Part shown: positions 1 through 64,000 of the stretch, piece by piece
Layout: each line of letters opens with the position of its first letter
Position numbering within the stretch: the first letter of the stretch is position 1
Origin: Verrucomicrobiota bacterium
GTDB taxonomy: Bacteria; Verrucomicrobiota; Verrucomicrobiia; Verrucomicrobiales; DEV007
Direction of reading: 5' to 3'
NCBI GenBank assembly: GCA_963205275.1
Contig: CAUJIH010000013.1
Span: forward strand, 1 to 64,000
Length of the DNA stretch: 64,000 bases
Program-made: the position numbers and the translations under genes
The notes under the pieces: model-generated
Told to the model about the DNA's origin: nothing
Databases searched by the model: none
What the model saw: the letters and a program-made list of their open reading frames with translations, nothing else

Positions 1-1
1 A

Positions 2-133
2 GAGCTCTCAGCGAAACTGCTACGGGATCATCCGCTGAAGGGTTCGATCCGGTCCAAACGCAAACGAGCGGGACTCTCAGCCAGCTTCCGAGCCGAAATC
101 ATCGCTCCTATTTTCCATAATCCCCATACGTAA
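2..133 (+). CDS. C-terminal end of an unidentified protein (partial, 5' truncated)
   Basis: An open frame enters from the left edge and stops at TAA 131-133, giving about 43 residues that are rich in Lys and Arg in the middle. The frame has a protein-like composition, runs in the direction of radC and ends 62 bases before it, so it is probably the tail of the upstream gene. Too little remains to name a family. A second frame, ending at 120, is also open but looks less protein-like. Confidence 0.35.
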   Translation, partial: ELSAKLLRDHPLKGSIRSKRKRAGLSASFRAEIIAPIFHNPHT

Positions 134-195
134 GCCCTGGGGAAAAACAATTGCCTTTCTCTGGAATCTGGAACAGAATCCGAGCAGACTGACTC

Positions 196-885
196 ATGTT
201 GATCAAAGAAATGCCGATGGAAGAACGGCCCCGCGAAAAGTTGTGGGAGCGGGGTGCGGAGGCATTAAGTGACGCGGAAATTCTGGCGCTTTTTTTTGGA
301 ACCGGTCGCCAGGGCATGAGCGTGGTACAGCTCGCCCGCGAACTAATTACCCACTTCGGCGGTCTGCGCCAGCTATCTCGAGCCTCTGCGGAAGAACTCC
401 TGACAGTGAAAGGTATTGGTCCGGCAAAGGCTGCCCAGCTCGCCGCAGTATTTGAGTTCGGACGCCGCCTCGCTCTGGAGACCTACAACGAAATGGTAAT
501 CGAGCGTCCCGAGGACATATTCAGCCTCCTCCAACACGAGATGCAGCGCCTCGCACAGGAATCTGTCCGCGTCGTGCTGCTCAATCAACGGAAGCGACTG
601 ATTCGAGTCGAGGAAGTCTTTATCGGCACAGGCAACGAATCCTTCGCCAACCCCGCTGAGATTCTTCGGCGGGCCATCGTTCTATCCGCTCAATCGATCA
701 TCTTGGTCCACAATCATCCTTCCGGAGATCCTACGCCGAGCCATGCGGACCACAAAGTGACCAAGCGCCTGCACGAAGCCAGTGCGCTCATCGGGATCGA
801 GCTAGTCGATCACATTATCATCGGCTCCCCATCCCCCGCCCATCCGTCCGGATATTTCAGCTTTCGCGAAGGTGGCATACTCTGA
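196..885 (+). CDS. radC: RadC-family JAB1/MPN-domain protein (UPF0758)
   Basis: Cytoplasmic 229-aa protein of the RadC family, historically annotated as a DNA repair protein although its biochemical role is unsettled. The N-terminal half carries a helix-hairpin-helix-like segment (VKGIGPAKAAQLAAV, about residues 71-85) of the kind that binds DNA non-specifically. The C-terminal half is a JAMM/MPN metalloprotease-like fold with the metal-binding motif HNHPSGDPTPS (His172, His174) followed by Asp185, so the zinc site looks intact. Length matches the usual 220-230 aa, and ATG 196 gives the standard family N-terminus (MPMEERPREKL). It is followed by lpxA after 42 bases and may be transcribed with it. 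Confidence 0.93.
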   Translation: MLIKEMPMEERPREKLWERGAEALSDAEILALFFGTGRQGMSVVQLARELITHFGGLRQLSRASAEELLTVKGIGPAKAAQLAAVFEFGRRLALETYNEMVIERPEDIFSLLQHEMQRLAQESVRVVLLNQRKRLIRVEEVFIGTGNESFANPAEILRRAIVLSAQSIILVHNHPSGDPTPSHADHKVTKRLHEASALIGIELVDHIIIGSPSPAHPSGYFSFREGGIL

Positions 886-927
886 AGCCAACTTTCAAGC
901 CATCTTTCGCCCTGCACGCCTTTTCTT

Positions 928-1728
928 ATGTCGTCGATTCACCCTACTGCACTTATTTCTTCCTCCGCCATCATTGGCGAAGATGTCCGCATCGGCCCCT
1001 ATGCCATCATTGAAGACGATGTCGAAATCGGGGACCACTGCGTAATCGAAGCAGCAGCTCAACTGCGCTCCGGAACTCGCATTGGCTCTCGCTGTGTTAT
1101 CGGCTCTGGAGCGATTCTAGCATCGGACCCACAGTCGATCAGTTTCGATAAGCAAATCCGATCTGGAGTCCGCGTTGGGAATGGAACGATTCTAAGGGAA
1201 TACGTCACCCTCCATCGCAGCGTCCGTGAAGGAGGAGAAACCGTCGTCGGTGAAGGGAATTTCCTCATGACAGGAGCGCATGTGGGACATGACTCCGTGG
1301 TGGGAAATCAGAACGTTCTCGCAAATAACACCCTCCTCGGAGGGCATGTCGAAATCGGTAATCACTGCTTTCTTGGGGGGGCTAGTGCTTTTCACCAATT
1401 TGTTCGGGTCGGCGATTATGTGATGGCACAGGGACATTCAGGCTTCTCACTCGATCTCCCCCCTTATGTGATCGGCTCCGGTGTCAACTTCGTATCGGGC
1501 CTGAATTCTGTTGGTCTGAGACGAGGAGGATTCTCCAAAGAGGAGCGTCAGCAAATCAAGGAGGCCTACCGATCCGTTTTTCGGAACACCCAGAGTCTAG
1601 TTGAAACCCTTCGCAGTGTGGAAGGGCAAGTTCTCTTCCCTTGCACCTCCGCTTTTTACGACTTCCTTCGCTCCGACTCCAACCGCGGGGTCTGCATCCG
1701 CAGGCAGCGGGCTAAAGAATCTGATTAG
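928..1728 (+). CDS. lpxA: UDP-N-acetylglucosamine O-acyltransferase LpxA
   Basis: Catalyses the first step of lipid A synthesis, transfer of a 3-hydroxyacyl chain from acyl carrier protein to the 3-OH of UDP-GlcNAc, in the cytosol. The 266-aa protein has the left-handed beta-helix of hexapeptide repeats over about residues 5-190, the catalytic-His region (GAHVGHD), the family block GGASAFHQFVRVG, and the C-terminal helical signature GLRRGGFSKEE. Length agrees with E. coli LpxA (262 aa). It stands alone rather than in the classical lpxD-fabZ-lpxA-lpxB cluster, but lptD follows, so both concern LPS. Confidence 0.95.
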   Translation: MSSIHPTALISSSAIIGEDVRIGPYAIIEDDVEIGDHCVIEAAAQLRSGTRIGSRCVIGSGAILASDPQSISFDKQIRSGVRVGNGTILREYVTLHRSVREGGETVVGEGNFLMTGAHVGHDSVVGNQNVLANNTLLGGHVEIGNHCFLGGASAFHQFVRVGDYVMAQGHSGFSLDLPPYVIGSGVNFVSGLNSVGLRRGGFSKEERQQIKEAYRSVFRNTQSLVETLRSVEGQVLFPCTSAFYDFLRSDSNRGVCIRRQRAKESD

Positions 1729-1802
1729 CAGTAATGAGAGATTCTTCTAAAGAGTTGAATTTTTCATTGGTTTTTTGGTGAGATGTGAGTAAATGGAATC
1801 CA

Positions 1803-1825
1803 CAGGCTTTATTTTAAAAAGCCTG
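1803..1825 (+). terminator. Hairpin after lpxA, possible terminator
   Basis: CAGGCTTT (1803-1810) and AAAGCCTG (1818-1825) form a perfect 8-bp inverted repeat around a 7-base AT loop, between the end of lpxA and the start of lptD. There is no following T-run on the plus strand, so an intrinsic terminator is only possible; it could also lie in the lptD leader. Confidence 0.35.
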
Positions 1826-1848
1826 ATCAAAATCCCTTTCCAGTCATC

Positions 1849-4125
1849 TTGATCCTTCAAAGTGCCAGAAACTCTCTGACTCGCCTGTTCTGCGGCGCAT
1901 GGCTCGCTGCGGGATTGCTGTTGGTATCCGTCTCCTTGTCGATGGGGCAGGAAAGTAGTAAAAAGGATAACACCTCTACCGAATCCTCCTCGAAGGTGAC
2001 AAACCTCGACATCCAGAGTGACTTTTCAGATTATGATCGGAATCTGGAGATCGCCAAAGCTTGGGGCGAGGTTGTCGTACGCTATGGCGATGTCACGATT
2101 TATGCGGACCAAGTGGAGTTTCACAAGTCGTCCAACAAGATCTTTGCTCGGGATAACGTCCGCGTCTTTAAAGACGGACAAGTTGTAGAGGCTGAGGAAA
2201 TCATCTACAACGTCAAAACCGGTGAAATGAGCACCAGTCAGCTCAAGAGCGCTCTCGAACCTATTTACTACACGGCAGACGATGTCCAGCGTCCAGATGA
2301 AAGTCAACAAGGCCCCATCACTCTTCTGGACGCCAACTTCACGACACACGACGCAGAAAACCCGAACTTCCACGTCAGGGTGAACAAACTGGAGGTCTAT
2401 CCAGAGGACCGAATCGTGATGCACGGAGCTCGAATGTATGCGGGGGACACTCCCATCTTATGGTTTCCTTATTGGGTTCAGCCCATGGACTCTGAGTTGG
2501 GCTACTACTTCACCCCGGGGTGGAATACTCCATGGGGTGCCTTCCTTCTCAATCGATATGGCTTCATGCTGGGGGAGACCCATCACGCCCAGGTCCACTA
2601 CGATTACCGCAGCGAGCGCGGACTTGCTGGCGGAGTCGAGATCTTCGACCGCAAATTCAAGGATAATGATGCCATCGGTCGCTTGAATCTTTACTACGCC
2701 GCCGATGACAATCCGGCGATGAGCTTCAACGGAAAAACGCGTACCCGTGGTATTCCCCCCACCGACCGCTACCGGATCAACCTCCAGCACCGGATTTATA
2801 TTCCCGGCTCTGATGATAAAACCTTTTACTTAGACTTCGACATCAACCGTCTCAGTGATGCTCATATGTACGAGGATTTCTTCCCCTCGGAATTTCGTCT
2901 AGATCCAAGGCCGGATAACCTGATTAACCTGAATAAATTGTTCGAGCGTGGTGAAATCTCGCTCACGGGCCGCTTCCAACTCAATGATTTCTTTCAAACC
3001 GACACGCGGACTCCCGAGTTAGCCATCGACATCATCCGGACACCAATTGGGAACACTGGCTTCTTCTACGATGGCCTAACCTCCTACGGAATTATCGACG
3101 AAGAACTCGATGACGACTCAATCATCGCTGGAATGGTCGATCCCAGTGGCTACAATCGATTCCACACCTATCATGAGCTTCTATTCCCGACCAAGTTAGG
3201 CGGCTTTCTCGATGTGATCCCCCGACTCGGTGGCGGCTACACCAATTACTCGAGCTTTGACATCCCTGGCATGGGGGCGCTGGATCGCTCTACTCTCCAT
3301 GCAGGAGTCGAAGTCTCTTTCAAGATGTCGCGTAAGTCTCCGGAGATCGTGAATCACGCCCTCGGGATAAACGGTCTGATGCACGTAGTGCGCCCTTATC
3401 TCAACTACTCGCTCGTCCGGACGAATGATCTGACGGGACGCTTCTCGCCAGTGGATCGCTTTACTCCTACGACTCGCCTGCGTCCGATCGACATGCCACT
3501 CTTTACGACGATTGACGATCTACGTGACTGGCAGGTTCTGCGTACCGGAGTATCGAACCGCTGGTATACCAAGCGAAACGGAGCGAGCTACGAGTGGCTC
3601 TCGCTCAACAACTACTTTGACACATTTATCGACGATCCAGAATTCAATCGCAACTTCTCAAACTTCTTCACTGACGTCGAATGGCGTCCTGTCCCTTGGC
3701 TGATCTTTACGACGACGGCTCAAGTCCCGATCTTCGATCATACGATGGACTTCACTGAGTTAAGTTCGTCGGTGACCTATATGCCGACCGATTGGTTCCA
3801 GGTTGGTCTTCGTCAATATTTCATTAATGATCATCCGTTCTTTGGAAATTCAGATCTCTATACCCTCACCACTTATACGAGATTGAGTGATAACTGGGGC
3901 TTCAGTACGGCCCATCGCTTCGAAGCAGACGATAGCACTCTGGAGTATCAGCAGTATAGCGTTCATCGCGACCTCGCTAGTTGGACGGCCAGTCTGGGTG
4001 GAATCGTCCGAAACAATCGCACCGGACCGGATGAGTATGGCGTGATCCTCAGTCTAACTCTCAAGGCATTCCCCAAGGTGAACCTCCCGGTCGATTTCCA
4101 ACCAGGTTCCTTGGCCTCTGAATAG
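1849..4125 (+). CDS. lptD: LPS-assembly protein LptD (OstA/Imp)
   Basis: Outer-membrane translocon that inserts LPS into the outer leaflet. The 758-aa product begins with a signal peptide (hydrophobic stretch about residues 15-32 ending SMGQE). It continues with an OstA/LptA-like periplasmic jellyroll (about 50-150, with GEVVVRYGDVTIYADQVEF) and then a long beta-barrel region rich in aromatic alternating strands. The block PILWFPYWVQP at about residue 203 is typical of LptD. The start is a TTG because no ATG or GTG precedes the signal peptide in frame; the only nearby in-frame ATG lies within the signal sequence. The Cys pairs known from E. coli LptD are not evident, as in many non-proteobacterial homologues. 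Confidence 0.88.
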   Translation: MILQSARNSLTRLFCGAWLAAGLLLVSVSLSMGQESSKKDNTSTESSSKVTNLDIQSDFSDYDRNLEIAKAWGEVVVRYGDVTIYADQVEFHKSSNKIFARDNVRVFKDGQVVEAEEIIYNVKTGEMSTSQLKSALEPIYYTADDVQRPDESQQGPITLLDANFTTHDAENPNFHVRVNKLEVYPEDRIVMHGARMYAGDTPILWFPYWVQPMDSELGYYFTPGWNTPWGAFLLNRYGFMLGETHHAQVHYDYRSERGLAGGVEIFDRKFKDNDAIGRLNLYYAADDNPAMSFNGKTRTRGIPPTDRYRINLQHRIYIPGSDDKTFYLDFDINRLSDAHMYEDFFPSEFRLDPRPDNLINLNKLFERGEISLTGRFQLNDFFQTDTRTPELAIDIIRTPIGNTGFFYDGLTSYGIIDEELDDDSIIAGMVDPSGYNRFHTYHELLFPTKLGGFLDVIPRLGGGYTNYSSFDIPGMGALDRSTLHAGVEVSFKMSRKSPEIVNHALGINGLMHVVRPYLNYSLVRTNDLTGRFSPVDRFTPTTRLRPIDMPLFTTIDDLRDWQVLRTGVSNRWYTKRNGASYEWLSLNNYFDTFIDDPEFNRNFSNFFTDVEWRPVPWLIFTTTAQVPIFDHTMDFTELSSSVTYMPTDWFQVGLRQYFINDHPFFGNSDLYTLTTYTRLSDNWGFSTAHRFEADDSTLEYQQYSVHRDLASWTASLGGIVRNNRTGPDEYGVILSLTLKAFPKVNLPVDFQPGSLASE

Positions 4126-4261
4126 GTAGCCTTACGGGGGGCGGTTCCTCATTCAGACAGGTACCACTGGTCAAATTCTGTGAAGGTGCTTTCTTCTTTT
4201 GAGACATCTTCATCTCTTTCCTATTTTATCTATCTTTCCTCTTTTCCCCATTCTTTATTCA

Positions 4262-5566
4262 ATGAAGCTCACCATTATCGGCTCTGGTTACGTCGGATTA
4301 ACTACAGGTGCCTGCTTTGCAGAAGTCGGGCATGAGGTGATGTGCGTGGATAATGACGCAAGTAAGATCGAGACTTTGCGGCGTGGAGAGATTCCAATCT
4401 ATGAGCCGGGGCTCGCTGATCTAGTGACCCAAAACGTAGCTGCAGATCGGCTTTCTTTTACGACCAGCACGGCAGAGGGTGTCGCACACGGAGATGTCGT
4501 ATTCATCGCAGTGCCAACTCCTCCGAATCCTGATGGCTCGGTCGATCTGCGATTTATCGAAAAGGTCGCCCGAGAAATCGCTCCGCACATCGACTCCTAC
4601 AAAGTGATCGTCGATAAGTCTACCGTACCTGTAAAGACTGGAGAGAAAGTCGCCGAGACGATTCAGAGATATGCTCCTGATGCGAAATTCGATGTCGTTT
4701 CCAATCCCGAGTTTCTCCGGGAAGGCTCGGCAGTCCACGACCTAATGAAGCCTGACCGCATTGTCTTCGGCTCCAATAGCGACCGGGCCTCCGCCCTGAT
4801 GAAAAAGGTCTATGAACCCTTTGTGGCTCCTCTATTGGTGACTGACATCAACAGCGCCGAGCTAATCAAACACGCGGCCAACTCCTTCTTAGCCCTAAAA
4901 ATTTCCTATATCAATGCGATTAGCGAGATCTGTGAGGCCAGCGGAGCCGACATTGAGCGCGTCGCTGAAGGAATCGGTATGGATTCACGCATTGGACAAG
5001 CCTTTTTGAATGCGGGACTCGGATACGGAGGATCGTGCTTCCCCAAGGATATCGCTGCATTTATCGCGATCAGCGAGCAATTGGGAACCCCCTTCACATT
5101 GCTCAAGGAGGTACAGAAAATCAATGCGCACCAGCTTGATCGCTTTATTGATCGAATTCGAAAATCACTGTGGGTTCTGGAAGAAAAGAAGATTGCTGTC
5201 TGGGGTCTCACTTTCAAACCACATACGGACGATCTGCGCTCATCCGTAGCAATGGAGTTAGTCGAAAAATTGGTCGTAGAAGGAGCCGTAGTCACCGCCT
5301 ACGATCCAAAAGGCATGGATCGTGCCGCAGCCCTGCCCATCGGCTCTCGCATTCGATTTGCGAACTCACCTGAGGAAGCTGCGGTCGGGGCGGATGCGCT
5401 CGTGATCGCTACTGAATGGCCAGAATTTGAGCACGTCAATTTTCCCCGCATTCGGGAGTCTATGCTCTCACCGATTCTCTTCGACGGGCGAAATCTCCTT
5501 GATCCGACGACAATGCGGAAGTTTGGCTTCGATTATCACTGCATCGGGCGTCCGAAAATGGACTGA
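4262..5566 (+). CDS. ugd: UDP-glucose 6-dehydrogenase
   Basis: NAD-dependent cytosolic enzyme that oxidises UDP-glucose twice to UDP-glucuronate, a precursor for exopolysaccharide and LPS sugars. The 434-aa protein starts directly with the Rossmann motif GSGYVGLTTG (residues 7-16). It has the active-site motif GYGGSCFPKD with catalytic Cys259, and the C-terminal UDP-binding domain with WGLTFKPHTDDLR. ATG 4262 was chosen because translation further upstream from a TTG adds a 21-residue hydrophobic leader foreign to the family. It lies 136 bases after lptD. Paralogous UDP-ManNAc dehydrogenases exist, but the overall pattern fits UGD best. Confidence 0.93.
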   Translation: MKLTIIGSGYVGLTTGACFAEVGHEVMCVDNDASKIETLRRGEIPIYEPGLADLVTQNVAADRLSFTTSTAEGVAHGDVVFIAVPTPPNPDGSVDLRFIEKVAREIAPHIDSYKVIVDKSTVPVKTGEKVAETIQRYAPDAKFDVVSNPEFLREGSAVHDLMKPDRIVFGSNSDRASALMKKVYEPFVAPLLVTDINSAELIKHAANSFLALKISYINAISEICEASGADIERVAEGIGMDSRIGQAFLNAGLGYGGSCFPKDIAAFIAISEQLGTPFTLLKEVQKINAHQLDRFIDRIRKSLWVLEEKKIAVWGLTFKPHTDDLRSSVAMELVEKLVVEGAVVTAYDPKGMDRAAALPIGSRIRFANSPEEAAVGADALVIATEWPEFEHVNFPRIRESMLSPILFDGRNLLDPTTMRKFGFDYHCIGRPKMD

Positions 5567-5598
5567 ACAAATCCCACCTCCGATACCCCTCTGTCGAC

Positions 5599-6930
5599 TC
5601 AACGGCGAGGCTTATCCGCCGGCAGCGCCTGCTGCTCCAGTGCCTGAATCAGGGGATCAGGTGAGGCTCCAAGACCGTCGATTCGGGCGACGATCTCTCC
5701 TGCAGGATTTAGCAGGATGACAGCGTTCGTATGCGCGATCCCCCCATCGTAGGGTTCGTATTTGATTCCTAGAACAGCCGCCAGCTCCATGACCGAGGCC
5801 TCGTCGGATGTGAGAAAGTTCCAATGCTCTAGATGCGACTCTTTCGCGTGTTTGGCGAGTTGAGCCGGAGTATCATCCTTAGGATCGAAGGAAGCAAAAG
5901 TGAACGCTGTTCGCGCCTTCGCCTCTTCGCTTAGATCCCGCTCTATATTACGCATGATGGCGGAAATACGAGGACAGGCAGCTTTACAAAAAGTGTATCC
6001 CATGCAAATGACCTGCCATTTCCCGCCTAAGGAGCGCAGAGCAACGGCCTCATCGCGCTGATTTCGCCATATTCCGCCAAGCTGATAAATCGAGCCAGGG
6101 GGCAAAGCGTGCGTAATTTCAGCATTTTGCGTCACAGCAGGCAGTGCCGTGTCCGCACTCCACGCACCGCGAAATCCCAGCGATGCCATGGTGAAGCTAG
6201 CCCGCAAACTCGTGCGCAGAGCTTGGCGCATAAAGGCTGCATAGTCAGTCTTATCTACGAGCGCTATTGACCCTCCCGCACAATAAAGCTCGCGTTCGAT
6301 TTCACCACCAGAGCGCCCCTCGCCAGTATCCATCGAGTTATTAAAGTCATTAATCCATTCCCAAACGACTCCATGCATCCCATGGAGTCCATAAACGTCA
6401 GCAGGAGCAGCATCAGCCCTAGGCATTCTGGCGGGAGTCGGACGCGAATACCATGTCAGGAGCTTCGCCGAAAAATCTGGGTTCTTCGTAGCATCTGTGG
6501 TGGACTCATCCGCACGAGCCGCGTATTCCCATTCATCGAGAGTCGGTAGCCTCTTTCCGACAGAAGCTAAGTAGGCACGAGCCGCAAACCAGGAAATCCC
6601 TGTCACTGGTGCAGCAGGATCTGCATCCGGCCCCAACTCGACATCGCCAGTCCACTTCGCCAGATATTGTTCATCTGCGAAGATGCGAGGAATGGACGAG
6701 CGCCGCCAGCCCGGATTTTGCTGAACGAACTGAAGAAATTCTTCGTTCGTTACCTGACGCTCGTCCAGATAGTAATCGTGAATTTGACGCTCCACACTTT
6801 CTTGGAGAAAGATGGGGCGGTAGGTTCCCCCTTTGATGAATTTCATCCCCTCCGGAACCTCCGCCCCTGTGCCTGTGACGGTGGCGAGAAGCATCACAAG
6901 CGAACAGAGGTGAAGGCGGGAAACATTCAT
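5599..6930 (-). CDS. NirV-like FGE-family domain fused to SCO1/SenC copper-chaperone domain
   Basis: Exported 443-aa two-domain protein encoded 37 bases after nirK. A signal peptide (residues 1-23) is followed by a formylglycine-generating-enzyme/SUMF1-type fold at about 25-260, with GMKFIKGGTY, RLPTLDEWEYAAR, VVWEWINDF and LGFRGAW. The Cys pair needed for formylglycine generation is absent: only one Cys (217) lies in this half apart from the signal peptide. That matches NirV, the accessory protein known beside nirK in other bacteria. Residues about 275-435 form a thioredoxin-fold SCO domain with copper ligands Cys315 and Cys319 (CKAAC) and His400. I infer a role in maturing or supplying copper to the nitrite reductase. 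The direct fusion is unusual. Confidence 0.85.
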   Translation of the reverse strand: MNVSRLHLCSLVMLLATVTGTGAEVPEGMKFIKGGTYRPIFLQESVERQIHDYYLDERQVTNEEFLQFVQQNPGWRRSSIPRIFADEQYLAKWTGDVELGPDADPAAPVTGISWFAARAYLASVGKRLPTLDEWEYAARADESTTDATKNPDFSAKLLTWYSRPTPARMPRADAAPADVYGLHGMHGVVWEWINDFNNSMDTGEGRSGGEIERELYCAGGSIALVDKTDYAAFMRQALRTSLRASFTMASLGFRGAWSADTALPAVTQNAEITHALPPGSIYQLGGIWRNQRDEAVALRSLGGKWQVICMGYTFCKAACPRISAIMRNIERDLSEEAKARTAFTFASFDPKDDTPAQLAKHAKESHLEHWNFLTSDEASVMELAAVLGIKYEPYDGGIAHTNAVILLNPAGEIVARIDGLGASPDPLIQALEQQALPADKPRR

Positions 6931-6967
6931 CGTCGAAAGAAACTAAGATTGAATCGAGAAATGAGAT

Positions 6968-8545
6968 TTAGTGTGCCCCTGTGGTAGGCAGAGGTCCCAG
7001 CTCACGCGCTTTTTTCACCTGCTCAGGAGTCACTTCCGTTCCATTGTTTCCGAAGCTGTTATAGACGTATGTCAGCACGTTGGCGATTTCCTCATCCGTG
7101 AAGTCGAGCTGGGGCATGACGCTGTTGAACTGTGCTCCGTTGACAGTAATCTCACCCGTCATCCCGAAGGCGACCACGCGGATCGCACGATCAACATCAG
7201 CATTCAGATAATCGCTCTTGGCCAGTGGCGGGAATGCCATCGGGACCCCCTGTCCTTCCGCCTGGTGACAGGCCAAACAGACACGAGCGTAGATGGACTT
7301 ACCGAACGCAATTCTCTCATCCTTGTTCTTCGCGACAGGAGCTGCAGGCACAGATGCCTGAGGCATCTTCTGAATATCGCTGCCTTCCGGCTGATACACT
7401 AGATCGCTCAGCTTGCCCGAGTAAATGACTTTGTCTTCTTCCCCCGAGACTTTTAGCATGCCGAGAGCCCCCTTGTTGAATGCTCGCAGCAGAGCGTGAT
7501 CCACAAGAATGTAAGTGCCCGGCACATCTAGGCGAAATTCTGTGATCGCCGCAGCTCCCGGAGGAATCATAGTCGTTTGCACATTATGCGTCACGGTAGT
7601 TCCGCCTTCTGCGTGGAGATTGTCAAAGATTTCACCGATCACATGGAAGGAACTGGACAGGTTCGGACCACCATTGCCCACGAATAAGCGAACACGCTCT
7701 CCCACCTTTGCCGTAAGAGCGTTATCTCCGGCGATCGCACCGACTGATCCGTTGAAGACTACGTAATCAGGATGCTCATTCAGAGCTTTCTCCATATCGA
7801 AGGGCTGGAGGCCCGGCATCCCGTATTTTCCCTTGGTGTAGAAGTCGCCCTGACAGATGTAATACTCACGATCCACCGGTGGCAGTCCTGCCTTTGGCTC
7901 GACGTAGATCAGTCCATACATCCCGTTGGCTACGTGCATCCCGACCGGTGCAGTGGCGCAGTGGTAGATGAACAGACCAGGATTCAGCGCCTTGAAGCTG
8001 AAAACTGATTCATGTCCAGGAGCGGTCATGGATGAGGCAGCACCGCCTCCAGGTCCTGTCACCGCATGAAGATCGATATTGTGCGGCATCTTGCTCGTCG
8101 GATGATTCGCCAGAGTAAACTCCACTTCGTCGTTCTGTCGAACGCGGATAAACTTTCCAGGGACATGACCGCCGAAGGTCCAGTAAGTATAGCTGGTACC
8201 ATTCACCATCGGCTTTTCCACTTCGATCACCTCTAGACGCACCTTGACTCGAGACGGGTGCTTACGAGTAATCGGAGGCGGAACGTGAGGAGGATCGGTG
8301 AGAACTGCGATTTCCTCGCCCTGCAGTGGCTCATCTTCCTCGACGGCAGAATCACTGCGAAACGGAACACCTGGCGGCTGACTTGACTGAAGTTTCGCTA
8401 CTTTCGCAGCGACTTCTTCGGCGAGTTCGTCCAAGGACTGGGTTCCGGAAGCCGAGTGGCGCTCGCATGATGCGAAAAACGCACTAGTTCCCAGAAGTGC
8501 GAGTAGTGCGGTAATACGGATTTTTCGATTCCGATGGAGTTTCAT
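6968..8545 (-). CDS. nirK: Copper-containing nitrite reductase with C-terminal cytochrome c domain
   Basis: Reduces nitrite to nitric oxide, the committed step of denitrification, in the periplasm. The 525-aa lipoprotein starts at ATG 8545, giving a signal peptide ending in a lipobox (SAFFASC, Cys27); an upstream frame extension lacks this logic. Two cupredoxin domains span about 95-370. Type 1 copper ligands are His155, Cys196, His204 and Met209; type 2 ligands are His160, His195 and His350; Asp158 and His301 are the catalytic pair. A class I cytochrome c domain follows at about 405-500 with CLACH (423-427) and axial Met477, as in the heme-fused NirK of Ralstonia pickettii. The NirV-SCO fusion gene lies directly downstream; no nor gene is in the window. 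Confidence 0.93.
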
Positions 8546-8653
8546 GTTGGATTGAGTTGGATTCTGCAATGCAGTCTTTTCTGGTCGCTCGCTCCAAATA
8601 TGCAGGAGCGGCTCAGAAAGTATTACGCTCAAATTCCAATTAGGGAAACTTCT

Positions 8654-8675
8654 AAATTAAAATATTTTTTAATTT
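8654..8675. promoter_or_regulatory. AT-only inverted repeat upstream of nirK
   Basis: AAATTAAAA (8654-8662) and TTTTAATTT (8667-8675) are perfect 9-bp arms around TATT, about 110-130 bases upstream of the nirK start. This may be a regulator site or an UP-like element. It does not match the FNR/NNR consensus. Confidence 0.35.
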
Positions 8676-8697
8676 CAATAAGTGCGCCTTATTGAAG
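8674..8697 (-). terminator. Hairpin spanning the stop codon of the upstream phosphodiesterase-like gene
   Basis: TTCAATAAG (8674-8682) and CTTATTGAA (8688-8696) form a perfect 9-bp stem with a 5-base loop. The stem contains the TAA stop (8689-8691) of the gene ending here and abuts the AT palindrome before nirK. Read on the minus strand it is followed by an A/T-rich run rather than a clean U-tract, so termination is plausible but unproved. Confidence 0.4.
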
Positions 8698-10101
8698 TTT
8701 TCTTCGACATAAGCGGAGCAAATGTGCATGAACGTCTTCGGGCGAGAGCGCGCTGCCGTTCGATTCCTTAGGAAATCGACCGATCAGAATCGGGTGATCA
8801 TCCTGACTCGCAGGAATGCAGCCGTGCGAACCTTTCACCAGAGTCGCATCGAGCGGAATCACATCCATTTTCATCCGAAATCCCAACATCTTTTTCAGCA
8901 GTCGTCGTCCGACCGCAAGCTTTGGAAAGCGGATCTTCGGATCGAGGAAAAGCTCAGCAGGATCATAGCCAGGCTTGCGATGAATATCGACACAACGGGC
9001 AAAGTCAGGAGCACGACGATCCCTTTTCCACCAGTAATACGTGAACCAGCTATGCTCATCCGAGATGGCGACCAGATCCCCTGAGCGCTCATGCACAATG
9101 CCCAGCTCCGCCTGAGACTCGCGATCATGCACGGAGGCAACGCCAGGGATCGCACGGACAGCCTCAGCGACCTCTCTCAATAGCGCAGGATCGTTCACGT
9201 AAATATGGGCAATCTGATGATCCGGGATCGCGAAAGCACGGCAATTCCCGAGATCAATCATCTCAGTTTTCAGCTCGTCCCGCCAGACGATCCATCCCTT
9301 ATCCCGAAAGACGCGATTGATATGAATTGGGCGATCTACTTGCGTAATGCCGTATTCACTGAGGACTACTACCTCTACACCGCGTGATTCGAGATGCGTC
9401 ACCAAGTCCTCGACCACCTGATCAATCTCGAGCAGATCCAATTCGATCCGAGGGTCTTCCGGACCCAAGCGCTGGAGATTATAGTCCAAATGTGGCAGAT
9501 AAACTAGATTGAGATCAGGAGAGAAGCGATCTTCAAACCACCATGCCGCCCGCGCGATCCAACGACTCGATTCGATCCCTGCACCAGGCCCCCAAAAGGC
9601 GGGAAAGGGAAAGCGACCAAGCTTCTTTCGCATCTTATCACGCAGATTCATCGGCCAAGTCTGGATGTCGAAGATCTTTTTCCCATCGCTGCGATAGATC
9701 GGGCGTGGGGTAATCTGCCAATCAGCGGTGGAATACATATTGTTCCACCAGAAGACCTTGGCACAGGTGTAGTCCGGCTTCTCATCTCGGAGAACTTCCC
9801 AGAGCTTGCGTCCCTGCACTAGGTGATTTGACTGCTTCCAGCACCGATGCTCCGCATAATCGCGATCATACCACATGTTTCCTACGATGCCGTGTCCACT
9901 CGGTTTTCTGCCCGTGAGGAAGCTCGCCTGCATCGTGGAAGTCACAGCAGGAATCTGCGGAGTGACGTGAAGCAGTTGAATCCCCTCACGCTCGATGAAT
10001 CGACGGATAAAGGGAGTCCCTGGTCCGATCAGACGTGGAGTCAGACCGACGACATTGAGGACAGCGACGCGGGGGAAGTCAGGGGAAGAAGGGCGACTCA
10101 C
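8689..10101 (-). CDS. Alkaline phosphatase superfamily protein (type I phosphodiesterase/nucleotide pyrophosphatase family)
   Basis: A 470-aa protein with the metal-dependent phosphodiesterase/nucleotide pyrophosphatase fold. The region PAVTSTMQASFLTGRKPSGHG (about residues 51-71) corresponds to the nucleophile Thr/Ser segment of the family. Later blocks supply likely metal ligands: LPHLDYNLQ, VVVLSEYGITQ, DEHSWFTYYW and a C-terminal GSHGC. There is no signal peptide or membrane segment, so it is probably cytosolic. The substrate cannot be read from sequence. The two transporter genes upstream on the same strand could belong to one transcription unit (93-base gap). Confidence 0.78.
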   Translation of the reverse strand: MSRPSSPDFPRVAVLNVVGLTPRLIGPGTPFIRRFIEREGIQLLHVTPQIPAVTSTMQASFLTGRKPSGHGIVGNMWYDRDYAEHRCWKQSNHLVQGRKLWEVLRDEKPDYTCAKVFWWNNMYSTADWQITPRPIYRSDGKKIFDIQTWPMNLRDKMRKKLGRFPFPAFWGPGAGIESSRWIARAAWWFEDRFSPDLNLVYLPHLDYNLQRLGPEDPRIELDLLEIDQVVEDLVTHLESRGVEVVVLSEYGITQVDRPIHINRVFRDKGWIVWRDELKTEMIDLGNCRAFAIPDHQIAHIYVNDPALLREVAEAVRAIPGVASVHDRESQAELGIVHERSGDLVAISDEHSWFTYYWWKRDRRAPDFARCVDIHRKPGYDPAELFLDPKIRFPKLAVGRRLLKKMLGFRMKMDVIPLDATLVKGSHGCIPASQDDHPILIGRFPKESNGSALSPEDVHAHLLRLCRRKLQ

Positions 10102-10194
10102 GGGAAGAAGATTCGATTACAGAAGCAGGAAGCTACGGCTTCCGAAGCGCTCTTGCCAATCATCTCTTTCGAGTTTCCGATTCCACCGCCAGCT

Positions 10195-11670
10195 TCAGAC
10201 CATCGGAAATAGCTTGCTCAGCGTGAATACGACGGCAAGGCCGATCAGGGAGTTCGCAGTAATCTGAACCGTAAAAGTGCGCAAGGTCTCTCGCTCGGTC
10301 ATTCCGGAGAGTTTCGAAACTGCCCAGAACCCACTGTCATTCATCCAAGAGCAAAACATCGCTCCGAATCCGATACTCATAAAAAGATAGACCGGATCAC
10401 AACCCAGTTGCTCTCCCGCAGCCATCGGTGCCATGATGGACGAAGCCGTGAGCATAGCAACGGTCGCTGACCCCTGAGCAACACGCACGACCATGGCGAC
10501 CAACCAGCCCAGCAGGACTAAGTTCAGGCCATTCCCCTCTGCGAGAGTTTTTACGGCATCACCAACCCCTGCACTACGCAGGGCCGCGCCGAAGGCCCCA
10601 CCCGCGCTCGTGATCAAGATGATGATCCCCGCAGTCTCCAAAGGCGGTCCTGATAGCTCCTCCAGTTTCCCTAAGCCGAGCCGACACTGACGAGCGAGAA
10701 CCGCCATCGCAATGAAGGCACCGATGAAAAGAGCGATATTTTTGTTTCCGATAAAGTTTACCCAAGCTCGGATCGCATCGAAATGATCGTTCCCACCACA
10801 CAATCCGATAAAACTCGTCGCCCAACCCGCACCCGTCTCCTTTCCCGATTCCGCCAGTTCAAAGACAGTCGTTAGACTGATCAGCAGAATTGGCAAGACC
10901 ACGGGAGCAATGCTCCAAAGGAAGGAGGGCAACTCGTCATCCGGTTTATCCCCCAGTCCCTTGAGGCTCTCCAGAGGAACCATGCCCGATCCTCTCACCG
11001 GGACGACCACACGTCCGTTCAGCCAGTGACTGACCAAGAAACCGAAATAGGCAACCACGGCTCCGACCGACAGGCCCCAGACGAGAGAGTGTCCTACGCT
11101 GATCTTCAGGTCTTCCACCACTGCGATGGGGCCTGGGTGCGGCACTGTCATCGAGTGCGTGACCGAACCAGCCACACACACGGCTAGAATGTAGAGCACA
11201 TAGTTTTTCCCTGTTCTCAACGCCAGAGTCATCGCCAGAGGTGCCATGAGCATGATCATGGTATCGAAGAAAATCGGCGAGCTGAGGAGAAAAGTGCTGC
11301 ACAGCAAGGCCCATCCAGCCCTTTTCTCTCCAAAGACACCAAGAAAACGTCGGACTACCTTATCCGCGCTGCCACTGCTCATCACCGCCATCCCGATGAT
11401 CGCAGCCAGAGCGATGGGCAAAGCCACATCCCGAGCCGTATCACCGAAGCCCTTCGTAACCATCTCCACGACGCCAACAAGACCTGAAAAGAGCTTGATC
11501 GAGCCATCCTTCTGAACGATTTCCCAGCTCCCTCTGTCCGTCAAAATGCCAGCGAACAGGGCGGCGAGAATCAGTGAAAAGAAGGCATGCAGGCGGAGCT
11601 TACCGATGCTCACGACGATAAACACGACGCTGAGAGCGAGAACGACGAAGGGCCAGTAGGCAGAGGACAT
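10195..11670 (-). CDS. GntP-family (gluconate:H+ symporter-like) permease
   Basis: Inner-membrane transporter of 491 aa with about twelve hydrophobic segments. It has the layout of the GntP family, which imports gluconate and related sugar acids: repeated Gly-rich helices such as GMAVMSSGSADKVVRR and SAGGAFGAALRSAGVGD, and the stretch VRVAQGSATVAMLTASSIM near residue 410. ATG 11670 gives the natural hydrophobic N-terminus; a further-upstream TTG would add ten residues. It follows the SSS transporter gene by 48 bases and precedes the phosphodiesterase-like gene by 93 bases, suggesting a three-gene unit. The exact substrate is not determined. Confidence 0.87.
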   Translation of the reverse strand: MSSAYWPFVVLALSVVFIVVSIGKLRLHAFFSLILAALFAGILTDRGSWEIVQKDGSIKLFSGLVGVVEMVTKGFGDTARDVALPIALAAIIGMAVMSSGSADKVVRRFLGVFGEKRAGWALLCSTFLLSSPIFFDTMIMLMAPLAMTLALRTGKNYVLYILAVCVAGSVTHSMTVPHPGPIAVVEDLKISVGHSLVWGLSVGAVVAYFGFLVSHWLNGRVVVPVRGSGMVPLESLKGLGDKPDDELPSFLWSIAPVVLPILLISLTTVFELAESGKETGAGWATSFIGLCGGNDHFDAIRAWVNFIGNKNIALFIGAFIAMAVLARQCRLGLGKLEELSGPPLETAGIIILITSAGGAFGAALRSAGVGDAVKTLAEGNGLNLVLLGWLVAMVVRVAQGSATVAMLTASSIMAPMAAGEQLGCDPVYLFMSIGFGAMFCSWMNDSGFWAVSKLSGMTERETLRTFTVQITANSLIGLAVVFTLSKLFPMV

Positions 11671-11718
11671 AGAAGTAAAGATGCTGAAGGATAGAGACAA
11701 AATAATCCAGAGATTTTA

Positions 11719-13224
11719 TTACCCTTCTGCAAGTACAGATCTCAAAGGAAATTTTTTAGGCGGAATCAAAAGGCCGATCACGACAGTGAGCACACAGCCA
11801 AAGAAGCTGTACCACAGGAAGGCGATCTTCGTCTCCGGCTTCGTAGCGGTGAACAATCCCGCCTGATACAAATACAGACTCAGAAGCGCCAAAAAACCAA
11901 AGAGCCCTCCGATGAGAGCGCTTCGCGTGTCAGCTCTCTTGGTAAACATCCCCAGAACGAAAAGTCCCAGCAGAGGACCGCCGATCAGTCCGATGATTGT
12001 ATTCACCGACTCCACCAGATTTCCCTTCATGTGGGAAACGGCGAAGGCGAGAGCCATCACTAGAACTCCGTAGCCCACCGTGATCCATTTCGCACGGGTG
12101 AGCTGTTGCTCAGCGGGGGGCAGAGGTGATCGAGTGAGTCGCTGGCGAAAATCGATCACTGTAGCGGAACTCAGTGAACTGAGCCCAGCGGAGATCGTGG
12201 ACATACTCGCGGCATAGATCGCAGCAATCAGAAGTCCTGGGATACCGAACGGTAATTGAGTCACCACGAAGAAAGGCAGAATCTGATCCTCCTTTTCGAT
12301 GAGACCAGCAGCGAGCGGATCTCCGTTGACCTTGTAGAATGCATATAGAATCAGTCCGGTCGCATAGAAGAGGACATTCACCGGAAGAAGTAGCCATAAC
12401 TTGATCCAGAGAGATTTCTGAGATTCCTTCAACGATTTGGCGCTGAGATAGCGCTGGACGGATACCTGATCTGTGGCGAGTTGCACTAAGTGAAGAAAGA
12501 CCGTAGCGATCAGCAGAGACCCAAGATTGATATGATCTGAAAGTGAAAATGACAAGGGGATATTCAGGCGACCATCCGTGATCGCCGCGTCCCACACTCC
12601 ACCGAAGCCGTCAGGGATTTTGCTGAGCGCGACGAACACGATCAGCAACTGTCCAAGGACGAGAACCAAAAGCTGTAATGCATCCGTCCAGATCACAGCA
12701 CGCATTCCACCCAGAGCAGTGTAGAGCGTAGTGAGAGTCCCTGTCCCGAGAATCGTGATCCAGAGCGGGATCCCCGTCACCTTCTCCAAAGCCAGAGCGG
12801 GCGCATAGGTCGCGGCGGCCAGCCAGAGCGAAACTCGCAGAATGAACAGCCCCGAAGACAAGAGGCGGATCGATAGAGAAAAGCGCTCTTCCAGAAACTC
12901 ATACGCTGTGAAATAGCGCGATTGATAAAACCACGGCAAAAACCAGCGAATCGTGATCGGAGTAGCGACGAAATAAATGAGGACTGTGTAGAACCAAGCC
13001 AGACCGTTTTTATACACTTCTGCTGGAACCGCTAGATAGCTGATCCCGGAAAACAATGCAGCGAGTAGAGAAACACCGACTAAAAAACTTCCGATGCCGT
13101 GTCCTGCCAGAAAGTAGTCTCCCAAGCTACTCAATTTTTTCCTGGCCGAAAGCAGTCCAATCCCCACAGAAAGAATGAGGTAGATGCCAAATACAGAATA
13201 ATCTAGCCAAGAAAAATGGGCCAT
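11719..13224 (-). CDS. Sodium/solute symporter (SSS family)
   Basis: Inner-membrane Na+-coupled symporter of 501 aa with about thirteen predicted helices. Family features include the start DYSVFGIYLILSVGIGLLSAR, SLGDYFLAGHGIGSF, AALFSGISYLAVPAEVY, the helix pair TALGGMRAVIWTDALQLLVL, and STISAGLSSLSSATVIDF at about residue 340. These resemble the sialic-acid/monocarboxylate branch of SSS transporters, but the substrate is not resolved. It is the first gene of a minus-strand set with a GntP permease and a phosphodiesterase-like enzyme. A divergent gene starts 120 bases away, so that gap should hold its promoter. Confidence 0.9.
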   Translation of the reverse strand: MAHFSWLDYSVFGIYLILSVGIGLLSARKKLSSLGDYFLAGHGIGSFLVGVSLLAALFSGISYLAVPAEVYKNGLAWFYTVLIYFVATPITIRWFLPWFYQSRYFTAYEFLEERFSLSIRLLSSGLFILRVSLWLAAATYAPALALEKVTGIPLWITILGTGTLTTLYTALGGMRAVIWTDALQLLVLVLGQLLIVFVALSKIPDGFGGVWDAAITDGRLNIPLSFSLSDHINLGSLLIATVFLHLVQLATDQVSVQRYLSAKSLKESQKSLWIKLWLLLPVNVLFYATGLILYAFYKVNGDPLAAGLIEKEDQILPFFVVTQLPFGIPGLLIAAIYAASMSTISAGLSSLSSATVIDFRQRLTRSPLPPAEQQLTRAKWITVGYGVLVMALAFAVSHMKGNLVESVNTIIGLIGGPLLGLFVLGMFTKRADTRSALIGGLFGFLALLSLYLYQAGLFTATKPETKIAFLWYSFFGCVLTVVIGLLIPPKKFPLRSVLAEG

Positions 13225-13344
13225 GCATGAGGCTAGCAGAGAGTCATAAAAGACCGCAACGAAAAATCTGGCGTGATCGTGAATATGGAATTCACCGATT
13301 CGTGTATTAGCAATTTTTAGTGACTCGTGCTACATGAAAATATC

Positions 13345-13728
13345 ATGTTCCATCAAGGTCAGCGCGTCGTATGCATCGATGATCAGTTCGCTCCGTGGGT
13401 GTACGATCTCTATCGTGCCCTGCCGCAGAAAAATGAAGTTTACACCGTCCGTGCCTTAGGGATCGGGCGTTCTAACCCGCAATTTGGGCTCGACGACGAT
13501 GCCCAGCTCACGATTCTGGGGGCAGAGCCAGACCTACTCGTCCTGCTGGAGGAGTTGCACAATCCTGACGACCCACATTCCACGATCCAGCAAGAACTCG
13601 GATTTCGAGCGGAACGATTCGCTCCGCAGGAAGAAGACTGGATGGAGGAGGAAGCGGTAGCTCTCGTCGGGGTCGGACAGGACGTAGAATCTTGGGAACA
13701 AGAAAACCAAAATCCGTTTATCAAATGA
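13345..13728 (+). CDS. Small acidic protein of unknown function
   Basis: A 127-aa protein beginning MFHQGQRVVCIDDQF, with a first half that reads like a small beta-barrel (KOW/SH3-like pattern: GQRVVCIDD, NEVYTVRALGIG) and a very acidic C-terminal third. ATG 13345 was preferred over a GTG 18 bases upstream because the family-like N-terminus begins there. The stop overlaps the start of the downstream glycerophosphodiesterase gene (ATGA), so translation is probably coupled. No signal peptide or membrane segment is visible. I do not assign a function. Confidence 0.75.
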   Translation: MFHQGQRVVCIDDQFAPWVYDLYRALPQKNEVYTVRALGIGRSNPQFGLDDDAQLTILGAEPDLLVLLEELHNPDDPHSTIQQELGFRAERFAPQEEDWMEEEAVALVGVGQDVESWEQENQNPFIK

Positions 13729-14729
13729 GAATCAAATACACACAGAACACCTTATTCACGCTCACAGCCCTTTGTGGAGCACTGTTTCTGACAGAAGTCA
13801 CGGCAGAAAATACGCGCCCCTTTCAAATCGCGCACCGCGGTGCCAGCGCTTATGTGCCTGAGCATACCCTGGCAGCAGAATCGCTCGCCTACGGATTGGG
13901 GGCAGAATACATCGAGCAAGATGTTGCCATGACCAGCGACGATGTGCCCGTGGTGACACACGATATTACACTCGACTCGACGACGGACGTAGCGAAGCTC
14001 TTTCCAACTCGTGCCCGCGAGGACGGAAAGTTTTATGTGATCGACTTTACTTTAAAGGAAGTGAAAAGCCTCCACGCCCGTGAGCGCTTCAATCCCAAGA
14101 CGGGAGAACCCGTGTTGCCGAACCGCTTTCCCAATCAGATTCCTCAATTCCGGATTCCCACCTTCGAGGAAGCTCTCGCCCTGATTACTGGCCTCAACCA
14201 CAGCACAGGGCGCAAAGTGGGAGTACATGTGGAAATCAAACGCCCAGGCTGGCATCTCACCCAGGGAAAAGATCTAGGCGCTGCAGTGGTCCTGATGCTA
14301 GCAAAATACGGATTCAGTGGAAAGGACGATCCTTTCTTCATTCAGTGCTTCGAGTTCACCGAGGTTAAGCGCCTCCGTGAAAAGCTGAATTATCAAGGAC
14401 CATTGGTTCAACTCATGGGAGGAAAAAAAGGCGAGGATGGGACAGATTTCGTCCACATGCGCACGCCTGAGGGATTGCGGGAACTAGCGAAGTGGGCCGA
14501 CGGCATCGGCCCCTCGATCACGAGTTTTATCACAGGAAAGTCTCCCGAGTCGAGAAAGATCTCCAGCCTAGTCGCTGACGCAAAAGCAGCCGGTCTATAC
14601 ACACATGCCTGGACCGCACGGGCAGACGAACTTCCCAAATGGGCGACCAGCTACGACGACGTGATCCGCGCTTTGACAGAAGCAGGAGTCGCAGGTTACT
14701 TCACCGATTTTCCAGGACTGGGACGATAG
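13725..14729 (+). CDS. Glycerophosphodiester phosphodiesterase (GDPD), exported
   Basis: Hydrolyses glycerophosphodiesters from lipid headgroups to glycerol-3-phosphate and an alcohol. The 334-aa precursor has a signal peptide (residues about 1-28). The GDPD TIM barrel follows, with the hallmark HRGASAYVPEHT (catalytic His at about 41), the metal ligands EQDVAMTSDDVPVVTHD, and an Ile-Pro-Thr-Phe-Glu-Glu-Ala element typical of GlpQ. The insert with KLFPTRAREDGKFY resembles periplasmic E. coli GlpQ. ATG 13725 overlaps the upstream stop by ATGA; an earlier in-frame start would hide the signal peptide. Confidence 0.92.
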   Translation: MRIKYTQNTLFTLTALCGALFLTEVTAENTRPFQIAHRGASAYVPEHTLAAESLAYGLGAEYIEQDVAMTSDDVPVVTHDITLDSTTDVAKLFPTRAREDGKFYVIDFTLKEVKSLHARERFNPKTGEPVLPNRFPNQIPQFRIPTFEEALALITGLNHSTGRKVGVHVEIKRPGWHLTQGKDLGAAVVLMLAKYGFSGKDDPFFIQCFEFTEVKRLREKLNYQGPLVQLMGGKKGEDGTDFVHMRTPEGLRELAKWADGIGPSITSFITGKSPESRKISSLVADAKAAGLYTHAWTARADELPKWATSYDDVIRALTEAGVAGYFTDFPGLGR

Positions 14730-14755
14730 AACGGCATCGACCGCCGCATGCGTTG

Positions 14756-15580
14756 CTACGCACTTTTTCCATCGACCTCTGCACACTTGAGCGATTTTCT
14801 CTCCGCATTGATCTTCATGCGGACATTGAGGATTTCTACTCCTAGAGAGAAAGCCATCGCAAAATAGACAAATGCTTTCTGGAAGTGGAAGTGGAAGCCC
14901 TCAGCCACTAAGGTCGTCCCGATCAGAAGAAGAAACGAAAGCGCCAGAACTTTCACCGTGGGATGACGACTGATAAAGTCACTCACGACACCGACGAAAA
15001 TCAGCATGAATCCAACCGATGCCAGCACCGCAAGGACCATAATCGACACATAATCGACCATTCCTACAGCGGTAATGACAGAATCCAGTGAGAATACGAT
15101 ATCAAGCACGGCGATCTGCGTAAGGATGGCCATATAAGAGCGCTTCGCATGGGCACTATCAAAAGAGCCATACGATTGAGTAGCCTCAGTCGGAGCTTCT
15201 TCATACCCCTCGACCTTGTGATGCAATTCCTTCGTGCTCTTCCACAGGAGGAAAAGCCCTCCGGAAATCAAGATCAGATCCTTTCCGGAGATTGGATGTT
15301 CCCATATTGTGAAGAAAGGATCCTTTAACTGCATCACCCAAGCGATGCAGAGCAGAAGAAGAATACGGGTGAGCATGGCGAACGCCAACCCAAGCATTCG
15401 GGCACGTGGACGACGATCTTTCGGTAGTCGATCTACCAGAATAGACAGGAAGACGATATTATCGATCCCTAGGACAATCTCCATCGTCGCCAGCGTCAAC
15501 AGCGCGATCCATCCCTCAGCCGAAGCCATCCAAGAAAAATCAAGAAACCCAGTAGCGAGGAAGGGATCGGGGAATGGCAT
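14756..15580 (-). CDS. TerC-family integral membrane protein
   Basis: Polytopic inner-membrane protein of 274 aa in the TerC/YkoY family. Members are linked to tellurite resistance and, more recently, to metal (Mn2+) export that supports secreted-protein metallation. Family signatures are seen: EIVLGIDNIVFLSI in the first half and the matching repeat VLDIVFSLDSVITAVGM in the second, whose acidic residues within membrane helices are diagnostic. ATG 15580 was chosen over a GTG 15 bases upstream. It converges with the glycerophosphodiesterase gene with 26 bases between stops. I looked for a yybP-ykoY manganese riboswitch upstream and saw none. Confidence 0.92.
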   Translation of the reverse strand: MPFPDPFLATGFLDFSWMASAEGWIALLTLATMEIVLGIDNIVFLSILVDRLPKDRRPRARMLGLAFAMLTRILLLLCIAWVMQLKDPFFTIWEHPISGKDLILISGGLFLLWKSTKELHHKVEGYEEAPTEATQSYGSFDSAHAKRSYMAILTQIAVLDIVFSLDSVITAVGMVDYVSIMVLAVLASVGFMLIFVGVVSDFISRHPTVKVLALSFLLLIGTTLVAEGFHFHFQKAFVYFAMAFSLGVEILNVRMKINAERKSLKCAEVDGKSA

Positions 15581-15729
15581 GGCAGTACGAAGCACAGAAT
15601 TCGGAAAAGATGTAAGCGGAAACGCCTATTTTGGCAAGATCAGGAAGGAAGCAGAAAGTGAAATTTTAACCCTGATTCCAAAGTAGAATATTATGAATAA
15701 AGCAAAGGGTAAATGTGTCGTGAAAAATG

Positions 15730-15752
15730 CTTTGAAAAGCTTCTAATCAAAG
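15730..15752. repeat. Short inverted repeat upstream of the TerC gene
   Basis: CTTTGA (15730-15735) and TCAAAG (15747-15752) flank an 11-base spacer containing AAGCTT, about 150 bases upstream of the TerC start. It abuts the terminator of the preceding gene. No regulator is known to me for this site. Confidence 0.25.
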
Positions 15753-15785
15753 GAAAAGAGCCAGGCAGGTTTCCCCACCTGGCTC
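15751..15785 (-). terminator. Intrinsic terminator after the anti-sigma-like gene
   Basis: GAGCCAGG (15758-15765) and CCTGGCTC (15778-15785) form a strong 8-bp GC stem with a 12-base loop. On the minus strand the stem is followed by TTTTCCTTT. It lies 47 bases after the stop of the anti-sigma-like gene and separates the sigma operon from terC. Confidence 0.75.
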
Positions 15786-15831
15786 CCCAGTATATTACGT
15801 CCACGACCAAACACCGTCCGGTCGAAATTTT

Positions 15832-16857
15832 TCACTTCCGTCCCATCATTCCTGATTTCAGTTCCGATGACACGCGATGACTTCTGTCGAGAATTCGCTC
15901 TAAATTGCTTCGATGAGCACTTCCAACGGGCATCTCGCCAATCATCCGAGACAAATCCGCCTGCATTTCTTTCATTTCGGTCAGAACTCGCAAGTCACTC
16001 TCATCATTCATCACAGGATTTTCACTGATCGATACAGGCTGAAAACGACTCGATGCGCGAGAAGTTGCGGCACGCACTCCTCCTTCCATTGTTACGAATC
16101 CATGAACCAAAACACTGTCCTGTGTCACAGAACTGACGCCCCCCTCCCGCGCACTCAGATGGCGGTCCACTAGAGTTGAACGGAATCCTTGCCCAGACGC
16201 AAGAGTCGTCACTGAAGGCAGATAGGAATCCACCCGCTCCGGAGAGGCGACTCGCGACAGCGACGGACCCGGGCGGAAACCAGCCGGAGTGATTGCCTCA
16301 TCTCCGATATAGCTGGAATCAATGTCATACGCCAGATCCTCGGAACCATCCGCCAGATCCAATGCGGAGAGATCGTCGATCTCATCGGCCAGCAGAAGTT
16401 GCGGTGTATGGATCGTATCCGCAGCAGCGACCGTGGCTTCAGCCAGAGTCTGAGCCGATGTAGCGGACATCGCCCTGTCTACCAGCGAGGCCGATTTCAT
16501 CGTAGCCTGCTGTTTCACGGCGAGCGATCCGACGACGGCCATTGCCCCGATCACTGCCGCTACAGCGAATTTTTGACGAACGCCGAAGAAAGGTCTCACG
16601 ACATTCGATGGTTCCGAAGTCTCAGCATTCGCCACAGCCACCAAGCGGAGTTGTGGACGCTCACACTCCGAAAGCCACTCCTCACTCAGACCGTGACGGA
16701 GCAAGTCCATCACTTCACACATTGATGCTAGATCACGGCTCGCCGCAGGAGACTCCAGCAGCAGCGCTTCAAATTTCGCCGCTTCCGCTGGGCTGAGTTC
16801 GCCCAGAGCATAGGCTGTCATCTCAGGATCATCAGGATTGACAGGTTCACGATTCAT
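15832..16857 (-). CDS. Putative membrane-anchored anti-sigma factor
   Basis: A 341-aa protein directly after an ECF sigma gene (47-base gap). The N-terminus reads like a zinc-less anti-sigma domain (DDPEMTAYALGELSPAEAAKFEALL), a pattern common in regulators encoded beside ECF sigmas. A single transmembrane helix at about residues 95-112 (FAVAAVIGAMAVVGSLAVK) would place about 230 residues in the periplasm. That part is Ser/Ala-rich, lacks a recognised domain and ends with a short helical segment. The neighbourhood makes inhibition of the cognate sigma the most likely role. The function is inferred from position and the N-terminal pattern only. Confidence 0.7.
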   Translation of the reverse strand: MNREPVNPDDPEMTAYALGELSPAEAAKFEALLLESPAASRDLASMCEVMDLLRHGLSEEWLSECERPQLRLVAVANAETSEPSNVVRPFFGVRQKFAVAAVIGAMAVVGSLAVKQQATMKSASLVDRAMSATSAQTLAEATVAAADTIHTPQLLLADEIDDLSALDLADGSEDLAYDIDSSYIGDEAITPAGFRPGPSLSRVASPERVDSYLPSVTTLASGQGFRSTLVDRHLSAREGGVSSVTQDSVLVHGFVTMEGGVRAATSRASSRFQPVSISENPVMNDESDLRVLTEMKEMQADLSRMIGEMPVGSAHRSNLERILDRSHRVSSELKSGMMGRK

Positions 16858-16904
16858 AATGGAAATAGAATGGGGGTAAAGTCACTCAATCGGAAGAGAA
16901 AGAA

Positions 16905-17444
16905 TCAGTCAGAAATTTCCACGCCCATCAAGGCGCGGAGTCGTTTTATGCCCGTGTGGATGAGAAAGCCCACGTTAAACACGCTGAGTCCCGTCACGTC
17001 CGAGATTTCTTTATAACTGAGATCTCCCTGAAACTTCAGTCGGATCACTTCGCGCTGATTCTCAGGCAATCGATCCAGTAGCGCCATCACCTCCACATGT
17101 CGCTCGCGCTCCTCCATCGCACGTGACGGGTCAGGAGCTGAATCATTAATGCTCTCAAAAACTTCTCCGGCGGAAGAAATCATCGGATTCTCCTTCCGCA
17201 AAATATCGATCGCTCGATTCCGACAGACGGTATAAAGCCAACTCTTCAGACGCCCTTGAATCGTAGTCGGATCTTGAGCGTGCAGCTTGATGAAGGTATC
17301 CTGGACCACATCGCGAGCGCGATCCCAATCACCCCTCAGCAGTCCAGCTGCGTAGCCCGTGAGAGGGCCTTCGAAATCTGCTTGAGCAGATTCGACAAGT
17401 TCGCGGGGCGAAACTTCCATAAGTTGGAGTAGAGGGGCCGGCAT
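16905..17444 (-). CDS. ECF-type RNA polymerase sigma factor
   Basis: A 179-aa extracytoplasmic-function sigma factor. Region 2 contains DRARDVVQDTFIKLH and RLKSWLYTVCRNRAIDILRK. Region 4 contains RLPENQREVIRLKFQGDLSYKEISDVTGLS followed by the recognition helix. ATG 17444 was taken as start; GTG 17459 and ATG 17420 are alternatives. The anti-sigma-like gene follows, giving a standard sigma/anti-sigma pair closed by an intrinsic terminator. A palindrome and a GGAAC element lie 62-78 bases upstream and may mark an autoregulated promoter. The signal sensed is unknown. Confidence 0.92.
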   Translation of the reverse strand: MPAPLLQLMEVSPRELVESAQADFEGPLTGYAAGLLRGDWDRARDVVQDTFIKLHAQDPTTIQGRLKSWLYTVCRNRAIDILRKENPMISSAGEVFESINDSAPDPSRAMEERERHVEVMALLDRLPENQREVIRLKFQGDLSYKEISDVTGLSVFNVGFLIHTGIKRLRALMGVEISD

Positions 17445-17505
17445 TGCAGGAATTCTCACCGCCTAAAACGAACCGACTCCGGATTTATTAGAATTTAGTT
17501 AAAAA

Positions 17506-17522
17506 AACTGTATCACAGTTCC
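17506..17522 (-). promoter_or_regulatory. Palindrome and GGAAC element upstream of the ECF sigma gene
   Basis: AACTGT-ATC-ACAGTT (17506-17520) is a perfect inverted repeat. On the minus strand GGAAC (17522-17518) overlaps its edge, and GGAAC is the classical -35 core of many ECF promoters. The combination suggests autoregulation with a possible operator, but no convincing -10 can be fixed. Confidence 0.35.
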
Positions 17523-17599
17523 CAATTTTCTCAAGAACAGCTCTGAACCAAGGCGAAAGATTCGAAAAGCCTGCTCCACTCACCTCTCGCTCGCGCGCT

Positions 17600-18820
17600 T
17601 CATCTTTTCGCGTCCTCACGAACCTTCTTCCACCGCTTGTGCATCCAGATCCACTGCTCGGGATGGCGGAGGATGATGCGTTCGATGCTCTCATTGAATC
17701 GCTTGGTATTTCGCGAGAGAATGTCCTTCGTCCGTCCCTTTCCCTCCACCTCGACCGGTTCCTCGAAACGCAGCACATGCGTCCCATCTAGCTCGCGCCA
17801 ACTCGACGACGGAATGACCGGAGCTCCCGTGAACTGTGCTAGGACCGCCAGACTCTTGAACGTATGAGCCGAATGTCCGAAAAATTCAGATGGAATGCCG
17901 TATTTCTTGATCGTGAACTGATCGAAAATACAGACGACGATTCGATTATCCTCCAGCAGATCGAGAATATCGTCCAGAGAGCCGCTCTTCTCCAGTGTCC
18001 CAAACCCTGCCTTCTGAAAGCGACGCATCACCATCCAGTTGAACCACGCCGGCTTGAGAGGACGACGAATAAAGTGCAATGCCCCTCGATATTGCGGAAA
18101 CTGAGCCATACCAGCCACCGTGGATACCTCCCAGTTGCCAAAGTGTCCAGCAAGCAGGAGCACTCCCCTCCCCTTTTCCCGTGCTTCGGCGAGATGCTCG
18201 AAGCCCTCGATACGGACCATCTTCGTTCGACGCGCCTGTGTCATGAAAGCCATTTGAACGAACTCGATCAGGAACTTCACAAAGTGGCCGTAGTAGGCCT
18301 GGGCAATCTCGATGATACGCTCCTCGTCCAGCGTATCTCCGAAAACGCGATGTAGATTCTCCAGCACGACTTTTCGCCGGAGAGGCAGCGCATGATAGAT
18401 CAGTCTACCGTACCAGGGCACGGCCATCGTCATCGGCTCAGGGGACGCGACGGCGGTCGCATTCGTCGCAGTATGAGTCGTCGAAATCGAAATCGATGCG
18501 ACGCGGTAGCGGTTCATCACCATACGAGCACGCTCAGATGGCCGAATTCTAGGTTGTCCGTAACCGCCCTTCGAGACAGAAAAATCGTGTGGTTCGATCG
18601 TCCCCAGACATATCTCTTTGGGAAATAGCTTGCAACAGGCTTCCTTGGAGGCGAATCGCGCCGCCAATTTCTGGAGACGTCCATCTCCCTTTCCTGCATC
18701 ATCCAGTTCTTCCTGCGAAAAAAACCGCAACAGCCCTTCGGAGTCAAGATCGCGACAGAGCTTGTCGATTCGTGAGATTTCAACAGTGTCGATCCCCTGT
18801 CGCATCAAAAAGTCGATCAA
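17600..18820 (-). CDS. Fusion of holo-ACP synthase (AcpS) and LpxL/HtrB-type lysophospholipid acyltransferase
   Basis: One uninterrupted 406-aa frame encodes two enzymes. Residues 1 to about 130 are an AcpS-type phosphopantetheinyl transferase, with GIDTVEISRI (metal ligand Asp11), RFASKEACCKLF (Glu60) and a C-terminal SISTTHTATNATAV; these enzymes attach the phosphopantetheine arm to acyl carrier protein. From about 135 onward is a lipid A/LPLAT acyltransferase with the catalytic HFGNWE motif and FDQFTIKKYG. The usual N-terminal membrane helix of LpxL is missing, replaced by the AcpS part. The start is probably TTG 18820, preceded by GAGG six bases away; ATG 18805 is the alternative. Joining ACP activation to an acyl-ACP-using enzyme is functionally coherent but unusual. 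Confidence 0.85.
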   Translation of the reverse strand: MIDFLMRQGIDTVEISRIDKLCRDLDSEGLLRFFSQEELDDAGKGDGRLQKLAARFASKEACCKLFPKEICLGTIEPHDFSVSKGGYGQPRIRPSERARMVMNRYRVASISISTTHTATNATAVASPEPMTMAVPWYGRLIYHALPLRRKVVLENLHRVFGDTLDEERIIEIAQAYYGHFVKFLIEFVQMAFMTQARRTKMVRIEGFEHLAEAREKGRGVLLLAGHFGNWEVSTVAGMAQFPQYRGALHFIRRPLKPAWFNWMVMRRFQKAGFGTLEKSGSLDDILDLLEDNRIVVCIFDQFTIKKYGIPSEFFGHSAHTFKSLAVLAQFTGAPVIPSSSWRELDGTHVLRFEEPVEVEGKGRTKDILSRNTKRFNESIERIILRHPEQWIWMHKRWKKVREDAKR

Positions 18821-18920
18821 ATGACACCTCGTTCTCGAAAGCCGTGCCCGATGCGAACGTGAGAAACTCTCGTAAATCCCCTTTCTCGGGAGGTAAGGCA
18901 ACTCAGATAAAATCGAACCC

Positions 18921-19997
18921 CTAGATCGCAACGGGCTTCCCGGAGGTAGCAGAAGCATAGATCGCATCGATGATCTGCATCAGCGCCAATCCCTGTTCCG
19001 GAGTATTCAGAGGCTCTGCACGCCCTTCGATCGTCTCGACGAAATTCGCCGCCGATGCGATCCGTCCCATGTCCTCGCAGGGTTCTAACGAAATTGAGCG
19101 ATCCACCCGTTCTCCATTTTCCTGCGTGTAGAGTTCGCAACGATCAATCGCTGTATCGTCCAGCCCATCCGTTCCGAACAGTCTCTCGATTTTCCCTCCC
19201 GCACGGACTCCCTGAAAGACCACCGAAACCTCCTCACGCTTCACCATCTCTGCCCAAGACATCTGAAAGCTGAGAACCTGCCCCGTGTCAAATCTGACAA
19301 ATCCATGCGCAGCAGACTCCACATCAGTCGTTCCGCCTTCCCGATCAGGAATACCCCAGGGGCCTTTGAACTCCTTGAGCGTGATGTGATCGTCAAAGGT
19401 ATTCGCCAGAACATAGGTCGGTGTAGGATTCCCCATCAGGTAAATCGCCAGATCCATCATGTGCAGAAGGTCGATCACCGGACCACCGCCTGAGAGAGCC
19501 TTCGTGGTAAACCAACCTCCAAATCCCGGAATTCCAGTGCGGCGGATCCACTTCGCCTGCGCCGAATTGATACGTCCGACCACTCCGCTCTGAATCAGTT
19601 TCACCATTTCACGCGACTCCGGGCGAGCGCGGTTGTTGAAATTGAACATGAGATGCTTTCCCGCCTGATCACGAGCTTCGATCATGTGGCGCACCTCGCC
19701 TGCACTGAGTGCAGGCGGCTTTTCACAAAAGACATGCTTCCCGGCTCCGAGAGCGCCGATTGCGATAGGTGCGTGGTATTTGTTCGGTACGATTACCGAA
19801 ACCGCGTCAATATCCGTACGCAACATTTCCGCCACATCACCATACACATGCTCGATCTGATTCGCATCAGCCGCACTTTGCGCTGCCTCGACGTTCACAT
19901 CTGCGATGGCCACGACCTCGGCTCCTCCTTTCCGAAAACCGTCGATGTGGTAGCGGACCATTCCGCCCGCTCCTATGATACCAATTTTTGTTGCCAT
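18921..19997 (-). CDS. Gfo/Idh/MocA-family NAD(P)-dependent oxidoreductase
   Basis: A 358-aa cytosolic dehydrogenase of the family that oxidises or reduces sugars and inositols. The N-terminal Rossmann motif GIIGAGGMVRYH (about residues 6-17), the family signature HVFCEKPPALSAGE with the catalytic Lys in EKP (about residue 95), and a C-terminal alpha/beta domain are all present. It lacks a Tat signal, unlike many Verrucomicrobial paralogues, so it acts in the cytosol. It ends 100 bases before the AcpS-acyltransferase fusion on the same strand. Substrate is not inferable; 3-keto-sugar chemistry is possible given other sugar genes nearby. Confidence 0.9.
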   Translation of the reverse strand: MATKIGIIGAGGMVRYHIDGFRKGGAEVVAIADVNVEAAQSAADANQIEHVYGDVAEMLRTDIDAVSVIVPNKYHAPIAIGALGAGKHVFCEKPPALSAGEVRHMIEARDQAGKHLMFNFNNRARPESREMVKLIQSGVVGRINSAQAKWIRRTGIPGFGGWFTTKALSGGGPVIDLLHMMDLAIYLMGNPTPTYVLANTFDDHITLKEFKGPWGIPDREGGTTDVESAAHGFVRFDTGQVLSFQMSWAEMVKREEVSVVFQGVRAGGKIERLFGTDGLDDTAIDRCELYTQENGERVDRSISLEPCEDMGRIASAANFVETIEGRAEPLNTPEQGLALMQIIDAIYASATSGKPVAI

Positions 19998-20148
19998 AAT
20001 CGTCGTGTTGGTTCTCTCCTGAGAGGATTCATTTACCTCGATTCACTCTGGATCGGACAAGCGGAAAGACAAGAAAGAATCTGAATCTGTGCTCAGAGAG
20101 TATCTTTCAGTCGAGGAGCACTGCCTGCCCTAGTCGCACAATCAATTC

Positions 20149-20808
20149 TCACTCACCTTTGCCCTTCCCCTTTGCCGGAGCCTCACTCTTCGCCTTTTCC
20201 GCACCGTTACTGGGGGCCGGAGTCGCAGGAGCGGCCGTAGGAGTCGTGGTTGCCGGAGCAGCGGCAGGGGCCTGAAGCTCGGACGCCTTCACTTGCATTC
20301 CCGCCTCCAGAGCCAACTTCGTCGTCTCTTGAGTAATATCGACATTGGCTGCCGATGTGAAAATCGGAGGCGTTACCTTCATCAGGACCACATCCAGCCC
20401 CCTCGCTTGAGCTGCCTTGAGTGCGATGGGCTCCAATCGGATGCGGAACTCATTGATCATCCGGACACGCTCCTGATTCAGTTGAGCCTGTGCCTGATTC
20501 CGGAGCCGATTAAACTCCTGATTCAACTGCTGGTTGGTAGCCACGATCTCGCGCTTCTTTTCATCAGTAGGATTCTGTCCCGCCGATTTTTCCACATCCG
20601 TCATCTGCTTCTGCAGCGTTTCCTGAGTGGTTTTCAACTCCGTATTCATGTTATTCTGAATATTGAGCAGATCGACGCGGACTTTTTCCTCCACTCCGAG
20701 CTGACGAGCTACCTCATCGATATCGAGGACGGCTACTCCACCGCTCTGTGCGAAGGTGGGGAAAGCGATAAGAGCGAGAGAAAAGACGGCAAAGGAGAGC
20801 TTTTTCAT
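20149..20808 (-). CDS. OmpH/Skp-family periplasmic chaperone
   Basis: Periplasmic holdase for unfolded outer-membrane proteins. The 219-aa precursor has a signal peptide ending FPTFAQ. The short beta segment VAVLDIDEVARQLG, long charged coiled-coil arms (about residues 45-125, rich in Gln, Lys and Glu) and the C-terminal EPIALKAAQARGLDVVLM pairing strand are those of Skp. A C-terminal Ala/Pro/Thr-rich, then Lys/Gly-rich, low-complexity tail of about 45 residues is extra relative to E. coli Skp. It is isolated here, with a 293-base divergent region to the next gene. Confidence 0.87.
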   Translation of the reverse strand: MKKLSFAVFSLALIAFPTFAQSGGVAVLDIDEVARQLGVEEKVRVDLLNIQNNMNTELKTTQETLQKQMTDVEKSAGQNPTDEKKREIVATNQQLNQEFNRLRNQAQAQLNQERVRMINEFRIRLEPIALKAAQARGLDVVLMKVTPPIFTSAANVDITQETTKLALEAGMQVKASELQAPAAAPATTTPTAAPATPAPSNGAEKAKSEAPAKGKGKGE

Positions 20809-21101
20809 AATTTACAGTTTGTAAGGGGATCGATGAATTCAAATTTCAAAGTTGGGGAGCGTAGAACAAGAACCCGCTCAAAGTCCATACCTTTTCACTC
20901 TTTTATCCAAATTCTCTCAAAATGCATCCGAAAACAGACTCTATTGCTGAATTTTCCACTGGCACCCGCTCCGATTCCGAGCATAGCTTCTGACCGGACG
21001 ATACCATTGGTTCGAGCGTTTTCTCTCGGCTTACCTCTCGCTCTTCTTTTCGTCCGGGTAGGCTCTGTCGTTCTCTTTCCTGTCTTTCTCTCTCCAATCC
21101 C

Positions 21102-22214
21102 ATGTCGAATCCATCGTATTTTGTCGTCTCCCGTGAACAGCACGAATCCTTGGTCCGTGCAGCCTATGAGCATCGCGGCTATCAGCCCGACGAGTCCGCT
21201 GCGGCAGCCCGGATGTGCTCAGAAGCCTCCTGGCACGGAATCCGTACACACAACGCCCTGAAAGCTCTGCATCTGGACGAACTCTTCGGTGCTGGCGCTG
21301 GTGGCTGTGTCCCCGGAGCCAAAGTCGAAATCCGCGAATCCCGCTTCTCTGCTGTCCAGAGCTGGAACGCGAATCGCAAGCTCGGTCAGGCGGTCGCATT
21401 CGAAGCCATTGAAACTTGCATTCGCCTCGCCGACCAATACGGATCCGGCACGGTGGCGATTGACAATGCCTTCCACTACCTCTGGGGCGGTGGTTACGTA
21501 ATGGACGCCGCCAAGCGAGGCTACATCGCATACACCAACTGTACGTCCACTCTGGCTGAAGTCGTCCCCTTCGGCGGGAAATTCCCCACACTGGGTACCA
21601 ATCCTCACAGCTGGGGCTTTCCCACCACTCAAGCTCTCGGTTATCCAGTCGTGATCGACTGGGCGACATCAGAAATTGCGATGGGCAAAGTTCAGCAGTA
21701 TCGCAACGAAAACAAAAAATTGGAAGCCCCCTTTGGCATCGATAAGGACGGCAAGCCCACCGACGATCCCTTCGCCGTGGTAGCTCTCGCACCCTTCGGA
21801 CGGCACAAGGGATACGGTCTCGGACTCCTGAATGAACTCTATGGAGCAGCCATCGGCGGCTCTCTACCCACGTTGCGCGGCCGCGCGCATGAAGCCGAAG
21901 GGACAGGAGAAAAAACCACCAGCGCCTTCTACTTTCAGGTCGTGCATCCGGACGCCATCTCAGGCGGGGACTTTTCCAAGGGGCGGACTCAGGCAGAAAA
22001 TATCACCGCAGTGTTACGGGATATCTTCAGCCACGGGAACGAAAACTGCATGCTCCCCGGCACCATCGAAGCGAACAACGCAAAGCTGAGCGAACAAGCG
22101 GGCGGCCTACTCTTCACGGAAGCGGAGATTCGAGGCTTCCACAAACTGGCTGAAGAAAGCGAGTTTGAAGTAGAGAAATGGGAGCCTGCCAGTCTCCCCA
22201 CATTCACTGCCTGA
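21102..22214 (+). CDS. Ldh2/malate-lactate-ureidoglycolate dehydrogenase family oxidoreductase
   Basis: NAD(P)-dependent 2-hydroxyacid dehydrogenase of the Ldh2/YlbC (Ntn-like Rossmann-free) family, 370 aa, cytosolic. Family signs include the N-terminal ASWHGIRTHN segment, the nucleotide-binding region with GTNPHSWGFPT, the motif DWATSEIAMGKVQ, and the conserved GRHKGYGLGLLNEL near residue 230. Members act on malate, sulfolactate, ureidoglycolate or 2,3-diketogulonate, and the substrate here is unknown. It is divergent from skp and lies upstream of a run of exported sugar-related proteins. Confidence 0.88.
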   Translation: MSNPSYFVVSREQHESLVRAAYEHRGYQPDESAAAARMCSEASWHGIRTHNALKALHLDELFGAGAGGCVPGAKVEIRESRFSAVQSWNANRKLGQAVAFEAIETCIRLADQYGSGTVAIDNAFHYLWGGGYVMDAAKRGYIAYTNCTSTLAEVVPFGGKFPTLGTNPHSWGFPTTQALGYPVVIDWATSEIAMGKVQQYRNENKKLEAPFGIDKDGKPTDDPFAVVALAPFGRHKGYGLGLLNELYGAAIGGSLPTLRGRAHEAEGTGEKTTSAFYFQVVHPDAISGGDFSKGRTQAENITAVLRDIFSHGNENCMLPGTIEANNAKLSEQAGGLLFTEAEIRGFHKLAEESEFEVEKWEPASLPTFTA

Positions 22215-22393
22215 GCGGTATTTTCAGATCGAGATCAGGTAACTCATCTGTGCACGGCTTACTCGGTTGAAGTCGTGTCCTGACAAGTGATCGATCTACT
22301 GCGACGACGAAAATCTCACCATCCCGCGATGGACCTGTGAGGCATTCGACTCGCCTGAATTACCTCGGGCAAAATCAACACCGATTTTTGACG

Positions 22394-22422
22394 TTGACAG
22401 GGTCGAGAATTTCCCGCTAGCC
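22394..22422 (+). promoter_or_regulatory. Candidate sigma-70-like promoter
   Basis: A perfect TTGACA (22394-22399) is followed after 17 bases by CTAGCC (22417-22422), a poor -10. It lies 40 bases before the start of the exported Tat-signal protein. Only the -35 element is convincing. Confidence 0.25.
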
Positions 22423-22461
22423 TCACACGAGAACTCTCAGCAGCCATGAGTTCCTAAAAAC

Positions 22462-24210
22462 ATGAACTCAGCCCCACTGCTTTCTCGTCGTCGGAGATTC
22501 CTGAAGCTAATCGCAGGAGCCTGTGGCTGGCCTCTGTTGGGAACTGCTCGATCATGGGCTGCACGAACTCCACTGCCCACGCGGAACGAGTTTTCATTCC
22601 TGCATTCCTACGATTCTTCCGGGCGGTATTGGGAGGGGATAGAGAAAGCAGGGCTCCTACGCCCCACCAACGGTGTGCGACTGGTGAATTCTCCTTTCGG
22701 AGAGAATTCAGATCAGCGATTTAATGCCGTGGCAGCAATCGGCGGGCCGCTTCACAGAATCCTGCAAGAGCGGAAACCCTACTTCATCATCGACCGCGTC
22801 TGCGGCGGAGCGCCCTACCGCGACTATGCCTTCGATCAGGAATTGATCGCACATTACACAGAATTGCTGGGTGAGCGCTTTCTGGGCGGACAGGTGCACG
22901 AGGTACTCTCGAACACAGGCAATGACTGGAGGCGATTTCGCACAGCGAATAAAGAAAAATCAAAGGCTCCCATCAATCCGGATGACTTTCGTGACTACTT
23001 CGACTGGAGCGGAGCAAAGCAGTGGCTGGAATACGGCACACTCGACGATTACGCAGGGCGCACCCACCCCACTGACGAAGCAGAATTTTGGAAGGAAGTG
23101 GAGCGAAATGTGAATCGCCAGAGCACTCGATTCGGCGGACATTTTTCATACGCGGAGGGGACGAATCGTGGCGAACTGGCTTGGACGACATTTTACCGCT
23201 TCGGAGCCACAAGTTGTTTTGTGGAAGTCGGTCCATGGGCCTCCTCGCGGAGTCAGTTTTCTATTGCTTCAGCGCGGGGGGCCGCCCGCGCCGCTGGAAA
23301 GCCTTGGGGCGTCTTCTATGCTCCTTGGGGGCCGAAAGGTTGCACCAGTTGGCTCAGTCCCGAAGAATCGTCGTGGAATGTGCCGAAAGCGGCGATGGAT
23401 GCCAGCGGATGGCCCGTTGGCCCGGAATATGGGCCGTCGAGCGCCTTTCAGCGCCGTGTATTTTTTCACACTTTCCTCTCGGGTGCTCATACCTTACACG
23501 AGGAATGGGGGGCCGAATGCAACCTGAGTGACATCACTGGAGGAATTCTTTCCTCCTACGGTCGAGTCACACGCGATTTGCTAAACTTCCAAGATGCCCA
23601 TCCGGACGTAGGAGTGCCATTTACCCCGATCGCATTGGTCGCGGAACCAGGACTACCGCCCAAAACCGCTGTGTGGGCAGATATCAAAGAAGCAATCTTC
23701 GCACGTTCAGAGTTTGATAAAGTTCAAGCGACACACCCACCCGCCGGCAATGCCGAAGCCGTCTGCTATCCTTGGATGGCCATCCCAGAAGTGTTTGACA
23801 TCGTTCCGCACGATGCTTCAAGCACTCTTCTAGAGCGCTATGAGGAAGTAATTCTCGCTTCATCGACAGATGCAGCAGAGCGCTTGCGTGCGGCTGTCGA
23901 GAGACTCTGTCCTTTTCAGAGGAAAACGACGCTCTCCATGCAGGTGAACTATCGTGCCTCTGACGGAGCGTGGGTTTTGGGAATCTACAATCCCTGGGGT
24001 GCCGTCCGAGGAGACGTGGAGGCATCCGGCAGTATCCTCGATCCCCAGTGTGTCCAGCGCGATGTGATTTCCGCAAAATCCGGGGTGAAGAGCTTCCGCA
24101 CGCTACACGCTTGGCCTGAAGGAACAGGTGCTGTGTCCGACGGGAATGCAATCGCCTGTGAAGTCGGCCCCGGCGGCACCCTAATTCTGGAAGTTTCTCT
24201 CAATGCTTGA
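22462..24210 (+). CDS. Tat-exported protein, putative carbohydrate-active enzyme
   Basis: A 582-aa protein with a twin-arginine signal (SRRRRFLKLIAGACG) ending near residue 34. The body has features of a secreted TIM-barrel glycoside hydrolase: many Trp and Tyr, short motifs such as WGVFYAPWGPKG, SYAEGTNRGE and TLHEEWGAE with candidate acidic catalytic residues, and a C-terminal beta-sandwich-like region (about 480-582). I cannot name a CAZy family from sequence alone. The position downstream of an Ldh2-type dehydrogenase and near other exported sugar-related proteins supports a carbohydrate role, as inference. Confidence 0.6.
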   Translation: MNSAPLLSRRRRFLKLIAGACGWPLLGTARSWAARTPLPTRNEFSFLHSYDSSGRYWEGIEKAGLLRPTNGVRLVNSPFGENSDQRFNAVAAIGGPLHRILQERKPYFIIDRVCGGAPYRDYAFDQELIAHYTELLGERFLGGQVHEVLSNTGNDWRRFRTANKEKSKAPINPDDFRDYFDWSGAKQWLEYGTLDDYAGRTHPTDEAEFWKEVERNVNRQSTRFGGHFSYAEGTNRGELAWTTFYRFGATSCFVEVGPWASSRSQFSIASARGAARAAGKPWGVFYAPWGPKGCTSWLSPEESSWNVPKAAMDASGWPVGPEYGPSSAFQRRVFFHTFLSGAHTLHEEWGAECNLSDITGGILSSYGRVTRDLLNFQDAHPDVGVPFTPIALVAEPGLPPKTAVWADIKEAIFARSEFDKVQATHPPAGNAEAVCYPWMAIPEVFDIVPHDASSTLLERYEEVILASSTDAAERLRAAVERLCPFQRKTTLSMQVNYRASDGAWVLGIYNPWGAVRGDVEASGSILDPQCVQRDVISAKSGVKSFRTLHAWPEGTGAVSDGNAIACEVGPGGTLILEVSLNA

Positions 24211-24353
24211 GCAAAGCGGACGAGCTAGAGAATGTGATCAGTCGACTCAGGAATCACTGGCGAAACTCTCGCTCTGGATGCCTGTCGGACTCATCCAATC
24301 CTCGGCCAAACCGGAAGAGTTCACCCATCACTGCCCGCTGACTCTCCTGAGAC

Positions 24354-25484
24354 TCACCGCCCCATCGCACCACGGAGCAGACCGATATACCAGAACCAGA
24401 TCGCGGGCCCGGTGAAAATCCAAGTGAAGGCTCCGAGTGCCAGATAGGGGCCAAAGGGCAGAGGTCGCGACCACTGTTCACGGAAGACTGCCTTTTGCAT
24501 CAAACCAACGACGGCTCCGACGACGGATGCTGCAAAGACGGTGAAAATCGCGGCCTGAAAGCCGAGGAAAGCTCCGATCATGGCCATGAATTTCACGTCG
24601 CCAAAGCCCATTGCTTCACGGGGAACCACGGCTTTCGTGATGCGACCAGAGACTTTTTTCACGGTATCCAGCTCGACGCGCTGGCCATTCAGTTCCAAAG
24701 CATCGAATAATCCACGAAAGCTCTGACAATCCTGCTTTGTATCATCGAAATAGAGTTCCTCGACGTCGAGTTCCAGTCGATCCCAATTCCGGAAAAATAC
24801 ATCGCCCCATTCGTAGCTGTGCTCACCCAGTCGAATCAGGATCGGTGATTCCTCACCTCCGGGCTGGGAGATCTCAAAATCAACGGCCTCTTCCCACTGA
24901 TGCTGAATCTTGCCGAAGAGCATTTTCCCCATTAGTACGATCATCCAGAGCAGAGAAAATCCGACCGCCGCGCCGATGATGCCCATCATCCCGCCCCTCC
25001 ACCAGAGCGTCTCTCCGTGCAGAGCCGGGACGAGAAAGCTGGCGATGAGTCCTACGACAGTACCGCCGATCGTGATCGAATCAGGGATGATGAAGTGATC
25101 GAAGTCGATAAAAGTCGCAGCGATCAGGAGCGCAGCCACGACCCACAGAGCGATCACACCCCATAATCCGTAGGGTGCGATTCCGTGCTTGAACAAGGCC
25201 AGAAAGGTGATCGCTGTGAGCAGTTCGACAAGAAAATAGCGAAAGGCAATCGGAGTATGACACCACTTGCAGCGCCCACGCAGCATCAGCCAGGTGACGA
25301 GCGGGATGTTCAGGATCATCGGGATCTGATGCTTGCACGAGGGACAGAAAGAGCGTCGAGGCTCGTTCACACTCAGGCCATTCGGAACACGGTAGATCAC
25401 CACGTTCAGAAACGATCCAATGCAAGCCCCCATGACGAAGGCCACACCGGGGAGGAAATAATCAAATAGAAAGGCTGGGGACAT
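24354..25484 (-). CDS. pilD: Prepilin peptidase / N-methyltransferase (A24 family)
   Basis: Inner-membrane aspartyl protease that cleaves and N-methylates type IV prepilins and pseudopilins. The N-terminal methyltransferase domain (MGACIGSFLNVVIYRVP) includes the zinc-type tetracysteine Cys47/Cys50 and Cys72/Cys75. The catalytic Asp residues are in FIDFDHFIIPD (about 127-135) and GFGDVKFM (Asp296). At 376 aa it is longer than the usual 250-290: about 95 extra hydrophilic residues (195-290) sit between the catalytic regions and form an acidic cytosolic insert. It is convergent with the preceding gene. No pilin genes are in the window. Confidence 0.93.
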   Translation of the reverse strand: MSPAFLFDYFLPGVAFVMGACIGSFLNVVIYRVPNGLSVNEPRRSFCPSCKHQIPMILNIPLVTWLMLRGRCKWCHTPIAFRYFLVELLTAITFLALFKHGIAPYGLWGVIALWVVAALLIAATFIDFDHFIIPDSITIGGTVVGLIASFLVPALHGETLWWRGGMMGIIGAAVGFSLLWMIVLMGKMLFGKIQHQWEEAVDFEISQPGGEESPILIRLGEHSYEWGDVFFRNWDRLELDVEELYFDDTKQDCQSFRGLFDALELNGQRVELDTVKKVSGRITKAVVPREAMGFGDVKFMAMIGAFLGFQAAIFTVFAASVVGAVVGLMQKAVFREQWSRPLPFGPYLALGAFTWIFTGPAIWFWYIGLLRGAMGR

Positions 25485-25508
25485 CGCGAAGTCTCTGATA
25501 AGCTTCGC

Positions 25509-25564
25509 TTAGGAATTTCTTAATGTCTAGAAATTATAATTAATCCCCATTCCTAAATGTCTAG
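25509..25564. repeat. Inverted repeat with embedded direct repeats upstream of pilD
   Basis: TTAGGAAT (25509-25516) and ATTCCTAA (25549-25556) are 8-bp inverted arms 32 bases apart. AATGTCTAG occurs twice in direct orientation (25522-25530 and 25556-25564). The element sits between the pilD start and the small lipoprotein gene, both on the minus strand, so it may control pilD or end the lipoprotein transcript. Confidence 0.4.
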
Positions 25565-25571
25565 GCTCGAC

Positions 25572-25748
25572 TTAATACGCTAGATTTCGCACCGTCTGAT
25601 CCTGCCATCGAGCCGCCGATTGCGCGTCCATACCGATGTGAGGATTGGAAATCCCTCCGGGTGCTGGGTCAGTCGAGAAGGAACCGCATCCTGTCAAAAG
25701 CGATGAAAGGGCGATCAGAAAAACGAAAAAGAGAAAAGTCTGTCTCAT
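25572..25748 (-). CDS. Small lipoprotein, 58 aa
   Basis: A short gene with ATG at 25748 and TAA at 25572-25574. The product opens MRQTFLFFVFLIALSS and has a clear lipobox LLTGC with the lipidated Cys at residue 21. That leaves a mature peptide of only 38 residues, Ser/Pro/Gly-rich at first and then a helical stretch ending VRNLAY. A perfect lipoprotein signal on such a short frame is unlikely by chance, so I consider it real although short. It lies upstream of pilD on the same strand. Function unknown; small lipoproteins of this shape are frequent in Verrucomicrobia. Confidence 0.7.
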   Translation of the reverse strand: MRQTFLFFVFLIALSSLLTGCGSFSTDPAPGGISNPHIGMDAQSAARWQDQTVRNLAY

Positions 25749-25962
25749 GCCTATGATACTCCCACCATACGCTGATCGCTAGGGAGACGTCGAATAAAAT
25801 TTTGAGTAACAGTCTTCTGCAGATCACACAAGAGCGCCACTCGCGAAAGATCGACACGAGGAAATCGGCCTGTAACCTGCATACACCTCAGACATAAAAC
25901 TAGATCCAGGGAGGGCAAGGACACCGCTTTCCCTGTCAATCGAATCCATACAGCACTCAGAT

Positions 25963-27252
25963 ATGAACAGAAAACAATTCCTCCACAGTGGTCTCACGAC
26001 TGCCTTCGGTGCCGCGCTTCCATCCTCGCTCGCTGCAGCGCCCGATTCGACAAATCCGAAGGCGGAGTCGCGAAGTGCGATCAAAGCCACTTTTCCCAAA
26101 TTCGGCGATCCTATCCAGATCACCAGCGATGACAAAGAACATTTCTACGCTAGTTACATGGGGATCAATTCATTTAGCGACGACGACAGATACGCCCTCG
26201 TTCTGGAAACAGATCTACGGATTGGCATGCCCACCGGAAAAGAGGCGGCGACTCTGGGCCTGGTGGAACTGGAGACAAAAAAATTCATTCCGCTGACGAC
26301 GACTCGCGCTTGGAATTTCCAACAGGGCTGCATGGGCTTCTGGCTGGGAACAGCTCCGAATGACCAGATTATCTTCAATGATTTCCGTGACGGGAAATTT
26401 GTCTCTGTCATCATGGATGTCCATACGAAGAAAGAACTCAAGGTCTTTCCCCTCCCCGTCGGAGATGTCTCTGAGGATGGAAAAACAGCGGTCAGCATCA
26501 ATTTTTCTCGCATTTGGATCACTCGGAAATCCTACGGCTACGGAGGAGAGGGGCAGCCCTCGCAGCCTGATGTTCAGTTTCCAGACAACGATGGTATTTT
26601 CCACATGAATCTGCAGACGGGAGAATCCAAACTCATCGTCTCCTATGCGGATATGAAGAGCTTCATGCCCGAGATCAAATCACCGAAGATCGCCTATATC
26701 GGCCATGTGAAAATCAGTAGAAATGCGCAGAGGATCTTCTGGCTGGCACGCGACACACCTCCGGGTATCACGGTATCGCTTTCAGCAAATATCGACGGAT
26801 CGAATGTTCGGCACTGTTTTCCCGAGGGCTGGGGCGGATCGCACTTCGACTGGCTGAACGACGAACAAATGGTAGTCACGGCGAAGTTCGACGATATCCG
26901 CTACACTCACGTCTTCTTCAGCGTAGAGAAGGGCGAACACGTTCGACTGGGAGACGGACTATTCGACTTCGACGGGCACTGCGTCTTTTCTCCCGATGGT
27001 CGCTATATGACGACGGATACCTATCACAGTCCCTTCGGCACGCGCCAGATGTTCATCTACGACCGCGAGAGTCAGGCGGCCCGACCACTGGGTGAATTCG
27101 CTGATCCGGATGAGTTCAACACCAAAATCGAACTCACCAGCGACACCGCCGCTCGCTGTGATTTGCACGCTCGCTGGAGTCGTAGCGGACGGATTCTAGG
27201 GTTCAATTCTGTCATGTCGGGTAAGCGCCAAGCCTATGTGTTGAAGAGCTAA
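25963..27252 (+). CDS. Exported beta-propeller protein (TolB/oligogalacturonate-lyase-like)
   Basis: A 429-aa protein with a signal peptide of the single-Arg type (MNRKQFLHSGLTTAFG) cleaved after the Ala run near residue 26. The rest consists of repeated beta-blade patterns, for example DDRYALVLETDLR, HVKISRNAQRIFWLARD, HFDWLNDEQMVVTAKFD and CVFSPDGRYMTTDTYHS, of the type seen in TolB, WD40-like and oligogalacturonate-lyase-like propellers. Conserved His residues (SHFDW, DGHCVFSPDG, CDLHARWS) occupy places where family-22-like lyases bind metal, so enzymatic activity is possible. Without a profile search I cannot separate a lyase from a binding propeller. Confidence 0.65.
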   Translation: MNRKQFLHSGLTTAFGAALPSSLAAAPDSTNPKAESRSAIKATFPKFGDPIQITSDDKEHFYASYMGINSFSDDDRYALVLETDLRIGMPTGKEAATLGLVELETKKFIPLTTTRAWNFQQGCMGFWLGTAPNDQIIFNDFRDGKFVSVIMDVHTKKELKVFPLPVGDVSEDGKTAVSINFSRIWITRKSYGYGGEGQPSQPDVQFPDNDGIFHMNLQTGESKLIVSYADMKSFMPEIKSPKIAYIGHVKISRNAQRIFWLARDTPPGITVSLSANIDGSNVRHCFPEGWGGSHFDWLNDEQMVVTAKFDDIRYTHVFFSVEKGEHVRLGDGLFDFDGHCVFSPDGRYMTTDTYHSPFGTRQMFIYDRESQAARPLGEFADPDEFNTKIELTSDTAARCDLHARWSRSGRILGFNSVMSGKRQAYVLKS

Positions 27253-27313
27253 AAATCCTTACAACGGATGTGCGCATCTTCCCTTTTTGGCGAGATCAGG
27301 CAAGCTCCATAGT

Positions 27314-27913
27314 ATGTTTACTTTACTGGAAGACGCGGCAGGATTCGCGTCTCGCTGTGATCGGCTCGGTCTCATCCTGACCCGTCTCGGCGTGATGGTC
27401 GTACTGCTCTGGATCGGAGGCCTGAAAATCTGTAAGTATGAGGCCGATGGAATCGTGCCCTTCGTTGCGAACAGTCCTGTGATGAGCTTTTTCTACGCCC
27501 ATCCTTCGCCTGAGTATAAAACGCACATGAATCCCGAAGGTGCTCTGGTCCCAGAGAATCGAATCTGGCATGAGGAGAACGGGACCTATCGATTCTCATA
27601 CGGACTCGGTGCCGTGATCGTCCTCTACGGGCTGCTTCTGGGTCTGCATCCATGGAAGCCTGGACTCGCCGCCATCGGCGGGTTCCTAGTGATGATCATG
27701 TCTCTGGTCACCCTGTCATTCCTGATCACGACTCCCGAATGCTGGGTGCCTCCGCTGGGCGATGTCGATCATGGCTTCCCCTATCTCAGCGGCAGAGGGC
27801 GTCTGGTGATCAAAGATGCCATCATGCTCGGAGCGAGCATCGTGCTGATGTCTGAATCTGCACGAGCCTGGTTAGCCAAGCGAAAGTCGCTCACTTCGAC
27901 TAGTGCATCGTAA
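27314..27913 (+). CDS. DUF417/YkgB-family membrane protein
   Basis: Inner-membrane protein of 199 aa in the DUF417 family, which includes E. coli YkgB/RclC of the reactive-chlorine response. About four hydrophobic helices are visible, with the family block LWIGGLKICKYEADGIVPFVANSP in the first and second segments and FLITTPECWVPPLG before the third loop. ATG 27314 was chosen; the frame can be extended nine residues upstream, but that region is non-hydrophobic and not family-like. It lies between two exported sugar-type proteins on the same strand. Its role here is unknown. Confidence 0.85.
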   Translation: MFTLLEDAAGFASRCDRLGLILTRLGVMVVLLWIGGLKICKYEADGIVPFVANSPVMSFFYAHPSPEYKTHMNPEGALVPENRIWHEENGTYRFSYGLGAVIVLYGLLLGLHPWKPGLAAIGGFLVMIMSLVTLSFLITTPECWVPPLGDVDHGFPYLSGRGRLVIKDAIMLGASIVLMSESARAWLAKRKSLTSTSAS

Positions 27914-27979
27914 GGTCTAAATGATCGCGGATTGATTTGCTTCGGAGGAAGATACCTGTTATTTCAATCGATATTCCCT

Positions 27980-29470
27980 ATGAAGTTCACTCTTTTTACC
28001 CTTTCTTTTCTCTTCGGAACTCTCTTTGCCACCAGTGCCGCTGAGCCAGGGCCATGGGTGGACTTGTTTAATGGGAAAGATCTCTCGGGCTGGATTCAGA
28101 GGGGTGGTAAAGCGCTATACTCAGTCGAAGATCACTGCATCGTCGGCACGACGGTTCCCGATACACCGAACTCTTTTCTCTGCACGGAGAAGAACTACGG
28201 GAACTTCATTCTGGAAGTCGAATACAAGGTCGATCCAGCCCTGAATTGCGGGATTCAGATTCGCTCGAACAGCCTGCCGGACTACAAAAACGGAGTCGTC
28301 CACGGCTATCAAATGGAAATCGATCCCTCAGATCGCGGCTGGAGCGGCGGAATCTACGATGAGAGTAGGCGTGGCTGGCTGAATGATCTGTCGAGGAATC
28401 CTGCGGCTCGCTATGCATTCCGCCAAAATGACTGGAATCACTACCGACTGGAGGCTGTCGGCGATCACATCCGCACCTGGGTGAACGGAGTCCCAGCAGC
28501 CGATCTGATCGACGGGATGACCCCATCCGGCTTCATCGCTCTACAGGTGCATGGCATAGGCAAGCGCCAGGAGACGCTGCAAGTGCGTTACCGGAATATC
28601 CGCATCCAAGATCTAGGGGATCAGACAGAGTATCGTGTAAAAAGCGACCCTGTATACTCTCATTCAGGACCGTTGGTGAAGGAAGGAGCCGAATTTCGTC
28701 AGCTCGGAGGTGGTTATGCCTTCACCGAGGGGCCAGCGCTCGGACCCGACAAGAAGATTTACTTCACCGATATTCCGAACAATCGCATCCATGCCTACGA
28801 TCCGTCGAACGGAGCGATCAAAGTCTGGCGAGAATCGTCAGGCGGAGCCAATGGACTCTTTTTTACTCCTGCAGGAGCACTTATCGCCTGCGAAGGAACC
28901 GCTCGGCGATTAACGAGAACCGATTTCTCCGGAGAAGTCACTGTGCTCGCCGACCAGTTCAATGGGAAAAAGCTCAACAGCCCCAATGATGTCGTCCCCG
29001 ACGGCTCTGGCGGATTCTATTTCACCGATCCTCGCTACGGAAAGAGCGATGACCGAGAGCTGGATGTCGAGGCTGTTTACTACGTCGACAAGAAAGGAGC
29101 GCTCTCCCAGATCATTACGGATCTGGTGCGTCCGAACGGACTCATCCTCTCGCCTGACGACCGAATCCTCTACGTGGTCGATCAGGCGGGCAAGAGCATC
29201 TACGCCTACGATGTGCCCACCCCTGGGCAACTAGAGAAGAAACGTCTCTTCGCCCCGGTGGGTGGGGATGGGGTGACCATCGACAGACTCGGGAATCTCT
29301 ACACGACTTGGAATAAAGGAATCCTAGTTCTGTCTCCCGAAGGGAAAGAGCTGCTCCACATCACTCCGCCAGAGGCTCCCGCAAACTGCGTTCTGGTCGG
29401 AAAGACGCTCTATGTCACCGCTCGGACAGGATTCTACGCCATCGACTGGGAAGTGGAAGGTGTGAGGTGA
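27980..29470 (+). CDS. DUF1080 domain fused to SMP-30/gluconolactonase domain, exported
   Basis: A 496-aa exported protein starting at ATG 27980 with a signal peptide (FTLSFLFGTLFATSAA). The first half (about 25-215) is DUF1080, the concanavalin-like fold now often called 3-keto-disaccharide hydrolase, with WVDLFNGKDLSGW, CGIQIRSN and WNHYRLEAVGDHIRTWVNG. The second half (about 235-490) is an SMP-30/gluconolactonase six-bladed propeller with AFTEGPALGPDKKIYFTDI, NSPNDVVPDG, FTDPRYG and RPNGLILSPD containing the metal ligands. The pairing could couple sugar-bond cleavage to lactone opening. Its end overlaps the oppositely oriented PPTase gene by 37 bases. Confidence 0.88.
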   Translation: MKFTLFTLSFLFGTLFATSAAEPGPWVDLFNGKDLSGWIQRGGKALYSVEDHCIVGTTVPDTPNSFLCTEKNYGNFILEVEYKVDPALNCGIQIRSNSLPDYKNGVVHGYQMEIDPSDRGWSGGIYDESRRGWLNDLSRNPAARYAFRQNDWNHYRLEAVGDHIRTWVNGVPAADLIDGMTPSGFIALQVHGIGKRQETLQVRYRNIRIQDLGDQTEYRVKSDPVYSHSGPLVKEGAEFRQLGGGYAFTEGPALGPDKKIYFTDIPNNRIHAYDPSNGAIKVWRESSGGANGLFFTPAGALIACEGTARRLTRTDFSGEVTVLADQFNGKKLNSPNDVVPDGSGGFYFTDPRYGKSDDRELDVEAVYYVDKKGALSQIITDLVRPNGLILSPDDRILYVVDQAGKSIYAYDVPTPGQLEKKRLFAPVGGDGVTIDRLGNLYTTWNKGILVLSPEGKELLHITPPEAPANCVLVGKTLYVTARTGFYAIDWEVEGVR

Positions 29471-30153
29471 GAGATGCTGAGAGCAAAGGGAGTGCCGGCC
29501 AGCACACACCCGATCGCACGATGAGGCAGATCGATCGACTCTAGCCGGACGTCCGGAAAAATCGGCTCCAGAATGCCGACGGGACGCGACTCGTCGAAGG
29601 TCAATTCGATCTTCTGGGGAGCGAGGGAAAACCCCTGCCCGTCCACCTTCATCCGCGCCTCCTTCGCCGTCCAGATTCGGAAAAAGGCCAGTGGACGCTC
29701 TGCGGGAGCAAAGCTTTCCATCCATTCGATCTCGCTCGGACGAAAACAGCGTCGTGCCAGTCCGGCGTGATCGACTTGGCGATCCACTCGCTCGATATCC
29801 ACTCCGATCCGGGGAGTATCGCCGACGGCAAACAGGGCTCGATCCTCCGAGTGAGAAAGATTAAAACCCAGATCGCTGTCTTTCAGGTACGGCTTCCCGT
29901 GCGGTCCGGTGACGAAGGTCAGTTCTGCCGGGTCACGATTCAGCCTGCGTGCCAGTAACAAGCGCATCATCCCACGCCCACGAATGTAGCGTTCCCGATG
30001 GACCGCAAAGCGGAAGGCTGCCGCTCGCTCCTTTTCGTCTTCGCTCAACCAAGATTCCGCCAAGGTCAAAAGCAGAATCTGCTCTTCCTCCAGCGAGAAT
30101 GAAGTAACGGCGATTTCGAGTGAAGGAGCGGGAGAGGATGGAGACGGCGACAT
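29434..30153 (-). CDS. Sfp-type 4'-phosphopantetheinyl transferase
   Basis: A 239-aa enzyme of the Sfp/Gsp class that moves phosphopantetheine from CoA to carrier proteins of polyketide, peptide or specialised fatty-acid systems. The domain order is intact: RFAVHRERYIRGRGMMRLLL, GPHGKPYL and FNLSHSEDRALFA, then the magnesium motif GVDIERVDRQ and FFRIWTAKEARMK with catalytic Glu and Lys. Its 3' end overlaps the DUF1080/SMP-30 gene tail to tail. Because an AcpS-like domain is also encoded in this window, the Sfp-type protein presumably serves other carrier proteins; no such targets are encoded here. Confidence 0.9.
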   Translation of the reverse strand: MSPSPSSPAPSLEIAVTSFSLEEEQILLLTLAESWLSEDEKERAAAFRFAVHRERYIRGRGMMRLLLARRLNRDPAELTFVTGPHGKPYLKDSDLGFNLSHSEDRALFAVGDTPRIGVDIERVDRQVDHAGLARRCFRPSEIEWMESFAPAERPLAFFRIWTAKEARMKVDGQGFSLAPQKIELTFDESRPVGILEPIFPDVRLESIDLPHRAIGCVLAGTPFALSISHLTPSTSQSMA

Positions 30154-30226
30154 GCAAAGCGAAGAAAGTCGGAGGACTCAGGATTATGCACTATACCTCC
30201 CCTCAAGCGTTGCTGCCGCCGGAATT

Positions 30227-32548
30227 CTATTTCTTCTTTGCTGGCTGTTTTTTTGCCGGCTGCTTCTTCGGAGGCTGTTTCTTTGCGTTCTTTTTCTTTG
30301 CAGGCTTCTTCTTGGGAGGAGCCTTTTTCACGGGCTTCTGACTGACCTTCACCATCGCCATATCCGGCGGGTTTGATACGGAACTCGTCACTCGGAAGGC
30401 TAAATTCTGATTTCGAACGCGAACCTTCTTCGAGCGTGCCTTCACATCAACGCGAAACACCACCACGCCACCCGGAGCGACGGACGAGGCCATATATCCA
30501 TTCCCAAAGACTTTCCCGGAGACATTGGACGAGCCACCGGTCACACGAAACGCACTCGCGACCATCGTTGTATTCGCCTTTGTCCCCCGCAGAAGCAGAT
30601 TGTCGGGAATCTCTCCATCGTTTTGAACCGAGAGATAAAATCGCCCAAGTTTCATGGCGTCTAGTTTTAGATTGAGAGTCTGACCAGCACCAGTCGTTCG
30701 ATAGACATTATTTCCGCGATGCGCCGCCTGAGCAGAAGTCAGTCCGATCCGGATGTCCTGCTGCCTACTTACCTCCACAGACCCGAGATCTGCTGATCGC
30801 TGCCCGATTCTGGAACGCCCTCGCTGATCCACCACCATCGGGCTAGTGAGCACCTTCCCCGCATCGATCAATGGACTCCCCGTTAGCGGACGCATCGTCA
30901 GCGTAAGTCCACCGTTGTCTGCCAACGGCCCGAGCTTTGGATCACCTGATGTAAAACTCGCTCCCTCCACAGCGAAGGCCCCGATGTTAGCGAGCATATC
31001 CGCACCATTGAGCGCCACCACTGAATTCGCCAAGGTGATCGCAGGGCTGGGGCCGATTCCCGCAGCTTCCCATACCCCACCTCCGGATGAAGCCGCTCCA
31101 TTACTGGCGGCGGGAACTCCCCCATCGCCCCCAGAGCCAAAGGAACCCGCATTGTTCGAGACAATCGTCATATGAGTTAAAACCACCTGATAATCAGAAG
31201 GTCCCTGATCAAACGCCAGGCCTCCTCCATTCCCTGCGTCACCCCCAACTCCGCCTCCCATCGCACCATCACCACCGACCGCACCACTCCCCGCGCGATT
31301 CGCCGTCACCGTCGAGTTTTCCATTCGCCAGACTGCGCCACTGTTTCCGATGACATACAGAGCACCTCCCTTGCCCCCGGCTCCGCCTGACTGACCCTGT
31401 CCATTGTTCAAATTCTCCGGCGCAGTCCCCCCAGTCCAGCCATTCCCGGCCCAGTTATTGGAGAATAAACTCCGCACGACCTGTGCCGAAGCAGATGCAT
31501 GAAAGCGATCAACGAACAAGCCGCCTCCGTTCCCACCAGCACCACCTGCTCCACGGGTATCCGTCGGATTCGTTAAGTCCTCCCCCCCCTGCCCACCGGA
31601 ACCAGCTTGATTTGATTTCACGGTAGTATCTGTCAGCGTGATCGAGGCATCAGATATCGCGACTCCGCCGCCGTGACCTCCGAGCCCCCCCTGACCACCG
31701 ATCCCCTGATCATTCGAGTTTGCTCCACCGGTGCCTCCCTTTCCCGCCTGATTCGATTCGATGCTGGAGCTCAGAATCTCCAAGGTTCCCCCGTCACACC
31801 AGATTGCCCCGCCGGCACCTCCGGCCCCACCGCTGGCGACGAACCCTGAACTATCCCCTACCAAATTTCCTCCATTCCCCCCTTCGCCTGCGTAATTTTG
31901 TCGAATCACAGAATTCTCGATTCGCAGACTAGCTCCCGCTCCAGTGCTGCAAATCGCACCCCCGCGTCCTCCGCCGCCTCCCCGTCCCGATCCGGCTGTT
32001 GCACCCAGTACTGTATCCCCACCTTTCCCACCGTCGCCAGCATAATTGCCCTCCAGAACGCAATTTCGTATGACCAGTTTACCTTCGTTATAAATCGCAC
32101 CACCATCCTGTCCCTGATCTCCATCGGTGGGAGTTCCACTGGACACTCCATTAAATCCATGGGGAGCCTGACCATCTTCCAGAGAAAGGTTGACCAGTTC
32201 CAAACTTGCACCTGGCTTAATCTGGAAGATTCGACTGCTTGAGAGAAATGCGGAGATCCGAACGCTATCGGAGAGTCCCTCCGCAGTCACGGTGAGCTTA
32301 TCGGAACCCATGATATCGAGAGGACCGGACGTTAGGTCGATATATTCCCCCGCCAGAGAGGCGTCGAAGATCACTCTGTTTTCTCCAGGAGTCGAAAGCG
32401 CCTGATCGACGGCCCAGCGCAGCGATCCCGGTTCATCATCATCTGTATTAATCACCATCCAGTCCGCTGCGTGAACCAGACTGAGACTCGCCGCCAGTAA
32501 GCAAAACGCTCCGATTCGAAGGAAACGATTGAACAGAGTAGAAACCAT
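30227..32548 (-). CDS. Exported Gly-rich right-handed beta-helix protein with Lys/Pro-rich tail
   Basis: A 773-aa secreted protein, probably cell-surface. ATG 32548 gives a signal peptide ending LVHAADW. Residues about 30-560 form a polymorphic-outer-membrane-protein/pectin-lyase-like parallel beta-helix: repeated units such as GGAIYNEGKLVIRNCV, SSIESNQAGKGGTGG and GGGVAISDASITLTD, separated by Gly-rich turns. A CSLREA-like N-terminal element (PGSLRWAVDQAL) precedes the helix. The last about 35 residues are almost purely Lys, Pro, Ala and Gln (PPKKKPAKKKNAKK and similar), resembling a histone-H1-like tail but on an exported protein. No anchor domain is recognised. An electrostatic role at the envelope is speculation. 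Confidence 0.8.
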   Translation of the reverse strand: MVSTLFNRFLRIGAFCLLAASLSLVHAADWMVINTDDDEPGSLRWAVDQALSTPGENRVIFDASLAGEYIDLTSGPLDIMGSDKLTVTAEGLSDSVRISAFLSSSRIFQIKPGASLELVNLSLEDGQAPHGFNGVSSGTPTDGDQGQDGGAIYNEGKLVIRNCVLEGNYAGDGGKGGDTVLGATAGSGRGGGGGRGGAICSTGAGASLRIENSVIRQNYAGEGGNGGNLVGDSSGFVASGGAGGAGGAIWCDGGTLEILSSSIESNQAGKGGTGGANSNDQGIGGQGGLGGHGGGVAISDASITLTDTTVKSNQAGSGGQGGEDLTNPTDTRGAGGAGGNGGGLFVDRFHASASAQVVRSLFSNNWAGNGWTGGTAPENLNNGQGQSGGAGGKGGALYVIGNSGAVWRMENSTVTANRAGSGAVGGDGAMGGGVGGDAGNGGGLAFDQGPSDYQVVLTHMTIVSNNAGSFGSGGDGGVPAASNGAASSGGGVWEAAGIGPSPAITLANSVVALNGADMLANIGAFAVEGASFTSGDPKLGPLADNGGLTLTMRPLTGSPLIDAGKVLTSPMVVDQRGRSRIGQRSADLGSVEVSRQQDIRIGLTSAQAAHRGNNVYRTTGAGQTLNLKLDAMKLGRFYLSVQNDGEIPDNLLLRGTKANTTMVASAFRVTGGSSNVSGKVFGNGYMASSVAPGGVVVFRVDVKARSKKVRVRNQNLAFRVTSSVSNPPDMAMVKVSQKPVKKAPPKKKPAKKKNAKKQPPKKQPAKKQPAKKK

Positions 32549-32726
32549 CGTGCGAGGAAAATAAAAGGGTGAAGAAGTCTTCGTCGAAATCAACAATGAT
32601 TCACGAGTATAAGAAATAAAACATGGGATCGAAAAGAAATTTCTCTTGTTCCCATACCTGTTCTTCTTGCCGTCGAGCGATGGGATGTGACATTTCCTCC
32701 GCAAATCGTCGGCCTTTTCTATCCTC

Positions 32727-33998
32727 TCAGCTCGGCAACACTTTCCACAATTCCCAGAGAACCTTTCCCGTCCCCAAAGCCAAAACCATCATGCTGAGCA
32801 GCGAAAGCACTTTCACAATCCCTCTCTCGCTGGTCGGTGCCAGCCGCAGCCAGGGGAGACAAATCACTCCGAGCAGAACCCCACCCACGAATCCTCCCGC
32901 ATGTGCGGCGTTATCGATAACTGCACTCCCGACTAGTCCATAAATCACCAGCACTGCACAGGCTTGGATCAGGCTCGACTGCAAGGAAGACGGAATCTCG
33001 CGGCGAAATTTGATCGTCACCACCAGCAGAAAGCCGAGACAGCCGATAATCCCGCCCGAGGCACCCACACTGGCCTGTCCAGGCCCCAGCCACAGGCTCG
33101 CCAGTGATCCAGTGACGACGGTTGCAAGGAAGACGAAACTTAACAGCCCCGGACTGACCAGAGCGACTAGCAGGCGTCCCAGACTATACAGAGCCATTCC
33201 GTTGAAGGCGATGTGCAAAATATTTCCATGCATCAGCCCCGTCGTCACGATGCGCCACCACTCCCCCTGCTCCAACACTCGACTCTTCACCAGAGCAGCA
33301 GCTTCAATCGACTGAGGCGTGCCCACTAGCATCTGACAGACAAAAACCGACGCCATGATCACGAGTCCGACTGTCAGCCCACGTGATTGACGTGTTCCCA
33401 TCCAGAGACGAAAGAACTCCACATTCACCATGCGGCGGTTCAGCGCATCCACCGACAGGCGGTCCAGTCGATACAGCCAGATCACCACCGCCTCAGACAT
33501 CGGATAAAGTCCTGAGAATGTGCCGAAAATAAAAAAGACGAGCGCTAGCTGTGGTGCGAAAACAAACCCGGCAGCACACAAAAGCGAAATCAACAGCCCT
33601 TTGACAAAGCCACGAGTGCAATCTCTCCGATAGCGATTCGGATCAATCGGCGTCAGATGAGGCGCGACCAGTCCCGATGTCACGAGACGGTCATACCAAG
33701 GAAAAATCAGATCCGTCATGGAACTCAGCGCACCGATCAGGCGATACAACTCGGAACGACTACCCACGGTTACGATTTCTCCTTTCTCATAACGTTGATC
33801 ATCCACGACAGAACTGGATCCCACCTTCACCCCATACAGCCCCGTAGCCTCAGGCGGAACCTTTTCCAGATATTCCTCACTACCCCAGGGCAAATCGGAA
33901 GGAATCAAGGGCCGAAACCACACGGAATCAGGCTGCCAGATCCAGAGCGGGTCGGAAGGCTCGTTCTCGGGGGATTGTTCAATCGGATCTTGACTCAT
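32727..33998 (-). CDS. Rhomboid-family intramembrane serine protease
   Basis: A 423-aa membrane protease. The first about 125 residues are a soluble N-terminal domain with acidic and Trp-rich stretches; two extra hydrophobic segments follow at about 132-177. The rhomboid core spans about 208-390 and has the HGNILHIAFNG motif (His257, His262), the nucleophile GASGG (Ser314) and the partner His366 in NAAHAGGF, so the Ser-His dyad is complete. It starts 3 bases after the stop of the glycoside hydrolase gene, which strongly suggests one operon. The substrate is unknown. Confidence 0.9.
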   Translation of the reverse strand: MSQDPIEQSPENEPSDPLWIWQPDSVWFRPLIPSDLPWGSEEYLEKVPPEATGLYGVKVGSSSVVDDQRYEKGEIVTVGSRSELYRLIGALSSMTDLIFPWYDRLVTSGLVAPHLTPIDPNRYRRDCTRGFVKGLLISLLCAAGFVFAPQLALVFFIFGTFSGLYPMSEAVVIWLYRLDRLSVDALNRRMVNVEFFRLWMGTRQSRGLTVGLVIMASVFVCQMLVGTPQSIEAAALVKSRVLEQGEWWRIVTTGLMHGNILHIAFNGMALYSLGRLLVALVSPGLLSFVFLATVVTGSLASLWLGPGQASVGASGGIIGCLGFLLVVTIKFRREIPSSLQSSLIQACAVLVIYGLVGSAVIDNAAHAGGFVGGVLLGVICLPWLRLAPTSERGIVKVLSLLSMMVLALGTGKVLWELWKVLPS

Positions 33999-34001
33999 TC
34001 T

Positions 34002-36632
34002 TCACTTTTCCAGCAGCCACCAAATCGTCTTCTCTGCCGGATGAAGCGCGACAGAATCGACATCCTTCTTTGAAGCGTCTCTGCGCTGTCCTGCGGCATC
34101 GAGAGGCGTTATCGTCCACTTCGTGCCTTCGGGCAAATGAAGTTTTGCCTCCAATCCAAAAACTCGCACAGGCCCGTCTCCCCAATTCTTTCCGACCGAG
34201 TTCCGCTCCTCGTTCCAGCCCATCCCTTGATTCTCCGCCCGCCGCATCGCGGTCAGCAGGAGCTTTTGTGACTTCGCCACAGGCTTTCCATCCAGTGCCA
34301 CGAGCATCACTGTGGCGTGAGGAGCCGGTCCGGACAGAAGTTTTACATCCAGAGAAACGTCCCCCGCCTCCCAAGTTCGTCCGCCGATTCGTCCCGACCA
34401 GGCTCGTGCGGCCGGAGCTTGTAGAATCCATGTCTCGCCCTTGCGATCCCAACTCCATTCGCTCGTATCTGATCGAATCACCGAATCAACGGGGAGACTC
34501 GGAAGCGCTTCGGAAAGAGAGAATCCTGTTCTGCCCTCCTGATGCCCCGTTCGAATCTCCAGCGCTACGCCATTCCGAAGCGACAGCGCTCCTCCGGAGC
34601 GATCTGGATCACCTCGTTCCACCTGCCCCGCCTCTCGCCATAACTTGTCTCCTGCCGTACTCACTCGAGCAGCGAAGCTCACCAGCTCATCAGCCGGAGC
34701 CTGTAAGATCACGCGCTTCTGAGCCAACGAGACCAGCCCCAAGCGAAATAATACCGCCGCCGAAGGCCGGAAACCGTCCTTCCCAGGATGTGTTGCCTCG
34801 TTGAAATATCCCGTGAGTTGATCGGATCGAAAATCGTCAGAGCGATGACCGTAAGTGTAGTGATAGAGTCCCGCCCAATTCTGAAAGCAGGCATACGCAG
34901 CAAACATCGGCCACATCTCGGCAGCATAATCGCTCGGAGCCGGAATATCGTATTCTGACACGGTGTAGGGTTTGCCGATCGGGCGCAGAATGGCCATTCC
35001 CGCCAAAGTTCCTCCCTCGACGGACGCGACTTGACTCGTATTTCCAATTCGCCAATCTCCGGAATCCCATGGTTTCCCCGGAAAATGAGGATGCTGCCAA
35101 TAGCCATGGGTATCGACGAAATCGGATGCCTCCCACTCGCGTAAAGCTCCGAGGGAACCACCGAAAGAAACCTGCGTGTTCGCGATCAAGGCTCGGCAGC
35201 CTAATTCCTTTTTCAAAAAATTCCGAATTTCCGTCGCAAAACGAATCTCGGTATCAGACAGAAACTGAATCGCATCGTGACGCACTTTTTCCGGAACTCC
35301 GTTTGCCGCAAAGGGGGTATTCCGTGCTTCCAGCGTTTGATCGGGCTTAAGATAGCCTCCTGACACCTCGCGACATGAAAGGTCCCCGATTTCTACAACC
35401 CCTACTTTGTTCTTTAGGGAAAACACCAGCCTTGCTCCCACGGCGTCACTGAAATCCTGCGCTACGATACGAAACTCAAATGACTGCCAGTTCTTACCAA
35501 GCTTGATCGTCTCGTTTAATCCTAGATTATTCCAATCATCCGCCGCCTTAGCACAGGAAATGCCGAGTTCATTTCCCGACTCTGAACGGGCACGAAAGCG
35601 AAGCTGATACACCTGATCTGCTCGAATCTGCGTACGTCCCGACGAGAGCTGCAAACTCCAGCTTTCCTTCCCCGTCTGTGTCGCTTCCCATCGGATCGCC
35701 TGCCCTCCTTCGTCGGCAGTGACTGAACTCTTCGCTCCGCTGTGCATCTCCGGCTTCCATCGGACCAAGGCGGGAACTTGCTCCGGCCCCCTAGGACCGG
35801 TATCGAGGCCCCATTCCTGCCGCAATCGTTCCGTACTCTCATAGCGCGTTTTCAGCCACGCGACCCATTGATGTCGTAGCTCGGTAGCAAATGGATCCGG
35901 CAATCCACCCAGTTGATCAGCCAATTGGATCAGTGAGTCCTCATTGCTGATTTCCAGCACAGAAATCCCGGGATCGTCTTTGTAGGCAACACCGGTGTGG
36001 GGATTCACATGCGTGAGCAGCGCCCGGCTGTATTCCTTCAGCGCAGCGATTTCATCCGGCATGAAGAGATCCGTGCCTTTGCTGTATTTTGGCATCTCTT
36101 GGGGCCGCTTGGAATATTCGCGCCCCACATGCAGATTCAGATTCACTCGCACTCCTGCGGCTTTCAGCTCCGCGACGAAGCGATCCAGCCGCTCCAGCCC
36201 ATCGCGCCGAAGGCCGTCTCGAGTCACGTCGTTCGACTCAGGCGTCAGAGTCGGGGTATTGCCTCCCCACTGATTATCGAGGAAGTGGAGTCGAACCATA
36301 TTGTATCCGAACCGAGCGAGATGACGCGCCAGCGGACCCGCGATCTCCGGATCAGGCAAAGCTGCGGCAGCGGTAAGATTGGTACCAAAAATGCGAAACT
36401 CCCTCCCTTTCTCGTCCACGAACTTTTCTCCCTCGACTCGCAGCCATCCGCTCTCACCCGCGACTTTTTCGTTCAGTTCGCGTAGGTCAAAAGCGGGACT
36501 TTTGTCGGCCAGAGGAGAGATCGAAAAAGGGAACCAATCGTCGTTTTCATCCGCTCCGGAAGAAGACAGAAGACAAAAACCGCTCGCCGCGATCACCCCA
36601 AGTCTCAGAATCAATTGCAGAGTCGATCTCAT
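34002..36632 (-). CDS. Secreted clan-A (GH5-like) glycoside hydrolase with internal carbohydrate-binding-like domain
   Basis: An 876-aa exported enzyme starting at ATG 36632 with a hydrophobic signal (LRLGVIAASGFCLLSSS). A TIM-barrel beginning FRIFGTNLTAAAAL supplies the acid/base Glu in LEISNEDSL and the probable nucleophile Glu in TVSEYDIP, as in clan GH-A enzymes. Between the two lies a beta-sandwich insertion of about 150 residues (around 330-460, with YQLRFRARSESGNELG and WQSFEFRIVAQD) resembling a CBM4/CBM-like module. The C-terminal 200 residues look like beta-sandwich domains. The polymer substrate is unknown. The gene precedes the rhomboid protease with a 3-base gap. Confidence 0.82.
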   Translation of the reverse strand: MRSTLQLILRLGVIAASGFCLLSSSGADENDDWFPFSISPLADKSPAFDLRELNEKVAGESGWLRVEGEKFVDEKGREFRIFGTNLTAAAALPDPEIAGPLARHLARFGYNMVRLHFLDNQWGGNTPTLTPESNDVTRDGLRRDGLERLDRFVAELKAAGVRVNLNLHVGREYSKRPQEMPKYSKGTDLFMPDEIAALKEYSRALLTHVNPHTGVAYKDDPGISVLEISNEDSLIQLADQLGGLPDPFATELRHQWVAWLKTRYESTERLRQEWGLDTGPRGPEQVPALVRWKPEMHSGAKSSVTADEGGQAIRWEATQTGKESWSLQLSSGRTQIRADQVYQLRFRARSESGNELGISCAKAADDWNNLGLNETIKLGKNWQSFEFRIVAQDFSDAVGARLVFSLKNKVGVVEIGDLSCREVSGGYLKPDQTLEARNTPFAANGVPEKVRHDAIQFLSDTEIRFATEIRNFLKKELGCRALIANTQVSFGGSLGALREWEASDFVDTHGYWQHPHFPGKPWDSGDWRIGNTSQVASVEGGTLAGMAILRPIGKPYTVSEYDIPAPSDYAAEMWPMFAAYACFQNWAGLYHYTYGHRSDDFRSDQLTGYFNEATHPGKDGFRPSAAVLFRLGLVSLAQKRVILQAPADELVSFAARVSTAGDKLWREAGQVERGDPDRSGGALSLRNGVALEIRTGHQEGRTGFSLSEALPSLPVDSVIRSDTSEWSWDRKGETWILQAPAARAWSGRIGGRTWEAGDVSLDVKLLSGPAPHATVMLVALDGKPVAKSQKLLLTAMRRAENQGMGWNEERNSVGKNWGDGPVRVFGLEAKLHLPEGTKWTITPLDAAGQRRDASKKDVDSVALHPAEKTIWWLLEK

Positions 36633-37081
36633 CTTCGAAATCGTAGATTTGAAATTCTGAATTGCAATAGGGAAGACTCCCGACATCGTGGAGCAAATCG
36701 CAGCCAAAGAGCCGGGATCCGTTGTCGGCGTCGATCACCAAGGCATTGATGAGTTCAAAGCCGACCACGATCACCATCACCATCGTCAGGACGATTCCAA
36801 TCTTCGAATCTGAATCCCAACTAAATGACAACTTGCCTGCAATCTCAGAGCGAAGCGTTGCCTTCACGCCCCAAGCAACGGGAGACAAGAAAAGCAACCA
36901 CCCAGAACTCTAAATCCACCAAGCAAACGTTGGCATAAATTGTTGTATTCTGGACCAAAGGTCATGGGACACCCACACACGAATCAGTTTTATCAAAATA
37001 CCCAAACCTAGGAAAATAACTGCACACTCAACTGGAATCAAGATGCTAATGAGTCGTGGTGGATAGGAGATCTTTTGGATT
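36633..37081. other. 449-base stretch without a convincing gene
   Basis: AT-richer than its flanks. A 116-residue minus-strand frame (36547-36897) contains one hydrophobic segment but overlaps the signal-peptide start of the glycoside hydrolase in another frame and was not accepted. The left part probably holds the glycoside-hydrolase promoter. The right part marks the boundary to the DUF1501/DUF1800 unit. No clear repeat or RNA was seen. Confidence 0.5.
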
Positions 37082-38263
37082 CTACCCCATCAGCCCCATC
37101 TTCTTCAAGTTCGCGCCAGGGAAAATATTGGCAGCCTCAATGCCGCCCATGGCCCCAGCCAAGACTTCGGCAAAAACATCGCGGTAGTCGTAAGTGATTC
37201 CAATGCCGCCGGGGCCGATGGGATTCGTCTCATCCATCGCACCAATTGGCCAGTTGCCGAGGATGCGGCCACCCTTGACCTTGTCGCCCAGCGCCATGAA
37301 GCAAAAGCCACGGCCATGATCAGTGCCTAGCGAAGCATTTTCGTAAATCCGCCTGCCGAATTCGGTGGTGACCATGACGGTATAATCCCCGCGATGCTGC
37401 TTCAAATCGGTCTCAAAAGCCACAAGGCCCTTAGCCAGCTTCTGGGCATTGCTGGCAAAACTGCCCGCCGTGGAATTCTGGAAGAAATGCGTGTCCCAGC
37501 CAGCAAGGTCAATGCAGGCTACCTCAAGCCCAACGCGAGCTTTGATCAACCGTGCCAACTCGCGCAGACCATCAGCAAAGCTGTTGCCTTTGGGATACTC
37601 GGCCCCATTGGCAGGCGTGTAGCTGGTGTTGTTCATGGCAGACACGCGATTGAAGAGATCGAGCGTTTGCAGTCCGCGCTGGCCTAGCAGCGTGACGTCA
37701 GCCCCATACATGGCGCGCAAGGCACCCACGACGGCAGCAGGATCACCAGAGGGAGCCTTGATCGCGATGTCGCCAATATGCTCCAGCACGCTCACGGATG
37801 GCGCGCCACGCAAGCTCTCGGGCAGTTTGGTACCAATGGCGACAGCGCTCAATGCAGAGGTGCTTTGGTCTGCACGCGACCGTAAGAAACGCCCCAGCCA
37901 GCCACCGCCCGCAGAGGGGGCCTTCTCGGAATCACCATGCTCCATCTGGTCCTGACATTCAAAGTGCGAGCCGCTGGCACTGTCCGTTCCCACCCCCTGA
38001 ATCATGCCAAGCCGGGCTTCCTTGAACGCCGCCTCCAGAGGTTGCAGCAAGGGATGAAAGCCATAGCGGGCATCGAGCTTCACCGTGGTGCTAGCCTTAA
38101 TGCTCAGGGTTGGACGCGCGTTGTAGTAGTGGTCATCGGCATACGGCACGACCAGATTCATCGTATCCGCACCGCCGCGAAGGAAGACACAGATCAGCGT
38201 ATGAGTGCTGACAGCCTGGGCAGCAGCGGGACCGTTGACGAGTAATTGAGTGAGCGCTGGCAT
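37082..38263 (-). CDS. DUF1501 family protein
   Basis: A 393-aa protein of the alkaline-phosphatase-superfamily-like DUF1501 group, common in Planctomycetes and Verrucomicrobia and usually paired with DUF1800 or a DUF1549/1553 protein. Characteristic blocks are LICVFLRGGADTMNLVVPY, the His/Glu segment ASGSHFECQDQME, IDLAGWDTHF, TTEFGRRIYENASLGTDHG and the C-terminal YDYRDVFAEVL. The usual N-terminal Tat signal is absent: the frame opens only about 20 residues before the conserved core, so it may rely on its partner or stay in the cytosol. It follows the DUF1800 gene after 7 bases. Confidence 0.9.
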   Translation of the reverse strand: MPALTQLLVNGPAAAQAVSTHTLICVFLRGGADTMNLVVPYADDHYYNARPTLSIKASTTVKLDARYGFHPLLQPLEAAFKEARLGMIQGVGTDSASGSHFECQDQMEHGDSEKAPSAGGGWLGRFLRSRADQSTSALSAVAIGTKLPESLRGAPSVSVLEHIGDIAIKAPSGDPAAVVGALRAMYGADVTLLGQRGLQTLDLFNRVSAMNNTSYTPANGAEYPKGNSFADGLRELARLIKARVGLEVACIDLAGWDTHFFQNSTAGSFASNAQKLAKGLVAFETDLKQHRGDYTVMVTTEFGRRIYENASLGTDHGRGFCFMALGDKVKGGRILGNWPIGAMDETNPIGPGGIGITYDYRDVFAEVLAGAMGGIEAANIFPGANLKKMGLMG

Positions 38264-38270
38264 GGTGGGT

Positions 38271-39860
38271 TCAGCAACGTTGGAAGGCCGGGCTGGCCAG
38301 CATCACGCCGAGGAGTTCCGCTTTGGCAATCCTAACATTGCCTCTATCCTGGTGAGCATCGGCGGCACTAGCGATGGATTTCAACTCATTAGCAGTGGGC
38401 TGGCGGCCAAGGAGATGCGACCACCAGCGGGTGATGATTTGATCCCTGCTGCCCTTGGTGCCAAGGGCTTTGTCGAGGTCGTTTAAAGGCACGATGACAT
38501 CGTCGGCCATTTTGCCATCGGCCAGTGCCATGGAGAAATTCCAGCGCCAGAGAATCGTCCCCATCCATGGGGCTTCCTCATCGGGATAACCATCGGGCGT
38601 GGGATACTGGAACAAGCCGTGGCCCATGCGACTGAGGTATTCTAGGAGCGGACCGTGGCTGTTGCGACCTGCCTCGACATGGGTATCTGCCGCCAGTGCG
38701 CGTAGGCTGCTGACGATGTAACGGAACGGTCGCTTCAACAAGGAACCACGCGCTGCTAGGAACTCATCGCTATTGAGCAGCAAACGCAACATGGCTTTGA
38801 TATCGCCCTTCGTGCGGGTGAACTCTGCCGCCACACGCTGCACAATGCTGGCTGGCGGATCATAGCTGACAAAACGAACGCAAAGCTTTCTGGCAATAAA
38901 GTTGGCAGTGCTGGGATGCGAGCAGGCAATGCGCACAAGGGTGTCCAAGTCCGCTTCATTACCACCCGCTGGAACTGTTGTGCCAAGGACGTTCTTTTCA
39001 TCATTATCATGGTTGTCCGCATCGAAAAAGGATTTGCCGCGTGCGGGTGCTTGAAAGCGCTGAATGATGCCTTTGGGTCCCCGTTTGCCACCCCCTTTCT
39101 TCTCCTTCAAAAGGTTCACCGTCCAGCCGCTCAAGCAGCGTGCTGCCTCGCGAACATCGGTCTGCGTATAACCGCCATGAACGCCAAGCGTATGCAGCTC
39201 GAGCAACTCACGGGCATAGTTTTCATTCGGCACTGGGTTGTCCTTGGTCACCCGATTGCTGCGGCCATCCAGATAAACCAGCATCGCCGGCGATGTTGCG
39301 GAGGCGCGGATCAGGTCGTGAAAATTGCCAAGTGCGTGCTTCCGAATCACATCGCGATCATCGCTGGGCTTGAAGTAAATGCAGTCGCCTTTCTCCTGGT
39401 CGATGTTGAGGTGATCAGTCCAGAACTCGACCATTACCTCGAACAACTGCCGCCTGGAATAAATGGAGCGCAACATCGAGTGCCGCGTGAGTTCGTTGCG
39501 CAGCACAGACTTTTTAAATTCATAGGCATCGCCTTCGTTAAAGAACAAGCTCTCAAAACGCCTAGCGCGCATCTCGCACAACGAATCGTCAATGCGCTCG
39601 GGGTGCAGTTGTTCTTCAATCCAAGCAGAACGCCCCATGGCCTTCACACGCTCCAAATCACCTGGCCAGGGACCAAAGGCAGCGCGCGACAAAAGATGGA
39701 ATTCAGGATCAATCTCCGTTCCTGCCGCTGGACTGAGTTTCTTTGGCAAACTCTGGCCGAACGCACTCGACAGACTGCTGATCGTGCGCTCACAACTGGA
39801 CATGGCTGCCGCACCCGTGGTGAGAGCGGCTGTTTTGAGGATGGCGCGACGCGATGGCAT
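38271..39860 (-). CDS. DUF1800 family protein
   Basis: A 529-aa exported protein with a twin-arginine signal (MPSRRAILKTAALTTGAAAMSSC), whose Cys also makes a possible lipid-attachment site. DUF1800 hallmarks are HLLSRAAFGPWPGDLERVK, EQLHPERIDD, the segment FWTDHLNIDQEKGD, PNENYARELLELHTLGV, the ARCLSGWTV region, and the C-terminal block near LGRQPTANELKS. It is translated immediately upstream of DUF1501 and follows the membrane protein gene by 12 bases. These pairs are usually exported and of unknown activity. The placement behind an ECF sigma gene is noteworthy. Confidence 0.9.
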   Translation of the reverse strand: MPSRRAILKTAALTTGAAAMSSCERTISSLSSAFGQSLPKKLSPAAGTEIDPEFHLLSRAAFGPWPGDLERVKAMGRSAWIEEQLHPERIDDSLCEMRARRFESLFFNEGDAYEFKKSVLRNELTRHSMLRSIYSRRQLFEVMVEFWTDHLNIDQEKGDCIYFKPSDDRDVIRKHALGNFHDLIRASATSPAMLVYLDGRSNRVTKDNPVPNENYARELLELHTLGVHGGYTQTDVREAARCLSGWTVNLLKEKKGGGKRGPKGIIQRFQAPARGKSFFDADNHDNDEKNVLGTTVPAGGNEADLDTLVRIACSHPSTANFIARKLCVRFVSYDPPASIVQRVAAEFTRTKGDIKAMLRLLLNSDEFLAARGSLLKRPFRYIVSSLRALAADTHVEAGRNSHGPLLEYLSRMGHGLFQYPTPDGYPDEEAPWMGTILWRWNFSMALADGKMADDVIVPLNDLDKALGTKGSRDQIITRWWSHLLGRQPTANELKSIASAADAHQDRGNVRIAKAELLGVMLASPAFQRC

Positions 39861-39872
39861 GGCAGCAAGCAG

Positions 39873-40376
39873 TTAGGAGAGTGTGGCACTGGCAGGAGCA
39901 GCAGCCTCCGGCGCTTTGGCATGGCCAAGCAAGGCACGAACATTTACGCCCATGCCTGCAATCGCGATCAGCGGGAGAATCACAAACCATCCAATAACAG
40001 GGACAAGCGCACAACAGATCAAGACCAGCCCGCCGTTGCGAGTCTGTCGCCATGCTTCTGAATTGGCCCAGAGCCGCTCACCAATCACGCTGGCAAATCC
40101 GGCGCTGCCCATGAAGCCCCAGACGATAATAGCACCTGAAACCAAAATTCCAGGGACAGGTCCCAGTCGTTTGCCCAGCACAGCGATCAACAACGTGGCG
40201 ATAATCACGGGCACCAAACCGATTAACAAGGACCTGCCTACACCTGTCCGTGAGACTGCCATACAGCGCTCAAACCCGTCGGGCCACAGGCCTCGGCTCA
40301 ACATCCATAGCGCAGGCATTCCTGCTACAAAGGCGCTCGCAATGGCTACCCAAATCATGACGTCTGACATTAACAT
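39873..40376 (-). CDS. Multi-pass membrane protein of unknown function
   Basis: A 167-aa integral membrane protein with four hydrophobic segments: near residues 5-26, 48-68, 75-95 and 118-145. Gly and Ile/Val dominate, and a short Ala/Pro-rich tail follows. No enzymatic motif is visible and I recognise no family. It sits between the Spy-like membrane protein gene and DUF1800 on the same strand, with a 109-base gap upstream and 12 bases downstream, so it likely belongs to the same operon. Either ATG 40376 or ATG 40370 could be the start. Confidence 0.75.
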   Translation of the reverse strand: MLMSDVMIWVAIASAFVAGMPALWMLSRGLWPDGFERCMAVSRTGVGRSLLIGLVPVIIATLLIAVLGKRLGPVPGILVSGAIIVWGFMGSAGFASVIGERLWANSEAWRQTRNGGLVLICCALVPVIGWFVILPLIAIAGMGVNVRALLGHAKAPEAAAPASATLS

Positions 40377-40485
40377 GGCTTTTTATCCTCTGGTTTTTGG
40401 TTCGTTGATAGTAAATGAATCCAAGATCGCAAAGTGAAACGCATCGTCCGTGAGAGCGGTAACGAAAATTTCTCTGGCAATTGAA

Positions 40486-40872
40486 TCATCTGTCTCCGGC
40501 GGGTTTGTTCCTAGGATTGTTCCTAGGTTTGATCTTCTCAAATTGCTCGCGCTGCTGGGGAGTCAGTTCCTTTTCGATCTTTACGAGGGCCCTGTCGACG
40601 ATCTGCCAGACGTCGTGAATCGCCTGCTTTCGCAACTCGGTAAGGTCCTTCACCGCTTCATCCACCGGGGCCTCGAAAGCTTTGCGCTGCGCCTCCGTCG
40701 GCTTCAGTTTGACGAGTTGCTTCATGGCAGCCTCACGCCAGAATTTTGGGGTCTCCTTTTTCTTGTTCACGACCGACGAAACGATGATGCCGAGAAAGAA
40801 GCCAACGGCGACGCTCACCAGTATCAGAAAGGAGAGCAGCGAAATCACTTTGACGCGTCTGCGGAACATCAT
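40486..40872 (-). CDS. Single-pass membrane protein with Spy/CpxP-like helical domain
   Basis: A 128-aa protein: one transmembrane helix at about residues 8-34 followed by an external helical segment (about 40-115). The motif LKPTEAQRKAFEAPVDEAVK and a second LTPQQREQFEKIK resemble the paired helices of the periplasmic Spy/CpxP/heavy-metal-sensor families. Its start overlaps the stop of the preceding gene (ATGA). Within a sigma-led operon a sensing role is plausible but unproved. Confidence 0.72.
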   Translation of the reverse strand: MMFRRRVKVISLLSFLILVSVAVGFFLGIIVSSVVNKKKETPKFWREAAMKQLVKLKPTEAQRKAFEAPVDEAVKDLTELRKQAIHDVWQIVDRALVKIEKELTPQQREQFEKIKPRNNPRNKPAGDR

Positions 40873-41162
40873 GGCCAGACAAGATCAGAGGTGAGGGAAG
40901 AATCCACTACAGGCACTTCCAGGCGTGGTTGATACCATTCGGAAAAGGCGTAACCACCGCAGCCGAGACAAAGCACAGAGGTCACAACCAATGCGCGCAA
41001 CCCAAGCGTGGCTATCAGTTCATCCCAAGCATCAGCCGTGGTTTCGCAGCGGCGCGCCAGCACGCGAGTGATGAATTCATGGGATAGGGGACCGGCTTGT
41101 GCATCAGGAACAAGCCGGGCCTGTTCGGCTACTATCTGCCAGCGTTGATCGAAGTTTTTCAT
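40869..41162 (-). CDS. Small membrane protein adjoining an ECF sigma gene (possible anti-sigma)
   Basis: A 97-aa protein with a soluble helical N-terminus (about residues 1-50, Arg- and Glu-rich) and a single hydrophobic segment at about 55-72 (LVVTSVLCLGCGGYAF). Start and stop both overlap its neighbours (ATGA at each end), so it is translationally coupled to the sigma gene and to the Spy-like gene. Size, topology and position fit a membrane anti-sigma factor, but no zinc-binding HxxxCxxC motif is present. The role is inferred from context only. Confidence 0.7.
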   Translation of the reverse strand: MKNFDQRWQIVAEQARLVPDAQAGPLSHEFITRVLARRCETTADAWDELIATLGLRALVVTSVLCLGCGGYAFSEWYQPRLEVPVVDSSLTSDLVWP

Positions 41163-41797
41163 GGGGTATTGAATTCGTTCTTCATGAGTTCACGCGCAAT
41201 CTGCCGCAGCTTTAACCTCGCACGCATGGCACGCATCTTCACCATCGGACGTGTCCATCCTGTTTGCTCGCTGATTTCGTGAGTAGACCATTGCTCCAAG
41301 TCCAGCAACGTAAGCACCAGCCGGTCGGAAGGAGAAAGCCAGGCCATTAACTGGGTGAGAACTAGTTTTGCATCGAACGCATGTTCCGGTGGAGGCTCGC
41401 TGTGGCGCTCCAGCAGGTAGCCAAGCCACTCCGTTTCTCCTGCGTTCAAGTCTGCCATCCGCCACTCTGGACGAGCCCGCTCGGCACGCAAAGCATCCAA
41501 GCACGTCCGCACGGTAAGGCGTGAAACCCAATGCTCGAACGGCACGCCCGAGCGCTCTCGATAGGAGTCGAGCCGTTGGAACAGTTTGATGAAGACTTCC
41601 TGCATCAAGTCCTCCTCGCTCTCGCGGCGCGGCAGATGATTGCGCACCCAGCGACGAACTTGGGGATGCAAATACTCGATCAATAAGCCCGCCGCTGCTG
41701 CATCGCCTGCGCGCACCTGCTGGATGCAGGCTTGCACGTCGAAGGCATCTTGCATCGCGGGATTGATCATGCTGTTGGAGCGCAGAACACACGCCAT
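41159..41797 (-). CDS. ECF-type RNA polymerase sigma factor (DUF1800/DUF1501 operon)
   Basis: A 212-aa ECF sigma. Region 2 includes HLPRRESEEDLMQEVFIKLFQRLDS, and region 4 includes WLSPSDRLVLTLLDLEQWSTHEISEQTGW followed by the DNA-binding helix. It is distinct from the first ECF sigma in the window. ATG 41797 and ATG 41770 are both possible starts. It is the first gene of a tightly packed minus-strand unit ending with DUF1501. Directly upstream (opposite strand) lies an IS3-type transposase fragment starting at 41808, so the original promoter region may have been altered. Confidence 0.9.
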   Translation of the reverse strand: MACVLRSNSMINPAMQDAFDVQACIQQVRAGDAAAAGLLIEYLHPQVRRWVRNHLPRRESEEDLMQEVFIKLFQRLDSYRERSGVPFEHWVSRLTVRTCLDALRAERARPEWRMADLNAGETEWLGYLLERHSEPPPEHAFDAKLVLTQLMAWLSPSDRLVLTLLDLEQWSTHEISEQTGWTRPMVKMRAMRARLKLRQIARELMKNEFNTP

Positions 41798-41807
41798 CTA
41801 AACGCAA

Positions 41808-42059
41808 ATGAGACGCTCCGGTAACGCAGAATTTTGCAAAAATGGAGACTCCCCTAACTGGATGGACAATGTGCTCATCGAACGGCTCTGGCGCACTGTG
41901 AAATACGAATGCATTTTTCTATACGACCACAACACGCTCATCGGATTACGCCATGAACTAAACACTTGGTTCAAGCAATACAACGAATGGCGTCCACACG
42001 CGAATCTTGGCAATCTACCCCCCTCAAATATTTATGAACGTCGAGCCGCTGCCGCGTAA
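41808..42059 (+). pseudogene. IS3-family transposase remnant (C-terminal part of the integrase-core ORF)
   Basis: Eighty-three codons with the end of an IS3-type DDE transposase: DNVLIERLWRTVKYE, then LNTWFKQYNEWRPHANLG and NLPPSNIYE, the classical rve C-terminal signature that contains the final catalytic Glu. The rest of the transposase (earlier Asp residues, OrfA) is absent, so this is a decayed insertion sequence. No terminal inverted repeats can be assigned. It lies at the junction between the sigma-led DUF1800/DUF1501 unit and the kinase locus. Confidence 0.88.
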
Positions 42060-42107
42060 ACCCGCGTCGCTCGACCTGGCGGCAGGCGGGACCGGCTCAA
42101 TCCGTCA

Positions 42108-45083
42108 TCAGGGGCGACTTTCCAACACGTAGCGAAAGCCATTGCTCGCCGTCGTAGAGTCCAAGGGAACTGGATTTCGATACGAAGCCGATAGAACCTC
42201 GGGCGAAGAAGAGTCCCAAGCTCCGCCGCGCATGACTCCCATACCGTTCGGTTCGGTACCATAGGCATCCTGTACCCATTCCCAGACATTACCCGCCAGA
42301 TCGAAGAGACCATTCGACCGAGGACCGAAACTGCCCACTGGAGCCGTCGTCGCGAAGCCGTCAGAATAGCCAGCAATGACCGCATCGCCCAAACGTGGAC
42401 GAGCAGATTCGTCCGCAAAATTCCCCGCTCCAACAGGCGGTGGAAAACCCTCGCCCCACAGAAAAGCAGCCGCCGCCTCGCGTCCGCGCTCTTCCGGAGT
42501 CCGCCCGGCCTCTCCTCCGATCCCGATGAAGCGGCTCCATTCGCGATCTGTGGGGAGCCGATACCGCTGAGTGTCGCTGATCCGCCCTGTAGCACGCTCT
42601 CGCTGAGTCAGCCAATCGCAAAAGGCGACCGCTTGCGTGTAGGAAACTCCGCTGGCGGGATAGCTACCCTCCGCAGCTGAGCGACTGAGATCGACCGTCG
42701 CCCCTCGATCAGCGAGATACTCCATATATGCACCGAGCGGAGTCTCCGTAGTCGCTACGAGCAATCCTGTGATCCCTTCAATCGGCACCATCACCATCCC
42801 CTGACTGTTTTCCACTCTCACTCCAGATAAGGCGGAAGGTCCCGATGAGGCGGATGGATCTACCTCCATCGGAATGACCACATCCTTCAGTTCCGTCGTG
42901 GTCAAATCACCTGCCGCCGTGGTTTCCTTATAACCCAGTTTATAGAGCGTCAGATCGTAATATCCCAATCGCTGATCATTCAGAATGACAGGGGTTTCCC
43001 CCAGCTTCTGCTTTCCACGCCAGACTTGAGCCCCCGGTGGCTCGCTATTCACAGCCAGAGTGCCGAAATCGTGCTCGACCGAGAGAAAAAACGATCCCCT
43101 CTTCACATCACTAGAACTCCGGTTGGGCCGATAATACTGCCTGTCGCCCAGCAGCCCCATTCCACGCTCTTGAGCAGTCAGCCAATCGCAGAACTGCCAA
43201 CGCCCACGCTCCTCCGGTACATGGACGATCCCCTGCAACCCGCTGGCCGGGATTTGTTCTCCGCTTGCATCGAGAAAGCGATCAAAGGAGGCGATACTGA
43301 CCTCCAGCACTGATTCGTGACGATCTGCCTCGGGTACGAAGGCCATCCCTAGAGAGTTCGTCCACGGCTGCCCGATGATCGGTCCAAGGTCGGGCCGCAT
43401 CTCTACGCGAACATCCTGAATTCCTTCACCGACTTCTCCTCGGAAGATCGAATCTCGATAGCCTGCAAGCCGCAGCACCAGCTCAATTGGTCCCGCCGGG
43501 AACTTGAGGGGGTCACCCCCTGCGATTCCAATTTCTTTCCCCTCGCGGAAGACTAGAGCACCCAGCGGCTGACTCGTAATCCGCAGCCCGCCTTCGACTA
43601 CCTGCGCTTTCAGAGGCATCGCAGGAGATTCCGACGCGGTCGGTTTCACTTCCGTAGCCACCAGCATAGGAGGCTCCACCGATTTCTCTGGCTCCGATGG
43701 CTTGACAGACCCTGCCGTCTTGTCCGACTCCAATGTTTTTTCCGGTCCTTTCTCTACGACTTTCGACGCTTCCTTTTCAGACGTCACCTTCTTCTCTTCC
43801 ACAATCTTCGTTGCGGGAGTTTCCACCTTCGGCTCTAGCTTCGCACTTTCTGCCTTGGAGTTATCATCCTTCTGTTTCTTAGCGGAATCGGCAACTGATC
43901 GAGGCTTCTGCTCTCCATCGAGCTTTTCCATATTGCCGCCCGAACCCTCCACTTTTTTCGTGTCCTTCGCTTGCTCAGGCCCAGATTTCTCCATTCCCGC
44001 CTCAGCCACTACCCCGCTCTGATTCCCGACCGGAGGGATCGCTTTCACCGGCGTTCGGAATCTGGTTCCGTTCACTCCCGTTGCATCGGGCTGATCGGAA
44101 AGAAGCGGCCCATTTTTCTCCATGAATAACTTATGGTCATTCCAGAGAAAATATCCGGCTCCTCCCGCAATCACGAGCAAGCCCATAACGGCAACCGTCG
44201 CGAAGAACACTCCCGCGAATCCGCGCTTCGGACGTTGAGACCGCCAAGGCACAGCACAAACACTCTCCAGTGCCTCGACAAAGGCATCGGCAGAATCATA
44301 TCTCTTTCTGACATCCGGCGATCCGGATCGACAGATTACGGCGTTCAAAGCCCTCCATTCATCGCGATTCACACTGGGCGGAATCTCCAGATTCGTAGGT
44401 AAATCGGGAAAATCCAACCGATCTTTTCCCGTGTGCATCTCATAGAGCACCATCGCTAATGAATATAAATCAGCCACACTGGATCCCGGTCCTTCGGGCG
44501 GTACGTAGCCTTCTGTCCCCACATAAGTTCGCTGCCCGAGACTCGCTACCAAGCCCACATCAGCGAGCTTCGGCTGTCCCTTGACGAAAATAATGTTCGC
44601 CGGTTTCACATCCCGGTGGATCAGTCCCGACTGGTGAAGGTGTCCCAGCGCCCCCCCGATCACCACGCCCAGATCCACACACGACTGAATCGCACAGGAC
44701 TTATGACGCCGAAGGCTGGATGCCAGAGTCCGAGGACGATACGTCGCCACCTGCATATCGTCCCATTCCAGAGCCTCGCCGCTCTCATCGTCGGCCAGCT
44801 CCATCACATAGTAATAGAAGTCCGCTTCCGAATCGCGTCCCACATGAAGCACATCGATCAGGCCAGGATGGCCCTGCGACACTTTCTCATAACGCTGAAT
44901 CCCCTCAAACTCGCGCTCGAAGGTTTTTTCATACTCAAAATCCTCCCGGCGCACAACCTTGACAGCCCGGTACATGCCAGTAACCGTACGCGCCAAAAAC
45001 ACTTCGCCATACGCACCACCACCGATGCGGCGAAGAATTTCGAAATTTGGAATGCGAGGGGGATTAGGCGACTTTGCGATGAC
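42108..45083 (-). CDS. Membrane Ser/Thr protein kinase with PEGA and FGE-like (SUMF1) domains
   Basis: A protein of about 990 aa. The kinase domain holds the glycine loop IGGGAYGEV, Lys in YRAVKVV, HRDVKPANI and DVG instead of DFG, followed by a TM helix (GVFFATVAVMGLLVIAGG). Outside the membrane are a Glu/Lys/Ser-rich linker, a PEGA domain, a partial FGE-like domain, a second PEGA domain (AVNSEPPGAQVW) and a full FGE-like domain (NGLFDLAGNVWEW). The first canonical start, GTG 45002, lies after the glycine loop, yet the frame is open with correct kinase sequence up to a TGA at 45084-45086. A well-spaced SD and GTG at 45087 are in the other frame. The true start is therefore unresolved (see finding). 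Confidence 0.85.
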   Translation of the reverse strand, partial: VIAKSPNPPRIPNFEILRRIGGGAYGEVFLARTVTGMYRAVKVVRREDFEYEKTFEREFEGIQRYEKVSQGHPGLIDVLHVGRDSEADFYYYVMELADDESGEALEWDDMQVATYRPRTLASSLRRHKSCAIQSCVDLGVVIGGALGHLHQSGLIHRDVKPANIIFVKGQPKLADVGLVASLGQRTYVGTEGYVPPEGPGSSVADLYSLAMVLYEMHTGKDRLDFPDLPTNLEIPPSVNRDEWRALNAVICRSGSPDVRKRYDSADAFVEALESVCAVPWRSQRPKRGFAGVFFATVAVMGLLVIAGGAGYFLWNDHKLFMEKNGPLLSDQPDATGVNGTRFRTPVKAIPPVGNQSGVVAEAGMEKSGPEQAKDTKKVEGSGGNMEKLDGEQKPRSVADSAKKQKDDNSKAESAKLEPKVETPATKIVEEKKVTSEKEASKVVEKGPEKTLESDKTAGSVKPSEPEKSVEPPMLVATEVKPTASESPAMPLKAQVVEGGLRITSQPLGALVFREGKEIGIAGGDPLKFPAGPIELVLRLAGYRDSIFRGEVGEGIQDVRVEMRPDLGPIIGQPWTNSLGMAFVPEADRHESVLEVSIASFDRFLDASGEQIPASGLQGIVHVPEERGRWQFCDWLTAQERGMGLLGDRQYYRPNRSSSDVKRGSFFLSVEHDFGTLAVNSEPPGAQVWRGKQKLGETPVILNDQRLGYYDLTLYKLGYKETTAAGDLTTTELKDVVIPMEVDPSASSGPSALSGVRVENSQGMVMVPIEGITGLLVATTETPLGAYMEYLADRGATVDLSRSAAEGSYPASGVSYTQAVAFCDWLTQRERATGRISDTQRYRLPTDREWSRFIGIGGEAGRTPEERGREAAAAFLWGEGFPPPVGAGNFADESARPRLGDAVIAGYSDGFATTAPVGSFGPRSNGLFDLAGNVWEWVQDAYGTEPNGMGVMRGGAWDSSSPEVLSASYRNPVPLDSTTASNGFRYVLESRP

Positions 45084-45084
45084 T

Positions 45085-45097
45085 CACAATAATCCTT
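45085..45097 (-). promoter_or_regulatory. Shine-Dalgarno and GTG in a frame shifted from the kinase
   Basis: On the minus strand AAGGA (45097-45093) is followed after five bases by GTG (45087-45085), an ideal initiation site. Its frame reads only seven codons before TAA (45066-45064), whereas the kinase frame is shifted by +1. It may be the real start of the kinase gene with a frameshift between. Confidence 0.5.
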
Positions 45098-45147
45098 AAA
45101 ATTCAACTTTTCCAGCGAGAAGGAAAAATCGTAGCGAGAGAGAAGTC

Positions 45148-46956
45148 CTATCGGCTCCCTCGCACCTCATCATCGATTAACCGATCCAGTGATCCGAGTT
45201 TCGGTAATTCCTCATGAATTACGATCTCGAATACGGTATCCGCAGGAATCTCTCGTCCCTCCCATCCGGCAGCCTGCAACTCCTCAATCTCAGGTGCAAT
45301 ATCGCGAGAGCGATGCCCGAAGCCCCAACCTCCATAGGTGAAGCGCGTCTCCACCTCATTCGGAACGGTCTCGCAGAACAGACCAAGATGTCGCGCTCCG
45401 TAAAACAACTCGTTCGATCCGTTAAATCCGAAGGCATCCAGCGAGTGTCCACTGCGAAGACTCGCGGAACGGATGGGGGCAAACACGCGCTCTCCGGTAT
45501 CAAGCCGCCCGATGGAAATCCAATTCGCCCACGATGGAAACTCACGGATCGCTCGCGCCCGACATCGAGCACCGCGATAAATTTCCTTCCCCCACAATTC
45601 CACTTTGTTCGAGCAGAAAAGCACGAGCGAGCGGTCGGAATCCTCATCGCTTACCTCTCTTGGTGACACCTCTGCTGCCTCCGTCCCAATGGTTCCAATA
45701 CCGAGTCCGGCCAGCAGATTATTTCCTTTGCCTAACTCCTTGCTGACAGAATCATCCTCCGAATGAGCTTTCCCGTTGGCATGCCCGTGCGGTTTGAGAA
45801 AGCCGTTCGTCTGAGGTGGTGCCGGAGCATCAATCTCCCAAGATGGACCAGACAAAGCGACTCCATCGAACTCTCTACCCGGTCTATCCTCATCGATCCA
45901 CTGCCCGATTCGAATCGGACGATCCTCTTTGTCCTCCGACGATTGCCATGTGGAAAAATCGGGATTGGAATCTAGGAGCCACTCAGGAGCCTCATCCGTC
46001 AGAGCTTTCAACTCCAGTTCCAGATCTGGTTGGGTATGCGATTTGGCATTTGCTTGGGCCGCCGATTCATTCTCTCCTGCTTTCGCATCGGCTTTCCGCT
46101 TATCGATCAATCGGTCGAGAACAGAGATTACGGAAGCGGCAGCGGAAGGAAGATCAATCACCGCAGTCCCGGATAAAGAGGCTGTCAGAGCACCATCTAC
46201 TAACAGAATTTCCCTTACGGGCGCGAGTTGAGGTGCCTTTATCGTGGACAGAAGCTCACGCAGCCGCCCATCCATCTCGTCCGCTGATGTCGCCCACCCC
46301 GGAGGCAGGTCGAGAATGCGCGTCTTGAGAGTGACCACATCACGGCGTAATTCGCCGATCTTCTCCACATCGCCCGCACAATCTTCCGCCGAATCCTCGA
46401 TCCGTCGCGAGGCAGCACTGATTTCCCTCAGTGCCTCTCGTGCTTCCTCCAAGCGGGCGACTTGGGAATCGGCCATGCCTCGGCTCATTCCGACCACCTC
46501 CTTTCCTCGCTCGACGGGAACCGTGATCTCGTCCAGACGATTCCGGATCGCCTTCATTCTCGCCAGATCGGTGCCCACTTTCTGCCGAGCTTCACGGATG
46601 CGCTCCGCTAGAGCGAACGTAAGCAGCGACAATGCGGCTCCGGCATCACTGCGAGAGGCCAAGCGCTCAATGAAAGCGTCCAGACGCGTCTGTTTCTCCA
46701 CCTGTTGGCGCTCCACCAAAACTAGCTTCTCGTGTCGCCAGCGCAGTTCACGAGTCTCGTCGATGACTTCATTCGACTGTCGAGCTTCCTCCACTCCACA
46801 GCGCCGAGACAACCACCCGATCAATATCCCGCAGGCACCCGCAATGCTGATCGCTGTCAGCGGATACTGCATCACCAACTCGACGAGATCGACGAGCGTC
46901 GCTGCCAGAACCGGCGGACCGTCTGTCGGTAGAGAGAATGAGAGGGAGATGATCAT
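45148..46956 (-). CDS. Single-pass membrane coiled-coil protein with unknown C-terminal domain
   Basis: A 602-aa protein located 60 bases upstream of the kinase in the same direction. ATG 46956 was selected because the residues beyond it are not protein-like. An N-terminal hydrophobic segment (LTAISIAGACGILIGWLS) is followed by a long Arg/Glu coiled coil (about 45-230) and then an acidic, Pro/Ser-rich linker (about 290-420). The C-terminal domain (about 430-600) contains SNELFYGARHLGLFCE and RFTYGGWGFGHR, a compact fold I cannot name. The gene pair suggests a scaffold or partner for the kinase, but no direct evidence exists in the sequence. Confidence 0.75.
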   Translation of the reverse strand: MIISLSFSLPTDGPPVLAATLVDLVELVMQYPLTAISIAGACGILIGWLSRRCGVEEARQSNEVIDETRELRWRHEKLVLVERQQVEKQTRLDAFIERLASRSDAGAALSLLTFALAERIREARQKVGTDLARMKAIRNRLDEITVPVERGKEVVGMSRGMADSQVARLEEAREALREISAASRRIEDSAEDCAGDVEKIGELRRDVVTLKTRILDLPPGWATSADEMDGRLRELLSTIKAPQLAPVREILLVDGALTASLSGTAVIDLPSAAASVISVLDRLIDKRKADAKAGENESAAQANAKSHTQPDLELELKALTDEAPEWLLDSNPDFSTWQSSEDKEDRPIRIGQWIDEDRPGREFDGVALSGPSWEIDAPAPPQTNGFLKPHGHANGKAHSEDDSVSKELGKGNNLLAGLGIGTIGTEAAEVSPREVSDEDSDRSLVLFCSNKVELWGKEIYRGARCRARAIREFPSWANWISIGRLDTGERVFAPIRSASLRSGHSLDAFGFNGSNELFYGARHLGLFCETVPNEVETRFTYGGWGFGHRSRDIAPEIEELQAAGWEGREIPADTVFEIVIHEELPKLGSLDRLIDDEVRGSR

Positions 46957-47133
46957 CTGCGTGCCGAGAAGCGAAGGATTCTTTTCAAGCCTCCGCCTAT
47001 AGGATAGACAACAAGTCCCTCTCGCCAAGCCTTATTTTCGTCCCTCCCGTCAATCAGGCTCCGTGTGTGCGATCTGCGTCTTTCCAAAATGAAAGGAATT
47101 TCTCAGATCGTCTAAGCTGTGAATCCGAGAAAC

Positions 47134-47160
47134 AAAAAAACTCGCGATTTTCATCGCAAG
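47134..47160 (-). terminator. Strong intrinsic terminator after the LysM gene
   Basis: On the minus strand CTTGCGAT, a GAAA tetraloop and ATCGCGAG form an 8-bp stem (one G-U pair), followed by seven Ts (47140-47134). It lies 63 bases after the LysM stop codon, a textbook rho-independent terminator. Confidence 0.85.
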
Positions 47161-47222
47161 TTTCTGCAAGACTCAATTCACGCGACGCAACCCTGTTGAC
47201 CCGCGTATGCAAGAGAGTCAGA

Positions 47223-47654
47223 TCAGGGGATCACGAGGGACTGACCGATACGAATCGTGTCAGAACTGAGTCCATTAGCGCTCTTGATTGCGGAGACGGA
47301 AGTGCCGTTCTTTTTGGCAATTCCATAAAGGGTATCACCACTACCGACCGAGACTTTTTTACTTCCAGACCCAGCATAGCTCACCGGAGCACTCGGCTTG
47401 GTTGCTGGGGCATTATAGGTGGGGGTGCTAGGCACGGATGGCCCTGGAATCGAAGTCGGCGGCGTGTAGGGGTTTTCCGTATACGAGGGATAAGAACTAC
47501 TCGCAGGAGTGGATGAGTAATTCGTCGTATTGGAAGACGGACCGTAGTAGGGATTATTCTGGTAGGGGTTGGCCGTTGTCGTCGACGACTTGGTCTTGCA
47601 GGAAACTCCGGCAAGACTACAACCAATGAGCAATGTAATGAGAAGAGATTTCAT
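47223..47654 (-). CDS. LysM-domain lipoprotein
   Basis: A 143-aa lipoprotein: signal peptide with lipobox LAGVSC (Cys19), a Thr/Ser/Pro/Tyr-rich low-complexity linker (about residues 20-95), and one C-terminal LysM domain (SVGSGDTLYGIAKKNG, then TIRIGQSLVIP) that binds peptidoglycan or chitin-like glycans. It probably anchors to the outer membrane and reaches the cell wall. The gene is monocistronic, closed by the intrinsic terminator downstream, and preceded by an AT-rich region with an inverted repeat. Confidence 0.88.
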   Translation of the reverse strand: MKSLLITLLIGCSLAGVSCKTKSSTTTANPYQNNPYYGPSSNTTNYSSTPASSSYPSYTENPYTPPTSIPGPSVPSTPTYNAPATKPSAPVSYAGSGSKKVSVGSGDTLYGIAKKNGTSVSAIKSANGLSSDTIRIGQSLVIP

Positions 47655-47724
47655 AGCGGTCAGACACGAATAGATCAGACTTGCAAAAATTTAGTTCAAT
47701 TAATTATAAATACAAATGATTCAT

Positions 47725-47753
47725 AAAACAATTTAAATTTTCACAATTGTTTT
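47725..47753. repeat. AT-rich inverted repeat between the LysM and dipeptidase genes
   Basis: AAAACAATT (47725-47733) and AATTGTTTT (47745-47753) are perfect 9-bp arms with an 11-base spacer. They lie 45 bases after the dipeptidase stop and 71 bases before the LysM start. It could serve as a weak terminator of the dipeptidase gene or a regulatory site for the LysM gene. Confidence 0.4.
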
Positions 47754-47797
47754 AATTCCTAGCTCTACTCGATTTGATCCACTCCACTCGCCATAAT

Positions 47798-49129
47798 TCA
47801 GGCTTTTTCCGCTTCGATCTGGCTCGCTTTCAGGACGCGCATGACATTTCCTCCGAGAATCTTGCGAATATCGTCATCCGAGTGTCCCCGCTGAACCATC
47901 CCGACCGTAAAGAGCGGCCAGTTGGTCCAAGCCATCGAATCCTCGGCTCCGGCGCTGGGGGTAAATTTATCTTCTGGCCACAGCGAACGGAAAGGTGAAC
48001 GTCTCTTTCCCCTTCCCTCTACCCTTGCGATCTGCTCCTGCTCTTTGCGATTCCTCGAAGTGTAGGCGACATCGGTTCCTATCGTCACGTGATCGGCTCC
48101 GAATTTCTTCACAACATAATCGATATGATCGAGGAAGGTGTTAAGATTTCCCTCCTTCCGAAGAAACCGGGGAATGCAGCAAATCCCAATATAGCCTCCT
48201 GTATCCGCGATGGCGCGAATCACTTCATCCGGCTTACTGCGCATGTGAGGGAAAATGCCAACCGCTGTCGAGTGGCTGGCGACCACAGGCTTCGTGGAGA
48301 TGTTCGCTGCCTCGAGGCTGGTCTGCCAGCCGGAATGAGCACAGTCCGGAATGACTCCAAGTCGATTCATTTCTCCGATGACCGCCCGACCGAAGTCGCT
48401 CAGTCCGCCGTTCGCCTCCTCGCCGCAGCCATCGCCAATCATGTTCCGACGATTGTAGGTGAGGTGCATCATCTGAATTCCCAACTGGCGGAAGATATCT
48501 ACATAGCGCAATTCATCAGGGATCGAAACCCACTGCTGGGTCAACGGCACTCCGTTGGTCGTAAAGCACAGAGCGTACTGGCCCTCTGCCTTCACCTTCT
48601 CGACATCTTCAGATCGGACTACTTTCCTCACTTCCGGAAGATGATCGGTCACGTAAGTGAAATGTGACAGCCGCTTCAGCATCACTAAAGGCTCCTGTCC
48701 TTCCTGTCCTGCATTCTGAAAAATACAGGTCACCCCAGAGGCTCGCCACGCGGAGAGATACTCCTCGCGTTCACTCGCAGAAGTTACGCAGTTGGTCATT
48801 CCCATGTTTTCCCTCATATCGTCGATCTCGATATCGGAAGCTCCTTCGAGGATCGCTGTCTTGAGAGCCCCTCCATCGATGGCACTCCTCGGAGAAAATC
48901 CGTATGATTCGAAGACGATTGAGTTCGCGTGTAACTCCAGACCATGCTCTAGGTCCTTCTGCGATGGCTTCAGAACAGAGAGTCCTACATCGCGAGTTCT
49001 CTGAATCTCCGGATTGAGGTTTTCAGTCAGACGAGCGACCGGATTTCCCGACTCAGCAGCGCCGGAAGCAAATGCGGGCACAGCCATCGCGAGAGGCGTG
49101 GCAGACTTGAGGAAATTTCGACGTTCCAT
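47798..49129 (-). CDS. Exported membrane-dipeptidase-family metallopeptidase (M19)
   Basis: A 443-aa protein with a twin-arginine-like signal (MERRNFLKSATPLAMAVPAFA). It belongs to the M19 renal-dipeptidase family of zinc TIM-barrel enzymes that hydrolyse L-Xaa-D/L-Ala-like dipeptides. Recognisable regions are HLTYNRRNMIGDGCGEEANGG, GLSDFGRAVIGEMNRLG, PDCAHSG and VVASHSTA (metal-binding His), VTIGTDVAYTSRN and the C-terminal DIRKILGGNVMRV. Gene order gives no clear partner. A 169-base divergent gap separates it from the sulfatase. Confidence 0.92.
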   Translation of the reverse strand: MERRNFLKSATPLAMAVPAFASGAAESGNPVARLTENLNPEIQRTRDVGLSVLKPSQKDLEHGLELHANSIVFESYGFSPRSAIDGGALKTAILEGASDIEIDDMRENMGMTNCVTSASEREEYLSAWRASGVTCIFQNAGQEGQEPLVMLKRLSHFTYVTDHLPEVRKVVRSEDVEKVKAEGQYALCFTTNGVPLTQQWVSIPDELRYVDIFRQLGIQMMHLTYNRRNMIGDGCGEEANGGLSDFGRAVIGEMNRLGVIPDCAHSGWQTSLEAANISTKPVVASHSTAVGIFPHMRSKPDEVIRAIADTGGYIGICCIPRFLRKEGNLNTFLDHIDYVVKKFGADHVTIGTDVAYTSRNRKEQEQIARVEGRGKRRSPFRSLWPEDKFTPSAGAEDSMAWTNWPLFTVGMVQRGHSDDDIRKILGGNVMRVLKASQIEAEKA

Positions 49130-49298
49130 AGCGAATGAACTACCGAATTATTCTCTCGCTGTAAAGAAATCGCATTCCCTGATCACGTGAAACGTAAAAA
49201 CTTGTCCTCACTACCTCCCCTTTAAATTTCCGCCTTTCCTTCGTCATGATAATTGGCATTTATTAAAGAATCTGCTTCATTTTCTCTTTCAATCGTCC

Positions 49299-50924
49299 AT
49301 GCCTTTGCGTTCATCATCATCTCTCTCACGGTCCCTGCACCTCGCAGCGGGATTGATGCTGAGTCTGATGAGTGCAGCCGCTGCTCCCAATGGCAAGAAT
49401 TCAGATTCTGCGGTAAAGGAATCGCCAGCAACGCCAGCCATCGATCCCAACCTCCCCAATTTCGTGCTGATTCTCGCCGATGACCTCGGCTTCGATGATC
49501 TTTCCCCCTTCGGACATGACTCGATCATGACGCCGAACCTTCAGAAACTCGCAGATCACGGAATGCGCTTTACCCGAGCTTTCGTCACTGCGTCTTCGTG
49601 TAGTCCCTCGCGAGCGAGCCTGCTCACGGGACGCTATCCGCATCAGACGGATGCAGAACAGCTTCACTGGCCCCTACCAGCCTCTCAAGTCACATTCGTC
49701 GAGAAACTGCGTGCCAAAGGCTACTGGACTGGCGCTGCTGGGAAATGGCATCTCGGGGATGATATCCGCGACCGCTTTGATCAGATTTTGGACACGGACG
49801 AGTCTGGCTTCCAACTCCCCTCAGATGCGGCCACCGAGACTGCGGAATTTGTGGAGAAATCAGACGGTGACGCCCGTAGCGGATGCGCCGACTGGCTTCC
49901 TTTGCTGAAGAACCGAGATCAAGCACGCCCCTTCTTTCTCTGGCTGGCATCACTGGACCCACATCGCCCTTATGAAACCGGAATCCTCGGCGAGGATGGG
50001 GCCAGACCGGATGAAGTCCGTCTTCCTCCCTATCAGCCAGATACTCCGGCTGTCCGGGCCGATTATCAGAACTATTACGACGAAATCACTCGTCTCGACC
50101 GCCACGTAGGGGAAATTCTGAAGGAACTGGAGGTTCAGGGTGTCGTGGAGAAGACCATGGTCCTTTTTCTGAGCGACAACGGTCGTCCTTTCCCTCGTGA
50201 TAAAACGACTCTCTACGACAGTGGAATCCGCACGCCTCTCATCATCCGCTGGCCGGGACATGTCTCGCCCAATACGGTGTGTGAGCGGCTCGTCAGCACC
50301 GTCGATATCGCAAAGACGCTCCTCGCTCTGGCCAAAGTCGAAAAACCCGGAATCACCTTCGAAGGAATCGATTTTTCACCACTCTTCACCGCTCCGGAAA
50401 ATCCCCTGCATGACTATATCTATGCGGAAAAAAACTGGCACGATTACGAGGATCGCGCCCGAACGGTGAGGAATGAGCGTTACAAATATATCCGCAACGA
50501 GTACCCCGATCTCCCGATGACCCCACCTGCCGACGTGGTGCGTAGTCCCACCTGGGTGGAACTGCTGCGCTTGCGGGAAAAAGGCGAATTGGATACGGCT
50601 CAAAGCTCACTTTTCCCGGAGAAGCGCCCGACGGAAGAACTCTACGATGTGAAACTCGATCCGTATGAGCTAAAGAACCTCGTGGCGGATGCTCGTTACG
50701 CGCCTCTGTTGGAGGCAATGCGAGCAGCCCTGGACGACTGGATAGCGAAGACTGAAGATCGAGCACCAGCTCAGCGCACACCGGATGAGTTCGACCGCCT
50801 AACGGGCCTGCCCACTCCGGCACGGATTCGACCGCGTCCCTCGAAAAAGCAGATGGCTACGGCGACGAAATCTGTCGCTTCCGATGCCTCTGCTGCCACG
50901 AAGGATCAAAAGCCAGCCCCCTGA
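49299..50924 (+). CDS. Exported type I sulfatase (formylglycine-dependent)
   Basis: A 541-aa secreted arylsulfatase-family enzyme that removes sulfate from glycans or small esters. A signal peptide ends near Ala29. The metal-binding ILADDLGFDD (Asp61, Asp62), the modification motif CSPSRAS (Cys101, to be converted to formylglycine), LTGRYPHQ, GKWHLG and SDNGRPF are all present. The C-terminal small domain follows the standard pattern (YDVKLDPYELKNLV). A true FGE or anSME maturase is required but is not obvious in this window, since the FGE-like domains here lack the catalytic Cys pair. It precedes a DUF6807 gene by 20 bases. Confidence 0.94.
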   Translation: MPLRSSSSLSRSLHLAAGLMLSLMSAAAAPNGKNSDSAVKESPATPAIDPNLPNFVLILADDLGFDDLSPFGHDSIMTPNLQKLADHGMRFTRAFVTASSCSPSRASLLTGRYPHQTDAEQLHWPLPASQVTFVEKLRAKGYWTGAAGKWHLGDDIRDRFDQILDTDESGFQLPSDAATETAEFVEKSDGDARSGCADWLPLLKNRDQARPFFLWLASLDPHRPYETGILGEDGARPDEVRLPPYQPDTPAVRADYQNYYDEITRLDRHVGEILKELEVQGVVEKTMVLFLSDNGRPFPRDKTTLYDSGIRTPLIIRWPGHVSPNTVCERLVSTVDIAKTLLALAKVEKPGITFEGIDFSPLFTAPENPLHDYIYAEKNWHDYEDRARTVRNERYKYIRNEYPDLPMTPPADVVRSPTWVELLRLREKGELDTAQSSLFPEKRPTEELYDVKLDPYELKNLVADARYAPLLEAMRAALDDWIAKTEDRAPAQRTPDEFDRLTGLPTPARIRPRPSKKQMATATKSVASDASAATKDQKPAP

Positions 50925-50944
50925 TTTCTTCCTGTCTGCTCCCG

Positions 50945-51958
50945 ATGCCATTTGATTTGATTCGAACGACTTTTCTGTTTCTAGCCCCCATTGCCACCCT
51001 CCCTTCCCTGCACGCCGACTTTCTGTGGACCGATAGTCCCGGAAAATACCTGGAACTGAGCAATGACGGAAAGCCTGTCGCCCGATACGTCTATGAACCG
51101 CTCGATGCCAGCACGCCCGAGCGCCGAGACGAAACATCCAAGCCCTATTGCCAAGTCTACTTTTTTCAATGGAATCACTACGGTGAACTCCTCACGAAGG
51201 GGTCCGAAGGCGACTTCCCTCAGCAGCGTGGCATTTTTTACGGATTCAATCGCATCTCCTATCAGGACGCTGCCGGAAAACAGCACAACTATGTCGATAC
51301 TTGGCATTGTAGGAATGCTGCAGAAGTTCACCGTCGCTTCACCGACCAGCAGGCAGGAAAGGATGATGCCTCCTTCACCTCTGAAATCGACTGGATCGGG
51401 GATGACGATCTACCCTTCGCCACAGAGTCGCGGACCATGCGTTTCTCCTTCGTCGGCGCGGACACACTCATCGATTTCGACTCCGTTCTGACTCCGCGCT
51501 TCGATGAACTCCTGCTCGACGGAGATCCTCACATGGCCGGCTTTCAGTTCCGCGCTCACCGCGACGTCGGGGAAAAATACGCCAATGCCACCTACTTCAT
51601 CCGTCCTGTCACAGGAATCGGTCGACCAGGCACGGCGATTAACTGGAGTCCGAAGAACGATACTGCCCAAACTCGTGATCTCCCGTGGAAAGCCATGTGC
51701 ATCACTCTACGGGATACTCAGATCACGATCAGCTATCTCGATCACCCGGAGAATCCCAAACCCGTCCGAGCCAGCGAGCGTCCGTATGGTCGCTTCGGAA
51801 CCTGCTTCACCACCACCGTTAAAAAAAGCAGCCCCCTCCGAGTGCGCTATCGCCTAGTCATTCATCCCGGCGAGTATGAAACCGGTGATGAAATCGCAGC
51901 CCTCTTCAAAGCCTGGCTTGCGAAAAGCCCGGCGAAGGATCAGAGTCAAAAGCCCTGA
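50945..51958 (+). CDS. DUF6807 (PmoA-named) family exported protein
   Basis: A 337-aa exported protein (signal to about Ala24) of the family misleadingly named methane oxygenase PmoA, now DUF6807. Members are abundant in PVC and Bacteroidetes polysaccharide loci and are unrelated to particulate methane monooxygenase. Family motifs are VARYVYEPLDAS, PQQRGIFYGFNRI, DTWHCRNA, RFDELLLDGDPHMAGFQ and PYGRFGTCF. It is downstream of a sulfatase (20-base gap) and its TGA overlaps the ATG of the DUF58 gene by one base. A second paralogue is encoded at 61.6-62.7 kb. The biochemical function is unknown. Confidence 0.85.
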   Translation: MPFDLIRTTFLFLAPIATLPSLHADFLWTDSPGKYLELSNDGKPVARYVYEPLDASTPERRDETSKPYCQVYFFQWNHYGELLTKGSEGDFPQQRGIFYGFNRISYQDAAGKQHNYVDTWHCRNAAEVHRRFTDQQAGKDDASFTSEIDWIGDDDLPFATESRTMRFSFVGADTLIDFDSVLTPRFDELLLDGDPHMAGFQFRAHRDVGEKYANATYFIRPVTGIGRPGTAINWSPKNDTAQTRDLPWKAMCITLRDTQITISYLDHPENPKPVRASERPYGRFGTCFTTTVKKSSPLRVRYRLVIHPGEYETGDEIAALFKAWLAKSPAKDQSQKP

Positions 51959-52881
51959 TGAAAACACGCAAACCCCCATCACAGGATCAGGAGGGATCAA
52001 ACATCGTCGAGATTCTTCGCAAAGTGCGCCGGATCGAACTGCGCACGCGCGGACTCGTCCGTGAGAGCTTTGGCGGTGAATACCACAGCAGCTTCAAGGG
52101 TGAAGGAATCGATTTCGAGGACTTTCGTGAATATCAGCCAGGGGACGAAGTACGCGCCATCGACTGGAACGTCACCGCACGACTCGGTGCACCTTATGTG
52201 AAGAAATTCACTGAAGAGCGTGAAATGACCGTTCTTCTCTGCGTCGATATCAGTGCTTCCGGCGATTATGGCAGCTTGGGACCGAGCAAACGCGAGTTCA
52301 TGGCGGAAGTCGCCGCTCTTTTTGCCTTCAGCGCTCTGCAGAATAAGGATAAGGTCGGGCTCGTCCTGTTTACTGATAAAGTGGAACTTTACGTCCCTCC
52401 GAAAAAGGGCGTTGCACATACCTTGCGTCTCGTGCGAGAGGTGTTGCAGCACGCGCCCTCTGGGCACTCTACCTCGTTGAAACACCTCGTCGATCTGCTG
52501 AAAAACACCATTCGACGACGTGCTCTCGTCTTCCTGATCTCTGATTTCCTCTTTCCGGAGCAGCTCGGGAATGATCTACGCATCGTCAATCGCAAGCACG
52601 ATCTCGTCGCTGTTCAGGTCAGCGATCCGGCAGAACTCGCGCTCCCCAACGTCGGGAGGGTTTGCCTCGAAGATCCGGAAACGGGCCGACAGGTCGAGAT
52701 TAATACCTCTCGCGCTCGCGTCCGTGCCGCCTATGTCGCCGCTGCTCGTCGTTGGCAGGAGGAGATCGACACCCAGTTCAGCCAGCTCGCCGTGGATAAG
52801 ATCACCCTGCGCACCGATCAAGAATATCATCCAGTAATCCACGGCTTTTTTAGGCGTCGTCAGCGGCGAAAGGTTGGGTAA
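51958..52881 (+). CDS. DUF58-domain protein (vWA-like, Bat/MoxR-type)
   Basis: A 307-aa cytosolic protein with the DUF58 signature (GIDFEDFREYQPGDEVRAIDWN) and a vWA-like MIDAS pattern (LLCVDISASGDYGS). DUF58 proteins normally work with a MoxR AAA+ ATPase and Bat proteins in envelope or metal-insertion tasks. It starts by overlapping the upstream DUF6807 stop and is followed after 21 bases by a DUF4381-like protein. No MoxR gene is in the window, so the pair is incomplete here. Confidence 0.92.
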   Translation: MKTRKPPSQDQEGSNIVEILRKVRRIELRTRGLVRESFGGEYHSSFKGEGIDFEDFREYQPGDEVRAIDWNVTARLGAPYVKKFTEEREMTVLLCVDISASGDYGSLGPSKREFMAEVAALFAFSALQNKDKVGLVLFTDKVELYVPPKKGVAHTLRLVREVLQHAPSGHSTSLKHLVDLLKNTIRRRALVFLISDFLFPEQLGNDLRIVNRKHDLVAVQVSDPAELALPNVGRVCLEDPETGRQVEINTSRARVRAAYVAAARRWQEEIDTQFSQLAVDKITLRTDQEYHPVIHGFFRRRQRRKVG

Positions 52882-52902
52882 TCAGCTCTTTTTCACCTAC
52901 TC

Positions 52903-53487
52903 ATGATGGCTGCCCTCTCTCTCCTGTTCGCCCAGATGCCTCCGGCATCGAACGCGCCGTCTTCTGGCAAAGCCGATGCGAGTCAGATCTACGATATCGA
53001 ATTACCGACTCAGCCTTTTTCTTACGGCCCCTGGATCACGGGTGGCCTTCTCGCCCTCCTTCTGATCGCAGCCCTAGGTGCCGCGCTTTATTTTGCCCTC
53101 CGCAAGAAATCACCTCGCTCTCTTTCGCCTTCTCAGCGTATCCGACGCTCCCTTTCGAGGCTCGAACGGCACATAGAACAGCTCCCGCCGAACCGCTTTG
53201 CACTCGACCTCTCGGACGCTCTCAAAGATTACTTCTCAGGTCGATATCAAGATCGCGTTCGCTATGAAACTGCCGAGGAATTCCTCACTCGTCTCTCCCG
53301 AGACGATCTCGCCTTTCCCACTCAGGCGCAGCAGGGACTCGTTCGTTTTCTCTCCGATGCCGAGATGCTGAAATTTGGTCGTCCTGCCGATGCCGAGCAG
53401 CGAAAGCGTCCCCTCCTCGATCAGGCTTACCTACTGATCGATCTATGTGAAACGATCAACGGTTCATCTCCAGCAATCTCCCGCTAA
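52903..53487 (+). CDS. DUF4381-like single-pass membrane protein
   Basis: A 194-aa protein that follows DUF58. A short N-terminal exported segment (possible signal) is followed by one transmembrane helix (about 47-67, GGLLALLLIAALGAALYFAL). A cytosolic helical domain (RIRRSLSRLERHIEQL, LSDALKDYFSGRYQ, YETAEEFLTRLSRDD) resembles the DUF4381 partner encoded with DUF58 in Bat-type operons. The match is by architecture and neighbour, not by a diagnostic residue. It probably links the DUF58 complex to the membrane. Confidence 0.75.
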   Translation: MMAALSLLFAQMPPASNAPSSGKADASQIYDIELPTQPFSYGPWITGGLLALLLIAALGAALYFALRKKSPRSLSPSQRIRRSLSRLERHIEQLPPNRFALDLSDALKDYFSGRYQDRVRYETAEEFLTRLSRDDLAFPTQAQQGLVRFLSDAEMLKFGRPADAEQRKRPLLDQAYLLIDLCETINGSSPAISR

Positions 53488-53544
53488 CTAGGCGTTATTT
53501 CGTCTCTTGTGTCATCGTCGGTTCGCGTGTTTCATTCATCCGTT

Positions 53545-53991
53545 ATGAAGTCACTCGTTCTTCTTACCCTCTCCTGCTCGCTAGTTCTGCTTCTCACCGG
53601 ATGTGGCCCCTTTGAACGACAGTGGAAACAGGCCGTCGCTGCCTATCGAGCGGGACAAACCACCTCCCCCATCGGCCCTTGGGAAGGTACCTGGAAGACC
53701 GTGACCAATGGTCATACGGGCAAACTGCGCGCCGTCGTCACTGCCCCTGAGAATTCAAAAGACGACTATCAGTTCCGCTACCACGCCACTTTTAAGAAAA
53801 ATCTCTCTGCTGGTTACACCGCTCATTTTCCGGTAACACGTAGCGGCAGCACCTATCGCGTAGATGGGCAGCAGAAACTCCCACTCTATGGCACCTTTCG
53901 CCACCAAGCGATCATTACCAGAGATCGCTTCAATGCCACCTATTCCAGCAAAAAGGGAGAAATCGGTTCCTTTGAGATGAAGCGTCCTTAG
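53545..53991 (+). CDS. Lipoprotein of unknown function
   Basis: A 148-aa lipoprotein starting at ATG 53545: signal MKSLVLLTLSCSLVLL with lipobox LLTGC. The mature part is a small beta-rich domain (IGPWEGTWKTVTNGHTGKL, then RAVVTAP, YQFRYHATFKKN and NATYSSKKGEIGSF) like the lipocalin/fatty-acid-binding-like folds of small lipoproteins. Upstream in-frame extension would hide the signal peptide. It is downstream of the DUF58/DUF4381-like pair (57-base gap) and may be cotranscribed. Confidence 0.78.
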   Translation: MKSLVLLTLSCSLVLLLTGCGPFERQWKQAVAAYRAGQTTSPIGPWEGTWKTVTNGHTGKLRAVVTAPENSKDDYQFRYHATFKKNLSAGYTAHFPVTRSGSTYRVDGQQKLPLYGTFRHQAIITRDRFNATYSSKKGEIGSFEMKRP

Positions 53992-54032
53992 AGCCTAGCC
54001 CCGACCTCGTTAATCTCGTGAATTTTTCAACC

Positions 54033-56828
54033 ATGAGCCGCCTTTCACGCTCTCGTTCCACTCTGTTTTATGTCCTTGCTGCTCTCGCCTTTCTGGGAAC
54101 GGTAAAAGCAGCGGACATCACAGACGATTTCTCTCAAGGTGGCTGGGAATTATTTCCAACTACTCCTGGCAAAATCGATGTCAAGAAGGGCAGTCTCACG
54201 CTGGCTGTAACCAACACCGATCACCAGTGGATCACGGCCAGTCGAGTCATCGAAGTGAATCTCGATCAAAACCCGATCTTTCTCGTCGATGTCGCTGAAG
54301 GATCTTATCGAGGATCGGTTAAATTAATTCGCAAGGATACTCGAGACAAACAGGAGGTAGTCAATATCGAAGGTCCCGGGCTCTACGCCATCGATCTGGG
54401 GAGTCGTTTCAAGTGGACAGGTACGACGCAGATCGAAGTCTGCCTCTATGCTTTCGGTCAGGGACAAAGCATCACATATCAGCAGGTCCGCTTTGTTGAG
54501 ATCCTGTCGGATCAGGATAAAACTCGCATCGCGGCTCGAACACCGCCGGCAGACATCACGATGAAGGAGCTTCCGACCTTCCACGTCGAGCCCTTGTTCA
54601 ACACTTGCTCGGTCTATTACACCCACTCCAAAGAATTGTCGAAAACACCGATCACTCGCTTTCGAGAAAAAGAGGGGGCTTGGCAGACCGCATTCCCGCT
54701 GATTCATTTTCCGAAATCTAGCATGTATCGTGGTAGTATCGTCAATCTGAAGGAAAATACCGAGTATGATCTGGAGTTACTAGACGCAGACGGAAAAATA
54801 CTACAGCAGACGACATTTCGCACTTGGAACAGTGAAGTCCCCATTGCCCGAACCATCACGCTGAGCCAAAAAGACGTCGTTAACGGGCAGCTCTTCATTC
54901 AGGAATCCGGTACGCCCGACGGCTGGATTCGCTATACCGCCCCCGATGGAGTCGTGCTCCAAGGCGGTCCCAAAAGTCCGATGATCAGCTTGCAGAATAA
55001 GAAATATATCCTGCTCGAAGGGTTGACGCTGCGAGGAAGCGAGGGCATGCAAAGCGTGATCGTCCTCGATCAGTGCGAGCATGTCCGCATCGTCAATTGC
55101 GACATCGCTCACTGGGGACGACTCGGCACCCAGCGATTCGACCTCGATGGGAAATTCTATTTAGACAAAAACAGAGCTGTCAACTGGGACGCGGCTATCC
55201 GTATCGGCAAGAGCATCGGGACAGTCGTCGAGCGCTGCTGGATTCACGATGCCATCTCTGCAGCCAATTCTTGGTATTACTCTCATCCTGCTGGTCCAGA
55301 GGCGGTCGGAATCGATAAACCTCGCTCCACCGTTCTTCGCTATAACGACTTCGTCGGTAGTGATAAGCATCGCTGGAATGACGTCGTCGAGGGAACCGGA
55401 AATTATCATAGCGATGGCGGTTTTAACCGTGATGCGGACATCTACGGTAGCTTTCATTGCTTCGCTAACGATGACGCCATCGAGATCGACGGGGGGCAGA
55501 ATAACGTTCGAGTCTTTCGCAATCGCTTCGAAGGCTACCTCTGTGGAGTGAGCATTCAGGGCTGCATGACCAGCCCGTCTTATGTCTTCCAAAACCTGTT
55601 CTACAACTGGGGAGACGAACGCGAATATCCCGGATATAACATCAAAACATCCTCCCACGACAATGGACCGAATGCAGTCTCCTTCCTTTTCAACAATACC
55701 GTCTATCCTCCGAATCCAGCGCGACCAGGTCGCGATCTCTCTCATGTGGAAGACGTCGGGATCACCGCTCTGAATAATATCTTCTCGACTCCGGGAGCAA
55801 TCTCTGGAGTCGCCAAATCTCCCCGATCCCGTAACGACTACAATCTTGTCTCTACGGCGGACTCAGGTCCTGAAGCGCACGGGATCGTCGGACTCCCTGA
55901 CTACATGGATTCGGAGGCAGGTCTGTTCCAGCTACGCTCCGGATCGAAAGGGCTGAAGCACGGTACCCCGATTCCCAACTTTACACCAGACGGTACCCAA
56001 GCAGTGGATATAGGAGCCTACCAGAGCGGTTCAGACCTCGTCCTACCGGAGCGCCCGATTCCAGTCTTTCTAGACCGCTACCAACTTCACTTTTCACCGG
56101 ATGAGGTCAACGCCGCAGCAGAAAAAACCGTAGAAGTATCTGTGACCGACAATGGCTTTGCCAGCGACTGGCGGATCGCACAGAACGACGATTTCGACTG
56201 GTTTACAGTCAGCCCAGATCGGGGAATGATGAAATCGAGTGATAAGTTTCACGTCACCGTGAAACTGATTCCCGAGAAGATGAAAGAACGCTCCCTTTAT
56301 TCCGGAGCCTTCCTCGTTCGCCTAGCGAACGGATTCTCCCGTCCGGTGACGATCTATGCCAGAACCGATTACGTCCAGCCGATCAAACCGGATACCAAAG
56401 CCTTCGTCGCATGGATCGAGGCCGAAACACCCTCAGGAGGCTCATCTCCCAAAGTAGTCTCCGATCCCCTCGCCTCGGGTGGGAAATGCATCGAGTTGTC
56501 GAAAACAAAGAACGGTGCACCCATCGAATATCGATTCTCAGTTCCTGCCGACGACCACTACATCGTGCTGATGCGCATCCGCTCCGACGATTCGTCTGCG
56601 TCCAAGGATGCCCTGCGCTTCAGTCTAGACGATCAGGAACCGGGCCGATGTTCCTTGCGAGTCAAACCCGACTGGAGCTGGTGTATGGCGGCACAAACGG
56701 GAAGTTATTTTACCTGTCTTCAATCCTTTCAATTGAGTGCCGGAGAGCACCTGATCCGCATCATTCCGCGCCAGTCGCTGTCTCTCGATATGATCGCGGT
56801 GACTCCAAATCCGAAGCCTTTTGAATAG
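54033..56828 (+). CDS. Large exported right-handed beta-helix protein with C-terminal beta-sandwich domains
   Basis: A 931-aa exported protein (signal peptide ending VKAADI). An N-terminal beta-sandwich (about 30-170) is followed by a fibronectin-like segment. Residues about 270-660 form a parallel beta-helix of the pectate-lyase/polysaccharide-lyase type (LLEGLTLRGSEGMQSV, VRIVNCDIAHWG, TVVERCWIHDAIS, ANDDAIEIDGGQNNVRVFRN), with the conserved Asn/Asp ladder common to surface lyases and hydrolases. A BACON-like segment (VEVSVTDNGFASDWRI) and a CBM35-like domain (AWIEAETPSGGSS) complete the protein. It is likely a polysaccharide lyase or binding protein. Confidence 0.8.
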   Translation: MSRLSRSRSTLFYVLAALAFLGTVKAADITDDFSQGGWELFPTTPGKIDVKKGSLTLAVTNTDHQWITASRVIEVNLDQNPIFLVDVAEGSYRGSVKLIRKDTRDKQEVVNIEGPGLYAIDLGSRFKWTGTTQIEVCLYAFGQGQSITYQQVRFVEILSDQDKTRIAARTPPADITMKELPTFHVEPLFNTCSVYYTHSKELSKTPITRFREKEGAWQTAFPLIHFPKSSMYRGSIVNLKENTEYDLELLDADGKILQQTTFRTWNSEVPIARTITLSQKDVVNGQLFIQESGTPDGWIRYTAPDGVVLQGGPKSPMISLQNKKYILLEGLTLRGSEGMQSVIVLDQCEHVRIVNCDIAHWGRLGTQRFDLDGKFYLDKNRAVNWDAAIRIGKSIGTVVERCWIHDAISAANSWYYSHPAGPEAVGIDKPRSTVLRYNDFVGSDKHRWNDVVEGTGNYHSDGGFNRDADIYGSFHCFANDDAIEIDGGQNNVRVFRNRFEGYLCGVSIQGCMTSPSYVFQNLFYNWGDEREYPGYNIKTSSHDNGPNAVSFLFNNTVYPPNPARPGRDLSHVEDVGITALNNIFSTPGAISGVAKSPRSRNDYNLVSTADSGPEAHGIVGLPDYMDSEAGLFQLRSGSKGLKHGTPIPNFTPDGTQAVDIGAYQSGSDLVLPERPIPVFLDRYQLHFSPDEVNAAAEKTVEVSVTDNGFASDWRIAQNDDFDWFTVSPDRGMMKSSDKFHVTVKLIPEKMKERSLYSGAFLVRLANGFSRPVTIYARTDYVQPIKPDTKAFVAWIEAETPSGGSSPKVVSDPLASGGKCIELSKTKNGAPIEYRFSVPADDHYIVLMRIRSDDSSASKDALRFSLDDQEPGRCSLRVKPDWSWCMAAQTGSYFTCLQSFQLSAGEHLIRIIPRQSLSLDMIAVTPNPKPFE

Positions 56829-56856
56829 AAGTAGTCCCTTCAGACTCTCGATTTCG

Positions 56857-57768
56857 CTATCGACTTGTTCTCGTAGAATTGCTCATCCAAGATAAATCCC
56901 GATCGATCACTAATTCCGTCATCTCGGCGTGATGTGTGTTCTTCATCGCAATTGGCTTCGCTTGTAGTCCGTATTTCCGAGCCAACTCTCTGACCTCATC
57001 CGTGTGATCGTAGGTCATGATAAAGTCACCAGCCAAGGCACAGCATTCCTGAAAGAGCCGTTCGTGATCCATTTGAAAATGAGTGTAAAGCCTAGCTCCC
57101 GCTCGCTTTCCACCGACCGTATAGGGTGGGTCAATGAAATAAACCGTTTCAAGTTCTCCCCGAAACTCTTTGAACACGGTAAAGGCATCTCTTTGCTGAA
57201 AAGTCATTCGGGCAAGAATCACGTTCATCGCATTGATTCGCCTAGCGAGAGTCTCAGGGTACCATCGCGACAGTATCCCTTTTCCTGCTTCTCCGTATTT
57301 CAAAAAGCCCGAGCCAGCAGCAAGAATTCCACCGTGACACACCCGATTTTTCAGGATGGTTTGGAATGCCTTATCCCTTCGGTTTTTCGAAGGGATGGAA
57401 AGTTCATGAACGATACTCTCTCGTGAAGCCGCAAACTTTCGAATACGATTCGCCAGCCATTCCCCCTCTCCCGAGAAAATCGTCTCCCAAACTGATGCAA
57501 CCTGATCGTCCAGTTCGATCATCAGAACAGAATCCGCTAATCCTTCGAAAGCAGCCGTTAAAGAAATAATCCCTCCCCCAGCGAACGGTTCAATTAACCG
57601 CTTTGGTTTCTTGGGACGACTTCTCAGCCACTCTCTCAGTCTCGGCACGAACCAAGTCTTTCCGCCAGGGTAGCGAAACGGGCTTCGCTGCGGAACAGAG
57701 GCGACGTTAACCGGGCGATCAGAAGATTGAACGTCATGTTCAAAGAGTTCCTGTTGTACAAGGCGCAT
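56857..57768 (-). CDS. D12-class DNA N6-adenine methyltransferase (Dam-like)
   Basis: A 303-aa DNA adenine methylase. Conserved motifs in order are FRYPGGKTW (motif X), EPFAGGG (SAM-binding motif I), IELDDQVASVWETI and the catalytic DPPY (motif IV). The C-terminal MTELVIDRDLSW completes the domain. ATG 57768 is more probable than an upstream TTG. A 78-codon gene ends two bases before it. No restriction endonuclease gene is adjacent, so it is an orphan methyltransferase or an R-M remnant. Locally AT-rich DNA relative to the flanks hints at transfer. The recognition site cannot be read from the sequence. Confidence 0.9.
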   Translation of the reverse strand: MRLVQQELFEHDVQSSDRPVNVASVPQRSPFRYPGGKTWFVPRLREWLRSRPKKPKRLIEPFAGGGIISLTAAFEGLADSVLMIELDDQVASVWETIFSGEGEWLANRIRKFAASRESIVHELSIPSKNRRDKAFQTILKNRVCHGGILAAGSGFLKYGEAGKGILSRWYPETLARRINAMNVILARMTFQQRDAFTVFKEFRGELETVYFIDPPYTVGGKRAGARLYTHFQMDHERLFQECCALAGDFIMTYDHTDEVRELARKYGLQAKPIAMKNTHHAEMTELVIDRDLSWMSNSTRTSR

Positions 57769-57770
57769 GT

Positions 57771-58007
57771 TCAATACGGCGGTTCAATGGTTCGATTAAT
57801 CGGAGGTGACTCAAGTTTTTCATCTACCTTCGACTGAAGTAATGCGAGGAAATTCTCTACTTTACCAACCTTTGGCCGTGTGATCACATTTAACGAATCA
57901 GAAAACCGAGTATAAACCGTCCTATTTTTCACCAGTCGGAGCGCTCCGGTCTGATCCGGCTGAAGATCATAAATGAACCAAGTGGGGCCACAATGGAAAT
58001 GGATCAC
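57771..58007 (-). CDS. Small protein upstream of the adenine methylase, function unknown
   Basis: A 78-aa frame starting at GTG 58007 directly after an in-frame TAA. The sequence WFIYDLQPDQTGALRLVKNRTVYTRF looks like the core of a folded domain, yet the N-terminus is abrupt, so it could be the tail of a decayed larger gene. Its stop is two bases before the methylase start, indicating coupling. There are no helix-turn-helix or nuclease motifs. It may be a leftover of a restriction partner or an unrelated small protein. Confidence 0.45.
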   Translation of the reverse strand: MIHFHCGPTWFIYDLQPDQTGALRLVKNRTVYTRFSDSLNVITRPKVGKVENFLALLQSKVDEKLESPPINRTIEPPY

Positions 58008-58092
58008 CTTTTACGAGTGCGGGATCGAATTTTCTCACACTTCGCAAACTTACTCTCTGGCTCAGGCCAATATCGTCAGCAGACCTAGGCAC

Positions 58093-58371
58093 CTACAGAA
58101 GCCACAAAAATGCCTTCACAACAGCGGCGAGGATCCCGGTCACACCGAGAATAATTGAGGCCGTGCTGAGGCAGCCTCCGCGACGCTTGGGAGAGAATGC
58201 GAGGATGGCGCCCAGCACACCGAATAAGATCGCAAAAATTGCCAGAAGAAAACCAGCGAACGCACCAACAAAAAAGCTACCACCTGCAAGAACAACCGAC
58301 AGGATCGAGGGAATACTGTACGTCTCAAGAGAACTCGAACCAGAAGAGGAAGATTGAGGAGCATTACTCAT
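58093..58371 (-). CDS. Small membrane protein (DUF4190-like)
   Basis: A 92-aa protein with a Ser-rich soluble N-terminus (residues 1-18) and three hydrophobic segments: about 22-45, 47-60 and 75-92. A Gly/Ala pattern and a short Lys/Arg-Arg-Gly loop sit between segments two and three, the organisation of DUF4190-type proteins. It follows the DUF1592-type gene on the minus strand (76-base gap), in the place where a DUF1552 partner would often occur. Function unknown. Confidence 0.7.
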   Translation of the reverse strand: MSNAPQSSSSGSSSLETYSIPSILSVVLAGGSFFVGAFAGFLLAIFAILFGVLGAILAFSPKRRGGCLSTASIILGVTGILAAVVKAFLWLL

Positions 58372-58447
58372 TCACTCATTTTGATACGCTAGCAGCCCTC
58401 TGTCGAGAATTGAATTGCACAAAATCGCACCACTCTACAGAAGCTCC

Positions 58448-60868
58448 TTACTTTTTCGTCTGATTCGAGGAGGAGCCGATGCTGAAATCGTATCCGCTGT
58501 CACCACGACGCTTCTGAAAGGGAGCGCTCTCGACGACTCCGTAAAGGATCTCTCGCAACGAGCCACCGTTTTTCTCTGCCTTCTCGATGATTTTACTGAC
58601 CGTGGGGGAATCGTAATACTCGACTCCCCGCCCCACTGCATAGGTCAGCATTTTCTCAGTCACCGCCCGCATGTAATCCCCTTTTCGCGCAGTCGCGAGG
58701 ACCTCGCTGAGTTCTAGGGCATTCGCAAATTTCTCCCCAGTCATCAGTTCCCCTGCGGTATCGATGGGCTGGCCATGCTCTAGGTCTCTCCAGATTCCTC
58801 CAACATTGAAATTCTCCAATGCCAATCCGATGGGATCCATGCGGGCGTGACACGAAGCGCAGATCTTCTGCTCAGAGTGCAGAGCGAGCAACTCACGCAG
58901 AGAAAGCGGCTTCTTGTTCCCCTTCCCTCGACCGGCATCTTCTAACGCGGGCACGTTCGGAGCTGCGGGTGGTGCCGGAGTCGCGAGAAAGTTCTCTAAC
59001 ACGAATAACCCTCGATTCACAGGAGAAGTTCGGGTCGGAGTCGACGTAACCAACAAAAAGGATGCCTGTGTCAGAATCCCACTGCGATGCGTCTCTGGAG
59101 CCAGATCGACCTTCCTCATTTCTCGTCCTTTGACTCCGGGAATCCCATACCAATTGGCCAGTGGTTCATTGAGAAAGGTATAGCGCGCAGTCAATAATTC
59201 GGTCGCGGGCCGATTCTCCCTTAAAATCCAAGAAAAAAGCTGCTCGGTCTCTTGCCGCATCGCACGACGCAGTTCTCCATTGAACATGCGACTCGCCTTC
59301 TCGAAGTTCTTTTCTCCCGTGACAGCACTCACCGAGAAGTTCATGGTTTCCACATCCCTCGTCCTCAGCCATTGCCCGACAAAGTTCGTGATGAATCGAT
59401 CCGATTTCGCATCCGCCAGCATTCGATCCACCTGCGGGCGCAACTGAGCACGAAGTTTTCCCTCGCTCGCCAGCTTCATTAGTTCCTCATCCGGTAGAGA
59501 ATTCCAGAAGCAGTAGGAGAGACGGGAAGCCAGTGCGTATTCATCCAAAGTGACGATCTTATCCGGATTGTCCGGCTCTGGCTGAATCTCGGCCCGCATC
59601 AGGAAACGCGGGCTGGCCAGAATGGCGACGATGGCCTCTGCGATTCCCTGTTCAAAGCGATGTCCCGGCTGAGCGGAGACGTCCGCTGCGATCTTGCTGA
59701 GCCGCTTCACAGTCGCATCATCGACGGGCCGTCGAAAGGCTCGGGTAGCGAAGCGACGCAACAGTTCTTCACGGTAGCTCTCGATCTGCGCAGGATCGGA
59801 AGGAGGTGGGCCTTGGGAGAAAATATGCCGCACTCCCCAGGGATAATCCTTGTGACTGCCATCGAGCGGCCCACGAGTCCGAACATTCTGCACAGAGATC
59901 GCGAGTTTCTTCTCGCCATCCTTTGGAGTTTGCCCTGGCTCTGTGAGGAACCAGAAACTAGCCTGATTCCCCTTTTTCAGAATTGCTTTAGTCTTGAATG
60001 TGAGGCGATCAGATTTATTCCAGACGAGCTTCTGTTCTCCGAGAACTTTATCCTCGACTCCCATTTTGAAAATCGCGGTCTGGGAGCTTGGCTGATCCGA
60101 TCCGCGAATGCCGTAGTCAACAGCGATCTCGTATTCGCCATCGTAGCTCACCCAGGGTTTCGACGAGAGTTTGCGAGCCTGATCGAAGGGCATCCACTTC
60201 GCCTCCCATGAGGGGTTTTTCTCATCGCGAAAAGTCTTCGCCTCGAACCACCATTCGATGATTTCCGGCCCTGTCACTGGCACTGCGGCGTCAACGATCT
60301 CAGTCGCTGCTTCGATGTACTTTTCCATCAGCAGCGGGGAGATGCTGAGAACATCGCCGATGGTATCGAAGCCGTATCCCGTATCATCCGGCGGCAGTCG
60401 ATCACCAACGGGAAAGTCGTAGTGAAGCAGGTCTTTGATCGTATAGCGATACTCCTCCCGATTCAGGCGGCGGATGGTGACACGCCCCGGATCGGGATTA
60501 TCATGGTCGATCTTGAAAACGTCTTTCTCGATGAAATCGAGCAGTTTAGTTCGCTCATCGGGTGTGAGCTGCGGCTTGTCGGCAGGCGGCATCAGGTTGC
60601 TCCGAACGCTCTTCCAAACCTCAAACCAAGGATCGAATTCACCTAAGAAATCTTCGACCCTATCGAAATCATCGAGCGCGAAGTCACCCTTGCTCGCACC
60701 GTCTCCATGACAGTCATAGCAGCCTTCGACTAGGATTGGCTCGATGGCTTGATACTCCTTTTCACCAGCAGACTGGGATTCAGCAGCTACGAAAAGGAAC
60801 GGCAGGAAGAGAATCCCGATCAAAAGAGACAATGATCGCAAAAACTGTGACATTGAGAATGAATTCAT
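58448..60868 (-). CDS. DUF1587/DUF1595/DUF1592/DUF1588/DUF1585 c-type protein
   Basis: An 806-aa exported multi-domain protein typical of Planctomycetes and Verrucomicrobia. After the signal peptide (ending VAAES) an N-terminal heme-binding c-type region carries CYDCH near residue 50. In order follow DUF1587 (TIRRLNREEYRYTIKDLL), DUF1595 (RTRGPLDGSHKDYP and ATRAFRRP), DUF1592 (DEYALASRLSYCFWNSLPD), DUF1588 (RSGILTQASFLLVTSTPTRTSPV) and DUF1585 (ICASCHARMDPIGLALENFN). The last CxxCH may be heme-binding too. The customary DUF1552 neighbour is missing here. The role in electron transfer or polymer degradation is unproven. Confidence 0.93.
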   Translation of the reverse strand: MNSFSMSQFLRSLSLLIGILFLPFLFVAAESQSAGEKEYQAIEPILVEGCYDCHGDGASKGDFALDDFDRVEDFLGEFDPWFEVWKSVRSNLMPPADKPQLTPDERTKLLDFIEKDVFKIDHDNPDPGRVTIRRLNREEYRYTIKDLLHYDFPVGDRLPPDDTGYGFDTIGDVLSISPLLMEKYIEAATEIVDAAVPVTGPEIIEWWFEAKTFRDEKNPSWEAKWMPFDQARKLSSKPWVSYDGEYEIAVDYGIRGSDQPSSQTAIFKMGVEDKVLGEQKLVWNKSDRLTFKTKAILKKGNQASFWFLTEPGQTPKDGEKKLAISVQNVRTRGPLDGSHKDYPWGVRHIFSQGPPPSDPAQIESYREELLRRFATRAFRRPVDDATVKRLSKIAADVSAQPGHRFEQGIAEAIVAILASPRFLMRAEIQPEPDNPDKIVTLDEYALASRLSYCFWNSLPDEELMKLASEGKLRAQLRPQVDRMLADAKSDRFITNFVGQWLRTRDVETMNFSVSAVTGEKNFEKASRMFNGELRRAMRQETEQLFSWILRENRPATELLTARYTFLNEPLANWYGIPGVKGREMRKVDLAPETHRSGILTQASFLLVTSTPTRTSPVNRGLFVLENFLATPAPPAAPNVPALEDAGRGKGNKKPLSLRELLALHSEQKICASCHARMDPIGLALENFNVGGIWRDLEHGQPIDTAGELMTGEKFANALELSEVLATARKGDYMRAVTEKMLTYAVGRGVEYYDSPTVSKIIEKAEKNGGSLREILYGVVESAPFQKRRGDSGYDFSIGSSSNQTKK

Positions 60869-61112
60869 GCAGACTCAAAAACAGAGTGCTTCGAGCGCCA
60901 TCAGTGGCTCTCTACACTCGCAGAAACTCTCGCTGATTCGCACAGATTTTCAGCAGAGGATGGAGACGGGTTCGCGTGAAGGAGTTACTATGCGGGCAGC
61001 AAAACCACGGAAATCAGCAAATCACAGTCCCCACTTCTTACCAGGATACAGCAGGATATCGCACCGCCTATGCCGATAATCAATCTCACCGTTGTCCTCG
61101 GCAAATGGCCAA

Positions 61113-61433
61113 TCACGAAGCCTGATCGATCAGCGACTCAACAGCCGCCTTCGACATCACTCCACGTCCGGTCGCCACGGCTTCGCCATTTTTGAAGACG
61201 ATCAGGGCTGGAATTGAGGTGATGCGATAACGTGCCGCGATCTCTTGGGCTTCATCGACATTGAGCTTTGCCACGACGGCCTTTCCTTCTCTCTCAATCG
61301 CCACCTGCTCAATCACAGGAGACAACATCTTACAGGGACCGCACCAGTCAGCATAGAAATCCACCAGCACAGGAACCTGGCTAGAGGTGAGAGTGGAATC
61401 GAAGTTGGAAGAATTGAGGTGAATCGCGCTCAT
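61113..61433 (-). CDS. trxA: Thioredoxin
   Basis: A 106-aa cytosolic disulfide reductant. ATG 61433 gives a canonical thioredoxin with the active site ADWCGPCK (Cys31, Cys34), the cis-Pro region ITSIPALIVFKNGE and a conserved core (LVDFYADW). A longer upstream reading adds an unrelated hydrophobic stretch and was rejected. The gene is followed by 244 bases before the DUF1592-type gene and preceded by a pair of 17-base tandem repeats. Confidence 0.95.
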   Translation of the reverse strand: MSAIHLNSSNFDSTLTSSQVPVLVDFYADWCGPCKMLSPVIEQVAIEREGKAVVAKLNVDEAQEIAARYRITSIPALIVFKNGEAVATGRGVMSKAAVESLIDQAS

Positions 61434-61502
61434 AGAGAAATAGAAAATAGGGAAGTGAAAAAATAAAAGTAAAATAAGAGATTGAGTGATCAGACGACAT
61501 GC

Positions 61503-61536
61503 GATGCGATTGCTTACAAGATGCGATTGCTTACAA
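61503..61536. repeat. Perfect 17-base tandem duplication upstream of trxA
   Basis: GATGCGATTGCTTACAA occurs twice head to tail (61503-61519 and 61520-61536), 70-103 bases upstream of the trxA ATG. It may be a duplicated binding site or a simple slippage duplication. Confidence 0.8.
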
Positions 61537-61620
61537 CTTACGCTGACCACATGTCACTCCTCAGTCAGAGCGAAAGCCATCGCACCGCTTCGCCCCTTGT
61601 CAAGGTGCTTCCGACGACGC

Positions 61621-62652
61621 TTACAGTTCGTTCTTGTATTCCTTCCATGCCTCGCCGATCCGGGCTGCCTTCTCATCTCCCTTATGGAAAATCACCCGGT
61701 AACGCAGCCGGAACGACTCACCCTTCTTCAGAGTCAATGGTTCCGGATTCTCGGCTCCTCCCACACTCTTCATTCCGAATGGATTCACAGTCAGCAGACC
61801 GTAAGTGCGGGCATGCCACGGAGCGGGGTGGCGTAGGCTCGTCGGATGATCGAGAACAGCGATCCCGAGAATTTCGTCAGTCTCGTCAACAGGGCCGTTG
61901 AAGTCACACCATTCGGCTCGCTTGCCCCAAGCATCATCGCCCTCCGCTCCCGTGCTCAAAACCACACGACCGCCTCGAGCAGATTTTCCCGCCATCGGAT
62001 GGGCGACGCGCAAGCTGAAGCCACAGTCCTTGTCATCGTTAAACACGACTTCGTCTGCGACTGCGGTGATCAGAAAATCTACATCCACAATCCGTGAACC
62101 ATCATCGGCCACGGAGAAGGTAAAGGTGCGCACGTCCTCGGCCATCCGACCACCCTTTGCATCCACGTAATCATCCGAAGCTTTCAGAATCGCCTTTCCA
62201 TTCTCCACCTTCGTCTCCAGTATCTCGAGGGGCTTCGTAGCTCCGAGTGTCTTCTGAAGTTCTGCCAGCTTGTCCTTGTCGCCTTTCGCTCGCTCGATCA
62301 GCGTCAGATTTTCATGCCAGGTGTCGAATCCACTCACATCCTGATGACCGAACCACATCGAGCGATGGTGCGGATGGTCATGCGCCTCTCCAGTCACGTC
62401 TCGCATCGGATAGGCTCTGGTCATTTCCTTCCCCGTCGGCCCGATGACGGGATAAAAATACGGCTTATTCGTCACCTGATCGCCCGTGATGTATTTCGTG
62501 AATAGCTTGCCATCGATTTTCACAATCACTCCATCGTCCACTTTCTCCAGAGAAAGGTCCGCAGCGGAAAGTAAGGTCATTCCCCCAGCAAGCAGTCCGC
62601 ATGCGATCAGAGGAGCGAGGGCCTTCATCGTCGAAAAATTGTGAATTTTCAT
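61621..62652 (-). CDS. DUF6807 family exported protein (second copy)
   Basis: A 343-aa exported protein, signal peptide near MKALAPLIACGLLAGG; ATG 62652 and ATG 62628 are both possible, the latter opening directly on the signal. DUF6807 hallmarks are HDHPHHRSMWFGHQDVSGFDTW, RIVDVDFLITAVADEV and PAPWHARTYGLLTVNPFG. It is a paralogue of the protein at 50.9-52.0 kb but keeps the full HDHPHHRSMW block that the first copy lacks. The first copy has GIFYGF in its place, so the two may differ in function. Confidence 0.87.
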   Translation of the reverse strand: MKIHNFSTMKALAPLIACGLLAGGMTLLSAADLSLEKVDDGVIVKIDGKLFTKYITGDQVTNKPYFYPVIGPTGKEMTRAYPMRDVTGEAHDHPHHRSMWFGHQDVSGFDTWHENLTLIERAKGDKDKLAELQKTLGATKPLEILETKVENGKAILKASDDYVDAKGGRMAEDVRTFTFSVADDGSRIVDVDFLITAVADEVVFNDDKDCGFSLRVAHPMAGKSARGGRVVLSTGAEGDDAWGKRAEWCDFNGPVDETDEILGIAVLDHPTSLRHPAPWHARTYGLLTVNPFGMKSVGGAENPEPLTLKKGESFRLRYRVIFHKGDEKAARIGEAWKEYKNEL

Positions 62653-62702
62653 ACTCAGTCAGAGAAGAGCATCCCGATAGGAAACGCAAGCCAGCAATCG
62701 CG

Positions 62703-63455
62703 CTATTCTTTCTCTCGATTCGGGCCTCCGTCCGCCTCCTTCATCAGTGCTGTCAGTAGACCGTGCAGCAAGGCAAGCTCACGAGAAGCGGGTGCCATCC
62801 GGGAAAAAAGACTGCGAAGTGTACGAGTCACCGTCGGACGCAATTCGGGAGTGAGGAAAAAACCTCGCACATCGAGCGCCCCCTCCAATCTTTGAAAAAA
62901 TGTCTCAAGATCGGAATGAGGAGCCGGAGCTTCCTCCTGCGACGATTCTGAATCACCCAATCCAGATGCCGTACGCCACTCCCAGGCAAACAGGAGCACG
63001 CTCTGAGCGAGATTCAGAGTTGGAAAATCCGGATTGGTAGCGAACCTCAGCACACACTCGGCTCGAGAGACCATGTCCGAATCCAGTCCTGAAGCCTCCG
63101 TACCGAACACGATGGCCGTATTCGTAGCCTGCCGATCCCATGATACCACCTTCTGGGCTACCGCCTCCGCGTCCAAAATGGGAACGTGAAGTGCACGAGA
63201 ACGAGCTGTTGTTGCGACGACATGCTGACAATCAGCAATAGCCTCGTCGAGGCTCGCGAAAAGTCCGGCCTGATCCAGCACTTCATCCGCCCCGGCGGAA
63301 GTGCGGTAAGCGACATCATGAGGCCAGTGCTTTCGAGGCGTCACCAGTCGCAATCGTTTGAGTCCACAGTTCAGCATCGCCCGCGCACACATCCCGATGT
63401 TCTCGGGAAGCTGAGGAGATACGAGCACGATCACGGGCTGTTGGGTATCAGGCAT
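62703..63455 (-). CDS. trmJ: SpoU/TrmH-family RNA 2'-O-methyltransferase (TrmJ-like)
   Basis: A 250-aa RNA methyltransferase. The SPOUT knot motifs are complete: LVSPQLPENIGMCARAMLN (motif 1), VVATTARSR, and the deep-knot block VFGTEASGLDSDMVSRAECV followed by PTLNLAQSVLL. The C-terminal part after about residue 165 is a helical region typical of TrmJ, which methylates position 32 of tRNA. The assignment to TrmJ rather than other TrmH-like enzymes rests on length and the C-terminal helices. It is divergent from the next gene (83-base gap). Confidence 0.88.
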   Translation of the reverse strand: MPDTQQPVIVLVSPQLPENIGMCARAMLNCGLKRLRLVTPRKHWPHDVAYRTSAGADEVLDQAGLFASLDEAIADCQHVVATTARSRALHVPILDAEAVAQKVVSWDRQATNTAIVFGTEASGLDSDMVSRAECVLRFATNPDFPTLNLAQSVLLFAWEWRTASGLGDSESSQEEAPAPHSDLETFFQRLEGALDVRGFFLTPELRPTVTRTLRSLFSRMAPASRELALLHGLLTALMKEADGGPNREKE

Positions 63456-63538
63456 CGAAGAAAGTCATTGGAAACAGAGACAAGTGTATGTCACAGTGAC
63501 ACAGCCTTCCCCCGTCTGCGAGGACTCTGATCTGAAAA

Positions 63539-63799
63539 ATGGAAATCCCCGACTCTATCGAGTGTATCGACTGCGGACAGCCCGCTCGACGGCTGACTCC
63601 GCAGCCGGAAGAGGGCTGGACCCCAGGCGATCTGATCGCCTATCGTTGCACAGGGTGTAATGATCGCTGGGATATGGTGGTCGCTTCGGCGGAACAAACG
63701 GATGCCGCTTCCGCACGAGCTTCCGAATACCGTGCGGCGATTGCTGAGAGACACGATTCTATCCCACCACCGGCTCCCCGATCTGAATCCATCGAATGA
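63539..63799 (+). CDS. Small zinc-ribbon protein
   Basis: An 86-aa protein with two CxxC motifs, CIDC (about residues 9-12) and CTGC (about 37-40), that form a plausible zinc ribbon, followed by an Ala-rich charged helical tail. Its stop overlaps the start of the downstream DCC-family gene (ATGA), implying translational coupling. The function is unknown. Confidence 0.75.
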   Translation: MEIPDSIECIDCGQPARRLTPQPEEGWTPGDLIAYRCTGCNDRWDMVVASAEQTDAASARASEYRAAIAERHDSIPPPAPRSESIE

Positions 63800-64000
63800 A
63801 AAATATTCTTCTCTACGATAGCGATTGCCCTCTCTGCACCTTCCAGAGTCGTTTTCTTGAATGGCTGGACTGGCGAAAGGCGGTCGAGATGGTGCCTCTA
63901 CGCGACGAGCGGGCGGCCAGCATCGCCCCAGACATCACACGAGAGAACCTGTTGGAGGCGATCCACTGCATCACACCGGATGGACGCATCTACCGTGGTG
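63796..64000 (+). CDS. DCC-family (DUF393) thiol-oxidoreductase-like protein, 3' truncated
   Basis: The first 68 codons of a protein beginning ILLYDSDCPLCTFQSRF, the DxDCPLC signature of the DUF393/DCC family, thought to have thioredoxin-like redox activity. The frame continues off the right edge. ATG 63796 overlaps the zinc-ribbon stop by ATGA. Members are often encoded with membrane oxidoreductases; the partner is outside this window. Confidence 0.85.
   Translation, partial: MKNILLYDSDCPLCTFQSRFLEWLDWRKAVEMVPLRDERAASIAPDITRENLLEAIHCITPDGRIYRG

Follow-up and report, generated by a model that had tools for sequence, protein, structure and literature searches.

Can one polypeptide both prime a carrier protein and unload it onto a lipid? 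The question is raised by a gene of a Verrucomicrobiota bacterium in which a domain of the AcpS type, a class of trimeric enzymes that move phosphopantetheine onto ACP, is followed in frame by an acyltransferase of the LpxL type. ACP is primed by AcpS, and acyl-ACP is the substrate of LpxL-type enzymes (PMC9386255, PMC9597891). An earlier note on this DNA had proposed that such a fusion could couple carrier activation to acylation. The window analysed here is the whole stretch of 64,000 nucleotides, which belongs to contig C13 of a draft genome of 109 contigs.

The AcpS-LpxL fusion is real. The ORF reading of the window gives one minus-strand open frame at 17600-18967, in which the gene is placed at 17600..18805 (minus strand, 401 aa) from the open frame and from colinear full-length relatives. 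Its start is the ATG at 18805, with an M-R-x-GID start that is kept in relatives, and its stop lies at 17600-17602; the coding part is 17603-18805 and holds both domains in the same frame. PF01648 and PF03279 are both matched in this one ORF, which bears out the first description of it as AcpS followed by a lipid acyltransferase. A Gfo/Idh-type oxidoreductase gene lies on one side of the fusion gene and an ECF sigma factor gene on the other, and promoter and terminator scans around it gave nothing above chance.

The AcpS-type phosphopantetheinyl transferase (PPTase) domain comprises residues 1-124 (18434..18805, minus strand) and is defined by PF01648, TIGR00556, a fold match and the invariant residues D6, K54 and E55. 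In Pfam, ACPS PF01648 is matched at 32 bits (cut-off 25), and in NCBIfam the PPTase domain model TIGR00556 is passed at 50.2 bits (cut-off 45.35), while the score for the holo-ACP synthase equivalog TIGR00516 stays a little below the threshold (50.4 bits, cut-off 59.8), and no fused relative in the genus reaches it either (best 55.6). Predicted residues 1-124 resemble E. coli AcpS 5vbx in a structure search (Z 17.1, 2.2 A). The putative Mg-binding residues D6 (codon 18788-18790) and E55 (codon 18641-18643, both on the minus strand) align with the Asp and Glu of known AcpS; they are the Asp11 and Glu60 of the earlier note, in which residues were counted from the TTG at 18820 and not from the ATG at 18805. 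D6, R12, K54, E55, K59 and H111 are invariant across 46 fused sequences from two phyla, and the canonical AcpS segment GTGIG is replaced in fused AcpS by FPKEICLG or similar. On these profile and fold matches the domain is assigned to the 4'-phosphopantetheinyl transferase superfamily, AcpS type.

The LpxL/LpxM-type acyltransferase domain occupies residues ~131-397 (17615..18415, minus strand) and is defined by PF03279 and a fold match to LpxM. Lip_A_acyltrans PF03279 is matched in Pfam at 144.8 bits (cut-off 22.3) over profile positions 41-295, and predicted residues 138-397 resemble LpxM 5kn7 (Z 27.6, 2.5 A) in a structure search that also matched PatA. Many LpxL-family NCBIfam models are matched with scores under their own cut-offs, among them TIGR02207 (LpxL/LpxP lauroyl/palmitoleoyl transferase, 94.1 against 297.8) and TIGR02208 (MsbB, 52 against 336). 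The second domain is assigned from its profile to the LpxL/HtrB acyltransferase family (PF03279), members of which also serve other acceptors, as PatA and VexE do (PMC9597891). The HFGNWE string is present as residues 221-226 (18128-18145, minus strand), and H221 and E226 of this H-x4-E motif are invariant in the 46 fused sequences.

The membrane helix usual in such enzymes had been described as missing. Indeed none is predicted in the fusion, where 19-residue hydropathy windows peak at 0.97, but its absence is nothing special to the fusion, because a second LpxL paralogue, encoded on contig C48 of the same genome, is equally without a helix (peak 0.94). The structure of the fusion, predicted from 46 fused relatives, has a mean pLDDT of 90 and a pTM of 0.87. 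In close pairs, where it could be computed, dN/dS is 0.007-0.10 in both domains, which indicates strong purifying selection on each of them, and we infer that both are catalytically active.

The two domains are joined by a linker of residues 125-130 (18416..18433, minus strand), whose length is shared by 45 of 46 relatives. The earlier note took the junction for the trace of two merged overlapping genes, and the features to which it pointed, an in-frame Met-Thr-Met at about 18425-18433 and an out-of-frame TGA at 18438-18440, are both present. The Met-Thr-Met, however, is limited to this species, and the segment is without any Met in 30 of 46 fused sequences. A recent merger at the Met-Thr-Met is excluded by its lack of conservation and by the constant linker length, and since the fused domains also form one old group, the merger reading of the junction is unsupported.

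A complete fusion was found in 25 of the 34 genomes of the genus, this genome counted; in G013 it lies over two contigs and in G001 it is clipped by a contig end. Stops within some of the genus matches fall at the C-terminal end, beyond the true stop. Outside the genus, 23 searched genomes of the same order lacked the fusion, and of 387 evenly sampled Verrucomicrobiota genomes this one alone carried it. No unfused operon precursors occur among those 387 genomes, because the fusion and its dedicated ACP are both missing there outside this genome. A scan seeded on the AcpS domain, covering 84,980 species with one genome each, gave 49 loci, of which 48 are one-frame fusions and one (L133) is clipped by a contig end inside the AcpS domain. 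The comparison with sister genomes suggested earlier has thus come out for the fusion, both in the genus and in the 48 full loci of the species scan. The 49 loci come from MAGs under the labels Verrucomicrobiales, Limisphaerales, Spartobacteria and subdivision 3, with five labelled Betaproteobacteria/Burkholderiales (L156, L163, L166, L171 and L172). The loci are few (49 in 84,980 species) and lie in several lineages; the fusion is therefore scattered, rather than common. Three MAGs labelled Akkermansia muciniphila (L153, L162 and L168) group in the tree with Spartobacteria- or subdivision-3-labelled sequences, and their labels look wrong.

In an unrooted AcpS-domain tree of 122 columns, all 50 fused AcpS domains fall together on the same side of a branch supported at 100/100. 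This fused clade is long-branched, the standalone AcpS of the same genus are separate from it, and the five proteobacterial sequences form one group nested among those of Verrucomicrobiota. The tree points to an old conserved family, and its simplest reading would be a single fusion event with later transfer to a Burkholderiales-type lineage.

The surroundings of the fusion in relatives suggest what it may be for. In 48 related loci a ketosynthase gene directly precedes the fusion, and where contigs permit, the full gene order is SDR1, SDR2, ACP, dehydratase, KS1, KS2 and fusion, the last being the terminal gene of the operon. SDR1 carries Y-x6-K, the signature of enoyl reductases, and its matches to the FabL model lie at 319-352 bits (cut-off 328); because it is FabL-like, the chains can be saturated. 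SDR2 has Y-x3-K and is FabG-like. The dedicated ACP is ~138 aa long with its serine within AESIDF, and the dehydratase (~275 aa) is FabA/FabZ-like in its second half. KS1 retains Cys-His-His, as KS2 mostly does. A few loci have Ser or Ile in KS2 where the active-site Cys would stand, with both His kept, and such losses recall partners that are moving toward a chain-length-factor role. In four Burkholderiales-type loci one gene family follows the fusion directly or in second place, and its member in L156 matches LpxO, a lipid A hydroxylase (452 bits, cut-off 500). No acyl-ACP synthetase, thioesterase or exporter gene recurs beside the operon in the related loci.

In this genome the operon context around the fusion has been lost. 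The seven-gene set is split over three contigs into pieces that are intact and keep the old order: SDR1-SDR2-ACP on C92 (L182:6266-8203, with the ACP gene at 7787-8203), dehydratase-KS1-KS2 on C78 (L181:7752-11230) and the fusion on C13. The window also holds the gene of LpxA (928..1728, plus strand), which scores 269.7 bits against NF003657 (cut-off 226) and 264.9 against TIGR01852 (cut-off 231); since LpxA is the first lipid A enzyme, a lipid A route exists in this genome.

With G001 and G013 counted, the fusion is present in 27 of the 34 genus genomes and the dedicated ACP in 26; 24 genomes have both and five have neither. Among the 24 genomes at least 90% complete, 21 have both, three have neither and none is discordant (Fisher p 0.0005, a value that ignores shared ancestry). 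The genome search found no PPTase here besides the fusion and a Sfp-type enzyme at 29434..30153 (minus strand; PF01648 at 63.7 bits, with AASDHPPT_N), which most genus genomes also have. Two ketosynthase matches in this genome (G000:C93:77345-78613 and G000:C101:58723-59538) lie inside frames of 4026 and 3659 codons, respectively; these are large modular polyketide-synthase-like genes and likely clients of the Sfp-type PPTase. A canonical standalone AcpS occurs in 8 of the 34 genus genomes and in three of the 21 near-complete fusion-bearing ones, and was not found in the other 18. The near-complete genome G020 has the fusion as its only detected PPTase. In G032 (91% complete) the Sfp-type enzyme is the only one detected. 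Outside the genus, most fusion-bearing Verrucomicrobiota have a standalone AcpS-like gene, as judged by score and coverage and not case by case. This distribution fits an origin of the fusion as an extra, dedicated PPTase; most of the genus would later have lost the housekeeping AcpS, whose part would be taken by the fusion, by the Sfp-type enzyme or by both.

We favour, with moderate confidence, a reading in which a dedicated type II fatty-acid synthase serves the acylation of an envelope lipid and has the fusion as its last, bifunctional enzyme. The AcpS domain would load 4'-phosphopantetheine onto the dedicated 138-aa ACP, and a saturated, perhaps very long, chain would be extended on this ACP by KS1 and KS2 together with FabG, the FabZ-like dehydratase and the FabL-like enoyl reductase. 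Once the chain is complete, the LpxL-like domain would take it off the ACP and attach it to an envelope lipid, for which a lipid A precursor is the likeliest candidate; the AcpS domain may double as the acyltransferase's binding site for the carrier being unloaded. Because the operon encodes every step of an elongation cycle along with an ACP for it, it is most economical to suppose that the fusion primes and unloads that ACP, and that both domains serve it. Since the fusion normally ends its own small fatty-acid-making operon, bacteria that carry it probably make a special envelope lipid. Invariant catalytic residues, low dN/dS in both domains, the two predicted folds, strict co-occurrence with the ACP, the operon order, the FabL-like SDR1, the LpxO-like neighbour, LpxA and the parallel with the rhizobial acpXL-lpxXL operon speak for this reading. 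Against it count the missed TIGR00516 cut-off, the replaced GTGIG segment, a Sfp-type PPTase that could prime the ACP, the separation of the fusion gene from the other pathway genes in this genome, the other acceptors of the LpxL family, and a dedicated ACP whose full-length resemblance is closer to the ACPs of polyketide-type clusters in Streptomyces than to AcpXL. The coupling of carrier activation to acylation that the earlier note proposed is plausible on predicted activities, and gains from the dedicated ACP in the operon of relatives.

The resemblance of the ACP to those of Streptomyces is the starting point for an alternative that we consider unlikely, in which the operon makes a polyketide-like product of the highly reducing type II PKS or aryl-polyene-like kind, to be anchored by the LpxL domain to some lipid that is not lipid A. 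Compared with two Streptomyces clusters of polyketide type, putatively of the highly reducing type II kind, identity is about 35% for the ACP (over 115-118 aa, against ACPs of 136-137 aa), 43% for KS1 and 28% for KS2, and in one of the two clusters read an acpS gene of its own adjoins the ACP gene; ketosynthases and lipid acyltransferases are also paired in aryl polyene clusters (PMC8253772). The enoyl-reductase-like SDR, however, favours saturated chains, acyl-ACP synthetase, thioesterase and exporter genes do not recur at the operon, and the Burkholderiales-type MAGs have an LpxO-like neighbour. An aryl polyene cluster in the strict sense is rejected. Such clusters have acyl-ACP synthetase, thioesterase, LolA-like and exporter genes and no enoyl reductase (PMC8253772); here none of the former recurs, and a FabL-like enoyl reductase is present.

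It is less likely still that the AcpS domain is a mere docking module for ACP, with priming left to the Sfp-type enzyme or a standalone AcpS. The Sfp-type PPTase conserved in this and most genus genomes, the standalone AcpS-like gene in most carriers outside the genus and the altered GTGIG segment would all suit a docking role, but the six residues invariant in 46 sequences go beyond what docking needs, and in G020 the fusion is the sole PPTase detected. We give very little weight to the idea that the fusion simply joins the genus's housekeeping AcpS to its housekeeping lipid A acyltransferase, with no tie to the dedicated ACP. The lack of a detected standalone AcpS in 18 of the 21 near-complete carriers of the genus, and the position of the fusion apart from the ACP operon in this genome, are what it would predict; against it, a standalone AcpS-like gene co-exists with the fusion in most genomes outside the genus, where the fusion lies inside the ACP operon, co-occurrence with the ACP is strict, and this genome has an additional LpxL paralogue. 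The chance that an assembly or sequencing artefact joined two separate genes is negligible: the genome is a draft in 109 contigs, but this origin is ruled out by homologues with the identical one-frame fusion, which 25 genomes of the genus have, as do 48 records from an independent collection.

As far as the searchable literature shows, outside which subscription papers mostly lie, the conserved fusion is undescribed; neither an AcpS-acyltransferase fusion nor such a pathway in Verrucomicrobia was found there. We know of no described case in which priming and off-loading are paired in one polypeptide, and if both domains are active, phosphopantetheinylation of a carrier and its off-loading to lipid are held together in this one. 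The fusion marks a dedicated lipid pathway in phyla with little-studied lipid A, forms with the 138-aa ACP a simple genetic marker for it, and raises the question of how most species of the genus live without a standalone AcpS. A wider picture can be offered tentatively, as possible rather than probable: an undescribed, scattered pathway supplying the outer membrane with an acyl group that is very long or special in some other way, passed from Verrucomicrobiota to Burkholderiales, whose prime-and-unload enzyme has replaced the lost AcpS in most species of one genus.

Each half of the protein has well-known counterparts. With group I AcpS (E. coli 5vbx, V. cholerae 3qmn, B. subtilis 1f7l) the first domain shares the fold (Z 15-17) and the Mg/CoA-site Asp and Glu, but those enzymes are not fused, whereas the form joined to the acyltransferase has GTGIG replaced and makes a separate long-branched clade. 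LpxL, LpxM and PatA (5kn7, 5f2t) share the fold (Z 27) and H-x4-E with the second domain, and the AcpS domain takes the position of the N-terminal membrane helix of LpxM. The fungal type I fatty-acid synthase places an AcpS-type domain inside the machinery whose ACP is primed, and the C-terminal PPT domain of its alpha subunit (2wat, 6ql9) matches the AcpS domain in fold; that enzyme is a megasynthase with its ACP in cis, whereas in the fusion the partner of the PPTase is the off-loading acyltransferase, and the ACP stands as a protein of its own. The two Streptomyces clusters (L216 and L217) are on plasmids and have a similarly long ACP and a ketosynthase pair, and the separate acpS gene beside the ACP gene of L216 is an unfused parallel of the fusion; they differ in that AcpS is unfused and no LpxL-type gene is annotated within 9 kb.

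The nearest likeness is to the AcpXL/LpxXL system of rhizobia, whose product is a 26-34 carbon hydroxy acid on lipid A. The operon acpXL-fabZXL-fabF2XL-fabF1XL-adh2XL-lpxXL makes this very-long-chain fatty acid of lipid A, and its last gene moves the special chain to lipid A (PMC11901934). Our protein searches recovered the S. meliloti operon by the dedicated ACP and separately by the LpxL domain, ~4.6 kb apart. One record with the operon (L215, CP090106.1 2177000-2186000) bears the title pSymB but has a length of 3.7 Mb, and may be a chromosome under the wrong label; in a relative the operon is chromosomal (PMC11901934). Both systems have a cluster that ends in an LpxL-family acyltransferase and also encodes a dedicated ACP, a FabZ-like dehydratase, two ketosynthases and a reductase-type gene. 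This layout is found in relatives of our genome; in our genome itself the same genes are present but dispersed. The rhizobial cluster, by contrast, lacks a PPTase and has a zinc-type dehydrogenase in place of the FabL-like and FabG-like SDRs, and the ACP and dehydratase are longer here. On NCBIfam equivalogs whose cut-offs are passed by the proteins of the S. meliloti operon, the scores here are 53.1 against 83 for the ACP (NF005079), 101.6 against 273 for the acyltransferase (NF005120) and 339.8 against 629 for the ketosynthase (NF005076). Because its proteins fall far under these cut-offs, the fusion operon is not filed as a member of the AcpXL/LpxXL system; by analogy it would nevertheless work like acpXL-lpxXL, its closest working model.
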